Shown here piece after piece: positions 1 to 64,000 of a DNA stretch of 64,000 nt. Numbering within the stretch: position 1 is the first letter of the stretch; every line of letters starts with the position of its first letter. The DNA is taken from assembly GCF_003390915.1 (NCBI RefSeq), contig NZ_QMEM01000001.1:1178001-1242000 (forward strand), written 5' to 3'. This DNA comes from Lewinella sp. IMCC34183. GTDB taxonomy: Bacteria > Bacteroidota > Bacteroidia > Chitinophagales > Saprospiraceae. The notes beneath the pieces were generated by a model, which saw only the letters and a list, made by a program, of their open reading frames with translations, was not told where the DNA came from and did no database searches. The translations under genes were made by a program, and so were the position numbers.

Positions 1-1
1 C

Positions 2-574
2 CGTTGTGACCTGAGCCGCCGCGATGACCTCTACACCTTCATCCGCACGGTGAAGGCGGACCACGGCACCCCCGATATCCTGGTCAACAATGCCGGCACC
101 ATTTTGCGGGCGCCGGCGGCGGAGCACAGCGACGAATACTGGGACCGCGTGATCGAGGTGAACCAGTCCGCCCAGTTTATCCTCTCCAGGGAATTCGGGG
201 CGGGCATGATCGAGCGGGGCAGCGGCAAGATCATTTTTACCGCGTCCCTGCTCACCTTCCAGGGGGGCATCACGGTGCCCGGCTACGCCGCCTCCAAGGG
301 GGCCATCGGCCAGCTCACCATGGCCCTATCCAACGAGTGGGCGGCAAAGGGCGTGCAGGTCAACGCCATCGCACCCGGTTACATCCGCACCGACAATACC
401 CAGGCGCTGCAGGACAACGAAGAGCGTTCGGAGGCGATCCTCGGTCGCATACCCGCCGGGCGCTGGGGAACCCCCGACGACTTCAAGGGACCGATCGTCT
501 TCCTGGCCAGCTCGGCTTCGGACTACGTGAACGGCACCATTCTAACGGTAGACGGCGGATGGATGGGCCGGTAA
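2..574 (+). CDS. kduD: 2-dehydro-3-deoxy-D-gluconate 5-dehydrogenase-like SDR (5' partial)
   Basis: Short-chain dehydrogenase whose frame stays open to the left edge, so the N-terminal Rossmann glycine motif lies outside the window. Visible are the NNAG motif (VNNAGTI), the catalytic Ser in FTASLLTF, the YxxxK pair in GYAASKGA, and the SDR C-terminal signature ending in TVDGGWMGR. The combination LNxAGTI/RxPA...TVDGGW is typical of KduD, an NAD-dependent cytosolic enzyme interconverting 2-dehydro-3-deoxygluconate and the 2,5-diketo acid in pectin/uronate catabolism. The next gene starts 3 bp after the stop and encodes a Nudix-type regulator, suggesting a sugar-acid operon with its own regulator. 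A gluconate 5-dehydrogenase or another SDR is possible. Family assignment is sure, the substrate less so. Confidence 0.8.
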   Translation, partial: RCDLSRRDDLYTFIRTVKADHGTPDILVNNAGTILRAPAAEHSDEYWDRVIEVNQSAQFILSREFGAGMIERGSGKIIFTASLLTFQGGITVPGYAASKGAIGQLTMALSNEWAAKGVQVNAIAPGYIRTDNTQALQDNEERSEAILGRIPAGRWGTPDDFKGPIVFLASSASDYVNGTILTVDGGWMGR

Positions 575-576
575 AC

Positions 577-1245
577 ATGCGCGTCTCCACGGCGAGCAGC
601 GCGGCAGCCCACACCGCCGACTGCGCCATCTTCGCATTTTCCGAGGGTGAGCTGCGCGTGCTGCTCGTGCGCCGCTCCGTGGAACCCTTCGCCGGTTCCT
701 GGCTGCTACCCGGCGGCGCGATGAGCCAGGAGGATACCCTGGAAGAAACCGCCCGGCGGGTACTGCTCGAGCTGGTCGGGGTGCAGGACATCTCCCTGAC
801 GCAAGTAGGTACCTTCAGCGATCCGGGGCGCCACCCCGTGCGCCGCGTGGTGACGACGTGTTACTACGCCCTTGTCCGGCCCGAAAACCACACGCCTACC
901 CCGCGCGGCCACCTGAGCGATGCCGCCTGGTACCGGCTGGATGACGTACCGCCACTGGGCTTCGACCACGACGAGTTGCTCCGGGCCGCGCACCACCAGC
1001 TTATACAGCACCTGCGGGAGCGACCGATGGTTTTTGACCTGCTCCCGGAGCGCTTCACGCTTACCGAGGCGCAGCAGCTCTACGAAGGTATCCTCCGCGA
1101 ACGGCTCGACCGGCGCAATTTCCGCAGGAAAATGCTTTCCTACGATTTCCTCATTGAAACCGACGAAAAGCGCGCCGGGGTCCAGGGGGGGCCACTACTC
1201 TACCGGATCGACAGCGCGGCACTGCGCCGTGCGGAAAAGCGGTAG
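577..1245 (+). CDS. Nudix-domain transcriptional regulator (NrtR/AraR-like)
   Basis: 222 residues. The N-terminal ~140 residues form a Nudix fold (LLVRRS, GSWLLPGGAM) and the C-terminal ~75 residues (QQLYEGILRERLDRRNFRRKML) match the winged-helix region of NrtR-type regulators. The Nudix box is degenerate: the REUxEExGU core reads R-V-L-L-E-L-V-G-V, so two of the three catalytic/metal glutamates are gone. This predicts ligand sensing rather than hydrolysis. In Bacteroidota, members of this family are known to control sugar use (AraR in Bacteroides). The ATG at 577 lies 3 bp after the upstream dehydrogenase stop, so the two are co-transcribed. Inferred role: regulator of sugar-acid catabolism. 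Confidence 0.82.
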   Translation: MRVSTASSAAAHTADCAIFAFSEGELRVLLVRRSVEPFAGSWLLPGGAMSQEDTLEETARRVLLELVGVQDISLTQVGTFSDPGRHPVRRVVTTCYYALVRPENHTPTPRGHLSDAAWYRLDDVPPLGFDHDELLRAAHHQLIQHLRERPMVFDLLPERFTLTEAQQLYEGILRERLDRRNFRRKMLSYDFLIETDEKRAGVQGGPLLYRIDSAALRRAEKR

Positions 1246-1431
1246 CGCAGCGGCCTACGCCCGTTAGCGACGATCGCCGGTCATTGAATTGCCCTCACCC
1301 ACTTCCTCCCGGCCGGGCACGGCAAAATTGACGAGGAGTTAACGTATGCGTGGTTGGCTAAAGTTACCTTCACCCTAGCGGAGGCCTGCTCCGCCGGCCT
1401 GAACCTACCTAACCATATCTAACTACCTAGC

Positions 1432-4400
1432 ATGAATCGACTTTTACTCCTGGTGCTGCTCATCGGCGGTACCCTCCCCCTCCTTTCCCAGCGGGTCATT
1501 CTGACCGGCATCATGGACGGCGACGCTCCGGGCGGTCTGCCGAAGGCCATCGAGCTGTACGTCGAAGGTACCGCCGACCTGGGTGCCTATACCGTGCTGC
1601 GCTACTCCAACGGGGGCAGCTCCGGTACCCCCATAGCGCTGAGCGGCACCCACACCGACCGCTTCGTCTACCTGATCAACAGCTCCGACGACAACCGGGC
1701 GGCCTTTGCGGCGGCCTTCGGCTCGTCGGGCGACTTCGCCGACCCGATCACCAGCGGGTCGGTCTCCGGTAATGGCAACGACCTCTTCGAACTGCGCCTC
1801 GGCGATCAGGTGATCGACCAGACGGGGGGCTCCTTCGGGGACGACAGCAACGTCTACCAGGACGGCTACCTGTACCGCATCGACAACACCGGCCCCACCC
1901 CCGTCTTCGACCGCAGCGAGTGGACGGGCGGTAATGGCCTGCTGGACGGACTGACCCTGGAAGAGCAGGGGGCGGCTACGCCCTTCGGTACCTACGTGAG
2001 TGGCCCGGTCGGACCGAGCGTATCCGCGGCCGCCGTGACCGATCTTGCGGAGCCCGCCACCGACGGCGCCTTCTCCGTTTCCCTGTCCCGCCCGGCCCCG
2101 GCCCCCGTGACCATCACCTACACGCTGAGCGGAACCGCCTCGGAGGGCGTGGACTACACCGACCCCGGCGCGGGCAGCATTACCCTACCCGCCGGGCAGA
2201 CCTCGGCTACCCTGCCCATCACCGTCATCGACGACGAGGATGTGGAGGGGGAAGAAACCATCGAACTGACCATCACCGGCGTTTCGGACGCTACCTACGC
2301 CATCGGCAGCGGGGCCTCGATCGTCATCACCGACAACGACCTGTTCGGAACCATCCTGATCAGCACGCTCCAGGGGGACGGCTTCACTACGCCCCTGTCC
2401 GGAGAAACTGTAACCGTGGAGGCCGTCGTCACCGGCACTTTTCCTGGAGGTAACGGAGTGGGCCTACGCGGCTTTTACGTACAGGAAGAAGAGAGCGACT
2501 ACGACGCCGACCCCGCCACCTCGGAGGGCGTGTTCGTCTTTTCCGACGACGCCGACCTGAGTACGGGTGACCTCGTCAAGGTAACGGGCCAGGCCGGAGA
2601 GTTCGGCGGACAGACGCAGCTGAGCAATGTCACCATCACCCTGCTGGCCACCGGCCTGCCCCTGCCGGAGGCCGTCACCTTCAGCCTGCCGGCGGGCGAC
2701 ACCCTGCGCGAATCCCTGGAGGGGATGCGTGTGGCGCCCACGGAACTCGTCGTCACCGACAACTTTAACCTCGCACGCTTCGGTGAGATCAGCGTCACTT
2801 CCGGTGAGCGGCTCATCCAGTTCACCGAGTGCAACGAACCGGACGCCGCGGCCCTGGCGGAGTACACCGCCATGCAGCAGCGGGACGTCATCCTGGTCGA
2901 CGACGGCCGTAACGGCACCAACGGGACGCCCATCCTGCTGCCCGACGGCACAACGCTCTCCGCGGACAACACCCTGCGCGCCGGACAGACCGTCAGCAAC
3001 CTGGTCGGCATCCTCGGTGAGGGCTTCAATACCTACCGCATCCAGCCCACCGAAACGGAAGACGTGATCCTCGGCGGCAACGTACGGCCCACCTCGGCCC
3101 CGGAGGTCGGTGGAGAAATCACCGTCGTGAGCGCCAATGTGCTTAACTACTTCACGACGCTGGGTTCCCGCGGGGCCGATACCCAGGAAGAGTTCGAGCG
3201 GCAGCAGGCAAAGATCGTCAACGCCCTCTGCGCCCTGGACGGCGACATCGTGGGGCTGATCGAGATCGAGAACAACGACTACGCAGCCCTGGAGAACCTG
3301 ATCGCGGCCATTGCCGCCACCTGCGGCACCGAGTACGCCTACGTGGAATCGCCCAACACCGGCGACGACCAGATCATGGTCGCCCTGATCTACCAGCCCG
3401 CCCGCGTAGCCGAGAGCGGCACCGCGGCTGCCCTGGCCACTCCGGCCGAGCTCTTCGTCGGCCCCGGTACCAACCGGGTACCGCTGGCGCAGACCTTCCG
3501 CGTGATCGACCCCGGCAGCAGCAACTACGGTCAGGAGCTCACCGTATCCGTCAATCACTTCAAGAGCAAGGGCAGCGGCTGCGGCGACGACGCCGGCGAC
3601 GGTTCCGGCAACTGCAACACGGTCCGCGACGCGGCTGCCCGGGCCCTCACCGAGTGGCTGGCCACCAACCCCACCGGCGTGGCCGAGGAGGACGTGCTCA
3701 TCATCGGCGACCTTAACAGCTACCGGATGGAGGACCCCATCATGACCATCCTCGACGCCGGCTACTTCAACACCAAGGTAGCCGTGAGCGACCCCGGCAG
3801 CTTCCCTTGCGGCGGCGGCGCGGCCTCGTACGGCTTCCAGGGACAGTGGGGCAGCCTCGATTACGTGCTGGCCACCAACAGCCTCTCCGACGCCCTCACC
3901 GGCGCTGCCACCTGGGGCGTGAACTCCGCCGAGCCCGCCATCCTGGACTACAACACGGAAGGACTGAGCGACTCGCTCTATGCACCCGATTTTTACCGCT
4001 TCAGTGATCACGACCCCCTCATCGTGGGGCTCGATCTCGGTCCCGGCGTATCCGAAAGCGTGGAAGCCCTATTCGCGCAGGAGTCCGGCAATAAAATTCA
4101 GCTGAAGTGGAAGACGATCCCGTCGATCACGGCCGACTACATCGCCGTGGAGCGGCAGACGGCCGACGGAACCTTCGTGACGATCGGTACGGTACAGGTG
4201 TCCGGCGGCAACAGCAACGGCAACCGCACTTACGTTTTCAACGACACCTCTCCCCTGCCCGGCCGCAACGTCTACCGCCTCCGCGTGGTGGAATCCGACG
4301 GAACGGCCCGCTATTCCAACGAGGTCACGGCCATGGGGGTGGAGACGCCGACCAGCATTAGCCGGGTGAGCGAACAGTCCTACCGGGTAAATCAGTACGG

Positions 4401-4569
4401 CAATGCCACCTATTCCCTGGTCTCCATGAGCGGACAGGTGGTCCGGCGCGGTGCCCTCAATCCCACCGCCGGGCAGGTCACTACCCGGGGACTTCCCACC
4501 GGCATCTACGTGTTGCAGGTACTGCGGGAGGACGGTTCCGCGGAAGCCGTGAAGGTGATGGTACGGTAG
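1432..4569 (+). CDS. Secreted ExeM/NucH-like nuclease with Calx-beta domain and T9SS sorting domain
   Basis: 1045 residues. Order of parts: signal peptide (1-20, ends LLSQ), a lamin-tail-like beta domain (~21-185), a Calx-beta domain (~195-300, with DDEDVEGEETIELTI and ITDND), an OB-like region (~315-400), an endonuclease/exonuclease/phosphatase domain (~565-870, starting VVSANVLNYF, with GDLNSY and the catalytic FSDHDPLIVGLDL), an Fn3-like segment, and a type A T9SS C-terminal domain (~975-1045, ending GIYVLQVLREDGS...VKVMVR). Architecture matches extracellular ExeM/NucH nucleases that degrade external DNA for phosphate or nutrients. It is a likely client of the PorV protein at 23281. A strong hairpin follows the stop. 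Confidence 0.85.
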   Translation: MNRLLLLVLLIGGTLPLLSQRVILTGIMDGDAPGGLPKAIELYVEGTADLGAYTVLRYSNGGSSGTPIALSGTHTDRFVYLINSSDDNRAAFAAAFGSSGDFADPITSGSVSGNGNDLFELRLGDQVIDQTGGSFGDDSNVYQDGYLYRIDNTGPTPVFDRSEWTGGNGLLDGLTLEEQGAATPFGTYVSGPVGPSVSAAAVTDLAEPATDGAFSVSLSRPAPAPVTITYTLSGTASEGVDYTDPGAGSITLPAGQTSATLPITVIDDEDVEGEETIELTITGVSDATYAIGSGASIVITDNDLFGTILISTLQGDGFTTPLSGETVTVEAVVTGTFPGGNGVGLRGFYVQEEESDYDADPATSEGVFVFSDDADLSTGDLVKVTGQAGEFGGQTQLSNVTITLLATGLPLPEAVTFSLPAGDTLRESLEGMRVAPTELVVTDNFNLARFGEISVTSGERLIQFTECNEPDAAALAEYTAMQQRDVILVDDGRNGTNGTPILLPDGTTLSADNTLRAGQTVSNLVGILGEGFNTYRIQPTETEDVILGGNVRPTSAPEVGGEITVVSANVLNYFTTLGSRGADTQEEFERQQAKIVNALCALDGDIVGLIEIENNDYAALENLIAAIAATCGTEYAYVESPNTGDDQIMVALIYQPARVAESGTAAALATPAELFVGPGTNRVPLAQTFRVIDPGSSNYGQELTVSVNHFKSKGSGCGDDAGDGSGNCNTVRDAAARALTEWLATNPTGVAEEDVLIIGDLNSYRMEDPIMTILDAGYFNTKVAVSDPGSFPCGGGAASYGFQGQWGSLDYVLATNSLSDALTGAATWGVNSAEPAILDYNTEGLSDSLYAPDFYRFSDHDPLIVGLDLGPGVSESVEALFAQESGNKIQLKWKTIPSITADYIAVERQTADGTFVTIGTVQVSGGNSNGNRTYVFNDTSPLPGRNVYRLRVVESDGTARYSNEVTAMGVETPTSISRVSEQSYRVNQYGNATYSLVSMSGQVVRRGALNPTAGQVTTRGLPTGIYVLQVLREDGSAEAVKVMVR

Positions 4570-4591
4570 AAAGGCAGGAGCATGTAACCAT

Positions 4592-4637
4592 TAGCTAGTA
4601 GGGCCGGCGGTAAATTTCCCGTCGGCCCTATTAGCTA
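4592..4637. terminator. Bidirectional hairpin terminator
   Basis: A 19-bp stem (4592-4610 with 4619-4637, two G-U pairs only) and an 8-nt loop lie between the convergent nuclease and HtrA genes. It can stop transcription from both sides. Confidence 0.75.
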
Positions 4638-4657
4638 TCTACTACTTGCTAAATCTC

Positions 4658-5794
4658 CTACCCGCCAACGGAGCTTTCCAGCCGCAGCTCCACCTTATCC
4701 TGGCGGTTGTTGCGGATGATGTCCAATTGTACCACCTGACCCGGCTCGTACTTTTCGAGTTCCAAGTAGAGGTCGGAAGTGGTGCGGATCCGGTTGCCGT
4801 TGATACCGACGAGCACGTCACCGAAGAGATACCGGCCGCGGTTATCCTGGGTGACCCCCCGCAGGCCGGCGCGGGCGGCCGACCCGTTGGGGTTCACGCC
4901 GTAGACGATCAGACCTTCAACCTGACCGATCTGTCGGAAGTCGGCGCCGATGACGGGCCGCCGTACTTCGCCGTAGCGGATGACGTCGTTTACTACGTAG
5001 CGGACTACGTCCACGGGAATGGAGAATCCAATACCGGCGGAAGCGCCCGAGGGGCTGTAGATGCTGGTATTGACGCCGATGAGCTCCCCCTGGCTGTCGA
5101 GCAGGGGGCCACCGGAGTTGCCGGGATTGATGGCCGCGTCGGTCTGGATGGCCCCCTTGATGGGTACGCCCGCCTGGCTCCGGATCTCCCGGTCGAGGGC
5201 GGAAACGATCCCCGTCGTAAGGGTCTGATCCAGACCGAAGGGATTACCGATGGCATACACCGACTGCCCCACGCGGATGTTCTGGCTGCTGCCTACGTTG
5301 ATGGGCTGGAGGTCGCCCGCGGGCGCGTCGATTTTCAGCACGGCGATATCCTTTTCCTTCTCGTAACCGACCACGCTGGCGTCGTAGGTCTGTCCGTTGG
5401 CCAGGGTGACGGCGATGGAACTGGTATTGGCCCCGTTCACGACGTGAAAGTTGGTGATCACGTGCCCCTCCCGATCCCATATAAATCCCGAACCGGACCC
5501 GCTCTCGACCTCTCCATAGCTGAAAAAGGAACGGCGGATGGCTTTCGTGGTGATGAAGCATACCGACGGGGAAGCCTCCTGAAACAGGCGAATGGTACGC
5601 TCCTCCTCGGGCGTGGTAACCACATCCACGTCCATCGGGTCCACGCGCGGAGCGGGCGCACCGCGGTTGGCGGAGGCCGTCGTGGCCACGGCATTGATGT
5701 AGGGCGAGGAGACCGATGCCGGGGCGGGAAAGAAGTACCGGCCCGCCGCAAAGGCGGCCAGTATGATCAGGAACGAGAGGAGGAAGTTCTTCAC
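4658..5794 (-). CDS. HtrA/DegP-like trypsin-type serine protease with one PDZ domain
   Basis: 378 residues starting at GTG; an in-frame stop a few codons upstream excludes a much earlier start. One N-terminal membrane segment (FLLSFLIILAAFAAG) acts as signal or anchor. The S1C triad is visible: His117 in ITNFHVVNG, Asp149 in EKDIAVLKID, Ser227 in NPGNSGGPLLD. A single C-terminal PDZ domain spans ~280-370. A membrane-anchored protease with one PDZ resembles DegS or the HhoB/DegQ layout rather than two-PDZ DegP. Expected role: periplasmic protein quality control or stress sensing. It is convergent with the nuclease gene and has no clear operon partner. Confidence 0.9.
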   Translation of the reverse strand: MKNFLLSFLIILAAFAAGRYFFPAPASVSSPYINAVATTASANRGAPAPRVDPMDVDVVTTPEEERTIRLFQEASPSVCFITTKAIRRSFFSYGEVESGSGSGFIWDREGHVITNFHVVNGANTSSIAVTLANGQTYDASVVGYEKEKDIAVLKIDAPAGDLQPINVGSSQNIRVGQSVYAIGNPFGLDQTLTTGIVSALDREIRSQAGVPIKGAIQTDAAINPGNSGGPLLDSQGELIGVNTSIYSPSGASAGIGFSIPVDVVRYVVNDVIRYGEVRRPVIGADFRQIGQVEGLIVYGVNPNGSAARAGLRGVTQDNRGRYLFGDVLVGINGNRIRTTSDLYLELEKYEPGQVVQLDIIRNNRQDKVELRLESSVGG

Positions 5795-5926
5795 GGGTTG
5801 CGTTTTGGAGGACTCCTATAACGCAAAACCCAGTTTGCCGGATGTTTCGGAAACGTTACCGGCCGGGAATTTTCCGCGGGCGGCGGGGGGCACCTGGTTA
5901 TGGCACCCCCGGGCCGGGGCCGCAGG

Positions 5927-8131
5927 TTACAGGTCGATACCCAGGCTGAGCAGCAAGTTGGTACCCGCCTGCGGGTACATGCCGCGGTCGGTGGTCGCCA
6001 CCCCGTCGAAGCGGTAGCGGTAGCCCCAGCCGTTGCTGCTGTACAGTTGATCGGTGAGGTTACGGAGCAGGAAGGTCAGGCGGTAACGCCGGTCCAGGGT
6101 GTAGCCCAGGCGCAGGTCGGCGTAGTAGTAGCCGTCGAGCCGGCTCTCCGCGGCTCCGCTGTTGTCGACGTAGCGGTCGCCGACGTACTTGCCCTGCAGC
6201 GCGGCCGACAGGCCGTGCCGCTTGATCGTCCGGTCGTAGCCCAGCTCCAGGGCGCCGGTGACGTCGGGGCTGAAGCTGAGTGGAGTATCCTCGCGCCGGA
6301 CCTCCACCTGTCCTATGTAATCGAAGTCGGCGTCGTAGTCGTCCAGTATTTCCGTGTACTCCGCAACCCGGTTACGGCTGAGGGTCAGGTTGCCGCCCAG
6401 GGTCAGGTAGCGGGCCAGCTGAAGGCCGCCCTGCAGCTCCAGACCGAGGCGGTAGCTCTCGGGTACGTTGGTACGGACGTAGCCACCGACGTCGTTGAGG
6501 GCACCTGTCAGCACCAGCTGGTCCCGGTAGTACATATGGTATACGTTCGCGCCGAAGTTGGCGCGGTCCAGCTGGCGGGTGAAGCCGATCTCGGTATTGA
6601 ATAGTTTTTCGGGGACGGGCCGGCTGTCGACGGGGTTGTCTACGAAATCGTCGCGGTTGGGTTCCCGCTGCGCGACGCCGAAGCTGGCGTACGCCCGCAT
6701 CCCGGCACTGGGCAGGTACACCACCCCGGCCTTGGGATTGAAGAAGGTGTGGCCGGCGGTCTGCTCGAGGTACTCGAGGCCTTCCCCCGGTCCGCGGTCC
6801 GCGGATTCGGCCAGCCCTAGGAAGGAATAATTGACGTGGCGCACCTGTCCGTCCAGATAGATGCTCACGGCGTCGCCCACCCGGTAGTTGGCCCGCAGGT
6901 AGTTGTTGAAGTCGCGCTTGCTGGCGTCGTTGTCGTAGTAGCGGTCGCGGATCTCGGAATCTCCGGCGTAGCGGGCCCAGATCACCTCCCCGTAGTGGCC
7001 GCCGAGGTACTCGTTGGCCGAGCCGCCGAAGGTCACGTCCCAGCGGTCGCGGTGGTAGCGCAGGCTGTAGACCGTGCCGTAGAAGTGGTTGTCCAGCCAC
7101 CGGCGGCGGATCAGGTCGCTCTGCCCGTCGACGCCGTCCAGCGGCAGCTCGATGCCGTAGTCGGCCAGCTCCTCGTCGGCCCGGTACTGTTCGTAGTAGC
7201 CCAGGCCGCGCGTGTAGTGGCCGCTGATGACGAGGTCGAGGTCCTCGCCGACCTCCCGGTTGAAGTGAAGTTGGTAGTGATTTTGCCGGTAGTTATCGAC
7301 CTCGTTGTCGTAGGGCTCGCCCTCCTTGTCGGTGCCCACGGAGTTGTAGGTACGGCCGAATTCATCGATCTCCGCCTGGGTGACGCCGTTCCAGCTCTGG
7401 TAGGTGACCTCGTGGCCGCCGAAAGCCAGCAGGCTCAGGGAAGACTTTCCCAGTTGCTGGCTGACGGATGCGTAATAGCCGTCGAGATCGGCCGAGGCAC
7501 GGTCCACGTAGCCGTCGGAGTGCACCTTGCTGTAGCGGGCGCTCACGCTTAGGCCCTTTTCCGTAGTGCCGTTGTACCGCGCTACGCCCCGTCGGGTGCC
7601 GAAGCTGCCGATGCTGCCGTTGAGGTGCAGCCCGGGGTCCTCGTCGCCGCGGCTGGTGGTAAAGTTGATGGTGGCGCCGAAGGCGCCGGCCCCGTTGGTG
7701 CTCGTACCCACGCCGCGCTGGATCTGAATCATGTCGGCCGAGGAGCTAAAGTCGGGCAGGTTCACCCAGAAGACGCCCTGGCTCTCGGAGTCGTTGTAGG
7801 GGATACCGTTGATGGTGACGTTGGTACGGGTGGGGTCGCTGCCCCGGATCCAGATACCGGTGTAGCCGATGCCGGTGCCCGCGTCGGAGTTGACGACCAC
7901 CGAGGGCGTCCACTTGAGCAGGTAGGGCGCATCCTGGCCGAGGTTGCGCACGGCAATGTCCTCGCGGTCGAGGTTGACGAAGGTAACCGGCGTTTCGGCC
8001 CGGGCGGCCGTGGCGGTGACCGTGATCGGGTAGTCGAACTGGTAGACGCTCGAGATGGTATCGACGGCTTCCTGGGCGGTAATGAAGTAAAGAGGGAGGA
8101 GTGCGAGAGCACTCAGTAGCAGACGCTTCAT
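5927..8131 (-). CDS. TonB-dependent outer-membrane receptor, probably for thiamine
   Basis: 734 residues with a signal peptide (MKRLLLSALALLPLYFITAQ). The plug domain (~45-160) has IWIRGSDPTRTNVTINGIPY and IQIQRGVGTSTNGAGAFGA, followed by a 22-strand-type barrel (FNPKAGVVYLPSAGMRAYAS, DRRYRLTFLLRNLTDQLY) ending in an aromatic-poor LSLGIDL. It lacks the N-terminal carboxypeptidase-like domain of SusC proteins, so it resembles small-ligand receptors. The leader carries a TPP riboswitch ending about 8 nt before the ATG. In Bacteroidota, thiamine-regulated outer-membrane receptors under THI elements are known (comparative genomics of thiamine regulons). Substrate thiamine or a precursor is inferred from the riboswitch, not from the protein itself. 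Confidence 0.88.
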   Translation of the reverse strand: MKRLLLSALALLPLYFITAQEAVDTISSVYQFDYPITVTATAARAETPVTFVNLDREDIAVRNLGQDAPYLLKWTPSVVVNSDAGTGIGYTGIWIRGSDPTRTNVTINGIPYNDSESQGVFWVNLPDFSSSADMIQIQRGVGTSTNGAGAFGATINFTTSRGDEDPGLHLNGSIGSFGTRRGVARYNGTTEKGLSVSARYSKVHSDGYVDRASADLDGYYASVSQQLGKSSLSLLAFGGHEVTYQSWNGVTQAEIDEFGRTYNSVGTDKEGEPYDNEVDNYRQNHYQLHFNREVGEDLDLVISGHYTRGLGYYEQYRADEELADYGIELPLDGVDGQSDLIRRRWLDNHFYGTVYSLRYHRDRWDVTFGGSANEYLGGHYGEVIWARYAGDSEIRDRYYDNDASKRDFNNYLRANYRVGDAVSIYLDGQVRHVNYSFLGLAESADRGPGEGLEYLEQTAGHTFFNPKAGVVYLPSAGMRAYASFGVAQREPNRDDFVDNPVDSRPVPEKLFNTEIGFTRQLDRANFGANVYHMYYRDQLVLTGALNDVGGYVRTNVPESYRLGLELQGGLQLARYLTLGGNLTLSRNRVAEYTEILDDYDADFDYIGQVEVRREDTPLSFSPDVTGALELGYDRTIKRHGLSAALQGKYVGDRYVDNSGAAESRLDGYYYADLRLGYTLDRRYRLTFLLRNLTDQLYSSNGWGYRYRFDGVATTDRGMYPQAGTNLLLSLGIDL

Positions 8132-8138
8132 GCGGACT

Positions 8139-8230
8139 TGTTTCCCTTCCCGGCATTACCCGGGCAGGTTCCTTGAAAAAATCAAAGGGTATGATCTCAG
8201 CCGTCCCGGAAGGGAACAGCACCCCTGGTT
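8139..8230 (-). promoter_or_regulatory. TPP riboswitch (THI element)
   Basis: Read on the minus strand, the leader shows the conserved THI-box blocks in order: GGGGTGC, then GGCTGAGATCATACCC, a short variable hairpin with TTTGATTTTTTCAA, then GGAACCTG, GGGTAATGCC and GGGAAGGGA. These match the TPP aptamer core (CUGAGA...ACCC...GAACCUG...UAAUGCC...AGGGA). The aptamer ends about 8 nt before the ATG of the TonB receptor, so control is probably at translation initiation. Thiamine pyrophosphate should repress expression. Confidence 0.92.
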
Positions 8231-8237
8231 GTCGCCA

Positions 8238-8245
8238 CAAAGGTA
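8238..8245 (-). promoter_or_regulatory. -7 promoter element TACCTTTG for the riboswitch transcript
   Basis: On the minus strand TACCTTTG matches the Bacteroidota TAnnTTTG element and sits just before the aptamer, placing the transcript start at about 8233. No clear TTG -33 box was seen. Confidence 0.55.
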
Positions 8246-8336
8246 ATTTTCCGCAGGTGGTTTTATCGTGGAACGCGCGGATTTTTCTGTAATCTCCTCG
8301 TACGTCCGGGCAATCATGTGCCGTAGCCGCCCCCCC

Positions 8337-8482
8337 GGGTTGAGGACCTCCGGTCCGAGGAGTCACACGGCGCGATAAGATCGGGCCGGAGGCCCTCAAC
8401 CCGTAGCTCCGCCGATCGGGCGCCCCGCCCGGGTGGAGGGCCTCCGGCCCGAGGAGTGGGCTGAGGGCCTCCAGCCCGATCC
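8337..8482. repeat. Cluster of REP-like palindromic units
   Basis: Four related ~24-30 bp units built around GAGGGCCTCCGGCCCGA: 8337-8363 (+), 8379-8402 (inverted), 8431-8460 (+) and 8459-8482 (+, variant). Adjacent direct and inverted copies can pair into long stems. They occupy the ~460-bp spacer (8132-8592) between divergent genes, which otherwise holds only the riboswitch and its promoter. Confidence 0.7.
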
Positions 8483-8592
8483 ACAGCTAAAAGATCCCGG
8501 GCCCGACAACCTACCCCGAACATCCGATCCCGAATGATGAGTTCGGGTTTGTTTCGGATGTTTAGCTTTGTCAATACCGATTCGAATAACTT

Positions 8593-10128
8593 ATGCGTCA
8601 CCTACCGATCCTCCTTGCCCTTTCCGGGATTCTCTGCACCTGCGCGCCCGCCCCCGAGCCGCCCGCCGAAGTCCCCAGCCTCTCCGAGCTGCCGCTCGTA
8701 CCGCTGCCGGCGGAAATAGAGGACGGTAACGAAAGCAGCTACTACGAAACGTACCAGGGTAGCGTCATGCCCAGCCCCGACCCCACCATCGGCGACGCGC
8801 AGCGTTACCTGCTCGGCCAGCTGCCCGATCTGGTGCTGCCCCTGCAGTTCGACATCACGGACGACCTGGTGGGCGGCGCCTATACGATCCACTTCGGCGA
8901 CGGGGAGATCGAGGTGAATTCCGGCACCCGGGAAGGGATGCTCAACGCGGCCAAGACCCTCGTCCAGGTGCTCCACTTCTCCGGCGCGGACGCGGGTGCG
9001 GTGTATATCTCCGAGGGGACGATCCGGGACGAGCCCCGCTACCCCTACCGCGGCTTTATGCTGGACGTGGCCCGCCACTTCTTTTCCGTGGAGGAGGTCA
9101 AGTCGGTCATCGACCGCATCGCCGCCTATAAGATCAACCACCTGCACCTCCACCTCAGCGACGACCAGGGCTGGCGCATCGAAATCAAGTCGTGGCCCAA
9201 ACTCACCGAGATCGGCGGCCAGAGCGAAGTGGGCGGCACGTCCGGCGGCTTCTACACCCAGGAGGATTACCGGGAGATCGTGGACTACGCCGGCACCCGG
9301 GGCATCACCATCGTGCCCGAGATCGACATGCCGGGCCACACCAACGCCGCACTCTCCGCCTACCCCATCCTCAACGCGGACGGAAAGGCCACCGAGCCGT
9401 ACACCGGCACCCGGGTGGGCTTCAGCACCCTCGATACCGACCAGGACTCGGTGTACACTTTCGTGGACGACGTGGTCCGCGAGATCGGCGCCCTGAGCCC
9501 CGGCCCGTATTTTCACCTCGGCGGCGACGAAAGCGCGGCGACCGACCACGAGGACTACGTGAAGTTCGTCAACGAGGTACAGCAGATCATCCAGCGCAAC
9601 GGCAAGCGGCCCATCGGCTGGGACGAGGTAGCTACCACCCAGCTGGCCGACTCCACCGTAGTCCAGCTGTGGGCCCACCCCGACTACGCCCTCGACGCCA
9701 AGCGCGCCGGCAACGCCGTGCTGATGAGCCCGGCTACGCGCGCCTACCTCGACATGCAGTACGACAGCACCTCCCGCATCGGCCTACACTGGGCGGCCTA
9801 TATCCCGCTCGATTCCGCCTACAACTGGGACCCCGCCGCCCAGGCCGAGGGCATCACCGACGACGATATTCTCGGCATCGAGGCCCCGCTGTGGAGCGAG
9901 ACGGTCACCAATCTGGAGGATATCGACTACCTCACCTTCCCCCGCCTGCTGGCCCTGGCCGAGGTGGGCTGGACCCCGCAGGCCCGGCGCGACTGGGAGC
10001 AATTCCGCCGCCGCGCCGCCGCCCACCAGGAGTGGCTGCGGGCCCAGGGCATCGGCTCTTACGATAGCCCCCGGCTCCGCGTTACGCCGTCCGACACCAC
10101 GGCTTCGGACGCCTTCCCGACCGAGTAG
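8593..10128 (+). CDS. Beta-N-acetylhexosaminidase (GH20)
   Basis: 511 residues. The N-terminus MRHLPILLALSGILCTCAP is a signal peptide, possibly lipoprotein-like. A GH20b-type N-terminal domain (~45-150) precedes the TIM barrel beginning YRGFMLDVARHFF. Conserved GH20 elements are HLHLSDDQGWRIEI, VPEIDMPGHT and the catalytic Asp-Glu pair at ~311-312 in FHLGGDESA; near the end are APLWSE and WT. The enzyme releases terminal GlcNAc/GalNAc from chitin-like or glycan substrates by substrate-assisted catalysis, outside the cytoplasm. It is a single gene between a repeat-bearing spacer and an exported hydrolase. Confidence 0.93.
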   Translation: MRHLPILLALSGILCTCAPAPEPPAEVPSLSELPLVPLPAEIEDGNESSYYETYQGSVMPSPDPTIGDAQRYLLGQLPDLVLPLQFDITDDLVGGAYTIHFGDGEIEVNSGTREGMLNAAKTLVQVLHFSGADAGAVYISEGTIRDEPRYPYRGFMLDVARHFFSVEEVKSVIDRIAAYKINHLHLHLSDDQGWRIEIKSWPKLTEIGGQSEVGGTSGGFYTQEDYREIVDYAGTRGITIVPEIDMPGHTNAALSAYPILNADGKATEPYTGTRVGFSTLDTDQDSVYTFVDDVVREIGALSPGPYFHLGGDESAATDHEDYVKFVNEVQQIIQRNGKRPIGWDEVATTQLADSTVVQLWAHPDYALDAKRAGNAVLMSPATRAYLDMQYDSTSRIGLHWAAYIPLDSAYNWDPAAQAEGITDDDILGIEAPLWSETVTNLEDIDYLTFPRLLALAEVGWTPQARRDWEQFRRRAAAHQEWLRAQGIGSYDSPRLRVTPSDTTASDAFPTE

Positions 10129-10204
10129 CGGTTGTCCGTCCGGGCCCCGCGCCTCCCAGTCGAAAGCCGGCGAATATCCGTGCGCCACGCCCTACTTTGG
10201 GTGC

Positions 10205-11590
10205 ATGAAACCGATTACGCTTCTTATCCTGTGGCTAGCTTCCCTATCCCTGACCGCCCAGCCCACCGAAACCTGGTACGGCATCCTTGTAGCGGGCCCC
10301 AACGAACTACCAATCCGGCTGGACATGCGCGACGGGTCGGGCAGCCTGGTCAGCCCGCGGCAATCCCCGGCCGCAGTTCCGTTTACAGACCTGAGCGTCC
10401 GCGGAGACTCCATAACCTTTATGATAGCCGCTCTGCAACTCAATTATGCGGGCGTCGTCGGCGGAGACAGTCTCTTTGGCACCTTCAGTCAGGGAACCTT
10501 CCATACCGACCTGACCTTTTACCGGACGCCGCCGCCCGGCTACGCCGCCACCGATCCGGCGCCCCGCGTGCGGCCGCAGGAGCCCACCGACTTCCCCTAC
10601 CGCCGCGATACCGTTTCGTTTCCCGGTGGCAGCGCCGAGGTAACGCTTGCCGGTGAGCTTACGCAGCCGGAGGAAGCGCCGCACGCCGTGGTGGTGCTCA
10701 TCTCCGGTTCCGGCCCGCAGGACCGCAACGAAACGCTGGGATCCCCCATCAATCACCGGCCTTTTCTGATCCTGAGTGACTACCTGACCCGCCGGGGCTA
10801 CGCCGTCCTGCGCTACGACGACCGGGGGGTGGGCGAGAGCACGGGAGACTTCGCGGCAGCCACTTCCGCCGACTTCGCCGAGGACGCGGCCGCGGCCGTC
10901 GGCTACCTGCGGGGCCGGCCCGAATTCGCCGGGTTGCCGCTGGGCCTCATCGGGCACAGCGAAGGCGGCATGATAGCGCCGATGGTGGCCGGCGCTACGC
11001 CGGAGGTCGACTTCCTCGTACTGCTGGCCGGTCCGGGAATCGACATCGACAGCGTGATGCTGGAGCAGCGGCGACGGATCAACGGCACCGGCGGCTCCGA
11101 CGAACCGGTGGTCCGCGCCGCCTATGCCTACCTCAAGTACCACGCAGCGGCGGACTCGGCGAGCCTGGCTAGCGGACTGCGGGACACTATATACACGGCC
11201 CTGGCCGGAATGCCCGCCAGCTTCCGGGAATCCGTCACGGACTCTACCGCCTACGCGGCCGCCTACGTGCAGTCCCTGACCGCACCTTGGATGCGGTACT
11301 TCCTGGCCTTCCGCCCCGGCGAGTACCTGGAGCAAGTCACCGTACCGGTACTGGCGCTGAACGGCGCCCTGGATACCCAGGTGGACGCCGACGCCAACCT
11401 AGCCGGCGTCGAGGCCGCGCTCGACCGTACAGGCAACGCCGACGTGACGATTGAATCCCTTCCGGGCCTCAACCACCTTTTTCAGCCCGCCGACAGCGGA
11501 TTGCCGCAGGAGTACGGCGACATCGAGGTGACCTTTGCCCCCGAGGCGCTGGACCGGATCGGTGCCTGGCTGGATGCCCGCTTCCGGTAG
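10205..11590 (+). CDS. Secreted alpha/beta hydrolase (YqjL/EstX-like, N-terminal beta domain)
   Basis: 461 residues with signal peptide MKPITLLILWLASLSLTAQ. A small N-terminal beta domain (~20-105) is followed by an alpha/beta hydrolase fold with oxyanion motif LISGSGPQDRN, the nucleophile Ser252 in GHSEGG, a probable acid in NGALDTQVD, and His424 in LNHLFQ. This layout (ISGSGPQDRDE...GHSEGG) is common in exported Bacteroidota esterases or peptidases of the 'alpha/beta hydrolase family protein' type. The substrate cannot be told from sequence. It starts 76 bp after the GH20 gene and is probably co-expressed with it or has its own weak promoter (CTACTTTG just upstream). Confidence 0.88.
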   Translation: MKPITLLILWLASLSLTAQPTETWYGILVAGPNELPIRLDMRDGSGSLVSPRQSPAAVPFTDLSVRGDSITFMIAALQLNYAGVVGGDSLFGTFSQGTFHTDLTFYRTPPPGYAATDPAPRVRPQEPTDFPYRRDTVSFPGGSAEVTLAGELTQPEEAPHAVVVLISGSGPQDRNETLGSPINHRPFLILSDYLTRRGYAVLRYDDRGVGESTGDFAAATSADFAEDAAAAVGYLRGRPEFAGLPLGLIGHSEGGMIAPMVAGATPEVDFLVLLAGPGIDIDSVMLEQRRRINGTGGSDEPVVRAAYAYLKYHAAADSASLASGLRDTIYTALAGMPASFRESVTDSTAYAAAYVQSLTAPWMRYFLAFRPGEYLEQVTVPVLALNGALDTQVDADANLAGVEAALDRTGNADVTIESLPGLNHLFQPADSGLPQEYGDIEVTFAPEALDRIGAWLDARFR

Positions 11591-11651
11591 GGGCGGGGGC
11601 ACCGGACCCTAGATCCGCTAAAATCGTAAGTTAGTCCTCCAATCTACCTCC

Positions 11652-12959
11652 ATGAAGCGCCGCGCCTTCCTCCAAACCGCCCCCGCCCTCTTCACGCTAC
11701 CACTAGCCGCCCGGCCGGTGGCGGCCGCTCCCCGTCGTGTGGCCCTTATCGGCTGCGGCTGGTACGGCAAGAGTGACCTGATGCGCCTCCTGCAGGTTGC
11801 CGACGTGGAGGTAGTAGGATTGTGCGACGTCGACCGCCACATGCTGGAGGGTGCCGATGCCCTGCTCCGGAAGCGCAAGCCCGGTGCCGCGCCCCGGTTG
11901 TTCGGCGACTACCGGGAGCTGCTGCGCGACGTACAGCCGGAGATCGTCCTTATCGGTACGCCCGACCACTGGCACGCCCTCACGGCTATCGCCGCCATCG
12001 AGGCGGGGGCCCACGTCTACCTGCAAAAGCCGGTGGGCGTGGACGTACGGGAGTGCGAGGCCGTGCTCGACGCCGCCCGCTACCACGGCCGCGTGGTGCA
12101 GGTGGGACTGCAGCGCCGCAGCACCCCCCACCTGGTACAGGCCAAGCGCGACATCGTCGATGCCGGCAAGCTGGGTACCGTAGCCCACGTGGAGCTCTGC
12201 TGCTACTACCCGATGCGGGATACCGCCGTACGGGAAATGGAGGAGGTGCCGACCTTCTTCGACTACGACCGCTGGACGGGCCCCGCGCCACTGCTCCCCT
12301 ACCGGGGGCTCCCCCACCGACGCTGGCGTTCTTTCTGGGCGTACGGCAACGGGATCGTGGGGGATATGTGCGTGCACATGTTCGATATGGCCCGGTGGAT
12401 GCTCGATCTCGGCTGGCCGCTGGAGGTCAGCAGCACGGGCGGTATCTACGTGCAGACGGAAGCCGACGCCACCATCACCGATACCCAGCATGTAGTATTC
12501 GAGTACGACGGCCTGAGCTGCGTATGGCAGCACCGCAGCTGGGGCAAGGCCCCCGACCCGGAATTCCCCTGGGCCATGACGCTGTACGGAGACCGGGGCA
12601 CCCTGCAGGCCGACCCCTACAAGTATGTATTCACGCCCCACGGGGGCGAACCCGTGCGGGTAGAGGCCGTCTACGAGCGGGAGGCGTTCCCCGAGGACGT
12701 AACGGAGGAGGGCATCGAGATCCACGCGGCGCCCGCTACCCGCGCGCATATGAAGGATTTCCTGGACGCTATAGCCACCGGCCGGCGGCCGATAGCCGAC
12801 ATCGAGGAGGGGGTGATTTCCTCCGCCGCCTGCATCCTGGGCAACGTGTCGATGCTCACGGGAGGACCGCTCAGCTATGCCCCCGAGGCGCGGTCCCTCC
12901 GCGGTGGCGACCCTACCCTGCTGGCCCGGCCGTACCGGGGACCGTACCAACGGCCCTAG
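11652..12959 (+). CDS. Tat-exported Gfo/Idh/MocA-family oxidoreductase
   Basis: 435 residues. The N-terminus MKRRAFLQTAPALFTLPLAA has a twin-arginine motif (RRAFLQ) and hydrophobic stretch, so the protein is probably folded with NAD(P) before export. The Rossmann domain starts VALIGCGWYGKSD; the family lysine is in YLQKPVGVD and a middle GFO_IDH_MocA C-terminal domain follows (~150-400). Such Tat-secreted members are common in Bacteroidota and Planctomycetes and act on sugars or glycans, some with tightly bound cofactor. The start was chosen for the Tat signal. Substrate unknown. The following gene starts 19 bp downstream. Confidence 0.9.
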   Translation: MKRRAFLQTAPALFTLPLAARPVAAAPRRVALIGCGWYGKSDLMRLLQVADVEVVGLCDVDRHMLEGADALLRKRKPGAAPRLFGDYRELLRDVQPEIVLIGTPDHWHALTAIAAIEAGAHVYLQKPVGVDVRECEAVLDAARYHGRVVQVGLQRRSTPHLVQAKRDIVDAGKLGTVAHVELCCYYPMRDTAVREMEEVPTFFDYDRWTGPAPLLPYRGLPHRRWRSFWAYGNGIVGDMCVHMFDMARWMLDLGWPLEVSSTGGIYVQTEADATITDTQHVVFEYDGLSCVWQHRSWGKAPDPEFPWAMTLYGDRGTLQADPYKYVFTPHGGEPVRVEAVYEREAFPEDVTEEGIEIHAAPATRAHMKDFLDAIATGRRPIADIEEGVISSAACILGNVSMLTGGPLSYAPEARSLRGGDPTLLARPYRGPYQRP

Positions 12960-12965
12960 GCGGAC

Positions 12966-12973
12966 TATCTTCG
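12966..12973 (+). promoter_or_regulatory. -7 element TATCTTCG giving a near-leaderless start
   Basis: TATCTTCG resembles TAnnTTTG and lies just 5 bp before the ATG at 12979. If used, transcription would start at or next to the start codon. The same octamer precedes the PpiD-like gene at 36558. Confidence 0.4.
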
Positions 12974-12978
12974 CGGCC

Positions 12979-14031
12979 ATGTCGCAATCCCTGACGAACG
13001 TGCTGAAATTCGTGGTCTTCGTAGGCCTCGGTTTCGGTATCCTCTACCTCGTGTACCGTAACCAGCAGACCGCCTACGCGGCCGATTGCGCCCTGCGGGG
13101 CGTAGCCGACGGTGAGTGCAGCCTGCTCGATAAGGTATGGCGCGATTTCACCGGGGTGAACTTCTTCTGGTTATTTATGACGCTGCTGGCGTTCTGCGTG
13201 AGTAACCTTAGCCGCTCGCTGCGCTGGAACATGCTGCTGCGCACCTTCGGCAAGCGGCCGCGGCTGATCAACGCCTTCCTAACCATCAACCTGGGGTACC
13301 TGGCCAACCTCGGTTTCCCGCGGCTGGGGGAGATCGTGCGGCCGGCGGCCATGGCCCGCTACGAGAAGATCAAGGTGGAGCGGGTGGTCGGTACCGTGGT
13401 GGTGGGCCGCATGGTCGACGTGATCTGCCTGCTTTCGCTGTCGGGCCTGACGCTGCTGCTGGCCGGCGACCGGATCTGGGCGTGGCTGGTAGAGAACGCA
13501 TCGATCGGCGGCCGGCTGGCGGGCCTGGAGTGGCTCCTGACCAGCATTGCCGTGCTGCTCATCGGCGGCCTGGCCCTGGCCTGGTTCCAGCGGCGGCGGA
13601 TCGCCGCCACGCGCCTGGGGGGCAAATTCACGGCGATCGTACGGGGCTTCGTCGACGGGATACGCACCATCGCCACGGTCGACCGCCCCTGGCTGTTCGT
13701 GTTGCACAGCCTGAATATCTGGGTGATGTACTACCTGATGACGCTCTTCGTCTTTTTGGCCTACGGGCCCACCTCGCAGCTCGGCCCGCTGGCCGCGCTT
13801 ACCACCTTCGTATCCGGCGGCTGGGGCATCGTGATCCCGAGCCCCGGCGGCATGGGTAGCTACCACTACCTGGCGCAGAGTGCGCTTTCGCTGTACGGCG
13901 TGCCGGGTGAGGATGGCTTCGCTTGGGCGAATATCTCTTTCTTTTCCATCAATATCGGCTGTAACGTGTTGATCGGCTTGGTAGCCCTATTGTTCCTCCC
14001 CCGGATCAACCGGAACTACGACCCTTCGTAA
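12979..14031 (+). CDS. Lysylphosphatidylglycerol synthetase-like/UPF0104 membrane protein
   Basis: 350 residues, integral membrane with about eight hydrophobic segments (e.g. FVVFVGLGFGILYLVY, FFWLFMTLLAFCVSNLS, near-C-terminal VLIGLVALLFLP). Family hallmarks are RSLRWNMLLRTFG, NLGFPRLGEIVRPA, VVGRMVDVICLL and PSPGGMGSYH, typical of the YbhN/AglD/MprF-N group (LPG_synthase_TM). Relatives flip or handle lipids in the inner membrane. The start at ATG 12979 was chosen over an earlier frame that would overlap the upstream gene. It is directly followed by a site-2 protease gene (10-bp gap). Exact lipid substrate unknown. Confidence 0.85.
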   Translation: MSQSLTNVLKFVVFVGLGFGILYLVYRNQQTAYAADCALRGVADGECSLLDKVWRDFTGVNFFWLFMTLLAFCVSNLSRSLRWNMLLRTFGKRPRLINAFLTINLGYLANLGFPRLGEIVRPAAMARYEKIKVERVVGTVVVGRMVDVICLLSLSGLTLLLAGDRIWAWLVENASIGGRLAGLEWLLTSIAVLLIGGLALAWFQRRRIAATRLGGKFTAIVRGFVDGIRTIATVDRPWLFVLHSLNIWVMYYLMTLFVFLAYGPTSQLGPLAALTTFVSGGWGIVIPSPGGMGSYHYLAQSALSLYGVPGEDGFAWANISFFSINIGCNVLIGLVALLFLPRINRNYDPS

Positions 14032-14041
14032 AGCACGCATC

Positions 14042-15184
14042 TTGTTTCGCACCTGGCGCATCGGCCGCATTTTCGGGGTACCTACCGAGTTGCACTGGTC
14101 CTTCCTACTCGTTCCGGCGGCGATCTTCTTCTACGCCTATCACCCGCAAACGGGGCTGCGCTGGACGCAGGTGCAGTGGTGGTCGGGAATCAGCGCGCTG
14201 CTGTTCCTCTTCGTGTTGATCCACGAGCTCGGGCACGCGCTGACGGCCCGGGCGCGGGGGGTACACGCCGAAAAGATCGTACTGTTTCCGCTCGGTGGCG
14301 GGGCCCTGATCCCGGAGGAGCCCGCACGAACCTTCGACCAGGTACTGATCTACGCCGCCGGCCCCCTGGCCAATATCCTGCTGGCGGTGGTGGCCCTGCC
14401 CCTGCTGCTGTGGCAACCGAACGGTGCCTACCTGCTGCGTTTTTACCTCAACCCCTTCGGAAATCTGGTGGTACTGCCCAGCCTGACGGAGCAACTGCTC
14501 GGTATCACGCTGGCCGTCAATGCCGTCCTGGCGATTGGCAACCTGTTGCCCGCCTACCCCCTGGACGGTGGTCGTATTCTGCGCGCTGTCCTCCGTGGTG
14601 CGCTCGGGGAGCGTAGGGCAACGGTGGTCACGACGCTCCTGGGCATCGTGGTGGGGGGCGGACTGATCGGCTTGTCCTTCTACCTGGGCGATCCGCTCCT
14701 CGGGCTCAGTGCGCTATTCATCGTCTCCTTTTCGACCATCGAGCTCAACCGGGGGTGGCAAAGGCGGAGGCTATCGCGCAGCGAACTCGACGACGTACTG
14801 CGGCCGGTCGGTACCCCGCGACTGTACGCGGCAGACCCCGTGTTCCGGGCGCGGGCCCTCTTCTCCGGCACCGACGCGAAGGTCCTGCCGGTGTACGACA
14901 ACTACAACCAACTGAGTGGTTTCGTGGAACGGGAAGTACTGCAGCGGGAGGCGGTGCGGGAGCACCCGGTGTCCTTCTATTACGAAGCGGAGTTTATCAC
15001 CGGAAGGCGCGACGACAACCTGCTGGAACTTACCGAGCGCATCGTAGCGGCCAACGTATACGGCGCGGCGATATACGAAGCCGGCGAGGTGGTGGGATTC
15101 GTCTTTACGGAAGACGTGATCCGGCTGCTGGACCGGTCGCGACGTAGGTTCTACAAGCGGTTTAAAGCCCCAGCTTCGCCTTGA
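14042..15184 (+). CDS. Site-2 protease family zinc metalloprotease (M50) with degenerate CBS region
   Basis: 380 residues from a TTG start 10 bp after the preceding stop. The multi-pass N-terminal part has the HExxH motif (His61-His65, IHELGHALTA) and the second metal motif with Asp175 (PAYPLDGGRILRAVL). The C-terminal ~140 residues (ELDDVLRPV...VLPVYDNYNQLSGFV, VVGFVFTEDVIRLL) look like a weakly conserved CBS pair. It belongs to the Rip/SpoIVFB-like M50B group that cuts within the membrane; targets unknown. The gene ends 23 bp inside the convergent ompH gene. Confidence 0.88.
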   Translation: MFRTWRIGRIFGVPTELHWSFLLVPAAIFFYAYHPQTGLRWTQVQWWSGISALLFLFVLIHELGHALTARARGVHAEKIVLFPLGGGALIPEEPARTFDQVLIYAAGPLANILLAVVALPLLLWQPNGAYLLRFYLNPFGNLVVLPSLTEQLLGITLAVNAVLAIGNLLPAYPLDGGRILRAVLRGALGERRATVVTTLLGIVVGGGLIGLSFYLGDPLLGLSALFIVSFSTIELNRGWQRRRLSRSELDDVLRPVGTPRLYAADPVFRARALFSGTDAKVLPVYDNYNQLSGFVEREVLQREAVREHPVSFYYEAEFITGRRDDNLLELTERIVAANVYGAAIYEAGEVVGFVFTEDVIRLLDRSRRRFYKRFKAPASP

Positions 15185-15659
15185 CCAAGGGCATCAGGTC
15201 GACGGCATCCTCCGCGTACAATACCGTATTGAACTGGGAAGTATCGAAGACCAACAGGTACCCTTTCTCTTCCGCTACCTGGGTCACGGCGGCGCGGGCC
15301 GTTTCGAGGATGGGCCCCAAAAGTTCCTGGCGCTTGCGTGCGACGTCGGACTGCATCTGCCGCTCGAACTGCATGATCTTTTGGCGCTCACCGTCAAGTT
15401 CGGCCCGCAGTTTCTCGAGCTCGACCGGCGGCAGGTCGTCTACCTGGGTTTCGATGTCGGTGACGCGCTGCCGCAGTTTGTTGACCATCTCCTCTCCCTG
15501 CTTTGTCAACTGCTTGCCGTAGGTCTCCAGTTCCTTGTCGGCCGCCTCCGTACCAGGCATCTGGGCGATGAGGTTACCGAAATTGAGGTGACCATACTGC
15601 TGGGCTTGGAGCGAGAAGCAGGCAAAGGCCAGGGCGGCGGTAAGAAGGAAGTGGCGCAT
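15162..15659 (-). CDS. OmpH/Skp-family periplasmic chaperone
   Basis: 165 residues: signal peptide (MRHFLLTAALAFACFSLQAQ), then a short beta strand (YGHLNFGNLIAQMPGTEAAD), a long charged coiled-coil hairpin (~45-120) and a C-terminal strand pair (GYLLVFDTSQFNTVLYAEDAVDLMPLVKAKLGL). This is the Skp/OmpH layout; length is normal. It holds unfolded outer-membrane proteins in the periplasm. Its 3' end overlaps the site-2 protease gene tail-to-tail by 23 bp. It is monocistronic here, not beside bamA. Confidence 0.9.
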   Translation of the reverse strand: MRHFLLTAALAFACFSLQAQQYGHLNFGNLIAQMPGTEAADKELETYGKQLTKQGEEMVNKLRQRVTDIETQVDDLPPVELEKLRAELDGERQKIMQFERQMQSDVARKRQELLGPILETARAAVTQVAEEKGYLLVFDTSQFNTVLYAEDAVDLMPLVKAKLGL

Positions 15660-15832
15660 AGGTCGGTTCAGTTATGTTAGGCGGCGAAGATACGGGTAGG
15701 TACCGGGGCGGGGTCGTAAGGCGACGTTAAAGCGTCATTGTTCGGGACCTGCTCTATTTAAAACTATTTGTTGGTTTTATTGGAATTGTAAAACGGGATG
15801 CCGTACCTTGTGGCCCGAGATAATACTACCGC

Positions 15833-16549
15833 ATGAATCTTCCCATCCCCCGCACGTGGCGCGTCTACCTCGAGGACCTGTACCGCCGGATCCACCGGCA
15901 GGTGACCAGCCCCTGGACCAAGCTGTCCGTCTTGTTGGTTTTGGGTATCCTGGTCACCCGCAACGAACTGAGCTTCTCCCTCAGCCTCAACGGCGGTGAC
16001 CTGTTCGGCCTGCGTTCCGCTTCCGTCTTCGACCGGCCAGCGACGGACGCCGCGACCGCCAGTTTTGCTTCCTTTACAGGGGGCAATCGCAGCTGGTCAG
16101 CCCGCGAACTTGAGCAGCTGGCCTACGTAGAAGCTTACCAGGACATCGCCCTGCGGGAAATGCGCAAATCCGGCATCCCCGCCAGTATCACCCTGGCCCA
16201 GGGTTTGCTGGAGAGCGGCATCGGACGGAGCACCCTGGCGACGAAAAACAACAACCACTTCGGGTTGAAGTGCTTCAGCAAGAGCTGTAAGGCGGGCCAC
16301 TGCAGCAACCACAGCGACGATCACCACAAGGACTTCTTCCGCATTTTCCGTTCGCCGGAAGAAAGCTACCGGGCACACAGCGATCTGCTGAAGAAGGACC
16401 GCTACCGAAAACTCTTCCGCCTCGACCCCACCGACTACCGCGGCTGGGCCCGGGGCCTCAGTGAAGCCGGCTACGCCACCGACCCGCGCTACGCCGATAA
16501 GCTCATCCGCATGATCGAGACCCTTGGCCTCCACCGGCTGGATGCGTAA
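15833..16549 (+). CDS. Glucosaminidase-domain (GH73) peptidoglycan hydrolase
   Basis: 238 residues. One N-terminal membrane segment (KLSVLLVLGILVT) anchors a periplasmic domain. The GH73/mannosyl-glycoprotein endo-beta-N-acetylglucosaminidase fold starts ~95: ASITLAQGLLESGIGRS holds the catalytic Glu, followed by NNHFGLKC, FFRIFRSPEESYRAHSDLL and YATDPRYADKLIRMIE. It cleaves between GlcNAc and MurNAc in the wall. Three cysteines in the LKCFSKSCKAGHC stretch are common in Bacteroidota members. A TTG-N21-TACCTTG promoter-like pair (15780-15810) and a strong terminator bracket the gene, so it is monocistronic. Confidence 0.9.
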   Translation: MNLPIPRTWRVYLEDLYRRIHRQVTSPWTKLSVLLVLGILVTRNELSFSLSLNGGDLFGLRSASVFDRPATDAATASFASFTGGNRSWSARELEQLAYVEAYQDIALREMRKSGIPASITLAQGLLESGIGRSTLATKNNNHFGLKCFSKSCKAGHCSNHSDDHHKDFFRIFRSPEESYRAHSDLLKKDRYRKLFRLDPTDYRGWARGLSEAGYATDPRYADKLIRMIETLGLHRLDA

Positions 16550-16583
16550 GAAATTTAGGTTTGACGTTTTGAGTGTATATCAG

Positions 16584-16611
16584 GCCCACCCGCTCAGGTG
16601 GGCTTTTTTTT
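16584..16611 (+). terminator. Rho-independent terminator of the glucosaminidase gene
   Basis: Perfect 7-bp stem GCCCACC/GGTGGGC with a 6-nt loop followed by eight T residues. Confidence 0.92.
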
Positions 16612-16619
16612 GGCAGCCC

Positions 16620-16985
16620 TCAGTCGAGCCCCAGCCAATTTGCGAGCTTTTCCCGGACTTCACGCTCCTCTACCGGCTGCAGGCGCCCCAGCGCGGCGGG
16701 TTGCAGGGCGGCTTTGTTGATGGACTGAATGGCGTCGACGGCCGCATACATGCGGTGGGGAAGACGGGTCACTCCCCCCGGCGTTGGAACCAGCGGTACC
16801 CGAAAGGGGTCGCGGTCGGCGTGGGGGCCGGCGTCGATAACGGGAAGAAAAGATAGGTTCTTGACCTCGTGCCGGTGGTTCAGCGCCGTACTGGACAGGC
16901 AGACCACGTAGTGGAAGGGAAGGGTAAAGTCGGCGCGCAGGGCGTAAACGTGGAAACGGTCAAAGGTCAAGCTGGTAGGCGGCAT
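16620..16985 (-). CDS. Putative MazF/PemK-like protein
   Basis: 121 residues. The fold is suggested by an N-terminal strand pattern (FHVYALRADF, YVVCLSS) and a C-terminal AVDAIQSINKAALQPAALG followed by EVREKLANWLGLD, which resembles the MazF family end (VDQIRTVDKSRL...RIG.L....EV..AL...LGL). The usual N-terminal G-D-V/W start and RPVVV arginine are not evident, so catalytic activity is uncertain. ATG 16985 was chosen; another in-frame ATG is 10 codons upstream. It overlaps the end of a small upstream frame, as toxin genes often overlap antitoxins. A diverged or inactive toxin or an unrelated protein remains possible. Confidence 0.5.
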   Translation of the reverse strand: MPPTSLTFDRFHVYALRADFTLPFHYVVCLSSTALNHRHEVKNLSFLPVIDAGPHADRDPFRVPLVPTPGGVTRLPHRMYAAVDAIQSINKAALQPAALGRLQPVEEREVREKLANWLGLD

Positions 16986-17283
16986 GTGCGGCGTAGAACG
17001 CCTGGAATGCATCACAAAGTTGCAGGCTTTCGTCCCGGTTGCGCCGGAATTCCTCCTGCTGTCGCTGCGCGGCGGTGTGGGATTTCGCTACGGGGGCCCG
17101 ATGCCCCTCGGCGGGCTGCTCTTCGCCCTGCGCGGGATCGGGAGCGCCAGCGCTCAGTCTTTCAAAATTACCTGTATTCAATTTGCAACCTTTATTCAAG
17201 AAGTTAACCGACGGACGCTGAAGTAGTTGACCGTGGTTTCGAAACGCTACTAAGGTAGAAAAATTATTCGATCGCATCACCAC
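16960..17283 (-). CDS. Small hypothetical protein, possible partner of the MazF-like gene
   Basis: Open frame of up to 107 residues. Only the C-terminal part (AQRQQEEFRRNRDESLQLCDAFQAFYAAHAAYQLDL) looks protein-like: helical, charged and followed by an overlapping gene. The start is unclear. The 5' part is AT-rich, and a -7 element (17163-17170) lies inside the frame, while the only later start-like codon is a TTG at about 17179-17181. If the promoter is real, the translated product must begin elsewhere. An antitoxin role is inferred only from position. Confidence 0.35.
   Translation of the reverse strand: MVMRSNNFSTLVAFRNHGQLLQRPSVNFLNKGCKLNTGNFERLSAGAPDPAQGEEQPAEGHRAPVAKSHTAAQRQQEEFRRNRDESLQLCDAFQAFYAAHAAYQLDL
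17163..17170 (-). promoter_or_regulatory. -7 element TAATTTTG upstream of the MazF-like gene
   Basis: Perfect TAnnTTTG match on the minus strand in a locally AT-rich patch; no good -33 box at 19-21 bp. Confidence 0.45.
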
Positions 17284-17321
17284 CCGAGAAATCGGATTGG
17301 GTCCCGGGTGGGGGCGGGTAC

Positions 17322-18722
17322 TTATTTGCCGATGCAGAAATTGGAAAAAATATTCCCCAGCAGGTCGTCGGTAGTGATCTCGCCGGTGATCTCACCGAGG
17401 TCGCGGAGGGATTGGCGGATGTCCATGGCCACGAAGTCCTGGCTCAGGCCGGTGGCCAGCCCCTCCCCTACCCGCTGCAGGGCGGCATCGGCGCGGCGCA
17501 GGGCGTCGTAGTGGCGGGCATTGCTGAGGATGACCTCCTGCGCGTCTATGCCTCCCTTACCGTCGGTGACTACACCGAGAAGGGTGTCACGCAGGTACTG
17601 CAGGTTACTGCGCTCGCTGGCGATCATGGGAATGAAGCGCTCCTGGGGTACCGACCACTGGCCGGCGTAGTCCTCGCCGAAGTAGTGGCTGTACTTGGTG
17701 TAGGGGTTCAGGTCCATCTTGTTAGCCACTACCACGAGTTCGAGGTCCTCGCGGTAGAGGCGGTCGAGGTCGGCGGCGAGCGTTGCCGGGCCGGTCTCCA
17801 CTACGTCAAAAACGTAGACGAGCAGGTGCCCCACCGCGACCTGTTGGAGGGTTCGCTCCACCCCCATCGCCTCGATGGTGTCCGTCGCGTCGCGAATACC
17901 GGCGGTATCGACGAGCCGAAACTGGATACCCCCGATGTTGACGGCGGCCTCGATGGTATCGCGGGTCGTGCCCGGGATGTTGGAGACGATGGCGCGGTCC
18001 TCGTTGAGCAGCGCATTCAGCAGGGTGGATTTACCGGCGTTGGGGCGGCCGGCGATCACCGTAGACACCCCCTCCTTGATGGCGTTGCCGAGGCGGAAGG
18101 AAGTGGTGAGCGCGTCAATGCGAGTCCGGATGGCGGCGACCAGTTCGGCCAGTTCGGTGCGGTCGGCAAACTCCACGTCCTCCTCGCCGAAGTCAAGTTC
18201 CAGCTCGATCAGGCTGGCGAAGTCGATCAGGCGTTTGCGCAGGTCGTCGATTTCGTGGCTGACGCCGCCCCGCAACTGCCCCAGCGCTACGCGGTGTGCG
18301 GCGGCCGAGCGGGAGGCGATCAGGTCGGCCACGGCCTCGGCCTGGCTCAGATCGAGCTTGCCGTTGAGAAAAGCCCGCTGGCTGAATTCTCCGGGCCCGG
18401 CGGGCCTTGCACCCGCGTCCCCGCACAATTGGAGGATGCGCTGCAGGATATAGGGGCTGCCGTGGCAGCTGATCTCGACGGCGTCTTCCCCCGTATAGGA
18501 GGCCGGCGCCCGGTAGCAGGTCACAACCACCTCGTCGATCGGTGCCCCCTCGGGGTCGAGCAGTTCCCCGAAGTAGGCCCGCCGGGGCTTCGCCGTGAGC
18601 AAGTTGCGGGACGGGAAAAAGGGGTCGACCAGGGTCAGGCTGTCCGGCCCGCTGAGTCGGACGATGCCAATGGCTCCCTCCCCGGGCGGCGTGGCGACGG
18701 CGATGATGGTATCCTGCTTCAT
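17322..18722 (-). CDS. mnmE: tRNA uridine-5-carboxymethylaminomethyl modification GTPase MnmE
   Basis: 466 residues from ATG 18722 (MKQDTIIAVATPPGEGAIGIVRLSG, the family N-terminus). It shows the formyl-THF-binding N-domain, the helical domain, G-domain motifs GRPNAGKSTLLNALL (G1), a DTAGIRD switch and ANKMD (NKxD), and the C-terminal FCIGK motif whose Cys is part of the active site. With MnmG it installs cmnm5U34 on tRNA in the cytoplasm. Its ATG overlaps the stop of the upstream histidine kinase (ATGA), so translation is coupled. Confidence 0.97.
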   Translation of the reverse strand: MKQDTIIAVATPPGEGAIGIVRLSGPDSLTLVDPFFPSRNLLTAKPRRAYFGELLDPEGAPIDEVVVTCYRAPASYTGEDAVEISCHGSPYILQRILQLCGDAGARPAGPGEFSQRAFLNGKLDLSQAEAVADLIASRSAAAHRVALGQLRGGVSHEIDDLRKRLIDFASLIELELDFGEEDVEFADRTELAELVAAIRTRIDALTTSFRLGNAIKEGVSTVIAGRPNAGKSTLLNALLNEDRAIVSNIPGTTRDTIEAAVNIGGIQFRLVDTAGIRDATDTIEAMGVERTLQQVAVGHLLVYVFDVVETGPATLAADLDRLYREDLELVVVANKMDLNPYTKYSHYFGEDYAGQWSVPQERFIPMIASERSNLQYLRDTLLGVVTDGKGGIDAQEVILSNARHYDALRRADAALQRVGEGLATGLSQDFVAMDIRQSLRDLGEITGEITTDDLLGNIFSNFCIGK

Positions 18723-19888
18723 GACGTAGGTTGGGGGGCGCGCGGCAGTACGATGCGGAAGGTGGTGCCCCGGCCCGGCTCGGACGACAGGACGGAAATC
18801 CGGCCCTGGTGGTATTCCTCGATAATGCGCTTGACGAGGCTGAGCCCGAGTCCCCACCCGCGTTTCTTAGTCGTAAATCCGGGATTGAAGACGCGGCGCA
18901 CGTTGCGGGCGGAGATACCCTTGCCGGTATCGGTAATGTCGATGATCACCTTCCCGTCCTTTTCCCGCACGCGGCTGCTGATACTCCCCTGTCCGTCCAT
19001 GGCATCGAGGGCGTTCCGCAGGAGGTTCTCGATCACCCAGTCGAATAGTAGAGAATTGATGGCTACCGGCAGGTTACCGTCGGCGGCCGACGGGAAGTCA
19101 AAGGTGACGCGGCGGGGGGCCCGCTTTTCCATATAGGCGCGGCAATAGTCGAGCTCGGCGTAGATGTTGACGGGTGTCAGCTCGGGCGTGGCGCCGATCT
19201 TACTGAAGCGGTTGGCTACCATTTCCAGGCGGAGTACGTCCTTCTGCAGTTCGCCGGATACCTCCATCAGGTCGCTGTCGTCGCTGTACATCAGGTTGAG
19301 GTGCTCCACCCAGCCCATGATGGCACTGATGGGGGTACCGAGTTGGTGGGCGGTTTCCTTGGCCATGCCGACCCACACGCGGTTCTGCTCGGCGCGGCGG
19401 GCCTGGTTGATGCCGAAGACACCGATCACGACGAAGGTGCCGATGAGGGCCAGCTGAATGTAGGGGAAGAGCCGCAGCTTTTGAATCAGGGTACTGGTAC
19501 CGAAGTACATAAGGCCGCCGTAGGGCATCTCCACGGGAGGCTTACCGTTGGCCTTTAGGTTATCCAGTTGCTCGAGGATGTAGGTGGTGTCACTTTCCCG
19601 GCCGCCCCAGTTGATGGCCTCCACGTATCCCCCGCTTTGCAGGGCCCAGATGGCGGGGATAGTGGTGTTGTTCTCGATAATGGCCTGCTGGGTCGACACG
19701 TCCTCGGCGACGTCGCTGCCGTCGAAGTTGTTGATGTCGCGCATGGAAGCCTCGTAAAAGCGAACGTAGTTTTCCTCGATAACCGACAATTGGTTGGCCA
19801 GGCGGTTGGTGTACCACACGGAAGCCACCACGATCACTCCCCCGACGAGGGCGAGGTAGACGGGCCAGCGGGAGGTAGGGAGGTTCAT
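18719..19888 (-). CDS. Sensor histidine kinase, membrane-bound
   Basis: 389 residues from ATG 19888 (MNLPTSRWPVYLALVGG). Two membrane segments (~8-28 and ~138-158) flank a ~105-residue periplasmic sensor region. The cytoplasmic part has an H-box with His181 (AKETAHQLGTPISAIMGWVE), an N-box (ENLLRNALDAM), DTGKGIS (G1) and a G2 region with KRGWGLGLSLVKRI. The H-box form HQLGTP is common in Bacteroidota orphan kinases. No response regulator is adjacent. It overlaps mnmE by 4 bp. The signal is unknown. An earlier ATG 11 codons upstream exists but would give a polar tail before the first helix. Confidence 0.9.
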   Translation of the reverse strand: MNLPTSRWPVYLALVGGVIVVASVWYTNRLANQLSVIEENYVRFYEASMRDINNFDGSDVAEDVSTQQAIIENNTTIPAIWALQSGGYVEAINWGGRESDTTYILEQLDNLKANGKPPVEMPYGGLMYFGTSTLIQKLRLFPYIQLALIGTFVVIGVFGINQARRAEQNRVWVGMAKETAHQLGTPISAIMGWVEHLNLMYSDDSDLMEVSGELQKDVLRLEMVANRFSKIGATPELTPVNIYAELDYCRAYMEKRAPRRVTFDFPSAADGNLPVAINSLLFDWVIENLLRNALDAMDGQGSISSRVREKDGKVIIDITDTGKGISARNVRRVFNPGFTTKKRGWGLGLSLVKRIIEEYHQGRISVLSSEPGRGTTFRIVLPRAPQPTS

Positions 19889-19991
19889 AGTCGGGTCGTG
19901 GAGGCAGGGTGAACGGGTCAATCACCAGAGGTACGCCGGTACGCGCCAAAGACGGAATCCGGCCCCGGCATATTGTGCGGGCGGGTCCTGG

Positions 19992-20744
19992 CTACACCCC
20001 CGAACTGATGCCCAGGTCCTTGAGGGCCCGCCGGCTCGCCTGTTGCTCGGCGCTCTTCTTGTTGAAGTCCTCGCCGACGGCCATGCGGCGACCGTTGATG
20101 GTCACGGCCACGCGGAAGCGGTCGCGCTTGTCCTGCTTGAACCGCTTGAGGATTTCGTAGTCCACCTTCTGTCCGTTTTTCTGACAATGTTCGAGCAGCT
20201 GGCTCTTGTAGTTGTCGTCGTAGGTTTCGAGGGTTTCGATGTCGACGTAGTCGCGCAGCATCCGCTGCACCACGAAGTGGGTAGTGCCCACGTACCCCCG
20301 CTCGACATAGACGGCCCCTACCAGCGCTTCCACGGCGTTGCCGAGCATGGACCGGGCGATGCGGGTGTTGTTGTAGGTACTGAGGATCTCGTCGAGTCCC
20401 ATATCGTACCCGATGGCGTTCAGGCTCTTGCGCTTGACGATCTTGGACCGCATCTTGGTAAGGAAGCCTTCGTCGGCCGTAGGATACTTCTTGTAGAGGT
20501 ACTCGGCGACGATGGTGCCGAGCACCGCGTCGCCCAGAAACTCCAGCCGCTCGTTGTTCTGCCCGCCGTAGGGTTGCTTGCGGTTGCCATCGTTGCTGCT
20601 CTTGTGGGCGAAGGCAAGCTTGAACACGTTGAGATAGGCCGGGGTAAAGCCCAGCAAACGGCGCAGTCGGCGCGTCAGTTCTTTCTCTTCGGAGAAATAC
20701 CGGTTGTAAATCCTTCGTACGGTCTTTATCACAAGATGAGGCAA
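19992..20744 (-). CDS. rnc: Ribonuclease III
   Basis: 250 residues. The RNase III signature NERLEFLGDAVLG is followed by the second acidic site in GNAVEALVGAVYVERG; a dsRNA-binding domain occupies ~175-245 (DYEILKRFKQDKRDRFRVAV, KKSAEQQASRRALKDLG). It processes rRNA precursors and structured mRNAs in the cytoplasm. The order acpP-fabF-rnc is the classic bacterial cluster; rnc starts 45 bp after fabF ends, without a terminator between. Confidence 0.97.
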   Translation of the reverse strand: MPHLVIKTVRRIYNRYFSEEKELTRRLRRLLGFTPAYLNVFKLAFAHKSSNDGNRKQPYGGQNNERLEFLGDAVLGTIVAEYLYKKYPTADEGFLTKMRSKIVKRKSLNAIGYDMGLDEILSTYNNTRIARSMLGNAVEALVGAVYVERGYVGTTHFVVQRMLRDYVDIETLETYDDNYKSQLLEHCQKNGQKVDYEILKRFKQDKRDRFRVAVTINGRRMAVGEDFNKKSAEQQASRRALKDLGISSGV

Positions 20745-20789
20745 GAGATATACTAGCTTAAAGCGCGAAGTGCTGCCTGTATAACGCAG

Positions 20790-22055
20790 CTATTCGGAAA
20801 ATCGCTTAAAGATAGTAGCAGAGTTGTGACCGCCAAACCCGAAGGTGTTGCTCAGGGCCACCTCGACGGGCCGTTCCACGGCGTGGTTGAAGGTGAGGTC
20901 GAGCTCGGGATCAATGTTGGGATCGTCGGTAACGTGGTTGATGGTCGGCGGCACGAAGCTGTGCTGGATAGCCAGTACGCAGGCGATCGACTCGATGGCC
21001 GAGGCGGCCCCGAGCAGGTGTCCGGTCATGGACTTGGTCGAGCTGATGTTGAGGTCGTAGACGGCATCGCCGAAGGCCAGCTTGATGGCGTTCAGCTCGG
21101 CGGTATCACCCAGCGGGGTGGAGGTACCGTGGGTGTTGATGTAGTCTACGTCCTCGGCGCGCAGGCCGGCGTCCTTGAGGGCGTTCTCCATGGCCAGTTT
21201 GGCGCCGATACCCTCGGGGTGGGGTGCCGAGATGTGGTAGGCGTCGGAGCTGGCGGCGTAGCCGGCTACTTCGGCGAGGATGGTAGCCCCGCGGGCCTGA
21301 GCGTGCTCGAGGCTCTCGAGGACGAGCGCGCCCGCGCCTTCCCCGAGAACGAATCCGTCGCGGTCCGCGTCGTAGGGACGGGAGGCGGTCGCCGGGTCGT
21401 CGTTGCGGGTGCTGAGGGCCTTCATGGAGTTGAAGCCACCAATGGCAACCTTGGTGATCACGGCTTCGGAACCGCCGGTGACCATCACGTCGGCGCGGCC
21501 GAGGCGGATGTCGTCGGCCGCGGCGGCCAGGGCGTGCCCCCCGGAGGCGCAGGCGCTTACGGTAGCGTAGCTGGGGCCGCGCAGGTTGTAGCGCATACTA
21601 ATGTGACCGGCGCCCATGTTGGCGATCATCCGGGGGATCATGAAGGGGTTATAGCGGGGGGTACCGTTGCCGGCGTCGTGGATCTCGATCTGTTCCTCGA
21701 GGGAGCGCAGGCCACCGATGCCGCTGGCCCAGATGCAGCCGGCCCGGTCGGCATCGACGGCAGCGGTGGTGTTGCCTTCCGCATCGAGGAGGCCGGCCAT
21801 CTCCAGGGCTTCGCTGGCGGTGTAGAGCGCCATGAGGGTATAGCGGTCCTGCCGGCGGGCCTCGCGTTTGTCCACGCGGGTGGAGGGGTCCCAGTCCTTG
21901 ACCTCGCAGGCAAACTGCGTTTTAAAGGGTTCGGCGTCGAACTGGGTGATGGGGCCGGCGCCGCTGGCGCCGGTACGGAGACCTTCGAGGTACTCGGGGA
22001 CGGAATTGCCAATGGCGGTCAGGGCGCCAATGCCGGTGATGACTACTCGCTTCAT
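20790..22055 (-). CDS. fabF: 3-oxoacyl-ACP synthase II (FabF/KAS II)
   Basis: 421 residues. The catalytic triad is visible: Cys169 in TVSACASGGHAL, His in NTHGTSTPLGD and His in TKSMTGHLLGA. It elongates acyl-ACP with malonyl-ACP in fatty acid synthesis in the cytoplasm. It lies between acpP and rnc; an intrinsic terminator separates it from acpP, so fabF is probably made by read-through or at a lower level than ACP. Confidence 0.98.
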   Translation of the reverse strand: MKRVVITGIGALTAIGNSVPEYLEGLRTGASGAGPITQFDAEPFKTQFACEVKDWDPSTRVDKREARRQDRYTLMALYTASEALEMAGLLDAEGNTTAAVDADRAGCIWASGIGGLRSLEEQIEIHDAGNGTPRYNPFMIPRMIANMGAGHISMRYNLRGPSYATVSACASGGHALAAAADDIRLGRADVMVTGGSEAVITKVAIGGFNSMKALSTRNDDPATASRPYDADRDGFVLGEGAGALVLESLEHAQARGATILAEVAGYAASSDAYHISAPHPEGIGAKLAMENALKDAGLRAEDVDYINTHGTSTPLGDTAELNAIKLAFGDAVYDLNISSTKSMTGHLLGAASAIESIACVLAIQHSFVPPTINHVTDDPNIDPELDLTFNHAVERPVEVALSNTFGFGGHNSATIFKRFSE

Positions 22056-22080
22056 GGTATAGCTGTGGCTGATAGGGCTA

Positions 22081-22126
22081 AAATAAAAACCGCCGCCCGC
22101 TACCTGGAGGGGTAATCGGGCGGCGG
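22081..22126 (-). terminator. Terminator/attenuator between acpP and fabF
   Basis: On the minus strand a perfect 10-bp stem (22117-22126 with 22090-22099) is followed by a T-rich run (22081-22089). It would end most acpP transcripts before fabF and so set a high ACP:FabF ratio. Confidence 0.85.
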
Positions 22127-22147
22127 CGGGAAAACGGCGGCGGAGCG

Positions 22148-22387
22148 TTACTTCTCCACGCTGCTTTCTAGGTAGGTCACGGCCTGGCCGACGGTCTGGA
22201 TGTTTTCCGCCTGCTCGTCCGGGATGCTGATGTCAAATTCTTTTTCGAACTCCATGATGAGTTCGACGGTGTCGAGGGAGTCGGCGCCCAGATCGTTCTG
22301 GAAGCTGGCATCCTTCGTGACTTCAGATTCGTCAACGCCGAGCTTGTCAACGATGATCTGCTTTACTTTTTCTTCAATACTTGCCAT
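22148..22387 (-). CDS. acpP: Acyl carrier protein
   Basis: 79 residues, highly acidic, with the phosphopantetheine attachment Ser37 in [16 protein letters not shown]. It carries acyl chains for fatty acid and lipid A synthesis. It is the first gene of the acpP-fabF-rnc cluster, with a good promoter upstream and a terminator just downstream. Confidence 0.98.
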
Positions 22388-22421
22388 AGTGGGAGGTGGC
22401 TTTTGTGATTTAATGCGGCCG

Positions 22422-22453
22422 CAAAGAAAGCCCGAAAGGTTTACTTACGCAAG
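22422..22453 (-). promoter_or_regulatory. acpP promoter: CTTG-N20-TTTCTTTG
   Basis: On the minus strand CTTG (22450-22453) and TTTCTTTG (22422-22429) are exactly 20 bp apart, matching the Bacteroidota TTTG-N19-21-TAnnTTTG layout with one change in the -7 box. The transcript start is expected near 22417, about 30 nt before the ATG. Confidence 0.6.
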
Positions 22454-22530
22454 TTCTGCGACATTCTCGCCCGGCCGGCCGGCAAGGTAACACTTCACGG
22501 CGCAACCGCAAGGATTTACCACCACTCCCC

Positions 22531-23088
22531 TTACCAGCGCAGCCCCAGGGAAAGTACGAGCCGCCCCGGTTTCTCCCCGCTGCCGTCCGGAAAGTGCGTG
22601 GTGAAGGCCCGCAGGTAATCGACGCCCAGGGATACGAAATCCAGGTATAGCCGTACGCCCGCCCGCCCGTTCCAGTGCAGGTCGGGGTCGGTACTCAGGT
22701 TGGTATCGTCGCCCAGCACCAGCCCCGGGGCAATGGCCACGTGCGGTACCAGGTTGATGTCGAAGTCCGGCGTAAGCAGGCGATACGCCACGCCTAGCGG
22801 CACGTAAAGCCGGTGGTAGGCCAGCCCGTCACCCGCAGGGCCGTCGTAGCTGCCCGCCCGGTACAGCACCCCGGCAAGCGGGGCCCACTGCCCGGAGCCG
22901 AACAGGAGATCGACACCCCCCACCCAGTCGGAACTTTCGTACACCTCTACCGCATCGACCGGCGATACGAAAGTGAGCCGTTCCGTGCCGGTGAGCAGGC
23001 CGCCGTAGGGGTTATACTCAATCTGAGCCGGGAGGGCGGAACCGCTGAGGACGGTTACGACGTATAGAATTAGGCGGAAGGGGGACAT
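22531..23088 (-). CDS. Small outer-membrane beta-barrel protein, unknown role
   Basis: 185 residues with signal peptide (MSPFRLILYVVTVLSGSALPAQ) and alternating hydrophobic/polar strands throughout (GVDLLFGSGQWAPLAGVLYRAG, YRLLTPDFDINLVPHVAIAPG, GRAGVRLYLDFVSLGVDYLRA), ending in the outer-membrane-type LSLGLRW with a final aromatic. It is probably an 8-strand barrel. No specific family was recognised. Divergent from porV. Confidence 0.7.
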   Translation of the reverse strand: MSPFRLILYVVTVLSGSALPAQIEYNPYGGLLTGTERLTFVSPVDAVEVYESSDWVGGVDLLFGSGQWAPLAGVLYRAGSYDGPAGDGLAYHRLYVPLGVAYRLLTPDFDINLVPHVAIAPGLVLGDDTNLSTDPDLHWNGRAGVRLYLDFVSLGVDYLRAFTTHFPDGSGEKPGRLVLSLGLRW

Positions 23089-23280
23089 ACGTGGGGGGTT
23101 ACGGTGAGCGATACTCGCTGGAGTAACCGTAATTTGCCCTGCGGTTTCACCCCGGCCCGGGGAAATCTAAGCCGCCCGTCCAAAATAAGGCCACGTCCGG
23201 CCGCGTTTGGGTGGTCTTACCTCCGCGCGGCGGCCGGCCCCCGGTCTGCCCGCTACTTACGTCGGAACTTCAATCAATTT

Positions 23281-24486
23281 ATGAAACAACTACTGTCTAC
23301 CCTTCTCTGCCTGGCCTTCGTTTGCGCTACCGGCCCGTCCGCGTACGCCCAGATCGGGGCCTGTGTCCAGGGCCCCAACGGCGCCATGCAACCCGGCACC
23401 GGCGGCCCCTGCGTCAATACGGTTGTTTCCGCAGTGCCTTTTCTGCGTATTGCCCCCGACGCCCGCGGTGCCGCTATGGGCGACGCCGGCGTCGCCCTCA
23501 GCCCCGACGCCAACGCCATGCACTACAACGCCAGCCGCCTGGCCTTCTCCGAGGAGGACCTGGCCCTCAGCGCTACCTACACCCCCTGGCTGCAGGCCCT
23601 GGGCCTCAACGACGTTTACCTGGCCTACGTCAGCGGTTTTAAGAAGCTGGACGAGAACCAGGCCCTGGGCGTAAGCCTTCGGTACTTCAGCCTGGGCGAC
23701 ATCCAGTATACCGACGAGAATAACACCTCGCTGGGTACCGGCAAGCCCAACGAATTCGAGATCGCCGCCTCCTACGCCCGCCGCCTTACCCCGAACCTGG
23801 GCCTGTCCATCACCGGCAAGTACATCAACTCCAACCTGGCCTCCGGCCAGCAGGTACAGGGCCAGATCATCGAGGCCGGCCAGGCCGTTGCCGCCGACAT
23901 CGGGGTCAACTACCGCAGCGAGCCCATCGGCCCCAGTGGCAACATCCTGTCGATCGGCGGCGCCATCACCAACGTCGGTAATAAGATCGCCTACACCCTG
24001 GATACCATCCGCGACTTCCTGCCCGCCAACCTGGCCGTGGGTGCCGCCTACACCTTCAACCTCGACCAGTACAACCAGATCACCATTACCGCGGAGACCA
24101 ACAAGCTCCTCGTCCCTACCCCCTGCAACGGTACCGCCAACTGCCCCCGCACCCAGTCCCAGATCGACGATCTTTCCCCGATTTCGGGTATCCTGACCAG
24201 CTTCAGCGACGCACCGGACGGCTTCGACGAGGAACTGCGCGAGTTTACCTTCAGCGTGGGGGCGGAGTACTGGTACGCCCAGCAGTTCGCCGTGCGGGCC
24301 GGGTACTTCCACGAAGACCAGACCAAGGGCGGTCGACGCTACCTCACCACCGGACTTGGCCTGAAGTACAATATCTTCGGCATCAACCTTAGCTACCTGG
24401 TGCCCACCAGCAACCAGCGCAACCCCCTCGACAACACCCTGCGCTTCAGCCTGCTGTTCGATTTTGGTGCCGACGTGCAGCCCTAA
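23281..24486 (+). CDS. porV: Type IX secretion system outer-membrane protein PorV
   Basis: 401 residues from ATG 23281 with signal peptide MKQLLSTLLCLAFVCATGPSAYAQ; a longer frame upstream lacks a signal. PorV-family features: the VPFLRIAPDARGAAMGDAGVA segment, ANAMHYNASRLAF, WLQALGLNDVYLAYVSGFKK, and the FadL/UPF0164-like 14-strand barrel ending RNPLDNTLRFSLLFDFG. PorV shuttles T9SS cargo from the Sov translocon to the attachment complex at the cell surface. Three cargo proteins with sorting domains lie within this window (1432, 29137, 32307). Confidence 0.92.
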   Translation: MKQLLSTLLCLAFVCATGPSAYAQIGACVQGPNGAMQPGTGGPCVNTVVSAVPFLRIAPDARGAAMGDAGVALSPDANAMHYNASRLAFSEEDLALSATYTPWLQALGLNDVYLAYVSGFKKLDENQALGVSLRYFSLGDIQYTDENNTSLGTGKPNEFEIAASYARRLTPNLGLSITGKYINSNLASGQQVQGQIIEAGQAVAADIGVNYRSEPIGPSGNILSIGGAITNVGNKIAYTLDTIRDFLPANLAVGAAYTFNLDQYNQITITAETNKLLVPTPCNGTANCPRTQSQIDDLSPISGILTSFSDAPDGFDEELREFTFSVGAEYWYAQQFAVRAGYFHEDQTKGGRRYLTTGLGLKYNIFGINLSYLVPTSNQRNPLDNTLRFSLLFDFGADVQP

Positions 24487-24543
24487 CGATTCGGTATAAT
24501 TCCCACCCATGGGGGATAAAAACAGAATCATGGGGTTGTAAAA

Positions 24544-24574
24544 GCGAAATTTCTGCTATTTCGCAATATATTTG
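24544..24574 (+). promoter_or_regulatory. Hairpin plus -7 element TATATTTG before the DUF1015 gene
   Basis: A perfect 7-bp stem GCGAAAT/ATTTCGC (24544-24564) abuts TATATTTG (24567-24574), a clean TAnnTTTG match. The hairpin could end porV transcripts or act as an operator over the promoter. Confidence 0.5.
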
Positions 24575-24726
24575 AACCACTGCACGTATATTGCAGCAGA
24601 CTCACAGCGGCTTCCCGCCGCTTCCGAAGAATTTTTATAACTGGGGTTTAGTTCAGGAAAGGTGTGGCACTTGTGCCGCGCCTTTCTCTTTTTCGGCGGC
24701 CAGCACTTAATTTTCCGGCCTACCTC

Positions 24727-25761
24727 ATGCCCTACCTGCTGCCCTTCCCCCGCTTTTTTCACCCTGCCCCCGGCATCACGGAAGCATTGCCCGTCACCCG
24801 CCACGGCATCCGGAACCTGTCCCCCTTCCCCTTTACGGGCACCGATGGCCCCGTCTTCGCCTCGCTGACCATCCGGAACGGAGATACCGGTCGCACCGCG
24901 CGCGGACTCTGCGGCCTCCTGCCCGCCCGCTGTTTCACCAACGGAAGTGTCCTGCCCCACGAACGTACTCTCACTTCCCGCCTGGAGCGGCAACAGCGGT
25001 TGGTAGCCAGTGACCGCGGTGCCCTGGGCAAGCCGGTCCTCCTTACGGTCCCTACGCTGCCGCAGGCCGCCCCGGCGGATGAACCGGATGCGGAGCAGGT
25101 CATCTTTTACGGCGACAATCACCTCTACCGCCTACGCAGCAGCCCGGGTCATGGTACCGACCCGCTGGATTTGCCCGGTCCGCTCGTGATCGCCGACGGT
25201 CACCACCGGGCGGAGACGCACGCCCTCCTCGCCGCCGGCGGCAACGCCGAATGCGCGTTCATCCCCGTAGTCGTCGTCGGTGCCGACGAACTGACCATCG
25301 GGACCTTCCTGCGGCTGATCGACCCCGGCGACCGCCCCTTTGCCGACCTGCTGGCGAGTCTCGCCGATCATTTTACGGTCCGCCCCCTTCCCCGAGCGCT
25401 GCCCCCCACCGGCCCCCACCACTGGCTGCTGAGCTACCGCGACCAGTACTTCGCCCTCCACCGACCCGAAACCCGTAGTATGGATACCGACTCCGGCTGG
25501 ATCAACCAGCACATACTACCCGCCGTCTTCGGCATCACCGACACACGCACCGACTCCCGCATCACCTCCGTCGACCCGCCCCCCCTGGCCGATAGCGAGG
25601 TATTCTTTGACCCCACCGATGACGACAAAATCAAACTGCTAGGCTTCCCCCTGGCCCGCGATCGTTTCTTTTCGGAGGTCGCGGAAGGACGTACCCTGCC
25701 CCCGAAGAGCACGCGCTTCGAGCCGCGGGTGCCTAGTGGATTGCTGGTTTGGATCCCTTGA
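24727..25761 (+). CDS. DUF1015 family protein
   Basis: 344 residues from ATG 24727 (MPYLLPFPRFFHPAPG, the expected DUF1015 opening). The family hallmark ADGHHRAETH lies at ~160, and the C-terminus LPPKSTRFEPRVPSGLLVWIP matches the conserved xPPKSTYFxPKxxSGLV ending. It is shorter than the usual 410-450 residues, with contracted regions near 100-150. DUF1015 proteins are often next to serA/serC, but not here. Biochemical role unknown. Confidence 0.85.
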   Translation: MPYLLPFPRFFHPAPGITEALPVTRHGIRNLSPFPFTGTDGPVFASLTIRNGDTGRTARGLCGLLPARCFTNGSVLPHERTLTSRLERQQRLVASDRGALGKPVLLTVPTLPQAAPADEPDAEQVIFYGDNHLYRLRSSPGHGTDPLDLPGPLVIADGHHRAETHALLAAGGNAECAFIPVVVVGADELTIGTFLRLIDPGDRPFADLLASLADHFTVRPLPRALPPTGPHHWLLSYRDQYFALHRPETRSMDTDSGWINQHILPAVFGITDTRTDSRITSVDPPPLADSEVFFDPTDDDKIKLLGFPLARDRFFSEVAEGRTLPPKSTRFEPRVPSGLLVWIP

Positions 25762-25764
25762 TTG

Positions 25765-26000
25765 GTACGTTGGTGCGTTGCTCCTCGCTGCGCTCGGGTG
25801 TGTATAGCTGGATCACGCACGCCCGGTCTTTGTACCTGCCGCCCGTCGCGGGAGAGCAGTATCCGGTACACCGTTGGCTTGTGTACGCAATGCATACATG
25901 CAAAGTCGCGTAATCAGCGACCAGGAACCCCACACACCCGAGCGTAGCGAGGGACATATCGCAGGGGCAATAACGCACCAATTCAGTAATGCACCAACCC
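25765..26000. repeat. Inverted-repeat-flanked non-coding element
   Basis: Spacer between convergent genes. An 18-bp inverted pair (CTCGCTGCGCTCGGGTGT at 25787-25804 against ACACCCGAGCGTAGCGAG near 25936-25953, one mismatch) is enclosed by a second pair built on TTGGTGCGTTR (near 25773 and 25972). This nested inverted structure of about 230 bp with no coding capacity resembles a MITE- or REP-type element. Confidence 0.55.
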
Positions 26001-26007
26001 ACCAACC

Positions 26008-27327
26008 CTACTTAAACCGAATAGCCTTGACCGGATCGATCTTGGTCACCAGGTAAGAAGGCAGCACGAGGAACAGCAGGGTCACCAGGAAGGTACCCAC
26101 GTTGAGGCCCAGGATAGTCAGCCATTCCAGTTTGATGGGGGCAACGGCCAGGTAGTAGCTTTCCTCGTCGAGCTGCACGATGCCGTAGGTTTTCTGGAGC
26201 CAGGCGAGGCCGAGCCCGAGCACGTTGCCAAGAAGCAGGCCGACCACCACGATGAAGCCGGCGTAATACAGAAAGATTTGCCGAATACTCCAGTTGTCCT
26301 GTCCGAGGGCCTTCAGCGTACCGATCATGTTGGTGCGCTCGAGGATCAGGATAAGCAGGGCCGTCATCATGTTGATGATCGCTACCAGGACCACCAGGAT
26401 CAGGATGATGATCCCGTTGTAGTCCTGAATGTCCAGCCAGTTGAAGAGCTCGCGGAGCTTGTTGCGGATGCTGTCGGCGTAGAGGTTCTGCGGCAGCACG
26501 TCGTAGTGGATGTAGTCGGAAAAGGCATCGAGGTCATCGATGTCGTCGAGTACCACCTCGAAGCCGCCCACCTGGTCGTCCTGCCAGTTGAGGAGCCGGC
26601 GCAGTTGCTTTATATCGACAATGGCAAACTTGCTGTCGTACTCCTCAAGCCCCGTTTTATAGATCCCGCGTACGGAGAAGGCACGGGTCTTTTCCTCCCG
26701 CAGGCCGCTGAAGTACACGAAGTCGACGCGGTCCCCCACCCCGATACGGAGCCGCTTGGCGGTACTGTTGGAGATGAGGATACCGCGCGAGGTCGTATCC
26801 GGTACGATCTGCAATTCCTCCCCCTCGATCACGTACTGACCGAAATCTTCCCAAGCGAAGTCCTCGGCGATCCCCTTCAGGATCAACGGCTCGGTATCGG
26901 CCAGCCGCTCCCCTTCCTGAAAGGAGGAGATGATGCCCGGCAGAAGAATAAATTGCTGGATGTGACGCACGCCGCCCGTAGTGTGGAGCAGTTCCCCGTC
27001 GGAGGACAGCGGATCGCCGAAATTGCGGTACTCGATGGGGCCGAGGTCCTCCAGGCCGGGATAAAACTCCTGGTCGGTGCTCACGGGAAATTCCGAGGTG
27101 AGCATGATGTCGGTGGCCGCTTGCTCCTCCGTGATGTGAATATGGCCCCAGAAGCCGAAGATCTTCACCGATATTTCCGACTTGAACCCCGAGATCAGGG
27201 CGCTGGCCAGTACCATGACCGCCATGGAAATAGCCACGGCGGCTACGGCGATACCGATGATGGTCCGGCTGATCGATCGGCTGCCGCCCTTGGCGACGCC
27301 CCGGGCGAGAAAAAGGGGGAGATTCAT
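26008..27327 (-). CDS. LolC/E-like ABC transporter permease (FtsX fold)
   Basis: 439 residues from ATG 27327 (MNLPLFLARGVAKGGSRSISR). One N-terminal membrane helix (~25-50), a ~240-residue periplasmic MacB-PCD-like domain, and three C-terminal helices (NGIIILILVVLVAIINMMTALLI, IRQIFLYYAGFIVVVGLLLG, LTILGLNVGTFLVTLLFLVLP) give the four-helix LolC/LolE layout, with the FtsX signature ERTNMIGTLKALGQDNWSIRQIF. It likely extracts lipoproteins from the inner membrane with a LolD ATPase encoded elsewhere. Longer 5' extension lacks sense. Confidence 0.9.
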   Translation of the reverse strand: MNLPLFLARGVAKGGSRSISRTIIGIAVAAVAISMAVMVLASALISGFKSEISVKIFGFWGHIHITEEQAATDIMLTSEFPVSTDQEFYPGLEDLGPIEYRNFGDPLSSDGELLHTTGGVRHIQQFILLPGIISSFQEGERLADTEPLILKGIAEDFAWEDFGQYVIEGEELQIVPDTTSRGILISNSTAKRLRIGVGDRVDFVYFSGLREEKTRAFSVRGIYKTGLEEYDSKFAIVDIKQLRRLLNWQDDQVGGFEVVLDDIDDLDAFSDYIHYDVLPQNLYADSIRNKLRELFNWLDIQDYNGIIILILVVLVAIINMMTALLILILERTNMIGTLKALGQDNWSIRQIFLYYAGFIVVVGLLLGNVLGLGLAWLQKTYGIVQLDEESYYLAVAPIKLEWLTILGLNVGTFLVTLLFLVLPSYLVTKIDPVKAIRFK

Positions 27328-27421
27328 TGCGGCGCTAAAGATAATGCGCTTTGCGCAGGCCCCGGAACCGGTGGGGCGAACCGGCCGGTGCATGCACGGC
27401 ACCCGCGCACCGACGCCACCC

Positions 27422-27429
27422 TATATTTG
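27422..27429 (+). promoter_or_regulatory. -7 element TATATTTG of tyrS
   Basis: TATATTTG matches TAnnTTTG 30 bp before the tyrS ATG; no convincing -33 box. Confidence 0.5.
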
Positions 27430-27459
27430 CGGCCACTCACCAGGTAAAATCAACTATAT

Positions 27460-28785
27460 ATGGACTTCATCGCCGAACTCGAATGGCGGGGCATGCTACA
27501 CCAACTGACCCCCGGCATCCAGGAACACCTCAGCGAAGGTCCCCGGCGGGCCTATATCGGCTTCGACCCTACGGCTCCCTCGCTGACGATCGGCAACTAC
27601 GTGCAGGTGATGCTGCTGCTGCACTGGATGCGCGCCGGCCACGAAGCGGTCGTGCTCTTCGGCGGGGCCACCGGCCGCATCGGCGACCCCAGTTTCAAGG
27701 AGCAGGAACGCGACCTGAAGACCTACGAAGAACTCGACGGCAACCTGGCCCACCAGAAGCGGCAAATGGAGGGACTGCTGCAGCGCGGCGCGGACGCGGG
27801 TGCGGCGGATGGTTTGCGGGGCGGAGTTACCGTGGTTAACAACCTCGACTTCTACAGGGAAATGAACGTCCTGGACTTTTTACGCGACGTGGGCAAGACC
27901 CTTACGGTCAGCTACATGATGAGCAAGGACAGCGTAAAGAACCGCCTGGAAACCGGCATGTCCTTCACCGAATTCAGCTACCAGCTGCTGCAGGGCTACG
28001 ATTTTCAGAAGCTCTACGCCGAGCGCGACGTCACCGTGCAGATGGGCGGCTCCGACCAGTGGGGCAACATTACCAGCGGCACCGAATTCGTGCGCCGCAA
28101 CCTCGAGGGAAAGGCGTACGCCGTCACCACTCCCCTGCTGACCAAGGCCGACGGCAGCAAGTTTGGCAAGAGCGCCGAGGGCAATATCTGGCTCGACCCC
28201 GACCTTACCAGCCCCTACGATTTCTACCAGTTCTGGCTCCGCGCCGACGATGCCGACCTGGCCAAGTACCTCAAGTATTTCTCCCTGCGCGATAAGGAAG
28301 ACATCCTGGCCGACTGCGCCGTCGTCGAGGCACACCTCGGAGGCGAGGACCGCTACCGGGAAGTGACGGATATCCGTACCGCCCTCGCCGCCGAGCTGAC
28401 GGAGCGCATTCACGGGGCCGAAGGCCTGAACACGGCCCTGCGGGTGACCCACCTGCTGTGGGGGCGCGGCGCCACGCCGGAGGACCTGCGCGGGCTCGAC
28501 ACGAAGGCCTTCACCGCCCTGAGCGGCAACATCCCGACCTTTGAACTACCGGCAGGATTACTGCCCCTGCCCCTGCTCGACCTGCTGGCCGACCACAGTG
28601 AGGTGACCAGCAGCAAAAGCGAGGCCCGCCGCGCCGTACAGGGTAACGCCATCGCGGTCAACAAGGAAAAGGTCGCCGACCCCGACGCCACCATCACCGC
28701 CGCCGACCTGTTGCACGGCCGCTATATCCTGGTAGAAAACGGCAAGAAGAAGCGGTACCTGTTCTCGGTGACGCAACCCGCCTAG
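27460..28785 (+). CDS. tyrS: Tyrosyl-tRNA synthetase
   Basis: 441 residues. Class I Rossmann core with YIGFDPTAPSLTIGN, where TIGN replaces the HIGH-type motif, GGATGRIGDPSFK, QMGGSDQWGNITSGTE, and the KMSKS-type loop KFGKSAEGNIWLD. The C-terminal ~65 residues form an S4 RNA-binding domain (SEARRAVQGNAIAVNKEKV). It charges tRNA-Tyr in the cytoplasm. Length is normal. Flanked by a -7 promoter and a hairpin terminator, so monocistronic. Confidence 0.97.
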   Translation: MDFIAELEWRGMLHQLTPGIQEHLSEGPRRAYIGFDPTAPSLTIGNYVQVMLLLHWMRAGHEAVVLFGGATGRIGDPSFKEQERDLKTYEELDGNLAHQKRQMEGLLQRGADAGAADGLRGGVTVVNNLDFYREMNVLDFLRDVGKTLTVSYMMSKDSVKNRLETGMSFTEFSYQLLQGYDFQKLYAERDVTVQMGGSDQWGNITSGTEFVRRNLEGKAYAVTTPLLTKADGSKFGKSAEGNIWLDPDLTSPYDFYQFWLRADDADLAKYLKYFSLRDKEDILADCAVVEAHLGGEDRYREVTDIRTALAAELTERIHGAEGLNTALRVTHLLWGRGATPEDLRGLDTKAFTALSGNIPTFELPAGLLPLPLLDLLADHSEVTSSKSEARRAVQGNAIAVNKEKVADPDATITAADLLHGRYILVENGKKKRYLFSVTQPA

Positions 28786-28824
28786 GTACCCACCCACGGG
28801 CTGCAGCGCGGCGGGAAACGCGGG

Positions 28825-28850
28825 GCGGGGGACCGCTTCCCCGCTTTTCT
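28825..28850 (+). terminator. tyrS terminator
   Basis: Stem GCGGGG/CCCCGC (28825-28830, 28839-28844) followed by TTTTCTT. Confidence 0.75.
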
Positions 28851-29068
28851 TGAGAAAACTTCGCGGGAGAATTTACTACGTCGCGATGGATACGCCGGCG
28901 CTATTTCACCGTTGGCGAACAATACTTTATGCCGAATAAACAGGGACCATTATAATTATAATCGCTATAACCTGATTTATTATGCAATATATTTTTCATA
29001 GCGATGATCTTCGTCCAAGCGACGGCCCCGCCGGGGGGAACCGTTAAATTTTAACGTTTGGCAATAAT
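28851..29068. other. AT-rich non-coding spacer
   Basis: About 350 bp separate tyrS from the next gene. After the terminator the sequence becomes unusually AT-rich for this genome (28920-29050, e.g. repeated ATAATTATAATC-like stretches). No open frame or RNA family was seen. It likely holds the regulatory region of the large T9SS cargo gene. Confidence 0.5.
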
Positions 29069-29099
29069 CTTGCCAAACCAATCGAACAATGTAGCTTTG
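29069..29099 (+). promoter_or_regulatory. Promoter CTTG-N19-TAGCTTTG of the first T9SS cargo gene
   Basis: CTTG at 29069-29072 and TAGCTTTG at 29092-29099 are spaced 19 bp, an excellent match to the Bacteroidota housekeeping promoter. Start of transcription near 29104, 33 nt before the ATG. Confidence 0.7.
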
Positions 29100-29136
29100 C
29101 GGGGTAAGCGACTAGACCCCCCAACCTGAAAGTCAT

Positions 29137-31953
29137 ATGTTTTGGACTATTACGTCTAGTTCCCCGGGGCGGGCCTGGCTGTCCGTGCCCCTCATGTTCG
29201 TCTTACTGTTTTGCGGGTTCGCGGCGCCCGTCACCGCCGCGCCCCGTGCCGCCAGCGGAGCGATCGTCCGAATTGAGAACATGACAAAGGTGCCTGGCAC
29301 CAATCGCGGCTTTCCCGCCGACGACTGGTTTGCTTTCCACCGCAGCGACCGCAGCCTCAACTCCAAGGGGCAGATTGTTAAATTCACCGAATCCCAGCGA
29401 ATGCGGATTCACAACGACGGGACGGGTACCCTGGTGATTACGAAGCTGACCACCACCGGCACCGAAAACTTCACCATTACCGGCGTCAGTATCGGTTCCG
29501 GCGGCCTGTCGGTGGCGGCCAAGTCTTACGTTGACGTTACCGTGAATTTCGTGACCACCGGTGTTACGGCCCGCACCCTCCACACGGAGAAGCTGGTATT
29601 GACCAGCAACGCGGACAATGCAAACTCGGTCAACGTCACGTTCCGTGGGGGCTTCATGCGCGGCCTGGAAGGAGGTAGCGAAATCAACGCCCAGCAGATA
29701 CTCGAAACGTTCGGGTTCGGGACGATGATGGGCCTCGATGCCAACGGCAACGTGCAGACGCGCCCCAGCTCCGACTACCCCTCCGACAGCCGGGTCAATT
29801 CGGGCCGCGAAGGTGACCTTGTGCTCTCCAAACTGTTCGTACAGGCAGACCCTACCAAGGACATGCAAATTTTCCAGCTGGCGGCGTTCCACTCCCCCGG
29901 CGGCGTTAGAGTTGCACTACGCAGCGACGACCTGGCCCGGATCCCGGCCGGGGCAACGTTCAGCCACGACAGGCTATGGCACCAGACTATCCTGCCGCGC
30001 CTGGACGGCAACGTCAGTAAACTCGCGGGAGTAAGCGCCCCGAAGCTCGGCGAACCCGTTCAGATCATCGTTGGCGGATATTCGACCAAGGGCGGTGGCT
30101 ACCTCGGGGGCGTCAGCCCCGACCTGCTCGGAGTACGGACCTACCGCGCCATCGACAATCGGGGGCGAAATATTCCGAATGAGTACATCATACTGATGGA
30201 CTACATCAACACGGGCTGCGGAGCCGGATCCAGCAACTGCGACTGGAACGACAACGTGCTCTATATCACCAACGTACGGCCCCTGGCCGTTCCTACTTCC
30301 AAGCCGATTGGCGATATTTCGGTCGCGGATAATGTCACCAAGGTCTACCCGGTCGATGCTTTTTTTGACCGGGGGTATGCAGGTAATAAGCTTACCTACT
30401 CGGCCCGTCTGGCCGGTGGCGCTAACCTGCCGTCCTGGATTTCTATCGACGCCGCTACCGGAAGCCTCCGCATCGTTGCCCCCGACGCCGCCGCCGGGCG
30501 TTCGTACACCATCGCGGTGACGGCTACCGACTACAACAACCTGAAGACCACCTCAAGCTTTACGCTGACCGTCGAAAGTTCCGACGCAACCGATCCGACG
30601 GACCCGGAGCCGGAGCCCGAGCCCGAGCCCGAGCCCGAGCCGGAACCCACCGATCCTCCTTCTCCCACCGGACAGGACTTCTGGCTGGAGGCCGAATGCG
30701 CCCGCGTAGGCACGAACTGGCTCGAGGAAACGGATGCCGCCGCTTCCGGCGGTAGCTACGTCGTCGTGGAGGGAATTAACGCACTGCGCAATCCCCCTGC
30801 CGCCGATGCCGAGAACCTGGTACGCTTCGTCCTGAGTAACAGCAAGGCCGGGGAGTACCGCCTCTTTGCCCGTATCCGCGCGGCCGACGCCGGCGACGAC
30901 TCCTTCTGGGTGCGCGTCAACAACGGTGCCTGGTACCGGTGGTACACCGGTATCGAGCGGGGTACCAGCTTTTTCTGGAATGAGCTGCCGGGTACCCTGC
31001 TGCCCCTGAAGGACGGCACCAATACGGTCGACTTCGCCTTTCGCGAAGACGGAGCGGAACTCGACAAGATCCTCGTCACCGGTCAGAACACCGTACCCAC
31101 CGGAACCGGGGTAGCCGCCACCAACTGCGAAGCGGTCGGCAGCGGAACTACCGATTTCTGGCTCGAAGCCGAATGCGGCAGCGCGGGCGGCCAATGGGAA
31201 ACGTTCGGAGCTTCCGACGCCTCGAACGACCAGTACGTGACGTTCACCGGCGACCGGCAAACGAAGGAACCCCTGGTGAACGACCCCGTCCAGCAAGTCA
31301 CCTACCAGGTGGAGATCAGCGAGCGTGGTAACTACCACCTTTTCCTGCGCCTCGATGCTCCCGATCCCGCCAGCAACTCGGTGTGGGTACGCATCGACGA
31401 CGGCAACTGGGCCCGGATGTGGGTCGACCTGAACGGCCGGCAGTTCCTCACGAATGCTTTTGAGTGGTTCAAGGTCAACAACGACGGTGTAGATCTCTCC
31501 TTCGCGCTCTCGGCCGGCAGCCACCTCATCCGGATCGCGAACCGCGAACCCGGTACGGCCATCGACAAGCTGTACCTGTCGCTGAACCGTACCCTCCCCG
31601 GCGGGGAAGGTGCCGCGGCCACCAACTGCAGCGGCAGCACGGCGCGGGCCCTGACGGCAGCCGCGCGGCCGGCATCCTCGGCGGTCACCCCGGTAACGGC
31701 GACCACGCTCTCGCTGTATCCCAACCCGACGCAGGGGGACCTCTCGTTCCTCCTCAATAGTGAATACAGCGGTACGGTACGCGTCCGGGTCTTCGACTTG
31801 GCCGGCCGTGCGGTTCGGCAGCTGTTGCTCGAGAAGAGCGTTGGAAGCTGGAACACCCAGGTAGACGTCCGCGAGTTGGCTCCCGGCACCTACCGCCTGG
31901 AAGTGATCGAAGGCGACAGTCGCATCGTGCGCCCGTTTGTCAAGCTCAGGTAG
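29137..31953 (+). CDS. Giant T9SS cargo protein with two CBM6/35-like 'LEAEC' modules
   Basis: 938 residues. A signal peptide region (to ~35), a beta-rich domain with a DUF11/ASH-like strand pattern (~40-175), a DUF4114-like domain (~195-390; GCGAGSSNCDWNDNVLYI), a putative Ig/cadherin-like He_PIG domain (~395-485; LPSWISIDAATGSLRI), a Glu-Pro repeat linker (491-504), two ~155-residue modules beginning DFWLEAEC and ending TNC, then a type A T9SS sorting domain (~860-938; LSLYPNPTQGDLSF...LAPGTYRLEVIEGD). The EAE opening resembles the calcium-site start of CBM6/35. Probable role: surface-bound or secreted glycan-binding/adhesive protein. No catalytic domain was recognised. Confidence 0.85.
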   Translation: MFWTITSSSPGRAWLSVPLMFVLLFCGFAAPVTAAPRAASGAIVRIENMTKVPGTNRGFPADDWFAFHRSDRSLNSKGQIVKFTESQRMRIHNDGTGTLVITKLTTTGTENFTITGVSIGSGGLSVAAKSYVDVTVNFVTTGVTARTLHTEKLVLTSNADNANSVNVTFRGGFMRGLEGGSEINAQQILETFGFGTMMGLDANGNVQTRPSSDYPSDSRVNSGREGDLVLSKLFVQADPTKDMQIFQLAAFHSPGGVRVALRSDDLARIPAGATFSHDRLWHQTILPRLDGNVSKLAGVSAPKLGEPVQIIVGGYSTKGGGYLGGVSPDLLGVRTYRAIDNRGRNIPNEYIILMDYINTGCGAGSSNCDWNDNVLYITNVRPLAVPTSKPIGDISVADNVTKVYPVDAFFDRGYAGNKLTYSARLAGGANLPSWISIDAATGSLRIVAPDAAAGRSYTIAVTATDYNNLKTTSSFTLTVESSDATDPTDPEPEPEPEPEPEPEPTDPPSPTGQDFWLEAECARVGTNWLEETDAAASGGSYVVVEGINALRNPPAADAENLVRFVLSNSKAGEYRLFARIRAADAGDDSFWVRVNNGAWYRWYTGIERGTSFFWNELPGTLLPLKDGTNTVDFAFREDGAELDKILVTGQNTVPTGTGVAATNCEAVGSGTTDFWLEAECGSAGGQWETFGASDASNDQYVTFTGDRQTKEPLVNDPVQQVTYQVEISERGNYHLFLRLDAPDPASNSVWVRIDDGNWARMWVDLNGRQFLTNAFEWFKVNNDGVDLSFALSAGSHLIRIANREPGTAIDKLYLSLNRTLPGGEGAAATNCSGSTARALTAAARPASSAVTPVTATTLSLYPNPTQGDLSFLLNSEYSGTVRVRVFDLAGRAVRQLLLEKSVGSWNTQVDVRELAPGTYRLEVIEGDSRIVRPFVKLR
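30607..30648 (+). repeat. 6-bp tandem repeat coding for a (Glu-Pro)7 linker
   Basis: Seven GAG/GAA-CCN units, nearly all GAGCCC, encode a rigid acidic linker between the Ig-like domain and the first LEAEC module. Prone to slippage in multiples of 6 bp, which would change linker length without a frameshift. Confidence 0.85.
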
Positions 31954-31977
31954 CTTCCGGACTATCCTTTCGCCACC

Positions 31978-32014
31978 GAACGGGGCCGCGTCTACGACGC
32001 GGCCCCGTTCTTTG
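31978..32014 (+). terminator. Terminator of the first T9SS cargo gene
   Basis: Perfect 13-bp GC-rich stem (31978-31990 with 31998-32010) and a 7-nt loop, followed by TTTG. Confidence 0.8.
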
Positions 32015-32258
32015 TTGGGGAGCTACCGGCCGGTGCCAAACCATTAACACATCTGAGAATGTCATGGAACTGTCAAGTTAAAATTCACCGCAGTGAATCT
32101 AAAACACGTTTGGTGTAGCTGAAACCCCTGTATATACAGCAATGCGCGGTGATCGGGGGATGCGGAGTCGCAATATCTGCCGCGGCGGATGTGGCCGGGT
32201 GATCCGGTGCGCGGAGGATTCGTGCCCTTGGCATCGGGTTTTGTACCTACCTAGCTAC

Positions 32259-32266
32259 TATCTTTG
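32259..32266 (+). promoter_or_regulatory. -7 element TATCTTTG of the second T9SS cargo gene
   Basis: Exact TAnnTTTG match. Predicted transcript start near 32271, so translation must begin downstream, supporting ATG 32307 over earlier in-frame ATGs. TTTG at 32240 is only 15 bp away. Confidence 0.55.
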
Positions 32267-32306
32267 GGGCGCTTTCACTACTGGAATAACAAAAAGGATT
32301 ATAAGG

Positions 32307-35264
32307 ATGGCATTAGTTGATTCACTGCGGACCCCCCGGGTTCGCCCTACCCGCTTTGGCGGAAACCTTCTTACCCTGCTCATTCTTCTTGCCGTAATAC
32401 TCACGAGTTCTTCTACGCTCACCGCTTTCGGAAAGACCAAGTACGGAATCGCCGCGCTGACGGTTTCCGCGGAACGCCAACACGTGTACGTGATCAACGG
32501 CTCCTTCGACCGGGCCGACCTCACCTTCTCCGCGACCCTGACCAACGGCAAAGCGCTTCCCAAATGGATCACCGTCGACGCCAAGACCGGCGCCTTCACC
32601 ATCAACGCCCCTTCAAACGCCCGGGGCAGCTTTCTGCAGATCAAGGTGACGGGAAAAGATCCGAAAGGAAAGGAAGATTCCGCCGAGTTTTCGCTGGCGG
32701 TCGATGACGTTAGCCTGGGATGTACCGTCGATGCCAACAACGACGGCCTGGCCCGGGTCCTGGACTGCGGCAAGAAGAAAACCAAGCTCCGTGGCTACGT
32801 TTCCACTAAGAACTACCGGTGGAGCGGACCCTACGGATTCACCTCAGACAAGAAAGAACCCTCGGTCACCGTACCGGGCGTGTACATTCTGTCCACCAAG
32901 GATTGCGCTCGGCAGCGGATCATCGAGGTACTTGCGAACGACGGCGGATGCAAAACAGTAGACAACAACAAGCTGCCCATTGCCCGCATCGACGCCGAAA
33001 GCTTCACCGGCACGGCCCCCTTTGCCGTTGACTTTGACGCCCTGTTTTCCGAGGATCCCGATGGTAAGATCATCGACTACGTCTGGACCTGGGATGACGT
33101 GACCGCGACCGGCCCGACGCCTTCGGTCACGTTTTCGGAAGGCAGCCACAAGATAATGCTTACGGTAACCGACAATACCGGAGCCAAATCCTCCGACTTC
33201 GTGACCATCGAGGTCAACGCCTCCGACTACGTTCGCTACGACGAGTACTGGCTGGAAGCCGAATGCGCCGAAGTCGGCAGCATGTGGCAAACGAACCCTT
33301 CGGTCACGGCCAGCGGCGACGGCTACGTGGTTTCCCGGCACAGCTCGATCGGTTCGGCCCCGGGCGAGGGTGGAGATGGCTATATCCGATTCACGCTTAA
33401 TAACGTTACCCAGGGAGAGTACAACCTCTTCGGACGCATCGACGCACGCGACGGACAGACGGATTCCTACTGGGTCCGCGTAAACAACCAGAAGTGGGTG
33501 GCCTGGACGGGTAACATCAACCGCAACAGCGGCTTCAACTGGAGCGAGTTCACGCAGGCGCCCCCCTACCTCCGCGAGGGAACCAATACCATTGATATCG
33601 CCCTGCGGGAATCGGGCACGCGGCTCGACAAGATCTACCTGACCCAGGGCAAAACCGTCCCGTCCGGAAATGGAGAGCCGGCTACTAACTGCTACGCTCC
33701 CGCCAACCTGCCCCCCGTAGCCCTGGCCCTGGCCTCCCCGATGTCGGGTTTCGCTCCCCTGGACGTGACCTTCGACGGAAGCCAGTCCTCCGACCCCGAC
33801 GGTGACATCACCAATTTCCAGTGGAAATGGGACGGCGGCGGTGCCACGGGATCGAAAGGGCGCACCACCCTGTCCGCAGGGACCTACAACGTTACCCTGA
33901 CCGTCATGGACGACGACGGCGCCAGCCACTCCAGCGAAGTCACCATTGAAGTGGAGGACCGGGCTGCCGCAAGCGGCGACGCGCTCTGGCTCGAGGCCGA
34001 ATGCGCCACCGTCGGCAGCAACTGGGTGACCAAACGTTCCAGCGCCGCCTCCGGGGGTTCGTACGTGGTCGCGCTCGGCCGCAACGCGCACAACAAGGCC
34101 CCCGCTGACGTACCGGCGAACCGGATCGGCTGGACGTTCAACGTGACCGAAAACGGCAATTACAACCTCTTCGCGCGGGTGGATGCCCCGACGGCCTCCG
34201 ACGACTCCTACTGGTTCCGGATCAACGGCGGCTCCTGGCAGAAGTGGAGCGAGGGAATCTCTACGGGCTCCGGCTTTACGTGGAACAAGTTCAAGAAATC
34301 CCTCAGCCTGAAAAAGGGCAATAACCTGCTGGAATTCGCCTACCGTGAAGACGGTACTATGCTCGACAAGCTGTACCTGACCACCACCAAAGTCACCCCT
34401 AAAGGCAAGGGCGGCACCGCCATCAACTGCGGCGCCAGCAACGTGCCCCAGAGCGATTACCTGGAGGCGGAGTGCGCCACGGCCGGCGCCTCCTGGCACG
34501 AGGGCCGCTCGTCCTCAGCGTCCAACGGTGCCTACCTCGAGCCCACCGGCACGGCGTCCATGACGCCACCGAGCTCGGGCAGCGAAATCATTCATTTCCA
34601 ATACACCGCCGGGACCGCCGGCGACTACTACCTGTACCTGCGCATGTATGCTCCCGATGCCGGCAGTAACTCCTTCTGGGTGAAGATCGACAACGGCAAG
34701 TGGATCGAATTCTGGTCCGACGAAAACGGCAGGAACATCATTACCAGCGGGTTCGAATGGGAAAAGGTCAACGACGATGGAGAAGTCGTTCTGGTATCCC
34801 TGAAGGCCGGCCGGCACGATATCTACATCGGCAACCGGGAAACCGGGACGCTGCTCGACAAGGTCCTGCTCTCCCAGTCCCCCATTGCCCCCACCGGCAA
34901 GGGCCCCTCGGTCGGCAGCTGTTCCCCCCAGTCCTCGACGTTCACCATGAACGGTGCCTCCACGCTGAAATCTTCCACGACGGAGGAGGAGACCCCGTCG
35001 GAGGTGGACATGGCCGAGGGCGTGACCCTCTTTCCCAACCCGGTCGTCACGACCCTGAACCTGTCGCTGAACGACGCATACAGCGGGCAGGTGGATATCA
35101 CCATCCTCGACGTGGCCGGCCGCGAACTGCAGCGACTGACCTTCGACAAGGCCGGCGAGCAGCTGAGTGCCGACTTCAACGTCGGTGACCTGCCCAGTGG
35201 CCTCTACCGCCTCCGCATCATCGAGGGCGACGAGCATAAGGTGCAAACCTTTGTCAAGCAGTAG
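32307..35264 (+). CDS. Giant T9SS cargo protein with PKD domains and three 'LEAEC' modules
   Basis: 985 residues from ATG 32307, preceded by AAGGA and downstream of the -7 box. The order is a signal peptide (LLTLLILLAVILTSSSTLTAFG), an Ig-like He_PIG domain (~45-125; LPKWITVDAKTGAFTI), a Cys-containing domain, PKD 1 (~222-305; DALFSEDPDGKIIDYVWTWD), LEAEC module 1 (~313-460), PKD 2 (~470-550; SQSSDPDGDITNFQWKWD), modules 2 (~561-707) and 3 (~718-870), and a type A T9SS domain (~905-985; VTLFPNPVVTTLNLSL...LPSGLYRLRIIEGD). Module 3 is closest to the last module of the preceding gene, so the two genes are paralogues. No enzyme domain; likely surface glycan binding or adhesion. Confidence 0.85.
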   Translation: MALVDSLRTPRVRPTRFGGNLLTLLILLAVILTSSSTLTAFGKTKYGIAALTVSAERQHVYVINGSFDRADLTFSATLTNGKALPKWITVDAKTGAFTINAPSNARGSFLQIKVTGKDPKGKEDSAEFSLAVDDVSLGCTVDANNDGLARVLDCGKKKTKLRGYVSTKNYRWSGPYGFTSDKKEPSVTVPGVYILSTKDCARQRIIEVLANDGGCKTVDNNKLPIARIDAESFTGTAPFAVDFDALFSEDPDGKIIDYVWTWDDVTATGPTPSVTFSEGSHKIMLTVTDNTGAKSSDFVTIEVNASDYVRYDEYWLEAECAEVGSMWQTNPSVTASGDGYVVSRHSSIGSAPGEGGDGYIRFTLNNVTQGEYNLFGRIDARDGQTDSYWVRVNNQKWVAWTGNINRNSGFNWSEFTQAPPYLREGTNTIDIALRESGTRLDKIYLTQGKTVPSGNGEPATNCYAPANLPPVALALASPMSGFAPLDVTFDGSQSSDPDGDITNFQWKWDGGGATGSKGRTTLSAGTYNVTLTVMDDDGASHSSEVTIEVEDRAAASGDALWLEAECATVGSNWVTKRSSAASGGSYVVALGRNAHNKAPADVPANRIGWTFNVTENGNYNLFARVDAPTASDDSYWFRINGGSWQKWSEGISTGSGFTWNKFKKSLSLKKGNNLLEFAYREDGTMLDKLYLTTTKVTPKGKGGTAINCGASNVPQSDYLEAECATAGASWHEGRSSSASNGAYLEPTGTASMTPPSSGSEIIHFQYTAGTAGDYYLYLRMYAPDAGSNSFWVKIDNGKWIEFWSDENGRNIITSGFEWEKVNDDGEVVLVSLKAGRHDIYIGNRETGTLLDKVLLSQSPIAPTGKGPSVGSCSPQSSTFTMNGASTLKSSTTEEETPSEVDMAEGVTLFPNPVVTTLNLSLNDAYSGQVDITILDVAGRELQRLTFDKAGEQLSADFNVGDLPSGLYRLRIIEGDEHKVQTFVKQ

Positions 35265-35283
35265 GGCTACGCCCACCGTGTCG

Positions 35284-35291
35284 TAGCTTTG
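35284..35291 (+). promoter_or_regulatory. -7 element TAGCTTTG of the gmhA-maf operon
   Basis: Exact TAnnTTTG match. The predicted start (~35296) coincides with the first base of the adjacent 14-bp hairpin. Confidence 0.55.
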
Positions 35292-35295
35292 TAGT

Positions 35296-35327
35296 CCGTA
35301 GGGCCAGGTAGTCACCTGGCCCTACGG
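35296..35327 (+). terminator. Perfect 14-bp hairpin: terminator of the cargo gene or 5' hairpin of gmhA mRNA
   Basis: 35296-35309 pairs without mismatch to 35314-35327 across a 4-nt AGTC loop, followed by CATTTTAAT. It is 31 bp after the cargo stop, so it is a good terminator, but it also lies downstream of the -7 box and would form the extreme 5' end of the gmhA transcript. Confidence 0.75.
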
Positions 35328-35344
35328 CATTTTAATCCCTGCCT

Positions 35345-35926
35345 ATGCCCCGCGCACGTATCGAAGCGGCGATTGCCGTCAAGCAAGCCATCCTCCGCGA
35401 CGCGGACCTGCTGGACCGGCTCGACCGGGCGACCGCAGCCTGCATCGCCACCTTCCGTGCGGGGGGCAAGGTTCTCTTCTGCGGCAACGGCGGCTCGGCG
35501 GCCGACGCCCAGCACCTGGCGGCCGAACTGAGCGGACGCTTCTACCTGGACCGCCCGCCCCTCTTCGCCGAAGCCATGCACGTCAACACCAGCTTCCTCA
35601 CCGCCGTCGCCAACGACTACGGCTACGATCACGCCTTTTCACGGCTGACCACGGCCATGGCCCGCCCAGGAGACGTAGTATTCCTCCTCAGCACCAGCGG
35701 CAACAGCCGCAACGTACTCGCCGCCGCCGTGGCCGGCAAACGCGCCGGTTGCACCCTGGTCGCCTTCACCGGGGCCGGCGGGGGCGAACTGGGCCCGCTG
35801 GTCGACGTGCTCATCAACATCCCAAGCCACGACACGCCCCGCATCCAGGAGGGCCACCTCCTGCTCGGCCATATCCTCTGCGAGGACGTGGAGCGCGAAC
35901 TCTTCGGAACCCCACTGCCCTCATGA
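35345..35926 (+). CDS. gmhA: Sedoheptulose-7-phosphate isomerase (SIS domain)
   Basis: 193 residues. The SIS fold has CGNGGSAADAQHLAAELSGRF, HVNTSFLTAVANDYGYDHAFSR, LLSTSGNSRNV and the C-terminal IQEGHLLLGHILCEDVERELF, all GmhA hallmarks including the acid/base Glu and His. It makes D-glycero-D-manno-heptose 7-phosphate for LPS core or S-layer glycans in the cytoplasm. Its stop overlaps the ATG of maf (ATGA). lptC, also for LPS, lies 3 kb away. Confidence 0.9.
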   Translation: MPRARIEAAIAVKQAILRDADLLDRLDRATAACIATFRAGGKVLFCGNGGSAADAQHLAAELSGRFYLDRPPLFAEAMHVNTSFLTAVANDYGYDHAFSRLTTAMARPGDVVFLLSTSGNSRNVLAAAVAGKRAGCTLVAFTGAGGGELGPLVDVLINIPSHDTPRIQEGHLLLGHILCEDVERELFGTPLPS

Positions 35927-36501
35927 ATTTTCGTCCCGACCTCTCCCTGATCCTGGCCAGCAAATCGCCGCGCCGCAGTCAGCTGCTCACGCAGGCCGGT
36001 ATCCCCTTCACCCTGCGGACCGCCGAAGTGGAGGAAGTGTATCCGCCCGAAACCCCGGCCAGCGACGTAGCCCCCTACCTGGCTCGGCTGAAGGCGGAAG
36101 GATCGCTGCACCTGCTCGCCGCAGCCCACGAAGTGCTGCTTACCGCCGACAGCGTGGTGATCCTCGACGGGGAAATCTTCGGCAAACCCCGCGACCGGGA
36201 CCACGCCCTGGAAATGCTGGGGCGGCTCTCGGGCCGCGAGCACACCGTGGTCACGGGGTGCTGCCTGCGCAGCCGGGAAAAAGAAGTGGTCTTCAGCGGC
36301 GCGGCGCAGGTGCAGATGCATACCCTGACCGCCGAGGAAACCGGCACCTACGTGGATACCTGCGCGCCCTACGACAAAGCCGGTTCGTACGCCATCCAGG
36401 AATGGATCGGCCTGGCCAAGATCCGCCGGATCGTAGGCACCTACCCGACCGTGATGGGCCTGCCGGTGGACCAGGTGTACCACCAGTTACTCACCTTTTG
36501 A
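35923..36501 (+). CDS. maf: Maf-like nucleoside triphosphate pyrophosphatase
   Basis: 192 residues. The N-terminal LILASKSPRRSQLLTQAGIPF with SxSPRR phosphate-binding motif, LLTADSVVILDGEIFGKP (D of the active site) and YDKAGSYAIQEWIG are diagnostic of the Maf/Ham1-like fold. Members hydrolyse dTTP, UTP or modified nucleotides in the cytoplasm as house-cleaning enzymes. Its start codon overlaps the gmhA stop, so the two are translationally coupled. Confidence 0.93.
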   Translation: MNFRPDLSLILASKSPRRSQLLTQAGIPFTLRTAEVEEVYPPETPASDVAPYLARLKAEGSLHLLAAAHEVLLTADSVVILDGEIFGKPRDRDHALEMLGRLSGREHTVVTGCCLRSREKEVVFSGAAQVQMHTLTAEETGTYVDTCAPYDKAGSYAIQEWIGLAKIRRIVGTYPTVMGLPVDQVYHQLLTF

Positions 36502-36557
36502 CGGGTGGTGACGTATGGCGTAAGGCGGCCGACCACTTTTGACCAGACAAATTATAG

Positions 36558-36565
36558 TATCTTCG
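36558..36565 (+). promoter_or_regulatory. -7-like element TATCTTCG
   Basis: TATCTTCG before the PpiD-like gene, with TTTG at 36538-36541 only 16 bp away. Same octamer as at 12966. Confidence 0.4.
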
Positions 36566-36607
36566 CGGCCCCATCCGTACTAGGTGGGCTAAACGTACAT
36601 CCGATTT

Positions 36608-38761
36608 ATGGCACTGATTGGCAAGATTAGAAATAACCCCATCCTGGTCCTTCTCTTCATCGGCGGCGGCATCCTCCTGTTCGTGCTCTCCGACATCATG
36701 AACAGCGGCAACAGCGGTCCTATCGGCCCGGCCGAAGCCATGATGGCCCGCGTGGGCGAGGTGGAGATCGAGCGCAACGACTTCGAGCGTACCCTCTCCG
36801 TGGCCGGCACCAGCAACGATGCCTACCAGAGCCGCGACAACCTCTGGCGCTACTACCTCACGGAAAGCCTGGTAGCCAACGAGACTGACCGTCTCGGCCT
36901 CGAGGTATCCCGGCCGGAGCTCGAGGAGCTGACCTACGGCCCCCGGTACAGCCCCGTCATCCGCCAGACCTACGGCGACCCCCAGACCGGCCAGGTGAAC
37001 GCGCAGCTGCTCAACAGCGTCCGAACCCGCATCCAGGAGAACAGCATCAACGACGCCATCGAGGCGGGCGAGCTGCCCCCCAACTTCGTGGATCTGTGGA
37101 AGTACCAGAACCGGCGCGTGAGCACCCAGCGCCTACAGGAAAAGCTGAGCGCCCTGGTCACCAAGGCCATGTACGCCCCCAGCTGGATGGCCCAGGACTA
37201 CGCCGACGGCATGACCGGCAATCGCCGGGTCGCCATCGTCCGCGTCCCCTTTGACGAGCTCGACAACGATGCCGTCGAGGTATCGGACGCCGACCTGCAG
37301 AACTACATCGACGCCAACCGCAGCGCCTTCAATAACCTGGAGGAAACCCGCCAACTGGCTTACGTATCCTTTCCCGTCGACGCCACCGACGCCGACTCGG
37401 CTTCCGTGCGCAACCTTATGAACGACCTGGCCTCCGAATGGCGCAACACCCCGGTCCGTGACGACAGCCTGTTCGCCCTGACGGCTAACGGCTCCTACAC
37501 GGGAACCTTCCTCACCGAGGATCAGCTGGCCCCCTCCATCGCCGACGTGGTGATGAATGAGGTGGAAGTCGGCGAGGTCTACGGCCCCTTCACGGAGGGA
37601 GCCATTATGGCCCTCGTCAAGCTGATCGACCGCCGCGAGATGGCCGACAGCGTTACGCTTCGCCGCATCGTCCGCAATGCAACCATTCCCAGCCAGTTCA
37701 CCACCGCGAACCAGTTGATCGATAGCCTGCAGACCGTCCTGAACGCCGAGCCGGGCAAATTCGGGGAGCTGGCCACGGAGTTCAACCGCGACCCCCGCAG
37801 CATCGCCACCGATGGCATCCTGACCAACATTACGCCCGGCCAGCTGGAGCCGGCTGTCAACCGCCTTGCCTTCATCACGGGTGAGCCCGGCCGCTTCTAC
37901 AAGGTGCGTACCGCCTCCGGGGTACAACTCGTAGAGATCGTCCGCCGCAGCGCCTCCACCACCGAGCGGGTCAAAGTAGCGTACGCCACCGAGCCCATGG
38001 TCCCGAGCAAGGAGACGGAGGACGCCGCCCGCGCCCGCGCCGAGGAATTCCTCACCGGCAAGCGCAGCCTGCAGGAAGTACGGGACGCCGCTCAGTCGGA
38101 AGGCCTAACGGTGGGTACCACCGCCCCCCTCGGTATCGGAACCTTCAACATTCCCGCACTGGGATCCGGACAGGACGTGCGCGACATGATCTGCTGGGCC
38201 TTCGGTGCCGACGTAGGTGACGTCAGCGGCTTCGTGTACACCTTCACCGACCCTAACTTCTTCTACGAAAACAAGTACGTGGTGGCAGCCGTCGACAACG
38301 TCCTCCCCGAGGGCGTCGCCCCCGTGGCCGCGGTTCGCGAAACCATCCTTCCCACCGTACGCAACCAGCGTAAGGGCGAACAGCTCGCCGAGACCATCCA
38401 GGGCATGGATCTGGCCGCCGTGGCCAGCCAGTACGACGTGCCCGTCGATACGCTGAACGCGGTAAACTTCACCCAGACCTCCCTCGGTCAGGGTATCGGT
38501 ACCGAACCCAAGGTGATCGCCGCGGCCATGTCGACCGCGACCAACCAGGTGAGCCGCCCCATCGTGGGAGAGAACGGGGTGTACCTCGTCGTGCCCCTCT
38601 CCGACCTGCCTACGGGCTCCAGCGGCAGCCTCCCCATGGCGCGGCAGGCCATCAACTCCACCAGCCGCAACCGCGTACCGCAGCAGCTCCTGACGGGACT
38701 GCGGGCCCAGGTCGATATCGAAGACCAGCGCGTGAGCACCGAATGCAGCGGCGTCCGCTAA
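36608..38761 (+). CDS. PpiD/SurA-like peptidylprolyl isomerase, membrane-anchored
   Basis: 717 residues. One N-terminal anchor (NPILVLLFIGGGILLFVLSDIM) is preceded by MALIGKIRN, the usual PpiD start. The SurA_N-like helical region (ARVGEVEIERNDFERTL) runs ~45-230 and parvulin-type rotamase-like modules follow (~340-460; TLRRIVRNATIP, FGELATEFNRDP). The C-terminal part is another PPIC-like segment (VENGVYLVVPL region ~640-690). It helps fold outer-membrane and secreted proteins on the periplasmic side of the inner membrane. Single gene with its own promoter. Confidence 0.9.
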   Translation: MALIGKIRNNPILVLLFIGGGILLFVLSDIMNSGNSGPIGPAEAMMARVGEVEIERNDFERTLSVAGTSNDAYQSRDNLWRYYLTESLVANETDRLGLEVSRPELEELTYGPRYSPVIRQTYGDPQTGQVNAQLLNSVRTRIQENSINDAIEAGELPPNFVDLWKYQNRRVSTQRLQEKLSALVTKAMYAPSWMAQDYADGMTGNRRVAIVRVPFDELDNDAVEVSDADLQNYIDANRSAFNNLEETRQLAYVSFPVDATDADSASVRNLMNDLASEWRNTPVRDDSLFALTANGSYTGTFLTEDQLAPSIADVVMNEVEVGEVYGPFTEGAIMALVKLIDRREMADSVTLRRIVRNATIPSQFTTANQLIDSLQTVLNAEPGKFGELATEFNRDPRSIATDGILTNITPGQLEPAVNRLAFITGEPGRFYKVRTASGVQLVEIVRRSASTTERVKVAYATEPMVPSKETEDAARARAEEFLTGKRSLQEVRDAAQSEGLTVGTTAPLGIGTFNIPALGSGQDVRDMICWAFGADVGDVSGFVYTFTDPNFFYENKYVVAAVDNVLPEGVAPVAAVRETILPTVRNQRKGEQLAETIQGMDLAAVASQYDVPVDTLNAVNFTQTSLGQGIGTEPKVIAAAMSTATNQVSRPIVGENGVYLVVPLSDLPTGSSGSLPMARQAINSTSRNRVPQQLLTGLRAQVDIEDQRVSTECSGVR

Positions 38762-38793
38762 ACCCCACTTCTCCCCTGACCGGTAAGGATGTG

Positions 38794-38801
38794 TACTTTT
38801 G
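38794..38801 (+). promoter_or_regulatory. -7 element TACTTTTG
   Basis: Exact TAnnTTTG match, 20 bp before the small membrane protein that leads into lptC; no good -33. Confidence 0.55.
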
Positions 38802-38821
38802 CCGGCGAAAACTGATAAGAG

Positions 38822-38998
38822 ATGTCTGAAATCAAGCATGCGGGTACGAAAGGATACTTGATCATGGGCGGAGTAATCGCCTTCCTCCTCTTCGTGATCC
38901 TCGTCGTCTACCTCTACAAGGCCAACCAGGCATTCGTGCCCCAGGACCCCGACCTGTACGGGCAGCTGCGCGCCGGCCTCAGCGCCCGATGGGCCTGA
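38822..38998 (+). CDS. 58-residue single-pass membrane protein upstream of lptC
   Basis: Starts MSEIKHAGTKGYLIMGG, then one strong membrane helix (VIAFLLFVILVVYLYKAN) and a short polar tail (QAFVPQDPDLYGQLRAGLSARWA). The stop TGA lies inside the start region of lptC (10-bp overlap), so the two are translationally coupled. A -7 promoter box sits just before it. Codon use matches neighbours. No family recognised; coupling suggests a helper of LptC or the Lpt machine, which is inference only. Confidence 0.75.
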   Translation: MSEIKHAGTKGYLIMGGVIAFLLFVILVVYLYKANQAFVPQDPDLYGQLRAGLSARWA

Positions 38999-39534
38999 TC
39001 CGGTACGCCATACCGTTTGTGCTGTTGCTTGTCGGCTGCATCAACGACCCCGCCGAAGTGGCGCGGTTGCAGGATGCCTTCGATGACGAGCTGGAGGTAG
39101 CCACGGGTGTCCAAATCCTGTGGAGCGACTCCGCCCGCGTGCGCCTCATCCTGGAGGCGCCGGTGATGTACAACTACCTGACCCCGGCCGATCCGCGGCA
39201 GGAATTTCCGGAGGGCCTCATCGCTTACTTTCTGGACGAGCTGCAGGATACAACCAGCACGCTGGTCGCGAACGACGGCGTCTACCGCCAGCGTAACCAG
39301 CTGATCACGGTCCGCGACAGCGTCGTATGGGAGTCGCGCGACCTGCAGCGCCTCGAGACCGAAGAACTCAACTGGGACGACAGCCGGCAGCTTATCTACA
39401 CCAACAAGTTTGTCGTACTCACGCAGCCGGACTACATCATCACCGGCTATGGCCTGGAAAGCGACCCTGGCTTTACCAACGCCCGGGTCCTGCAGGTCGA
39501 TGGGCGCATCCCCGTGAGCCGGCCCGGGAACTGA
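38989..39534 (+). CDS. lptC: LPS export periplasmic protein LptC (lipoprotein form)
   Basis: 181 residues. Signal with lipobox LLLVGC (Cys17). The LptC beta-jellyroll follows: GVQILWSDSARVRLILEAPVMYNY, GLIAYFLDELQDTTSTLVANDGVY, RDSVVWESRDLQRLETEELNWDDSRQLIYTNKFV, and GLESDPGFTNARV. These are the family's repeated strand motifs (LxTEELxWD, GxGLESDPxFxxxxI). It passes LPS from LptBFG to LptA. The gene overlaps a small membrane-protein gene at its 5' end. Confidence 0.93.
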   Translation: MGLIRYAIPFVLLLVGCINDPAEVARLQDAFDDELEVATGVQILWSDSARVRLILEAPVMYNYLTPADPRQEFPEGLIAYFLDELQDTTSTLVANDGVYRQRNQLITVRDSVVWESRDLQRLETEELNWDDSRQLIYTNKFVVLTQPDYIITGYGLESDPGFTNARVLQVDGRIPVSRPGN

Positions 39535-39542
39535 GAAAGCCG

Positions 39543-39550
39543 TAGCTTTG
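39543..39550 (+). promoter_or_regulatory. -7 element TAGCTTTG of the LytTR regulator gene
   Basis: Exact TAnnTTTG match. Predicted transcript start ~39555, a 15-nt leader. Confidence 0.55.
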
Positions 39551-39569
39551 AAGACCACATCTCTCATGC

Positions 39570-40331
39570 ATGCTACTCAGTGCCGTAATCATTGAAGACG
39601 AGCGAAAGGGCCTCGTCAACCTCACCCAGATGCTTAGCCTGCACTGCCCCGACGTACAGGTAGTCGGTGATGCCGACAGCGTTGCCTCCGGGGTTGAGCT
39701 CCTGCAACGCGACGACCTCAAGCCCGACGTCGCCTTCCTCGACATCAACCTCGGCGACGGGAAGGTCTTCCAGCTCCTGGAGCGTATCCAACCCGTCGAC
39801 TTCGACATCATCTTCGTTACGGCCTACGATCGCTTCGCGATGAAGGCCTGCGCCTATTCCAGTATCGGCTATATCCTGAAACCCATTGACCCCGACCTCC
39901 TCGTCGAGGCGGTATCCCGCATCCGTCCGCGCAAGGAGGCCCGCACCGACGAGCGGCTGGAGGTCCTCCAACAATACCAGGAGCACCCCAATACCTTCAC
40001 TAAGATGGGCTTCGGCGGGGTGGACGGCGTGGAATTCGCCGAGATGCGCGACATCATCCGCTTCGAGGCGGAAGACAACTACACCCACGTGCACCTGCGG
40101 GGCGGACAGCGCATAACCGTGGCCAAGACCATCAAGTACTACGAGGACCTACTCACCCCCTTTAATTTTTACCGGGTACACAAGCGGCACGTCATTAATA
40201 TGAACTACATGAAAAAATTCGTGAAGGGGGAAGGGGGCTACCTGATCATGGACGACGACAAGCACATCGAGGTAAGCCGGCGCCGGCGGTCGGCATTTAT
40301 GATGCAATTGCGCCTGCTGCAAGAATTATAG
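39570..40331 (+). CDS. LytTR-family response regulator
   Basis: 253 residues. Receiver domain (1-120): acidic IIEDE, phospho-acceptor Asp58 in VAFLDINLGDG, Thr in FVTAYDRFA, Lys in YILKPIDPD. Output domain LytTR (~155-250): IRFEAEDNYTHVHLRG, TIKYYEDLLTPFNFYRVHKRHVINMNYMKKF. It dimerises on phosphorylation and binds DNA direct repeats. The genes just downstream are a 49-residue double-glycine peptide and a TPR histidine kinase, its probable partner. LytTR regulators often control peptide-linked systems (e.g. ComE, AgrA). Confidence 0.95.
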   Translation: MLLSAVIIEDERKGLVNLTQMLSLHCPDVQVVGDADSVASGVELLQRDDLKPDVAFLDINLGDGKVFQLLERIQPVDFDIIFVTAYDRFAMKACAYSSIGYILKPIDPDLLVEAVSRIRPRKEARTDERLEVLQQYQEHPNTFTKMGFGGVDGVEFAEMRDIIRFEAEDNYTHVHLRGGQRITVAKTIKYYEDLLTPFNFYRVHKRHVINMNYMKKFVKGEGGYLIMDDDKHIEVSRRRRSAFMMQLRLLQEL

Positions 40332-40386
40332 TTAACTGTTGCATAATCCTTACCTTGGAAGCGTTGGCTCAGTAGGCCTCCCTTCG

Positions 40387-40408
40387 CGAACGGGTGCTAT
40401 GCCGTTCG
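40387..40408 (+). other. Hairpin in the leader of the double-glycine peptide gene
   Basis: CGAACGG (40387-40393) pairs with CCGTTCG (40402-40408) across an 8-nt loop; no T-run follows, so it is more likely an mRNA structure or a LytTR/operator-like palindrome than a terminator. Confidence 0.45.
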
Positions 40409-40442
40409 TTCGCAACATAACCACACAAAAGACACACTTCCC

Positions 40443-40592
40443 ATGGCGCAGAACGGGAAAAAAACCATTGAGGAACTCCGCAACGACCAGCAGGTAAAAG
40501 CCCTGGACCGCGATGCGATGGACCAGATCACCGGCGGCAAGCGCCGCGGCCACTGGTTCCGCCGCGTGTGCGGGGGCATCATGCCCCAGTAG
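40443..40592 (+). CDS. 49-residue double-glycine-leader peptide precursor
   Basis: A 32-residue leader ends in LDRDAMDQITGG, matching the double-glycine consensus (L at -12, hydrophobic at -7, I at -4, GG at -2/-1) used by C39-peptidase ABC exporters for bacteriocins and pheromones. The predicted mature peptide is KRRGHWFRRVCGGIMPQ: 17 residues, net charge about +5, one Trp, one Cys. The gene lies between a LytTR response regulator (111 bp upstream) and a TPR histidine kinase (19 bp downstream), all on one strand. No modification enzyme or C39 exporter is in the window. It may be a signal peptide for the flanking two-component pair, a RiPP/bacteriocin-like precursor, or both. The leader match is seen; function is inferred. 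Confidence 0.72.
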   Translation: MAQNGKKTIEELRNDQQVKALDRDAMDQITGGKRRGHWFRRVCGGIMPQ

Positions 40593-40611
40593 CGTAGGTT
40601 ACCCCCCTTAG

Positions 40612-42582
40612 ATGTCACACCCGCAGGGAATCGCCCCCGGACCGGACGGCCCGGAACGTGCCCACCCCGAAGACGACCCCGGGGAGATCGAGCGTCTGCG
40701 CCACCTGCTCGATGAGTACGTCTACACCAATCCCCGGGAGGCGCGGCAGTTGTTGCAGCGACAGCGCCGCCTGCTTGACCGATTTTCCGCCGAGCTACCT
40801 ACTCTCGAACACCGGACGGGGGAGGATTACCGCCTCAGCTACCACCTCCACCTGGCTAACCTGGAAAGCCAGGAGTACCGCCACGAGGCCGCTGCCGGTC
40901 CCTTCGCCGTAGCGCTCGAGAGTGCCGAGCAGCGGGGCGACATTGCCGACCGCCTGGAAGTATACCTGGCCTACACGGGTCACCTCAGCAATCTGGGTAA
41001 AATCGAGTCCGCGAGCGATTACCTGGATCGCGCGCTGCGCCTGCTCGATTCGTACCCCAGCGACCGAATGCGGGCCCACGCCGCCTGCCGGCACGGCTAC
41101 CTGTACCTGCTCTTCTTCAGTTATCCCAAGGCCACCACCAAATTTCTCGAAGCTGAAAATCTTCTCGGCGGCGGCACCTTTGCCCTCACGCCCCAGGACC
41201 ACTACATGTACTCCCTGGCGCAGTCCGGCATGGGTACGATCTACCAGAACAGCGGGGAGAGCGAGCGGGCGGTAGCGGCCTTCGAACGTGCCATCCGGAG
41301 ATGCGAGACGATCGGCCTGCGGGCCCGCCTGCCCTGGCACCAGCTGAACCTCGGTAAGGAGCTCATCTCCGGAGGTGACTATACGGGTGCCGCCACCTAC
41401 TTCGAGGCCGTTATCGACGGTGAGGCCAACGGTTCCTCCCGGGCCCTGGCGGCCGCCTACGCCAATATGGGCTTCTGCCTGTACCATCTCGGGGAGTACG
41501 ACCGCACGGCTACCTACCTCGACCGGGCGGAGGAGCTGTACCGCGGGGAGGCCGAGCCCGACCACGTGGAGCTGGCCAGCATAGGATTCATGCGGGCTAC
41601 CCAGCTGATGGACGCCGGCGACTGGCAAGCGGCCATCACCGAGCTCAACCGGGCCCTGCCGGTAGCGGAAGTCGACGATAGCACCAGCGATCCGCGCCTG
41701 CTGAGCATGGTGGCCGACGCCTACCTGTACCTGTCCGTCGCCCATGCGCGCCTCGAGGAATTCGCGGACGCCTACCACTACCACTGTACCTACGACCGCT
41801 ACAACCGGCGCTTCCACCAGCAGGTGGATATCCTGCGGCAGGAGCAGTTCGCCGCCCAGTTCCGCGCGGAAGCGCGCGAACAGGAAAACCGCCAACTCAA
41901 GCTGCGCGCCAGCCAGCTTAAGCTCAAGGCGCTGCGGGCGCAGATGAACCCCCACTTTCTGTACAACGCCCTGAACAGCATCCAGTCGTTCATCTCCACG
42001 AACGACGCCGCTACCGCCAGCAAGCACCTGGCCAAGTTTGCCATGCTGATGCGCCAGAGCCTGGAATACGCCAACCGGGAGTACATCACCCTGGAGGAGG
42101 AACGGCAATTCCTTACCGATTACCTGGAGATCAATCGCCACCTCCGGTACGAGGGCACCCTTACCTACGGGATAAGCCTGCACCCCGACCTGGAAGAGGA
42201 CATCACCGGCGTACCCACCATGATCCTGCAACCCTACGTGGAAAATGCCATCGAGCACGGGCTGCGCGGACAGGCGGAGGGGCACATCGAGGTTGTGTTC
42301 ATGCCGGATGACGACGACCACCTGCTTGCCACCGTCACCGACAACGGAATCGGTCGGGTGCGCGTGGCCGAAATGCAGGCCCGTGATCCGGGCCGGGCGC
42401 ACCACAAATCGCGGGGTACCCAAATTACCGAATCCAGGCTCCAACTGCTCTCCGACGCGGACCGCGAGTGGGTACGGATCGAAGACCTGTACGCGGCGGA
42501 CGGGACGGCCGCCGGAACGCGGGTACGGGTACGGATACCGGTTTCCGAGATGCTCCCCCGCCGCGCCGACGGCGGCGTATAG
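40612..42582 (+). CDS. Cytoplasmic TPR-containing LytS-type histidine kinase
   Basis: 656 residues, no signal peptide and no membrane segment. Residues ~75-400 form TPR-like helical repeats (e.g. AQSGMGTIYQNSGESERAVA, YANMGFCLYHLGEYDRTATY). A coiled-coil linker (~405-440) leads to the His_kinase domain with His448 in QMNPHFLYNALNSIQSFI and an HATPase with YVENAIEHGL and TDNGIGRVRV. This HK class pairs with LytTR regulators; here the regulator is 281 bp upstream with a double-glycine peptide between. TPR domains in RRNPP regulators bind imported peptides, so an intracellular peptide or protein signal is plausible. The start ATG 40612 is 19 bp after the peptide stop. Confidence 0.93.
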   Translation: MSHPQGIAPGPDGPERAHPEDDPGEIERLRHLLDEYVYTNPREARQLLQRQRRLLDRFSAELPTLEHRTGEDYRLSYHLHLANLESQEYRHEAAAGPFAVALESAEQRGDIADRLEVYLAYTGHLSNLGKIESASDYLDRALRLLDSYPSDRMRAHAACRHGYLYLLFFSYPKATTKFLEAENLLGGGTFALTPQDHYMYSLAQSGMGTIYQNSGESERAVAAFERAIRRCETIGLRARLPWHQLNLGKELISGGDYTGAATYFEAVIDGEANGSSRALAAAYANMGFCLYHLGEYDRTATYLDRAEELYRGEAEPDHVELASIGFMRATQLMDAGDWQAAITELNRALPVAEVDDSTSDPRLLSMVADAYLYLSVAHARLEEFADAYHYHCTYDRYNRRFHQQVDILRQEQFAAQFRAEAREQENRQLKLRASQLKLKALRAQMNPHFLYNALNSIQSFISTNDAATASKHLAKFAMLMRQSLEYANREYITLEEERQFLTDYLEINRHLRYEGTLTYGISLHPDLEEDITGVPTMILQPYVENAIEHGLRGQAEGHIEVVFMPDDDDHLLATVTDNGIGRVRVAEMQARDPGRAHHKSRGTQITESRLQLLSDADREWVRIEDLYAADGTAAGTRVRVRIPVSEMLPRRADGGV

Positions 42583-42633
42583 GCCGGGTGTGGGGACCGC
42601 TGCTTACCTTACCGGTATAATCGCCCCGCGAAT

Positions 42634-43455
42634 ATGCGCGAAAACAGCCTGCGACACCGTATACACGAGATCATATTCGAGGCCGACACCCCGGCGGGAA
42701 AGTTCTTCGACATAGCCCTGTTGGTCCTCATCTGTATCTCTATCGTGGTGGTGATGCTGGAGAGTTCTTCCGATTTCAACCAACAGTACGGCTGGCTATT
42801 CTTCTATATCGAGTGGGTCCTTACCATCGTTTTCACGGTGGAGTACGTGCTGCGGCTGTGGGTGACGCTCAATCCCCTCAAGTACGCCCTGAGCTTCTAC
42901 GGCGTCGTCGACATTCTGGCCATCCTCCCCTCCTACCTAGGGTTGCTGCTGGCCAACGCCCAGTACTTCCTCATCATCCGGATCCTGCGCCTGATGCGGG
43001 TCTTCCGGATCTTCAAGCTGGGGCAGTACCTCAGCGAAGGCGATCAGCTTGGGCGGGCCCTCGTCGCCAGCCGCAACAAGATCGCCGTATTCCTCTTCGC
43101 CGTGACCATCCTGGTCATCATCATCGGCTCCTTCATGTACCTGCTGGAGGGCGGCTCCAACGACGGTTTCTCCTCCATCCCGCGTGCTGTCTACTGGGCC
43201 ATCGTCACCATCACCACGGTGGGCTACGGCGACATCACGCCGCAGACCCGCTTCGGGCAATTCATCTCGGCAATCGTGATGATCCTGGGCTACGCCATCA
43301 TCGCCGTGCCGACGGGCATCGTGACCAACGAGATGATGAACTCCAAAAACAAGGAATCGGAACTGAGCACGCAGGTTTGCCGCTACTGCTCGCGCGAGGG
43401 GCACGCCGCCGACGCGGTCTACTGCAAGTACTGCGGCGGGCGGCTCAACCCCTAG
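42634..43455 (+). CDS. Voltage-gated potassium channel with C-terminal zinc ribbon
   Basis: 273 residues. Six membrane segments: S1-S3 within 25-95, an S4 with regularly spaced arginines (IIRILRLMRVFRIFKLGQY), S5, and a pore with selectivity filter TTVGYGD (~193-199). After S6 a CxxC...CxxC ribbon (CRYCSREGHAADAVYCKYC) ends the protein. Family: KvAP/Kch ion transport channels. It moves K+ across the inner membrane when depolarised; the cytosolic ribbon may sense zinc or redox state or mediate assembly. It lies 51 bp after the TPR kinase gene, so may share its transcript. Its stop overlaps the convergent exbD by 4 bp. Confidence 0.93.
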   Translation: MRENSLRHRIHEIIFEADTPAGKFFDIALLVLICISIVVVMLESSSDFNQQYGWLFFYIEWVLTIVFTVEYVLRLWVTLNPLKYALSFYGVVDILAILPSYLGLLLANAQYFLIIRILRLMRVFRIFKLGQYLSEGDQLGRALVASRNKIAVFLFAVTILVIIIGSFMYLLEGGSNDGFSSIPRAVYWAIVTITTVGYGDITPQTRFGQFISAIVMILGYAIIAVPTGIVTNEMMNSKNKESELSTQVCRYCSREGHAADAVYCKYCGGRLNP

Positions 43456-43982
43456 CGGCCCCCTACCCCACGAACATCGTTCGGCTCGGCTTCGCTGATC
43501 GTCAGCGGTATGCGCTCCCGCACCTCCGCCCGCTCGCCGTCGCTAAGTTCGGCGTAGGCCTGGCCGAACCGACGCTCCGCCTCCCCATCCCACAGGTCGC
43601 GGTAGCCGGCCAGCAGGGCATCGTAGACGCCCACGTAGGCCCCGTACCCGGTACTGCGGTCGTGAATCAGGCTAACGGTAGCCTGCCGGGGTGTCCGCTC
43701 GGGCGATAGGATATACTCCCGCAGCAAGTCAGGTAGGGCACCGGGCGTCGCCCGCTCTCCCTCGACCATCAGCCGGCCGTCGGCATCGAGGATGACCGTC
43801 AGGACCTCCGAGGTGGGGGTGACGGGCGCCTCCGGATCCCAGCGGGGAAGCTTGACCAGCACGCCCCGGTCCTCCTGAATGGTGGTCGTAACGAGAAAGA
43901 AGATGAGCAGGAGGAAGGCGATGTCGGCCATGGAGCCGGCGTTCACGGCGGGGGATTCCCGGCGCGTCTTGGCGGTAAACAT
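43452..43982 (-). CDS. ExbD/TolR-family biopolymer transport protein
   Basis: 176 residues. One N-terminal membrane helix (MADIAFLLLIFFLVTTTI, with the conserved Asp of the proton path) and a periplasmic domain (VLVKLPRW...VLTVILDADGRLMVEG). It works with ExbB/TolQ to drive TonB- or Tol-type energisation. No ExbB gene adjoins it in this window, which is unusual. The C-terminal ~60 residues (RDLWDGEAERRFGQAYAEL) are longer than in E. coli ExbD but usual for Bacteroidota. Confidence 0.92.
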   Translation of the reverse strand: MFTAKTRRESPAVNAGSMADIAFLLLIFFLVTTTIQEDRGVLVKLPRWDPEAPVTPTSEVLTVILDADGRLMVEGERATPGALPDLLREYILSPERTPRQATVSLIHDRSTGYGAYVGVYDALLAGYRDLWDGEAERRFGQAYAELSDGERAEVRERIPLTISEAEPNDVRGVGGR

Positions 43983-44039
43983 AGGTGTGGTTTTTGCTTA
44001 CCCCTCAGATGCGGTTGGGGGGGTCGCCTGGCGGGTAGC

Positions 44040-44717
44040 CTAGTAACAGCTCCGCACCACCTGCCGCGCGAGGATCTCGTAGCCACGCTCGTTGAAGTGG
44101 ATACCGTCGTCGCTCTGCTCCAGGATTTCGTCGCCGGGCCGTTCCTGCCAGTCGACCAGGCAGTAGCCCCGCAGCGTAGCCGTACGCCGCAGGGCTGCGC
44201 TGAGCTCTTCGGTACACGCCCGCGCGCCGCGGAACTCCGCGCTAACTACCGCGTCTTCCGCCACCGGGGGCGGGGTAAGCAAGACGATGCGGGGCATGTC
44301 CTGCCCACGCTCGGCGAAGAAGCGCTGCGTCCGGTTCAGCAGGGTATCCAAGTTGGCGGGGATCTCCCCGTGGCGGTCGCTGAATTTCTGCTTGCAGTCG
44401 TTGGTGCCCAGCCCGATGAGGATATCGTCGATGCCCCCCATCTCGGCGTAGCCGCGGCGCAGGTAGGAGGTGAGGTTTTCCAGGGTATTGCGCTCTACGT
44501 TGCCGTCGTCGGTAAAGCCGATGGTGTTGCCGCTGAGGGCGGTATTTACCAGGGGTCCGTTGCCCCGCAGCTGCTGCAGCTGGTACACCCAGCCGCGACC
44601 CGCCGCGCCGTTGCTGTCGCCGATCACCAATACGTTGCGCTTCTTGAAGGGCACGGAGCAGCCCGCAAGCAGCAGCATAGCCATCAGCAAACAGAGGAGG
44701 AAACCAGTATTTTTCAT
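44040..44717 (-). CDS. SGNH/GDSL-family hydrolase lipoprotein
   Basis: 225 residues. Signal with lipobox LLAGC (Cys20). SGNH blocks: I, VIGDSNG with the nucleophile Ser35; II/III, LSGNTIGF and LIGLGTNDCKQKF; V, DGIHFNERGYEIL with the Asp-His pair. Probably an outer- or inner-membrane-bound esterase acting on acylated glycans or lipids. It is 12 bp downstream of the flippase gene, suggesting a joint role in surface polysaccharide acylation. Confidence 0.88.
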   Translation of the reverse strand: MKNTGFLLCLLMAMLLLAGCSVPFKKRNVLVIGDSNGAAGRGWVYQLQQLRGNGPLVNTALSGNTIGFTDDGNVERNTLENLTSYLRRGYAEMGGIDDILIGLGTNDCKQKFSDRHGEIPANLDTLLNRTQRFFAERGQDMPRIVLLTPPPVAEDAVVSAEFRGARACTEELSAALRRTATLRGYCLVDWQERPGDEILEQSDDGIHFNERGYEILARQVVRSCY

Positions 44718-44729
44718 GCGTTGCCGGGT

Positions 44730-46193
44730 TTACGCCGCACCCGCGGCCCCGCCGCCAAAGGTACGAATCAGCCACTTCCGCTCGAGCAGGGCGAAGGCGG
44801 CCGTGAGCAAAATGAGCAGCGTCGCCCGCCAGAGGAGGTGGTCGGAGACGTTGCCGAGCAGGCAGGCGCCCGATGCCAGCCCGACGTAGAGCAGGATGCG
44901 CCCGAGGGGATAGTCGACGGGAAAGTGCCGCCGCGACACCAGGTACGCCAGGCCGCACATGACCAGGAAACAGGCCACCATGCCCACGGCCGGAGCCCAG
45001 ATGCCGTAGGTCGCCGTGAAGAGCAGCGGCCCGCCCACCGCGAAGATGGACCCCACCAGGGCGATGACACCGCCGAGGAAGGTCTGGTCCGTGAGCTTGT
45101 ACGCGATACTGAGGTTGCTGTACAGGCCGAAGAGGAAATTGGCGGCCAGGAGCAGCGGCAGCACCACCAGTCCGGGTCGCACGTCGGCCCCGATGAAGTA
45201 CTGCAGCCACGGCAACCCGAGGAGGATGCCCGCACTGGCCAGCGTCCCCACCAGCCCGTAGGCCCGCATCGCATCGGCGTAGATGGTGCGGTCGGCCGTG
45301 GCCAGGTCGCTGCCCGACTGCCGGAAGAAGAAGGGCTCGGCCGCGTACTGGTAGGCGGTCACGAAGAGATTCAGGAAGACCGCCATGCTGAGCGCGGCCC
45401 TAAAGTAGCCCGCCTGGTCGGCGTCGTAGCCGATCAGTACCGTAGGCCCCACCAGCCCGTTGGCGATGCCGGCCACGGACACCACCGTCAGCGGCAGGGT
45501 GTAGGAAAAGAGCTTACCGAGGGCCGGACCGCCCAGCTCGGTTTTGCTTTCCTCGCCGGGGACGGGCCGCAGCAGGCCGTCCACGACCAGCATGACGTAC
45601 CGCAGTCCGGCCGCGACGGCCAGCGCCAGGAGGTAATACCCCACCCCGAATCCCGGATTGAAGTAGTCCGGCAGGTACTCCGGCAGGTAGAACAGCAGTC
45701 CGTAGATCAGCAGGATATTCAGGACGACGTTGCTGAGGTTCACCGTCAGGAAGAACCACGCCCGCTGCTGCAGCCGGAGCCGCGCCAGAGGCACCGCGCT
45801 CAGAACATCGAAGGCGACGGTGATCAGCACGAGCCGAACGTAGGTGGTCGCGTAAACCGCGTTGAGCAGACCTGCGATCCGGTCACTGAACAGCAACAGC
45901 GGCACGATCACGACAAGGGTGAAGCCCAAGACCAGGCGCTGGCAGCGGCGGACCACGGCGGCGGGGTCGTAGTCTCCGCGGCTGGCAAAGCGGAAGACGG
46001 CCGTATCCATCCGAAACACGAGCAGCGCGATCAGGAAGGCCACCCAGAACATCAGGTTACCGACCTCCCCGTTCTCTCCCTCGTCGAGCACGCGGGTGAT
46101 GAAGGGGGTGACCAGCACGAAATTGAGCATGCGCCCCATGACGCTGCTGAGGCCGTAGACCAGGGTTTCGCCGGATAGTTTCTTCAGGGACAC
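44730..46193 (-). CDS. Wzx-like oligosaccharide flippase (MOP superfamily)
   Basis: 487 residues with about 12-14 membrane helices spread evenly. The N-terminus LSGETLVYGLSSVMGRMLNFVLVTPFITRVL is typical of polysaccharide biosynthesis/flippase proteins (PF01943/PF13440-like). It exports lipid-linked glycan units across the inner membrane. Forms a two-gene unit with the SGNH lipoprotein just downstream. No glycosyltransferases are beside it. Confidence 0.88.
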   Translation of the reverse strand: MSLKKLSGETLVYGLSSVMGRMLNFVLVTPFITRVLDEGENGEVGNLMFWVAFLIALLVFRMDTAVFRFASRGDYDPAAVVRRCQRLVLGFTLVVIVPLLLFSDRIAGLLNAVYATTYVRLVLITVAFDVLSAVPLARLRLQQRAWFFLTVNLSNVVLNILLIYGLLFYLPEYLPDYFNPGFGVGYYLLALAVAAGLRYVMLVVDGLLRPVPGEESKTELGGPALGKLFSYTLPLTVVSVAGIANGLVGPTVLIGYDADQAGYFRAALSMAVFLNLFVTAYQYAAEPFFFRQSGSDLATADRTIYADAMRAYGLVGTLASAGILLGLPWLQYFIGADVRPGLVVLPLLLAANFLFGLYSNLSIAYKLTDQTFLGGVIALVGSIFAVGGPLLFTATYGIWAPAVGMVACFLVMCGLAYLVSRRHFPVDYPLGRILLYVGLASGACLLGNVSDHLLWRATLLILLTAAFALLERKWLIRTFGGGAAGAA

Positions 46194-46267
46194 GCCGCAA
46201 GGTAGGCAGCCGACGTGGCTGAGCCCCTACTTTTACCGACCTTTGCGCCCCCTACCCTATCCCGCGT

Positions 46268-46837
46268 ATGTACATCATCGGATCCATCCTGGTCAGCGAC
46301 GACGTCACCGACGAATCCTTCGCCTGCAACCTCAACGCCTGCAAGGGGGCCTGCTGCTGGGAAGGCGACTACGGTGCCCCCCTGGAGGAGGACGAGCTCG
46401 CGATCATGGACGAGATCTACCCCTCCGTGAGCCCCTACCTGACCGAGGCCGGCCGCGCCGCGATCGCGGAGCAGGGGCGTTACGTCCGCAACGGCAACGG
46501 CCACGATACCACCCTGGTCGACGGCGGCGCCTGCGCGTACATGACCCTCGACGGCACCGGTACCGCCCAGTGCGGCATCGAGCAGGCCTACAACGACGGC
46601 GCCATCGGCTGGAAGAAGCCGATCAGCTGCCACCTCTACCCCATCCGCGTCAAGAAGAATCCCCAGACCGGCTTCGAAGCCCTCAACTACGACGTATGGG
46701 ACATCTGCTCCGCCGCCTGCACGCGGGGCGAGCGGGAAAAGATCCGCATCTACGAATTTGCGAAGCCGGCGCTTGTCCGGAAGTACGGCGAGGACTGGTA
46801 CGACGAGCTCGCGGCCGCCGTCACCCGCGGCGAGTAA
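46268..46837 (+). CDS. DUF3109 family cysteine-rich protein
   Basis: 189 residues. The family pattern is clear: FACNLNACKGACCWEGDYGAPL, then DGGACAYMTL, GTAQCGIEQAY and KPISCHLYPIR, DICSAACTRG. The ordered cysteines suggest a metal or iron-sulfur site (YkgJ-like zinc/iron cluster binding). Broadly conserved in Bacteroidota, function unknown. It is convergent with the M1 peptidase, the two stops being 1 bp apart. Confidence 0.9.
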   Translation: MYIIGSILVSDDVTDESFACNLNACKGACCWEGDYGAPLEEDELAIMDEIYPSVSPYLTEAGRAAIAEQGRYVRNGNGHDTTLVDGGACAYMTLDGTGTAQCGIEQAYNDGAIGWKKPISCHLYPIRVKKNPQTGFEALNYDVWDICSAACTRGEREKIRIYEFAKPALVRKYGEDWYDELAAAVTRGE

Positions 46838-46838
46838 C

Positions 46839-48539
46839 CTACTTCTGCTCGGTGACCACCCGCAGCCCCACCAGGAAGCGCTGGTTGTCGATGCGCACGT
46901 CCTCAGGTTCGAGGCCGGTCCCCAGCGGTTGCCAGTCGGCGGTGGTCAGCAGGCGCACGTATTCATCCTGGAGGTAAATGCCCACGGGCATGGCCAGCCC
47001 GGCCACGTCAGCCTGCAGGCGGTACTGCAGCTGATCGCCGTTGCGGCGCAGCTCCAGCACCGGTGGCTCGGGGTGCTTCAGGTACTGGTCGAAGAAGGGC
47101 TGCAGGTCGCGGCCGGCGTAGTGGCTGAAGTAGTCGATCACCTGCTGGGTACTGACCGTGCTGCGGGCGTGGTCCTGGTAAAAGCTGCGCAGCATACCGA
47201 AGAACAGCGGATCGTCGTAGAGCACGTTCCGCAGGGTGTGCAGCATCCAGGCCCCCTTGTAGTAGTGGTCGGAGGAGGCGAAGTCGGTGAAGTTCACGTC
47301 CAGCGGGCCGAGCATCGGCTCCTCGTTGGTGATGTAGCGCAGCTGGCTGGTGAGGTAGCGCAGGGCCGACTCGATGCCGTAGTGGTATTCCACGTACAGG
47401 GCCTCCATATAGGTGGTGAAGGATTCGTGGATCCACATCTCCGCGTGGTCGGCTACGCTGATCGAGTTGCCGAAGTACTCGTGGCCCGCCTCGTGGACGA
47501 TGATGTAGTCCCAGTCCATGTCGCTGGGGATCAGTCCGCCCAGGTAGCCGCGCATGTAGCGATTGCCGTAGGCGATCCCACTCTGGTGCTCCATGCCCAG
47601 GTAGGGCACCTCGATGAGGGCGAAGCCGTCTTCCCAGAAGGGGTACTTGCCGAAGTAGTGCTCGTAGGCCTGCAGCATGGGGTGCACCTGCTTGAACTGC
47701 TTGCGCGCCTTAGGCACGTTGTAGTCCAGCACGTAGTAATCGAGGGCCAGCTCCTCCCCGTCGAAGGCCCGGTAGGTATCCGAGAAGTGCTCGTAGTGGC
47801 CGATGGCGATCGAGACGTCGTAGTTGTTGATCGGGTAGCTCACAAACCAGTCGTAGCGCATCTTTCGCTCGTCCTCCAGTTCCGTTTCCGCGCGCAGGTT
47901 GCCGTTGCTGGCCGCGAAGAGCCGCTGGGGTACCGTGACGCTGATGAGCATACTGTCGGGCTCGTCTCCGAGGTGATCCTTGTTAGGCCACCAGAGGCTG
48001 GCACCGTCGCCTTCGCAGGCCACGGCCGCCCAGTAGCGGTTTTTCTGGTCGAGTTCCCAGACGAAGCCGCCGTCCCAGGGGGCGTTCTTCGCCTCGGTGG
48101 GCGTGCCGCCGTAGCGGATCGTCATGCGGTGGCGGCTGCCGAGCGACGGGGATTCGGGCAGGGTCACAAAGACGGCGTTGGCCTCCCGCGTGAAGTTGAG
48201 GGCCCGGCCCTCCTGCTCGATCCCGTCGATCTGCAGGTTATCGTAGAGGTCTACCTGCAGCACGGGTAGTGGTCCCAGCACGGTATACTCCATGTCCACG
48301 TGCCCCTCGATGGTGTGCTCCACCACGTCCACGTCGAGGTGCAGCTCGTAGTAGGTGACGTCGTAGTTGGAGCGGGCGGGGCGCAGGCTGCCCCGCAGGC
48401 TGTCGGCGTGGGAAAATACCCGGTTGCCGAAGTAGTCGGGTACGTCCGTTCCGGGCAGGCCGGAGGTCGTTTGCGCCGTGGCGCAGGTGCAGAGCAATAC
48501 GGTAAGGAGCAGGGTAAGTTGGGTACGCGCCATACGCAA
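46839..48539 (-). CDS. M1 family metallopeptidase, exported
   Basis: 566 residues with signal peptide (MARTQLTLLLTVLLCTCATAQ; a second Met two codons earlier). The zinc site is HEAGH at ~349-353 with the downstream Glu in EMWIHESF, i.e. HExxHx18E. The exopeptidase motif reads GMEHQ in place of GAMEN, a form common in short Bacteroidota M1 proteins. An N-terminal beta-saddle domain precedes the catalytic domain, and the C-terminal helical domain is reduced. Likely a periplasmic aminopeptidase for peptide uptake. Length is normal for this subgroup. Confidence 0.92.
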   Translation of the reverse strand: MRMARTQLTLLLTVLLCTCATAQTTSGLPGTDVPDYFGNRVFSHADSLRGSLRPARSNYDVTYYELHLDVDVVEHTIEGHVDMEYTVLGPLPVLQVDLYDNLQIDGIEQEGRALNFTREANAVFVTLPESPSLGSRHRMTIRYGGTPTEAKNAPWDGGFVWELDQKNRYWAAVACEGDGASLWWPNKDHLGDEPDSMLISVTVPQRLFAASNGNLRAETELEDERKMRYDWFVSYPINNYDVSIAIGHYEHFSDTYRAFDGEELALDYYVLDYNVPKARKQFKQVHPMLQAYEHYFGKYPFWEDGFALIEVPYLGMEHQSGIAYGNRYMRGYLGGLIPSDMDWDYIIVHEAGHEYFGNSISVADHAEMWIHESFTTYMEALYVEYHYGIESALRYLTSQLRYITNEEPMLGPLDVNFTDFASSDHYYKGAWMLHTLRNVLYDDPLFFGMLRSFYQDHARSTVSTQQVIDYFSHYAGRDLQPFFDQYLKHPEPPVLELRRNGDQLQYRLQADVAGLAMPVGIYLQDEYVRLLTTADWQPLGTGLEPEDVRIDNQRFLVGLRVVTEQK

Positions 48540-48725
48540 AGAACGTCCCTTTGGCCGGATGATTGAAGTCCGTAGGGCGGTTTAATCTTTCATTAAGCCC
48601 GGTGAAAGGGAAGCTTTTATCGGTTCAGGTCAGAAATTCTGGGCGTGAAGCGGTAATTTCCGGGGTTTACGTTACGCTGGAGACCCGTTGGCAATCAACC
48701 GTCTTGCAGCCCTAATCCATCGATC

Positions 48726-50234
48726 ATGCTACGAATCTTACCCTGCCTTTTCCTGTTACTGGCGGTCACCGCCTGTGCCCCCGAGCGCCTCAGCCCGGAC
48801 GATACCTCCGCCCCGCCCCTGACGCACGCCGCGCTGGACGAGCTGGTGGCGAATCACCTGCGTACCACCGACCGGGTATTCGACTGGAATGCCGCGCCCG
48901 ACGCGGTCGTCTGGTCGGCTCTCTCCCTCAGCGACCACCAGGCCGTACTTGGCTACCGGCCCGCCGGCGTCACCGACGTACGCGCCCGCATCCACGAAAT
49001 CGATGTGGCCGAACCGGCCTGGCGGGTGACGCGCGACCGGTTGGTCAGCGACCTCATCGCGGCCACCGAGCGGGCTACGGGTACCGCCCCCACCGAGGAG
49101 GAGCTCTTCGTCGCCCCGGAAGACGGCGTCCTGCCGGTGCTCGAAGTACGCATCCTGCATCCCGAGGTACTGGCGGCCTTCCGCAACCGGCCCGATGTCC
49201 GCTACCTCGAACCCAGCAACTACACCGCCGGGGAAGTACAATTCCGCTCCGACTCCGGCTGCAGCGAGGCGCCCGCCGCCGACGTCGACGCCGAGGACTA
49301 CCGGACGGTAAGCCCCGGTGCCAAGGTGGCCTGGAACTACGACCCCATGGGCATCCCCGCCGCCTGGGCCCGCAGCCGTGGTGAAGACATCGGCATCTGC
49401 ATCATCGATTCGGGTACCTATCCCGAGCAGGACCGGCTCAACGGCGGGTTTGGCAGCGGTCGGGAGCTGACGCGTGCCGGCACTTACCAGCCCAGCTGGT
49501 GGAGCAGCCGCACCGACGGCCCCGACGACCAGTGCGGCCACGGCACCCAGATGGCCGGCCTGGCCACCGCTCCCCGGACAGGTACGGGCAGCTCCGTAGG
49601 GGTAGCCTACCGCAGCGACCTGCTGGCCATCCGCGCCACCTCGGACGTGATCATCAACGCCAGCAAGGAGAAGCGCGGCGTGAAGTATGCACTCGTACTC
49701 GCCGGCAACGACGCGGGTACTCACGTCGTCAGTATGTCGATCGGCGACGTGTTCAGCAGCGGTACCGTCGAGGACGGGATCCACTACGCCCGCAACCGTG
49801 GCAAGCTCATCTTCTGTGCCGCGGGCACCAGCCTCACCTGGACCAGTTGGTATGGTGTCATCTTCCCCGCCAACCTCCCCGAAACGGTCGCCGTAACGGG
49901 CATCCAGACCGGTACGCCCTACCTCCGCTGCAACACCTGTCACGACGGCAGCGAAGTAGACCTGGTGGCCGTCATGCAGCGCCGCGAAGACAACGGCCGG
50001 TCCACCATTACCCTCAGCCGCAGCGGTGCTACCCCCGGTTACGTCGGCGGCTCCAGTGCGGCCACGGCAACCATGGCCGGTATCGCGGCGCTGGTCTGGG
50101 CTACGGACCCCACGCAGAGCAGCAGCCAGGTATACGAGCGGCTGAAGCGGTCGGCCAGCCTCTATCCTTCCCGGGACGGCAATTTTGGTTGGGGTATCGT
50201 GAATGCCGATCTGGCAACACGAAACGCACTGTAA
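48726..50234 (+). CDS. Subtilisin-like serine peptidase (S8), lipoprotein
   Basis: 502 residues. Signal with lipobox VTAC (Cys17). A ~175-residue N-terminal region may act as an inhibitor-like propeptide (VLEVRILHPEVLAAFRNRPDVRYLEP). The triad is visible: Asp in GICIIDSGTYPEQ, His in CGHGTQMAGLA, Ser in GGSSAATATMAGIAALVW; the usual GTSxA is GSSAA here. Likely surface- or periplasm-bound protein degradation. The stretch LAGNDAGTHVVSMSIG is the S8 substrate-binding strand. Confidence 0.9.
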   Translation: MLRILPCLFLLLAVTACAPERLSPDDTSAPPLTHAALDELVANHLRTTDRVFDWNAAPDAVVWSALSLSDHQAVLGYRPAGVTDVRARIHEIDVAEPAWRVTRDRLVSDLIAATERATGTAPTEEELFVAPEDGVLPVLEVRILHPEVLAAFRNRPDVRYLEPSNYTAGEVQFRSDSGCSEAPAADVDAEDYRTVSPGAKVAWNYDPMGIPAAWARSRGEDIGICIIDSGTYPEQDRLNGGFGSGRELTRAGTYQPSWWSSRTDGPDDQCGHGTQMAGLATAPRTGTGSSVGVAYRSDLLAIRATSDVIINASKEKRGVKYALVLAGNDAGTHVVSMSIGDVFSSGTVEDGIHYARNRGKLIFCAAGTSLTWTSWYGVIFPANLPETVAVTGIQTGTPYLRCNTCHDGSEVDLVAVMQRREDNGRSTITLSRSGATPGYVGGSSAATATMAGIAALVWATDPTQSSSQVYERLKRSASLYPSRDGNFGWGIVNADLATRNAL

Positions 50235-50369
50235 TGAACCGGAGGGCGGCTGCACCGGAACAGCGTGGGACGCGGACACCCGCGGACCTTGTACGCACGG
50301 TAGACGATGCAGCCGCCAATCCGCCAATCAATCCGAGAAGCCCTCCGCGTACTCCGCGGCGAATAATAC

Positions 50370-51152
50370 CTACGCCGGGGAAGGCTGTCCTACCGTAACC
50401 CGCTCCAGAAAGTTCCCCATGATGTGGTTGAACTCCTCGGGCTGCTCCATCATCGGGGCGTGGGCGCACTCGTCGATGAAGTGAAGTTCGGAATCGGCGA
50501 TGAGTTCGTGGAACTGTTCGCCGACGAAGGGGGGCGTAATGGTATCCTGCTTGCCCCACACGAGGAGGGTGGGCGCGGTGACCTTGTCGAGCTTGTGCGC
50601 CAGGTTGTGGCGTACGGCCGACTTGGCCGTCATCACGATGCGGATGCCCTTGTTGCGGTCGTTGACGGTATTGTATACCTCGTCGACGAGTTCCTGGCTC
50701 GAGGTGGCCGGGTCGTAAAAGGTGCTTTCCACCTTCTTCTTGATGAACTCGTAGTTATTACGCGGCGGGAAGCTGTTGCCCATGGCGCTCTCGAAGAGCC
50801 CGCTGCTGCCCGTCAGAATAACGGAGGCGATACGGTCCGGGTGGTCGATCGCGTAGAGGATGCCGACGTGCCCCCCGAGGCTGTTGCCCATCAGATGTAC
50901 GGCGGGGTACCCCTTATGCACGATGAAGTCGGCGAGGTGGTCCACCAGGCCGGCCAGCGAAACCTTGCGCAGGGGCAGGCCGAAGATGGGAAGGGTGGGT
51001 ACTACTACGTTGAAGCGGGAACGAAACTCCTCGATCTGGGCCCCGAAGTTGCTCAGCCCCCCGAACAGGCCGTGCAACAACAGAAGGGGTTCGCCGGAAC
51101 CACCCGTTTCCAGGTAGTCGAACTTGCCCTCATTCTTCATCTTCAAATCCAT
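50370..51152 (-). CDS. Alpha/beta-fold hydrolase
   Basis: 260 residues, no signal peptide, cytosolic. HGLFGGLSNF (oxyanion), nucleophile Ser in LMGNSLGGHVG, acid in WGKQDTITP and His in DECAHAPMMEQPEEFN give a complete triad. It resembles the 2-hydroxymuconate semialdehyde/esterase-type family. A short neutral tail follows. Substrate unknown. Divergent from the CrtA-like gene. Confidence 0.9.
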   Translation of the reverse strand: MDLKMKNEGKFDYLETGGSGEPLLLLHGLFGGLSNFGAQIEEFRSRFNVVVPTLPIFGLPLRKVSLAGLVDHLADFIVHKGYPAVHLMGNSLGGHVGILYAIDHPDRIASVILTGSSGLFESAMGNSFPPRNNYEFIKKKVESTFYDPATSSQELVDEVYNTVNDRNKGIRIVMTAKSAVRHNLAHKLDKVTAPTLLVWGKQDTITPPFVGEQFHELIADSELHFIDECAHAPMMEQPEEFNHIMGNFLERVTVGQPSPA

Positions 51153-51308
51153 GGAGGGGAAATTACAATTTTGACCTCACTCAAAAGAGACAAATTCTGA
51201 ACGGTTGGCCGCCGGGCATAGTTTGTTCAAGTAAATAAACCTGCCATCACTACCGTCACCCTGCTTCATTATCCAGGCCTGGCCTCCCGTTTCTGGGCCC
51301 TTTCGCAG

Positions 51309-51989
51309 ATGCAACTTGCCCAGGGGCGCCTGGCGGAGGTACCGGGCCTGACCTTCAGCCGGCTCATGGGCAGCGGCGGGGGTACCGGCTTCAGTCTCCT
51401 GCCCAATTTAGGCGTTTATGCCCTCGTAGCCCACTGGCGGGGGGCGGCCGACGCCGACCGGTTCTTCGCCGCCGACCCCTGGTACGCGGAGGCGATCGCA
51501 CGTACCGACCGGCGCATCACCTTCCGCCTGGAAGCCACGATGGCTCACGGTGCCTGGGGCGGCGGCAACCCCTTCTCCCCCCGCCCCGAAGCCTACGACC
51601 CCGGAGCCCCTGTGGCCGTCATTACCCGCGCTACGATAAGGCCCCGGAAGTTGCCCGATTTCTGGCGCTACGTGCCCGCCACCAGCCGCTCGGTACAGGA
51701 GCGGGAAGAACGCTTGTTGAGCATCGGCATCGGGGAGTATCCCGTCTTCATGCAGGCTACGTTCAGCGTGTGGTCCAGCGGACGGGCCATGACCGACTTC
51801 GCCTACCGGGGAGATCACCACCGGGAAGTGGTCAGGCTTACGCGCGAGCGCAACTGGTACAAGGAGGAGCTTTTCGCCCGCTTTCGTCTCCTGCGTAGCG
51901 AGGGCAGCTGGCCCGATTTTGCCGCTCCGGAGGTGGCTACGGCGGGCCGCGCAGACGCATTCACAAACGTTAAAGATGTAACGCCGTAA
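51309..51989 (+). CDS. Spheroidene monooxygenase (CrtA)-like protein; true start likely upstream
   Basis: 226 residues from the first ATG. The CrtA-like family pattern LTFSRLMGSGGGTGFSLLPNLGVYALVAHW followed by MAHGAWGGGNPF and GEYPVFMQATFSVWSS is visible in part. The conserved N-terminal strand and helix (VTLLHYPGLASRFWALSQM) lie 5' of the ATG in the same open frame, with no ATG, GTG or TTG there; a non-standard start (ATC at 51246) is the simplest reading. The frame is open from 51222. Family members hydroxylate carotenoids or act as DUF-type heme proteins. Pigmented Lewinella-like bacteria make carotenoids. Confidence 0.78.
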   Translation: MQLAQGRLAEVPGLTFSRLMGSGGGTGFSLLPNLGVYALVAHWRGAADADRFFAADPWYAEAIARTDRRITFRLEATMAHGAWGGGNPFSPRPEAYDPGAPVAVITRATIRPRKLPDFWRYVPATSRSVQEREERLLSIGIGEYPVFMQATFSVWSSGRAMTDFAYRGDHHREVVRLTRERNWYKEELFARFRLLRSEGSWPDFAAPEVATAGRADAFTNVKDVTP

Positions 51990-52041
51990 AATTTATTCGG
52001 TACCTTATTGACGAAGTAAACGCCCCGAGGGTCCCCCGCCC

Positions 52042-52413
52042 ATGCCACAATACTCCTGGAACATCACCGGCCACCAAGGCACCAGCTACACGCTCGGGCT
52101 ATTTCACGGCGACAAGACCCAGCACGTGGTGCTGCACTGTAACGATAAGGTAGTACAGATCGACTTCGGGGTACGCGAATCCAAGACCTACTCCGTCTTT
52201 CTCGATCACGAGCTCTGCGAAGTCAGCATCGACCATACGGGCGGCAACCACTACGATTACAGCTGCCGCATCAACCACGAGGCACAGACCCCCCTCAACA
52301 AGCTGCGACAATCGCACCGCGAAAGTCAGACCCGGCTGGAGAAGACCCGTATGGTCGTCGCCGGCTGCGTAGTGCTGCTCGTATTCTTTTTCCTACTCGG
52401 CGGAGCCTTTTAG
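52042..52413 (+). CDS. Hypothetical tail-anchored protein
   Basis: 123 residues. A soluble beta-rich N-terminal domain (~1-80; HVVLHCNDKVVQIDFGVRES, YSVFLDHELCEVSIDHTG) is followed by a charged helix and one C-terminal membrane helix (MVVAGCVVLLVFFFLLGGAF). The first 80 residues resemble no family known to me. It follows the CrtA-like gene by 52 bp and is probably co-transcribed. Function unknown. Confidence 0.6.
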   Translation: MPQYSWNITGHQGTSYTLGLFHGDKTQHVVLHCNDKVVQIDFGVRESKTYSVFLDHELCEVSIDHTGGNHYDYSCRINHEAQTPLNKLRQSHRESQTRLEKTRMVVAGCVVLLVFFFLLGGAF

Positions 52414-52434
52414 CGGCCCCGGCGCCATCAGGTG

Positions 52435-53601
52435 CTACACGGGCACTACCCGTACGATACCGGTACCCTCCACGCTTGCGTAGATGTACCCGTCGGGGCC
52501 CATGCGTACGTCGCGGACGCGGCCGAGGTTAGGGATCAGCTCCATTTCACCGACCACCTTCTTTCCGTCGAGGTTGACCAGCTTCAGGTAGCTGAACTTG
52601 AGGCTTCCGACCAGCATATCCCCGTTCCAGCCGGGGTACCGGTCGCCGGTCACGAAGGCCATACCGCTCGGCGCGATGCTGGGCACCCAGTAGTGCAGCG
52701 GTTGCTCCATGCCCGGGCGGGCCACCTCCTCGGTGATCTGGCTGCCGCTGTAGTTGATGCCGTAGGTGATCACGGGCCACCCGTAGTTTTTACCGCGCTC
52801 GATCACGTTTACCTCGTCGCCACCGCGGGGGCCGTGCTCGTTCTCCCAGATCTCGTTGGTGTTCGGGTTGACGGCCATACCCTGCGGATTGCGGTGACCG
52901 TAGGACCAGATGGCCGTCCGGGCTTCCGGATTGCCCACGAAGGGATTATCGGCGGGGATGGTACCGTCGGCGGCGATACGGTACACCTTACCCCCGTCGC
53001 GCGTAGTGTCCTGGGGGTTTTCCTCCCGGTTGCCCCGCTCCCCGATGGTGAAGTACAGCATACCGTCGTCCGGGCCCCAGACCATCCGGCTGCCGTAGTG
53101 CTGCCCCTTCTCGGTGGCCGGACCGCCATCGTAGAGGGAAGTAAAGTTCTCCAGCCGGCTGCCGTCCTCACTGAGGGTACCGCGGCCGACGGAGGTGTAG
53201 CCCTTCTCGCCGCCGTCTTCGGGCCGGCTCCAGCTGAGGTACACGTAGCGGTTATCGTCAAAGTCCTGATCCAGCAGTACGTCGAGCAGGCCACCCTGTC
53301 CGGCATCGCGGACTTCCGGCACTCCGGACACCTCCGTGGAGGCGTCGCCGTCAATAAGCAGCAGCCGCCCATCTTTCACGGTGGCCAGCATCCGGCCGTC
53401 GGGCAGCCAGGTAAATCCCCAGATGATATCCTCGAAGCTGAAAGCCGTTTCTGGCTCGACCCCGGCAGCGGTGAGCATCATGGCGGATTCGGCGGCGGCA
53501 CCGCGATCGGGTGCGGTAGTAGTGTTTTCTTCGGTACTGGCGGCGGCGGGCTCGCAAGCAATGAGGACGACAGGCAGGAACAGGTAAAGGAGGTTGCGCA
53601 T
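52435..53601 (-). CDS. PQQ-dependent aldose sugar dehydrogenase (GSDH family), lipoprotein
   Basis: 388 residues. Lipobox LIAC (Cys16). Six-bladed propeller of the glucose/sorbosone dehydrogenase family: FEDIIWGFTWLPDGRMLAT, GGLLDVLLDQDFDDNRYVYLSW, YHSR-type region around YGSRMVWGPDDGMLYFTIGERG, IWSYGHRNPQGMAVNPNT, ENEHGPRGGDEVNVI and YPGWNGDMLVGSL. It oxidises aldoses in the periplasm with PQQ (YliI/Asd type). A GH-related or thiamine link is not seen. Single gene; a minus-strand terminator lies just upstream of it. Confidence 0.92.
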   Translation of the reverse strand: MRNLLYLFLPVVLIACEPAAASTEENTTTAPDRGAAAESAMMLTAAGVEPETAFSFEDIIWGFTWLPDGRMLATVKDGRLLLIDGDASTEVSGVPEVRDAGQGGLLDVLLDQDFDDNRYVYLSWSRPEDGGEKGYTSVGRGTLSEDGSRLENFTSLYDGGPATEKGQHYGSRMVWGPDDGMLYFTIGERGNREENPQDTTRDGGKVYRIAADGTIPADNPFVGNPEARTAIWSYGHRNPQGMAVNPNTNEIWENEHGPRGGDEVNVIERGKNYGWPVITYGINYSGSQITEEVARPGMEQPLHYWVPSIAPSGMAFVTGDRYPGWNGDMLVGSLKFSYLKLVNLDGKKVVGEMELIPNLGRVRDVRMGPDGYIYASVEGTGIVRVVPV

Positions 53602-53622
53602 GGATGGGAGTTAACTAGAAAA

Positions 53623-53657
53623 CGGGATCGCAGGTGCGCACTGCACCCGCGATCCCG
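53623..53657 (-). terminator. Terminator of the M16 peptidase gene
   Basis: Stem of 9 bp, one mismatch, then 5 bp (53623-53637 with 53643-53657) with a 5-nt loop; on the minus strand it is followed by TTTTC. Confidence 0.82.
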
Positions 53658-53714
53658 CCTAAAGTAACGTCACCTCCCCCAATTGGGTTATGGAGAGTGC
53701 GGCAGTTGATGGGT

Positions 53715-56471
53715 CTACGGCCGTTTTACCGATTCCGTCTTGGCGAAATCGCCGGCGCGGAGGATGACCATCTTGTCTACGTCGATGTACTTTTTGAGCG
53801 CGGCGTTGACCTGCTCGGGGGTAAGTGACATCATCTGCTTCTCGAGCTTCTTGTCCCACTGCATGGTGCGGTCCAGGTAAGCATTGTTACCCAGGTCGCC
53901 GGCCATGCTGCGGTCCTGGGAGCGGCTCACGGCCTGCCCCTGTACCCAACCGCTCTTGGCGGCCGCCAGCTCCTCGGCGGTGAAGCCCTCGGTACGGGCC
54001 TTGTCGATCTCCTCGCGGAACGCTTTCTCCAGGGCCTCGCGGTTCTCGGGATTGTAGATGGCGTAGGACATGAAGCTTGCGCGCTCGTCCAGGGCGCTGG
54101 CCCCGAACTGGCTGCCGACCCCGTAGCTGAGGCCGTCCTGTTGCCGGATGCGGGTGGCCAGGCGGCTGTTAAGGAAGCCGCCCCCCAGCATGTAGTTACC
54201 CAGTACGAGGGCGGGATAGTCGGGGTGGTCCTGGCTGACGGGCAGCGTCTGTACGGCCACGAACCAGGCGTTCGCCTTGTCGGGCGTTTCGATCTTGACG
54301 GCCTCGGCCTTTACGGGCTCGTAGGTCCGGGCGATACGCTCGAAGGGAACGGGGCTGGTCCAGTCGCCGAAGTTGCGTTCAAGGGCTTCCGTAACGGCGT
54401 CCGCGTCCATATCCCCACTGGCGGAAAAGATGATATTCGCCCCGCCATATACGTCGTCGTAGTAGGCCTTCACGTCGGCTACGGTCAGGGCCTTGAGGGC
54501 CTCTACCTGCTCGTCGAAGGTGCGTACGTAAAAGGGGTGATCCTTCGGGTAGTCATTCGTCCGGCGCTGCATTTCGGTAAAGACGATGGCCTGGGGGTCG
54601 CTGCGGCTCTCTTCGATAGCGGCCAGTCCTTCCTTCTTCATCTTTGCAAACTCCTCCTCCGGGAAGGTGGGGTGGCGCATGATCTCACCCAGGAGATCGA
54701 TCACGGCGGGGAGCTTTTCGTTCTCCGCCTCGATGTAGGCGATGGACATAGATTCGTCACCGGACAGGTTGACGCGGGCCTTCAGCTCGTCCAGCTTGTC
54801 CTGGATCTCCTGGCGGGAATATTTTTCGGTACCCATCATGAGCATCCGGCCGATGTAGCCGGCGGCAAAGGAGCGGCCGGTAGCGGCTTCCAGGTTGCCC
54901 AGGTTGAAGCGCAGTTGGGCGTTCACGCTGTTGCCCCGGGTCTCCTTGGGGAGGAGCATGTACTCGATATTGCCTGCCTCGCCGAGGGTGCCGGTGACTG
55001 TGCGGCTGTCGATGTTATCGTAGGAGGGGTCGAATTCCTCCCCCTCGGCAATGGCTTCGCGGCCCTCATAGCCCTCGGTGAAGGCGGTCAGGTCGTTCAC
55101 CTCCGGGATGGTCGCCCGGTCGGGGGCCTGTACGGGGTAGAAGCGGCCTACCGTCCGGTTCTGGGGCTTGAAGTACTGGGTGGCGACCCGAACGACGTCG
55201 TCGAGCGTCACCTGCTCCACGCGGTCGCGGTAGATGTAGCCGAGGCGCCAGTCGCCCTGCGCGATATAGCCGCTCATCTGCAGGCCTACGCGGTTGGCAT
55301 CGCGCTGTCCCAGTTCGAAGTTCTTGAGGATGCCGTCCTTGGCCCGCTTGACCTGCTCCTCGGTCGGAGGGTTCATGGCGAGGCTATCGAGGGTATTCTT
55401 CAGTTTGGTTTCCACCTCGCCCAGGTCGTTTTCCTTGAGCACGTTAGCGTTAAAGAAGGCGAATCCCGGCTCGGCGAGCGCGGGGGCAAAGCCCCACAGC
55501 ATGCTGGCGTTGCCGTTCTCCACGAGAGCCTTGTACAGAATTCCGTTCGGCTCGTCGGTCAGCGTATTCATCAATACGGCTATGGCCGCGTAATCGGGGT
55601 GCGGACCGGCCGGGATGTGATAGGCGGCCTGTACCACCTGTACGTCGCCTACCCGCTTCAGTTCCACGAACCGCTCACCGTCCTGGACGGGCTCGCGGGT
55701 GTAGGTGGGATACAGGGTACGCTCGGGCCGTGGGATGCTGCCGAACTTCTCCTGCACCAGGTCGAGTACGCGGTCGGGATCGAATTTACCGGCCACCACC
55801 AGTACGGCGTTGTCGGGCTGGTAGTACTTGCGGTAGAAACCCTGGAGCCGCTCGATGGGCACGTTCTCCAGGTCGGCCTTGGAGCCGATGGTCGACTTAC
55901 CGTAATTGTGCCAGAGGTAGGCGCTGCTCAGGACGCGCTCCATCAGCACGCCGCCGGGGTCGTTCTCGCCGCTTTCGAATTCGTTGCGGACGACGGTCAT
56001 CTCGCTCTCCAAATCCTCCTTGGCGATAAAGGAATTGACCATACGATCCGCCTCCAGGTCGAGGGCCCACTCCAGGTTTTCGTCCGTGGCGGAAAAGGTC
56101 TCGAAGTAGTTCGTGCGGTCGTACCAGGTGGTACCGTTGGGGCGCGCACCGTGCTCGGTGAGTTCCTGCGGGATATCGGGGTGGTCGGGCGTGCCCTTGA
56201 AGACGAGGTGCTCCAGCAAGTGAGCCATGCCGGTTTCGCCGTAGGCCTCGTGGCGGCTGCCCACCTTGTAGGTGATGTTTACGGTGGCGGTCGGTACCGA
56301 CTGGTCGGGGAACAGCAGCACGCTCAGGCCGTTGTCTAGGCGGTACTCGGTGACACCTTCCACGGTGGTAATTTTTTCGGGGGGGGCGGCGTCCTGTGCC
56401 TGCACTACCCCGCTGACGGGGAAGAGGCAACAAATGCAGGCCGCAAGAGAAAAGGTCCGGTTATAGCGCAT
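53715..56471 (-). CDS. M16 family zinc metallopeptidase (two-domain, pitrilysin-like)
   Basis: 918 residues with signal peptide (to AQDAAP). The inverted zinc motif HLLEH (His84, Glu87, His88) with Glu164 in NEFESGEND as third ligand is in the first half; the second half (from ~480) is the inactive pairing domain, with the RY-type segment LNSRLATRIRQQDGLSYGVGS. This full-length architecture fits periplasmic M16 peptidases that degrade medium-size peptides. The downstream HTCS gene on the same strand is 121 bp away. Confidence 0.95.
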   Translation of the reverse strand: MRYNRTFSLAACICCLFPVSGVVQAQDAAPPEKITTVEGVTEYRLDNGLSVLLFPDQSVPTATVNITYKVGSRHEAYGETGMAHLLEHLVFKGTPDHPDIPQELTEHGARPNGTTWYDRTNYFETFSATDENLEWALDLEADRMVNSFIAKEDLESEMTVVRNEFESGENDPGGVLMERVLSSAYLWHNYGKSTIGSKADLENVPIERLQGFYRKYYQPDNAVLVVAGKFDPDRVLDLVQEKFGSIPRPERTLYPTYTREPVQDGERFVELKRVGDVQVVQAAYHIPAGPHPDYAAIAVLMNTLTDEPNGILYKALVENGNASMLWGFAPALAEPGFAFFNANVLKENDLGEVETKLKNTLDSLAMNPPTEEQVKRAKDGILKNFELGQRDANRVGLQMSGYIAQGDWRLGYIYRDRVEQVTLDDVVRVATQYFKPQNRTVGRFYPVQAPDRATIPEVNDLTAFTEGYEGREAIAEGEEFDPSYDNIDSRTVTGTLGEAGNIEYMLLPKETRGNSVNAQLRFNLGNLEAATGRSFAAGYIGRMLMMGTEKYSRQEIQDKLDELKARVNLSGDESMSIAYIEAENEKLPAVIDLLGEIMRHPTFPEEEFAKMKKEGLAAIEESRSDPQAIVFTEMQRRTNDYPKDHPFYVRTFDEQVEALKALTVADVKAYYDDVYGGANIIFSASGDMDADAVTEALERNFGDWTSPVPFERIARTYEPVKAEAVKIETPDKANAWFVAVQTLPVSQDHPDYPALVLGNYMLGGGFLNSRLATRIRQQDGLSYGVGSQFGASALDERASFMSYAIYNPENREALEKAFREEIDKARTEGFTAEELAAAKSGWVQGQAVSRSQDRSMAGDLGNNAYLDRTMQWDKKLEKQMMSLTPEQVNAALKKYIDVDKMVILRAGDFAKTESVKRP

Positions 56472-56592
56472 ATGAAGGGTTGATTAAGGGTTAGTCCAAA
56501 GGACTACATAATGTACGGAAGGATGCACGCTACTAGACCAGTGGCGGGGATTACTCTACGAAGACGTCGGATACGGGACGCAATCCGCCGCC

Positions 56593-59500
56593 CTAGGCCT
56601 GCGGCAGGGGATTGCGGGCGGCCTCGCCACGCGCATAAGCGCTGGGCGATACCCCGAAGAACTTTTTGAACAGCCGGCTGAAGTACTTCGGATCGCTGAA
56701 CCCACAGGCGTAGGCGGCCTCGGACACCGGCACGCCGGCCTCCCGCAATTGCTGGGCGGCCCGCTTAAGCTTGTACACGTTGACGAAATCGCTGACCGAC
56801 AGCCCCGTCAGCGACTTGATCTTCTTGTACAGCAGGCTCCGGCTCACGCAGAGCCCGGCGGCCAGCTGGTCGTGGCTGAAGGTGGCGTCGGTGTACTCGC
56901 TCCCGAGAATGGTGTACACCTTCTCCAAAAATTCCTCGTCGACCGGCCCGAGGTCATCCGCTGCGGGTGCGGGGGCCGGATCGGCAAGGAAGCGGCGGCG
57001 CAGCCGCTCGCGGGAAGCGATCAGCGACTCGATACGCGCCAGTAGGATACGCAGGTCGAAGGGCTTGGGCAGGTAGTCGTCCGCCCCCACGGCCAGTCCC
57101 TGCAGCTGATTCTCCACGAGCGCGCGGGCGGTGAGGAGCACGATCGGCACGTGGGAGGTTTCCAGATCACTGCGAAGGCGACGGCACAGTTCCAGACCGT
57201 CCATGTGGGGCATCATGATGTCGCTCACCAGCAGGTCCGGCGCATGCTCGCGGGCCAGGGCATAGCCTTCGCGGCCGTCGCTGGCCTGCAACACGCGGTA
57301 GCGGGGGCGGAGACTGCGTACCAGCAGTTCGCGCAGTTCGCGGTTGTCCTCCACGACCAGCACGAGCGGCTGGTCGCCCCGCTCCGGCGCGGGGGCGGGG
57401 CTATCGGTGGGTCCCTGGGCAGCTAGCAATTCCTCGCGCAGGGCGGCTACCGGCACGGTCAGGCGGCCCGGGCGGACGGTATCCGTCTCCACCACCGCAT
57501 CCGGAGGAAAGGCGGACCGGGAACAGGGGAGGCTGACGGTAAAGGCCGAGCCACGCCCCGGCGCGCTCGTTGCGGAGACCGTGCCGCCTAGCAGCTCGGC
57601 GAGCTCGCGCGTCAGGGACAGGCCGATACCGGACCCCGGCAGGGTGGCATTCTCGGTGGTGGGCGACTGGTAAAAGTGCTCGAATATCTTACCCAGGTGG
57701 TCGGGTTCCATTCCCGCGCCGGTATCCACCACCCGGAAAACCGCGAGGCAGGACCGATCCACCGTTTCCTGCCGGTACGACAGGCGAATGGATCCCCCCT
57801 CCCCGGTATACTTGAAAGCGTTGGCCAGCAGATTGTACAGGATGTGTTCCACCTTGCCGGTATCCAGCCATGGGTGGGTTTCCCGGTCCGGCAGGCGAAG
57901 ACGGAAGTCGATCCCCCGGTGTTCGGCCAGGTCCGTGAAGGAGGCGAACAGGTCGCGCAGGTAGGCGTTGACGTCCGTTCGGGCCGCCCGGACGCGGGTC
58001 TTCCCCTCCTCCAGCTGCCGGAAGGTCATCAGCTGATTGATCAGGTGCAGCAGCCGCTGGGCATTTCGGTTGATGACGGTGAGCGTGTGGCGGTCGTCGG
58101 CCGAGCCGGTAAAGTCGCGGAGGAGGCTGGCCACCGGATCGATGATCAGGGTGAGCGGCGTACGGAACTCGTGGGAAATATTGGTGAAGAACCGTAGCCG
58201 CAGTTCGTTAACCGCCCGTACCCGCTCGTTGAGGTCGATGAGCTGGTCGCGCTGTACGGCCAGCTCGCGCGCCTGCTGCTCGATCCGGCTCTGCCGCTCG
58301 CCAAGTTCCTGGTTGGTAGACCGCAGGTGCTCTTTCTGTCGTTCGATCTCGAGGGTCCGCTGCCGGACCTGTAGTTCCAGCCGCTGCGTTTGCCGGCGCA
58401 GGTAACGGATCCGCCACCGCACGTACCCGATGACGAGCAGCACCAGCAGGGCCACGGCGAGCAGGCGAAACGGCAGGGTCTTCCAGAAGGGCGGGTATAC
58501 GATCACCCGTAGAGCGGTGGGCGTATCCTGCCACTGTCCGTCGCCGTGGGCGGCCCGCACCCGGAAGGTGTACGTTCCGCCCGACAGGTTGGTATAGCTG
58601 GCAAAGCGGCGATCCGAGGAAACCGTCACCCACTCCTGGTCAACGCCCTCCAGCCGGTAGGCAAAACGGGCCTGTTCCGGGAGGAAATAATCGAGGGAGG
58701 AAAAGCCGATCGAGAAGGCGTTATCCAGGTAGGAAAGGTGTACTTCCGTAGCTTCGGAGATCGCCCGGTCGAGCGTCACCCGCCCGTGCCGCACCTCTCC
58801 CGGCACAACGCCCTCGTTGAGTACTTCGAGCCGGGTGAGGATCGCGCGCGGCTGGTAGGGATAGGGGCGCAGCTGCTCGGGATGGAAATAGTTGAGGCCC
58901 GCCACCGTACCGAAATACAGGCGGCCATCATCGTCCCGGTGGCTCGCCGACCAGTAGAACTGATTGCTCAGCAGGCCATCGCCCACGAAGTAGTTCCTAA
59001 AGCTTTTGTGGCGGGGATCAAAGGCTGCCAGCCCATGATCGGTCCCCAGCCAGAGGCGGCCGTTGCTGTCTTCCTCGATGCTGTAGACCACGTTGTTGCA
59101 GAGCCCGTCGCCCTTGTCGAAGCGGTGGAATTGTCTGTCCGTTTCACCGTTCTCCTGGGTGTAGGCGATGCCGTGGCCGTACGTCCCCAGCCAGATACGG
59201 CCGTCGCGGGCCTGCCGCAGGGCCAGGACGTAGTCGCCGGGCAGGCTCAATGAATCGGAGGGATCGGCCCGGTAGTGCTCCAGTTCCGCGGCCTCGATCC
59301 GGGCGTCGCCGGGACCGATGGCGGTGGCGGGAAAGCGATACAGTCCCCTGCGCGTGCCTACCCAGTACCGGCCGCCGCGGTCGCGGAGGAGGCAGCCCAC
59401 TTCCGACAGGATTTGCTCGCCGTCGGGGTCGGTGATAGGTGTGGTGGTACCGCTCGTTGGGTCGAACAGGTAGAGACCGCTGAGGGCGCCGACCAGCAGG

Positions 59501-60894
59501 AAACCCCGCGGGTCTTCCCAAAGGGAAGAAATGAATCCCGGGGCACTGGGCTCGGAAACAAACCGACTGCCGTCAGCGGCGTCCACCATGCGGTTCAGCC
59601 CGTTGCCCCAGGTGCCGATCCACAGCGTTTCGGACCGGTCGCGCAACAGGGAGGTCACGAAGTCGCCACTCAGGCTGTTGGGATCGGCGGGATCGTGGCG
59701 GTAATAGCTAACCACCCTGCTGTCCGGGTGATAGCGGTTGAGCCCGCCCCCTGCGGTACCCAGCCATAGGGTATTGCCTTCCGCCAGGATGGAGTTTACC
59801 GTAGGCGCGTTCAGTCCGGCCGCGGCCGGCGGGGCGGTGACGCCTACCGTACCGAAGCGGTGCTGGTGCAGGTTGTAGCGGTTTACCCCACCCTTCTCGG
59901 TGCCCACCCAGACGTTGCCGACGTCGTCGGCCAGCAGGGAATTGACGAAGGTGTTATTCAGCTGCGGCGTAGCGCCGGTGCGGTGGGTCACTCGTCCGAA
60001 GCTTTCGCTGCCGGGTTGGTAGGTTGCCAATCCTCCCAACGTACCCAGTAAAAGGCGGCCGTTTCCGTCGCGGGTCATGGCGGTCACCGAGTTGTGTACC
60101 AGACTACCGGGATCCGCGGGGTCATGCACAAATAGGCGTTCGGCTCCGTCGGCGGTCACCTTGCGCAGCAGCCCGTGCATGGTACCTATCCAGAGGGTGT
60201 CTGTCGTGGCGTGGAGGGAAAGCACTTCGGACGTAGGCAGGCGGTCGAGCTCACTGACCTCCGCGCGGCGGGGTTCGTTGCCGGTGCGACCGATCGTCCA
60301 CAGCCCGTCGTCGGTCCCGATCCAGGCGCGCCCGTCCGATACCGGCTCAATAGCATTCACCGAGCCGCTGCCCAGGGCGTATACAGTGGGCGCGCCGCCC
60401 CCGGGCGGCACCACGAAGAGCTGACCGTCCCGCGTTCCGATGCGCATGGCGCCGGTGGCATCACCCACCACGACGGAGATGTCGCCCACCTGGAGGGCCG
60501 CGGGCAGGTCGGCGGTACTTACGAAGCGCTCGCGCCCGAGGTCGTAGAGCGCGATGCCGGCGACCGTACCGATCCACAGGGTCCCCTGCGGGTCTTCGGC
60601 GAGTGTGCGAACGAAGTTGTGCGGCAGCCCCGGTCCCTCGGACGGCTGGGCGGTGAAGGTGCGCAGCTCATAGCCGTCGTAGCGACACAGCCCGTTCCAG
60701 GTAGCGAACCACATAAAGCCACGGCTGTCGCGGTAGATGGCGTCTACGGTATTCTGGGGCAGGCCGTCGTCGGTGGTGAGGTACTCGAAGTGGTACGGGA
60801 AGTTCTGCCCCGCCGCCGAAGCGGAGAGCACTAAAAGCAGCAGCAGCCCCAGCAGACGGGGGGCGCTCACCAGCACGTGATTACGGTTCAGCAT
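56593..60894 (-). CDS. Hybrid two-component system sensor/regulator (HTCS)
   Basis: 1433 residues in one chain: signal peptide (LLGLLLLLVLSASAAGQ), two beta-propellers of reg_prop repeats (~30-690; GLPQNTVDAIYRDSRGFMWF, VWVGTEKGGVNRYN), Y_Y_Y domain (~735-800), membrane helix (~806-826), coiled-coil, HisKA with His908 (FFTNISHEFRTPLTLI), HATPase (~960-1110), receiver with Asp1225 (LLVSDIMMPHMDGLEL) and an AraC-type HTH (~1330-1425; SEAAYACGFSDPKYFSRLFKKF). HTCS proteins sense periplasmic oligosaccharides and activate nearby polysaccharide loci. No SusCD pair is adjacent, so its target is elsewhere or beyond the window. The next 1.9 kb is repeat DNA. Confidence 0.95.
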   Translation of the reverse strand: MLNRNHVLVSAPRLLGLLLLLVLSASAAGQNFPYHFEYLTTDDGLPQNTVDAIYRDSRGFMWFATWNGLCRYDGYELRTFTAQPSEGPGLPHNFVRTLAEDPQGTLWIGTVAGIALYDLGRERFVSTADLPAALQVGDISVVVGDATGAMRIGTRDGQLFVVPPGGGAPTVYALGSGSVNAIEPVSDGRAWIGTDDGLWTIGRTGNEPRRAEVSELDRLPTSEVLSLHATTDTLWIGTMHGLLRKVTADGAERLFVHDPADPGSLVHNSVTAMTRDGNGRLLLGTLGGLATYQPGSESFGRVTHRTGATPQLNNTFVNSLLADDVGNVWVGTEKGGVNRYNLHQHRFGTVGVTAPPAAAGLNAPTVNSILAEGNTLWLGTAGGGLNRYHPDSRVVSYYRHDPADPNSLSGDFVTSLLRDRSETLWIGTWGNGLNRMVDAADGSRFVSEPSAPGFISSLWEDPRGFLLVGALSGLYLFDPTSGTTTPITDPDGEQILSEVGCLLRDRGGRYWVGTRRGLYRFPATAIGPGDARIEAAELEHYRADPSDSLSLPGDYVLALRQARDGRIWLGTYGHGIAYTQENGETDRQFHRFDKGDGLCNNVVYSIEEDSNGRLWLGTDHGLAAFDPRHKSFRNYFVGDGLLSNQFYWSASHRDDDGRLYFGTVAGLNYFHPEQLRPYPYQPRAILTRLEVLNEGVVPGEVRHGRVTLDRAISEATEVHLSYLDNAFSIGFSSLDYFLPEQARFAYRLEGVDQEWVTVSSDRRFASYTNLSGGTYTFRVRAAHGDGQWQDTPTALRVIVYPPFWKTLPFRLLAVALLVLLVIGYVRWRIRYLRRQTQRLELQVRQRTLEIERQKEHLRSTNQELGERQSRIEQQARELAVQRDQLIDLNERVRAVNELRLRFFTNISHEFRTPLTLIIDPVASLLRDFTGSADDRHTLTVINRNAQRLLHLINQLMTFRQLEEGKTRVRAARTDVNAYLRDLFASFTDLAEHRGIDFRLRLPDRETHPWLDTGKVEHILYNLLANAFKYTGEGGSIRLSYRQETVDRSCLAVFRVVDTGAGMEPDHLGKIFEHFYQSPTTENATLPGSGIGLSLTRELAELLGGTVSATSAPGRGSAFTVSLPCSRSAFPPDAVVETDTVRPGRLTVPVAALREELLAAQGPTDSPAPAPERGDQPLVLVVEDNRELRELLVRSLRPRYRVLQASDGREGYALAREHAPDLLVSDIMMPHMDGLELCRRLRSDLETSHVPIVLLTARALVENQLQGLAVGADDYLPKPFDLRILLARIESLIASRERLRRRFLADPAPAPAADDLGPVDEEFLEKVYTILGSEYTDATFSHDQLAAGLCVSRSLLYKKIKSLTGLSVSDFVNVYKLKRAAQQLREAGVPVSEAAYACGFSDPKYFSRLFKKFFGVSPSAYARGEAARNPLPQA

Positions 60895-61024
60895 GATACG
60901 ACGACTGTAAGAAACGAAGTAGTGGACAATGTATGACCGTGGGGTGGGGATTTCGGCGGCGTCCGTCTGCCCGGCACCTATTGGGTACGGGATGGATCGT
61001 TGGCTTTAGGGGGGGAAAGTTTCA

Positions 61025-61275
61025 CACAGATCGCCTGCGGCTTACACAGAGGCGCTACGTTTCAGTACAGATGGCCACAGATCCCTGCAGTACTGATGCG
61101 GAGGCGCGCACGACTGAAAGTGGGACTGTAGAGATGAGCATGGCCTGCGGACTGTCCGCGGCATCCGTAGGACAGGTTTCACACAGATCGCCTGCGGCTA
61201 ACACGGAGGCGCTACGCTTCAGCACAGATTTTCGCAGATTCCCGCAGGAATGATGCGGAGGCCCGCAAGACTGAC
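61025..61275. repeat. Degenerate partial copies of the tandem repeat
   Basis: Two shorter copies of the CACAGATCGCCTGCGG...ACACGGAGGCGCT sub-unit (starting 61025 and 61182) precede the full 505-bp units; the same sub-unit recurs at 61667, 62172 and 62677. The segment 60895-61024 between the HTCS gene and these copies shows no gene. Confidence 0.75.
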
Positions 61276-62748
61276 GCGAGATTACACGGATAGGCCTGAC
61301 CTGCGGTCTGTCCGCGGCACCGGCGCGCATTGCTCCGGAGGAATCAACACCCACCTAGCTACCAAAACACGCTAAGTTGTCCAAAGAGTCAGACGGGTTA
61401 GGAAGACCGCCCTTGCGAACGCCCGGGGGCCGGGCCCCTAACCGGCGTGAAAAAACCTACACTGTATGAGCCGGTGAAGGTGCCGAGTTATCGAGATGGC
61501 ATTATTTGGGTACGCAGTTGATCGAAGTGGGTGTGGCTGGTGCGAGTTTGTAGGTTTTAGCCGGTTCGGGGTTTGGACACCGAGCAGGCGGGCGCACAGG
61601 CTTGATCTTTTGGTTCTTTTCCATCAAGGGAAAAGAACGGGGGGCTGGCAGTAGAACCAGTTTTACCACAGATCGCCTGCGACGACACGGAGGCGCTGCG
61701 CTTCAGCACAGACTTTCACAGATTCCCGCAGGGCTGATGCGGAGGCGCGCAGGACTGATGCAATAGCGCGTACTACTGACGCGAGATTACACGGATTAGG
61801 CCCAACCTGCGGTCTGTCCGCGGCACCGGCGCGCATTGCTCTGGAGGAATCAACACCCACCTAGCTACCAAAACACGCTAAGTTGTCCAAAGAGTCAGAC
61901 GGGTTAGGAAGACCGCCCTTGCGAACGCCCGGGGGCCGGACCCCGAACCGGCGTAAAGAAACCTACACTGTATGAGCGGGTGAAGGTGCCGAGTTATCGA
62001 GATGGCATTATTTGGGTACGCAGTTGATCGAAGTGGGTGTGGCTGGTGCGAGTTTGTAGGTTTTAGCCGGTTCGGGGTTTGGACACCGAGCAGGCGGGTG
62101 CACAGGCTTGATCTTTTGGTTCTTTTCCATCAAGGGAAAAGAACGGAGGGTGGCAGTAGAACCTGTTTTACCACAGATCGCCTGCGGCGACACGGAGGCG
62201 CTGCGCTTCAGCACAGACTTTCACAGATTCCCGCAGGGCTGATGCGGAGGCGCGCAGGACTGATGCAATAGCGCGTACTACTGATGCGGGATTACACGGA
62301 TAGGCCTGACCTGCGGTCTGTCCGCGGCACCGGCGCGCATTGCTCCGGAGGAATCAACACCCACCTAGCTACCAAAACACGCCAAGTTGACCAAAGAGTC
62401 AGACGGGTTAGGGAGACCGCCCTTGCGAACGCCCGGGGGCCGGGCCCCTAACCGGCGTGAAAAAACCTACACTGTATGAGCCGGTGAAGGTGCCGAGTTA
62501 TCGAGATGGCATTATTTGGGTACGCAGTTGATCGAAGTGGGTGTGGCTGGTGCGAGTTTGTAGGTTTTAGCCGGTTAGGGGTTTGGACACCGAGCAGGCG
62601 GGCGCACAGGCTTGATCTTTTGGTTCTTTTCCATCAAGGGAAAAGAACGGGGGGCTGGCAGTAGAACCAGTTTTACCACAGATCGCCTGCGACGACACGG
62701 AGGCGCTGCGCTTCAGCACAGATGGCCGCAGATTCCCGCAGGATTGAT
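61276..62748. repeat. Three tandem copies of a ~505-bp unit
   Basis: Units run 61276-61780, 61781-62285 (both 505 bp) and 62286-62748 (463 bp; lacks ~40 bp near its end). They differ by a handful of substitutions and 1-bp indels. Each holds a perfect 10-bp hairpin GTTCTTTTCC-ATCAAG-GGAAAAGAAC (near 61613, 62119, 62623) and a GC-rich palindrome GGGGGCCGGGCCCC (unit 2 diverges there). Units 1 and 3 share variants that unit 2 lacks. Small frames inside are poor candidates for genes. No transposase is present. Confidence 0.9.
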
Positions 62749-62827
62749 GCGGGATTACACGGATTAGGTCAGACCTGCGGTCGCGCCGCGGTGCCACTAC
62801 CCTCCCCTACTTGCGCCCGACTTTCCG

Positions 62828-63412
62828 TTACCCAGCGGTAGAAAAAGGCGCATCCGGCGGGGCGGCGGTCTTCTTCACCTGGGGCGTACGGGGAATATCC
62901 TTCCACCGGCGACCCAGGGCGAGCTCCTCCTCCGGGATGCGGTGGGCGGCGAGGGAGGCCAGCAGGTTGCGCAAACGGAACACCGACACGATCGCGATGC
63001 CCAGTCCGAACAGGACGGCCGCCTTGACAAAGATGCCATTCAGGACGGTGGTAGGATCCTCCAGTGCCGCCAGCGTATGATCGAAGAGGTAAAGCGCGAG
63101 CCCCAGCCCCATGCCCACCGCGGGCCACCGGAATGTGAGGCCGGCAAAGCCCCCATATAGCACGGCCATAATAATGCCGCCCCAGAGGGCTTCATCGCTA
63201 CTATCGACGTCTCCCGAACCAAAATAGCCGAGGCCGAGCCCGTAGAGCAGACTCATTCCCATCAGAAAGTACAGTACGTAGCGTCCGTAGCGGACTTTCT
63301 TGCTCTGTTCGTTCGCCTCCAGTTTGAGGTCGTTGATGCGGACGATTTCCTTAGGATCGGTAATCTCCCGGGCGGGCCGAACGAAACCGCCATCCAGGGT
63401 ATGATTGGACAT
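62828..63412 (-). CDS. Hypothetical four-helix membrane protein
   Basis: 194 residues from ATG 63412 (MSNHTLDGGFVRPAREITDPKEIVRIND). A polar N-terminal ~45 residues precede four hydrophobic segments (YVLYFLMGMSLLYGLGLGYF, ALWGGIIMAVLYGGFAGLTF, VGMGLGLALYLFDHTLAAL, IFVKAAVLFGLGIAIVSVF) and a polar, proline-containing C-terminus. Family not recognised; the layout resembles inner-membrane DUF proteins of Bacteroidota. It separates the repeat block from the purF-like gene. Confidence 0.65.
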   Translation of the reverse strand: MSNHTLDGGFVRPAREITDPKEIVRINDLKLEANEQSKKVRYGRYVLYFLMGMSLLYGLGLGYFGSGDVDSSDEALWGGIIMAVLYGGFAGLTFRWPAVGMGLGLALYLFDHTLAALEDPTTVLNGIFVKAAVLFGLGIAIVSVFRLRNLLASLAAHRIPEEELALGRRWKDIPRTPQVKKTAAPPDAPFSTAG

Positions 63413-63530
63413 GCGTGGGGTGTATACGGGTGAGTGGCATCTCCCGCATAAGCGGGACACACGGATTGAACGTCACCTAATGTAACGTATTGCCGCGATA
63501 ACACGTCCGCTTATTGCCCACTGGGGCAGG

Positions 63531-64000
63531 TCAGTAGGCCCGGTCGAGGCTCCCTTCCATGTAATTGACGAAGGCCTTGTTCACCACCCGGAAACCGCCC
63601 GGTGTAGGGTAGTTGCCACTGAAGTACCAGTCGCCATTGTTGTTCGGGCAGGACTCGCGCAGGTCGGCGATCGTCTGGTAGATCACGTCGACGCGGGGCT
63701 TGGTACCTTTGGGGGTCATGATCTGGGCGATCTTGCGACTGACGTCTGCGTACTTAAACTGGTCGTAGAGTTCCTTGACGACGTTCTTCTGCTTGTTGTC
63801 CGGCTTCTTCAGCTCGGCGACGGCCTTTTTGTAGACCTGCTTCAGGAGCTTCTTCTTGCCCTTCTCCTCCAGCAGGGCCTCCATGGCTTTGAAGGCGACG
63901 AACTCGCCCATCTTCGACATGTCAATGCCGTAGCAGTCGGGGTAGCGGATCTGCGGCGCGCTGCTGACGATGATGATGCGCTTGGGCTTCAGGCGGCTCA
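63531..64000 (-). CDS. Amidophosphoribosyltransferase-like protein (PurF family), 5' partial
   Basis: The C-terminal ~155 residues; the frame is open to the right edge of the window. The visible start KRIIIVSSAPQIRYPDCYGIDMSKMGEFVAF is the PurF PRTase end region, and the tail ...RVDVIYQTIADLRESCPNNNGDWYFSGNYPTPGGFRVVNKAFVNYMEG...RAY is characteristic of the long Bacteroidota amidophosphoribosyltransferase paralogue. It should transfer ammonia from glutamine to PRPP in purine synthesis, but catalytic residues are outside the window. Confidence 0.85.
   Translation of the reverse strand, partial: SRLKPKRIIIVSSAPQIRYPDCYGIDMSKMGEFVAFKAMEALLEEKGKKKLLKQVYKKAVAELKKPDNKQKNVVKELYDQFKYADVSRKIAQIMTPKGTKPRVDVIYQTIADLRESCPNNNGDWYFSGNYPTPGGFRVVNKAFVNYMEGSLDRAY

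What the first reader, a model, noticed from the sequence alone, without database searches (positions are those of the whole stretch)
39543..42582. Candidate peptide-signalling cassette: LytTR regulator, double-glycine peptide, cytoplasmic TPR histidine kinase
Seen: a 49-residue frame at 40443-40592 with a textbook double-glycine leader (LDRDAMDQITGG) and a cationic 17-residue core (KRRGHWFRRVCGGIMPQ) lies between a LytTR response regulator and a membrane-free TPR histidine kinase, all on one strand and tightly spaced. Known: ComC/ComD/ComE and Blp systems pair a double-glycine pheromone with a kinase and a LytTR regulator; TPR domains of RRNPP regulators bind imported peptides. Inferred: this may be a Bacteroidota peptide-sensing system in which the peptide is exported, re-imported and read by the TPR domain, or the peptide is a direct intracellular ligand of the kinase. 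The peptide is below usual gene-calling length limits, so it may be missing from annotations.
Basis: partly seen in the sequence, partly recalled or inferred. Interest (0 to 1): 0.85.

Follow-up and report, generated by a model that had tools for sequence, protein, structure and literature searches.

The report
Peptide signalling cassette in marine bacteria
A tiny, easily overlooked gene for an exportable peptide sits between a gene regulator and its internal sensor kinase, is kept intact across a family of marine and environmental bacteria, and may be their signal molecule, which would be unusual for this group.

Summary
Observation confirmed, and stronger than claimed. The 49-residue frame (40443-40592) is a real gene: 17 of 21 genus genomes (window included) carry it; pN/pS is 0.17, and 0.05 for its last eight residues. 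Family members keep a C39-type double-glycine leader and mostly a ...GGIxPQ end, usually between the same LytTR regulator (RR) and a kinase (HK) without membrane segments. It follows the RR in 31 of 42 named family loci and 0 of 38 distant ones. All 33 family genomes counted with it have a C39 gene; 10 of 28 others do. The window's genome has a C39 exporter without local cargo.

Best reading: a C39-exported peptide signal read by the cytoplasmic TPR kinase. Export, binding and route to the cytoplasm are inferred; a tethered model showed no docking.

Unexpected: outside the genus, the 20 kinase-positive family genomes searched carry a new small-RNA-like family, often just after the kinase gene, mostly with LytTR-type sites 21 bp apart upstream. 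None was found in the window's genome, so it is not claimed as the window's output.

The parts
39570..40331 (+). LytTR response regulator (receiver residues 6-115, LytTR DNA-binding domain 156-247)
   Evidence: Pfam PF00072 1.3e-12 and PF04397 2.2e-17; relatives at 49-81% identity in 42 named family loci
40332..40442 (+). RR-peptide gap. A degenerate -7-like box TACCTTGG at 40351-40358 (weak; one mismatch to the Bacteroidota consensus TAnnTTTG, recalled). The 21-bp CGGT repeats of 7 relatives are not evident here
   Evidence: Gaps of 17 genus loci; period-21 signal only in the 7 'group B' gaps; window score 17 of 30, background level
40443..40592 (+). Peptide precursor gene, 49 aa
40443..40538 (+). 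Leader, residues 1-32, ending GG; V-15, L-12, M-7, I-4
   Evidence: Sequence; position counts in 45 members; positions as in PMC7018657 (passages)
40539..40589 (+). Predicted mature peptide KRRGHWFRRVCGGIMPQ (17 aa); its end CGGIMPQ (40569-40589) lies in the most constrained stretch
   Evidence: pN/pS 0.048 for residues 42-49; ends PQ in 36 of 45 diverse members. Cleavage itself is inferred
40612..42582 (+). Soluble histidine kinase, 656 aa: TPR superhelix about residues 24-380, coiled coil 384-463, H-box and ATPase region
   Evidence: Pfam; AlphaFold2 mean pLDDT 85; no membrane segment
40681..41751 (+). TPR sensor region of the kinase (residues 24-380)
   Evidence: Model m994b1d8ba781; Foldseek hits to LGN, RapF-PhrF, NprR-NprX

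Best explanation
A peptide-signalling two-component cassette of the Lewinella/Saprospiraceae family. The 49-aa precursor is recognised by its double-glycine leader, cut and exported by a C39 peptidase ABC exporter encoded elsewhere (in the window's genome perhaps the cargo-less exporter at G000:C34:140506-142839). The released 17-aa peptide, through its conserved C-terminus GGIxPQ, is the ligand of the soluble TPR histidine kinase, which signals to the LytTR regulator. Shown here: the gene is real and under purifying selection; it co-occurs with RR, HK and C39 genes; the kinase is soluble with a TPR fold of the kind that binds peptides; the leader fits C39 substrates. Inferred: processing, export, binding to the TPR domain, and how the ligand reaches the cytoplasm (re-import, or sensing before export). 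In relatives outside the genus the RR may drive a multi-copy small RNA family; in the window's genome the targets are unknown.
For: Peptide just upstream of the kinase in 28 of 30 HK loci, with the RR in front in 26 of them; the other two are a contig edge (L047) and L058, whose genome has a peptide beside its RR elsewhere. Named genomes: peptide after the RR in 31 of 42 family loci, 0 of 38 distant RR loci. In 61 family genomes: C39 in 33 of 33 with peptide and 10 of 28 without; HK in 32 of 33 (the 33rd, G008, ends at a contig edge) and 5 of 28; by genus C39 in 17 of 17 and 8 of 24. G034, counted as without, has one. G014 and G020, genus members without C39, lack peptide, RR and HK. G029 has RR and HK adjacent with no peptide and no C39 match, and its kinase keeps 20 of 31 positions conserved in the sensor and coiled coil, below all 44 leave-one-out controls (lowest 0.75). 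Foldseek places RapF-PhrF at rank 3 and NprR-NprX at rank 22.
Against: No docking in the tether model (peptide blocks pLDDT 29-53). Foldseek's best hits are LGN TPRs, so the fold is generic. G045 and G047 keep the HK without a detected peptide, and G047 has a C39 gene. Peptides occur without an HK beside them (L096, L099, L109, L110, L112, L113, L125, L167, L175, L186, L189, L247, L248), and in G042 and G050 no RR was found beside the pair. LytTR-like triple sites precede 0 of 24 non-genus and 3 of 6 genus peptide genes, not the window's, so no autoinduction loop is shown. Co-occurrence tests ignore shared ancestry. G029 is only 87% complete, so its lack of C39 is unsure. Importers were not searched.
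Confidence: 0.5

Rival explanations
1. Intracellular readout: the kinase senses the precursor, or the leader left in the cytoplasm after C39 cleavage, so that the exporter acts as a sink and the system reports export flux or envelope state instead of cell density.
For: The kinase is soluble in 37 of 37 family homologs examined (the L109 hit, a different kinase, set aside). A diderm needs an extra import route for re-entry. The leader is conserved beyond the four hydrophobic positions (K6 invariant, K7 and L12 near-invariant in the 29 rows of A1).
Against: The strongest constraint is on the C-terminus of the core (pN/pS 0.048, against 0.183 for the leader). N-terminal leader motifs can serve exporter choice instead (RtgAB, PMC7018657, passages).
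Confidence: 0.22
2. The peptide is an output, not the input: a secreted effector (bacteriocin-like or matrix peptide) co-encoded with its regulators; the kinase senses something else.
For: Leader resemblance to bacteriocin and RiPP leader families (TIGR01847 in 10 and TIGR04149 in 8 of 45 members at E<=1). Kinases without a detected peptide exist (G029, G045, G047), and the small RNA family follows the kinase also there. Solo peptide paralogs exist.
Against: No immunity or modification gene recognised among the window neighbours scanned. The C-terminus of the core is conserved across the family, unlike most bacteriocins (recalled generalisation). No LytTR-like sites upstream of the 24 non-genus peptide genes scanned.
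Confidence: 0.22
3. The frame is a translational attenuator (leader ORF) for the kinase gene, its product irrelevant.
For: It ends 19 bp upstream of the kinase start in the window.
Against: Protein-level selection; variable peptide-HK distance, over 350 bp in L101; peptide genes without a kinase downstream.
Confidence: 0.02

Closest known systems
ComC/ComD/ComE and Blp (streptococci)
   Same: Double-glycine peptide, LytTR regulator and kinase encoded together; a C39 exporter in the genome
   Different: The kinase is soluble with a TPR sensor and of the PF06580 type; the exporter is unlinked; Bacteroidota; the peptide matches ComC only in the leader and under the cut-off. Features of ComCDE are recalled
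RRNPPA receptors (Rap, NprR, PlcR, Rgg, AimR)
   Same: Cytoplasmic TPR superhelix linked to a small peptide gene; conserved peptide C-terminus; Foldseek matches to RapF-PhrF and NprR-NprX
   Different: RRNPPA outputs are phosphatases or transcription factors and their pheromones are not GG peptides (partly recalled); this is a kinase with a separate LytTR regulator. PMC9765709 searched by term speaks of Firmicutes, with no occurrence of 'bacteroid' or 'gram-negative'
GG peptides and C39 exporters as regulators in diderms: HetC of Nostoc; GG small proteins of Synechococcus
   Same: C39-type export used for regulation in Gram-negatives (PMC10986499: abstract and outline; PMC4997328: listing and start of abstract)
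   Different: No two-component pair with a TPR kinase in what I saw of them
Qrr, csRNA and RNAIII logic (quorum system acting through small RNA; recalled, Qrr also in the listing)
   Same: In relatives a LytTR system is tied to multi-copy small-RNA-like elements with tandem sites at about -54 to -96; AgrA's promoter-proximal repeats centre near -60 (PMC4227749, passages)
   Different: No Rfam family at gathering in 7 sources; not found in the window's own genus

Membership tests
C39 (PCAT) double-glycine peptide substrates | Leader ending GG with hydrophobic residues at -4, -7, -12, -15 | tested here: met
   I-4, M-7, L-12, V-15 in the window peptide; 45, 37, 45 and 33 of 45 members
C39 (PCAT) double-glycine peptide substrates | C39 ABC exporter in the genome | tested here: met
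   Two in the window's genome, both with C39, membrane and ABC domains
C39 (PCAT) double-glycine peptide substrates | Cleavage after GG and export | not testable with these tools
   Needs mass spectrometry
ComC/ComD/ComE | Polytopic membrane kinase receptor | tested here: not met
   Highest 19-residue hydropathy mean 1.11 in the window kinase and 1.58 among 37 family homologs
ComC/ComD/ComE | LytTR response regulator | tested here: met
   PF04397 2.2e-17
ComC/ComD/ComE | ComC family peptide | tested here: not met
   PF03047 E 0.15, 12.3 bits under the 20.4 cut-off, leader only
RRNPPA | Cytoplasmic TPR receptor fold | tested here: inconclusive
   Fold similar but TPR is generic; LGN scores best
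RRNPPA | HTH or Rap phosphatase output | tested here: not met
   Output is a histidine kinase
RRNPPA | Pheromone re-imported and bound by TPR | not testable with these tools
   Tether model gave no confident docking; importers not searched
TIGR04149 rSAM-modified RiPP precursors | Model match | tested here: inconclusive
   8 of 45 members at E<=1, best 1.9e-4; the window peptide itself has no match
TIGR04149 rSAM-modified RiPP precursors | Radical SAM maturase in the genome | not tested
   None among the window neighbours scanned; the genome was not searched for one

The most novel reading that the evidence does not exclude
A diderm peptide quorum-sensing system in which a C39-exported peptide is read by a cytoplasmic TPR histidine kinase, and whose LytTR regulator, in most of the family, acts through a new multi-copy small RNA family (5' AGUUUUCUCAUAGUAUG plus a terminator hairpin) behind three operator sites 21 bp apart. 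Peptide in, small RNAs out, in Bacteroidota.
Probability: 0.35. Interest if true: 0.92.

Novelty: new variant of a known kind. Interest (0 to 1): 0.74.

Why it matters
Peptide communication is best known from Gram-positive bacteria. The passages I saw of a survey of two-component quorum sensing (PMC8895600) put the complete Agr and Com peptide pathways in other groups than Bacteroidetes. A conserved peptide-kinase-regulator cassette in Lewinella and kin would give this lineage a testable signalling language: the predicted ligand is 17 residues long and easily synthesised. A soluble TPR kinase as peptide receptor would join the RRNPPA and two-component logics. The small RNA family would give a ready reporter in relatives.

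Tried and rejected
1) Coding artefact or chance frame: rejected. 2) Attenuator ORF: disfavoured. 3) Autoinduction through LytTR-like sites before the peptide: repeats are visible in the 7 group-B gaps, reading in reverse; by triple score >=20 they precede 3 of 6 genus peptide genes scanned (L158, L159, L160, not the window) and 0 of 24 non-genus ones. The shuffle control treats related sequences as independent, so its limit is optimistic. 4) The small RNA in the window's genome: motif with up to 3 mismatches 0 in the window; exact motif 0 in G000; covariance model 0 at E<=0.1 in G000, with stricter filters and 52 of 977 candidates scored. 5) Sensor decay in all kinases without peptide: seen for G029 only (one search stopped on a formatting error after its first table; that table shows no clear sensor-only contrast). 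6) Tethered peptide-kinase model: no support; the tool gives no coordinates, so contacts could not be inspected. 7) Rfam: none at gathering in 7 sources; in 1.15 kb of L168 one weak ErsA hit, 24.3 bits against 50. 8) Literature: 10 searches in an open-licence library; I saw no description of this cassette in the listings, and most listed papers were not opened. 9) Rows dropped: 4 of 17 genus peptides before pN/pS; 3 of 69 RNA copies before trimming (66 left), 44 of the 66 used in the model; copies were found by an exact 15-mer, so those columns are invariant by construction. One of the 22 motif genomes, G024, has a copy without a hairpin.
Full report
Observation. The window holds, on one strand, a LytTR response regulator (39570-40331), a 49-aa frame (40443-40592) and a TPR histidine kinase (40612-42582). 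Gaps are 111 and 19 bp. The kinase has a TPR superhelix, a coiled coil and kinase domains (model mean pLDDT 85) and no membrane segment.

Is the peptide real? A search of 100 genomes, the window's included, found it in 26. Of the 21 genus genomes 17 have it, the window's among them; the four without are G010 (55% complete), G019 (RR and HK pieces at contig ends), and G014 and G020, where RR, HK and C39 matches are missing too. Two of the 26, G055 and G079, look like chance. Oriented kinase loci show a small frame with a GG leader and an end in PQ just upstream of the kinase in 28 of 30; an RR stands in front in 26 of these, none was found in G042 and G050. The other two loci are a contig edge (L047) and L058 (G034), whose peptide lies beside the RR at another place. 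pN/pS is 0.17 over 13 sequences, 0.18 in the leader, 0.14 in the core and 0.048 for residues 42-49. This is a translated gene whose C-terminus is the most constrained part.

Family range. A profile search of 248 genomes of the order hit 32, of which 31 are in the window's GTDB family and one (G083) is weak with a stop inside. A wider profile hit 34 of 100 relatives, all in the family. In 395 genomes of the phylum it hit G000, G018 and two others weakly; these two read as other, cysteine-rich GG peptides. The named-genome scan with the RR profile kept the best 80 loci of a capped list: 42 at 49% identity or more, nearly all labelled Saprospiraceae, Lewinella, Neolewinella, Phaeodactylibacter, Haliscomenobacter or loosely placed Bacteroidetes MAGs, and 38 at 40% or less, mostly from other Bacteroidota groups. 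The peptide follows the RR in 31 of the 42; three of these (L168, L169, L172) score weakly, E 0.006 to 0.14, but end in PQ. Among the 38 there are only two chance-level hits, E 1.2 and 1.4; that group was searched by profile only. Of the 11 family loci without, L188 ends at the contig, L182 has RR and HK directly adjacent, and the other nine have no HK match in the locus. In the distant group the HK lies upstream of the RR wherever one was found.

Peptide make-up. In 45 diverse members the leader is hydrophobic at -4 (45), -7 (37), -12 (45) and -15 (33); the core is 16-28 residues, net positive in 43, ends PQ in 36, and has a cysteine in its last ten residues in 35, so the cysteine is not essential. 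Pfam and NCBIfam give only weak, leader-like resemblances.

Exporter. The window's genome has two C39 ABC exporters. One (L120) lies near a GG peptide of its own that looks like a class II bacteriocin; the other (L121), with an HlyD partner, has no GG peptide recognised nearby. Relatives of the latter at E<=1e-100 occur in all 33 peptide genomes and in 8 of the 28 other family genomes; in some these may be paralogs. C39 overall: 33 of 33 against 10 of 28 (Fisher 1e-8; by genus 17 of 17 against 8 of 24, 9e-6). These tests ignore ancestry. G034, counted without the peptide, has one, which makes it 34 of 34 against 9 of 27.

Loss cases. Three kinase genomes have no detected peptide: G029 and G045 (no C39 match; G029 is 87% complete) and G047 (one C39). 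On a tree of 50 family kinases and 6 outgroup rows they fall among the peptide-bearing ones, need at least two changes, and have long branches (1.63-2.34 against a median end branch of 0.41), whose placement the program calls unsure. G029 keeps 20 of 31 positions conserved at 93% or more in the sensor and coiled coil of 44 other kinases, a lower share than any leave-one-out control (lowest 0.75); G045 (25) and G047 (27) are within range. So one case suggests that the sensor decays when the peptide is gone; two do not.

Structure. Foldseek's best matches to the kinase model are TPR peptide-binders: LGN first, RapF with its Phr peptide third, NprR with NprX at rank 22. This fits a peptide groove but is generic. 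A read-through chain of locus L171, where peptide and kinase are in one frame, used as a tether, left the peptide unplaced (blocks of pLDDT 29-53).

Mechanism. I favour: precursor exported and cut by a C39 exporter; mature peptide sensed by the soluble TPR kinase; signal to the LytTR regulator. The gene, its selection, its co-inheritance and the kinase's topology are shown; export, binding and the route to the cytoplasm are inferred. The main rivals are intracellular sensing of precursor or leader, and a peptide that is the output.

Outputs, an unexpected lead. In seven genus members ('group B': L009, L010, L012, L014-L017) the RR-peptide gap carries TATTTTTG and three CGG repeats 21 bp apart. 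A weight matrix from them picked up similar arrays next to kinase genes in other family members, which led to a conserved RNA-like element: AGTTTTCTCATAGTATG at its 5' end, a variable stretch, and a hairpin with a T run. 69 distinct copies were extracted by exact motif. The hairpin covaries: 95.2% of cells paired, 64 double-change cells against 18.8 in shuffles, 7 of 10 pairs with changes on both sides. In 57 of 67 copies three ACCRYTNNCTAA-like sites 21 bp apart lie near -96, -75 and -54 of the presumed start. Triple sites of score 20 or more precede 56 of 69 copies, 13 of 600 random windows and 3 of 30 peptide genes; the consensus was made from these copies, which favours them. The exact motif occurs in 22 of 100 relatives, against one hit of the reversed control. 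With the covariance model, matches at E<=1e-5 are in the 20 non-genus family genomes that have the kinase at E<=1e-60, plus G046, where no such kinase was found; weaker hits (G060, G043, G026, G031, E 3e-4 to 0.007) were not examined. Of 19 named non-genus loci with 1.5 kb after the kinase, 13 have a copy there. The RNA tracks the kinase, also where no peptide was found (G029, G045, G047). No genus member has it at E<=0.01, and G000 none at E<=0.1, so it is not claimed as the window's output. That it is transcribed, and that this RR binds the sites, is inferred. In four group-B loci (L081, L088, L158, L042) and in G011 (L086) similar sites precede a gene after the kinase whose product reads, by eye, as a secreted repeat protein.

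Comparison. It works like ComCDE in its parts list and like RRNPPA in receptor type, but on tested features it is a member of neither. Hence 'new variant of a known kind'.

Noticed in passing
L168:8306-9140; also L169, L178, L177, L180, L090, L100 and others, downstream of the kinase gene: Multi-copy small-RNA-like family (AGTTTTCTCATAGTATG + covarying terminator hairpin, often with a C-rich loop), up to three copies in tandem; no Rfam family at gathering in the 7 sources scanned; in 20 kinase-bearing non-genus genomes plus G046.
   Followed up: partly
Upstream of those RNAs at about -96, -75, -54: Three LytTR-type direct repeats (ACCRYTNNCTAA-like) 21 bp apart in 57 of 67 copies, with a TAnnTTTG-like box near -7 in many.
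   Followed up: partly
L081, L088, L158, L042, L086, about 1.3-1.5 kb after the kinase, minus strand: Similar sites upstream of a gene that reads by eye as a secreted beta-helix-like repeat protein (no family search run).
   Followed up: partly
L110 (G052), L112 (G059), L113 (G187), L125 (G255), L248 (G054): Solo peptide paralogs with GG leader and mostly CGGIxPQ-like ends, away from RR and kinase; two (L112, L125) lie near a gene that looks MerR-like by eye.
   Followed up: no
L120:9541-13633 (G000:C34, about 1092500): Second C39 exporter of the window's genome, with a class-II-bacteriocin-like GG peptide of 58 aa near it and small proteins that may be immunity factors (by eye).
   Followed up: no
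window 42634-43455: Ion channel (PF00520) with a paired-cysteine, zinc-ribbon-like C-terminal tail, directly after the kinase and kept there in several genus members.
   Followed up: no
L153:1093-1154: A triple LytTR-type site about 400 bp upstream of a C39 exporter in G054; of the 30 exporter loci L126-L155 the only clear one.
   Followed up: no
L246:4246-4521 (G033:C201): A cysteine-rich GG peptide directly before a C39 exporter and HlyD-like gene, with a leader resembling the family's.
   Followed up: no
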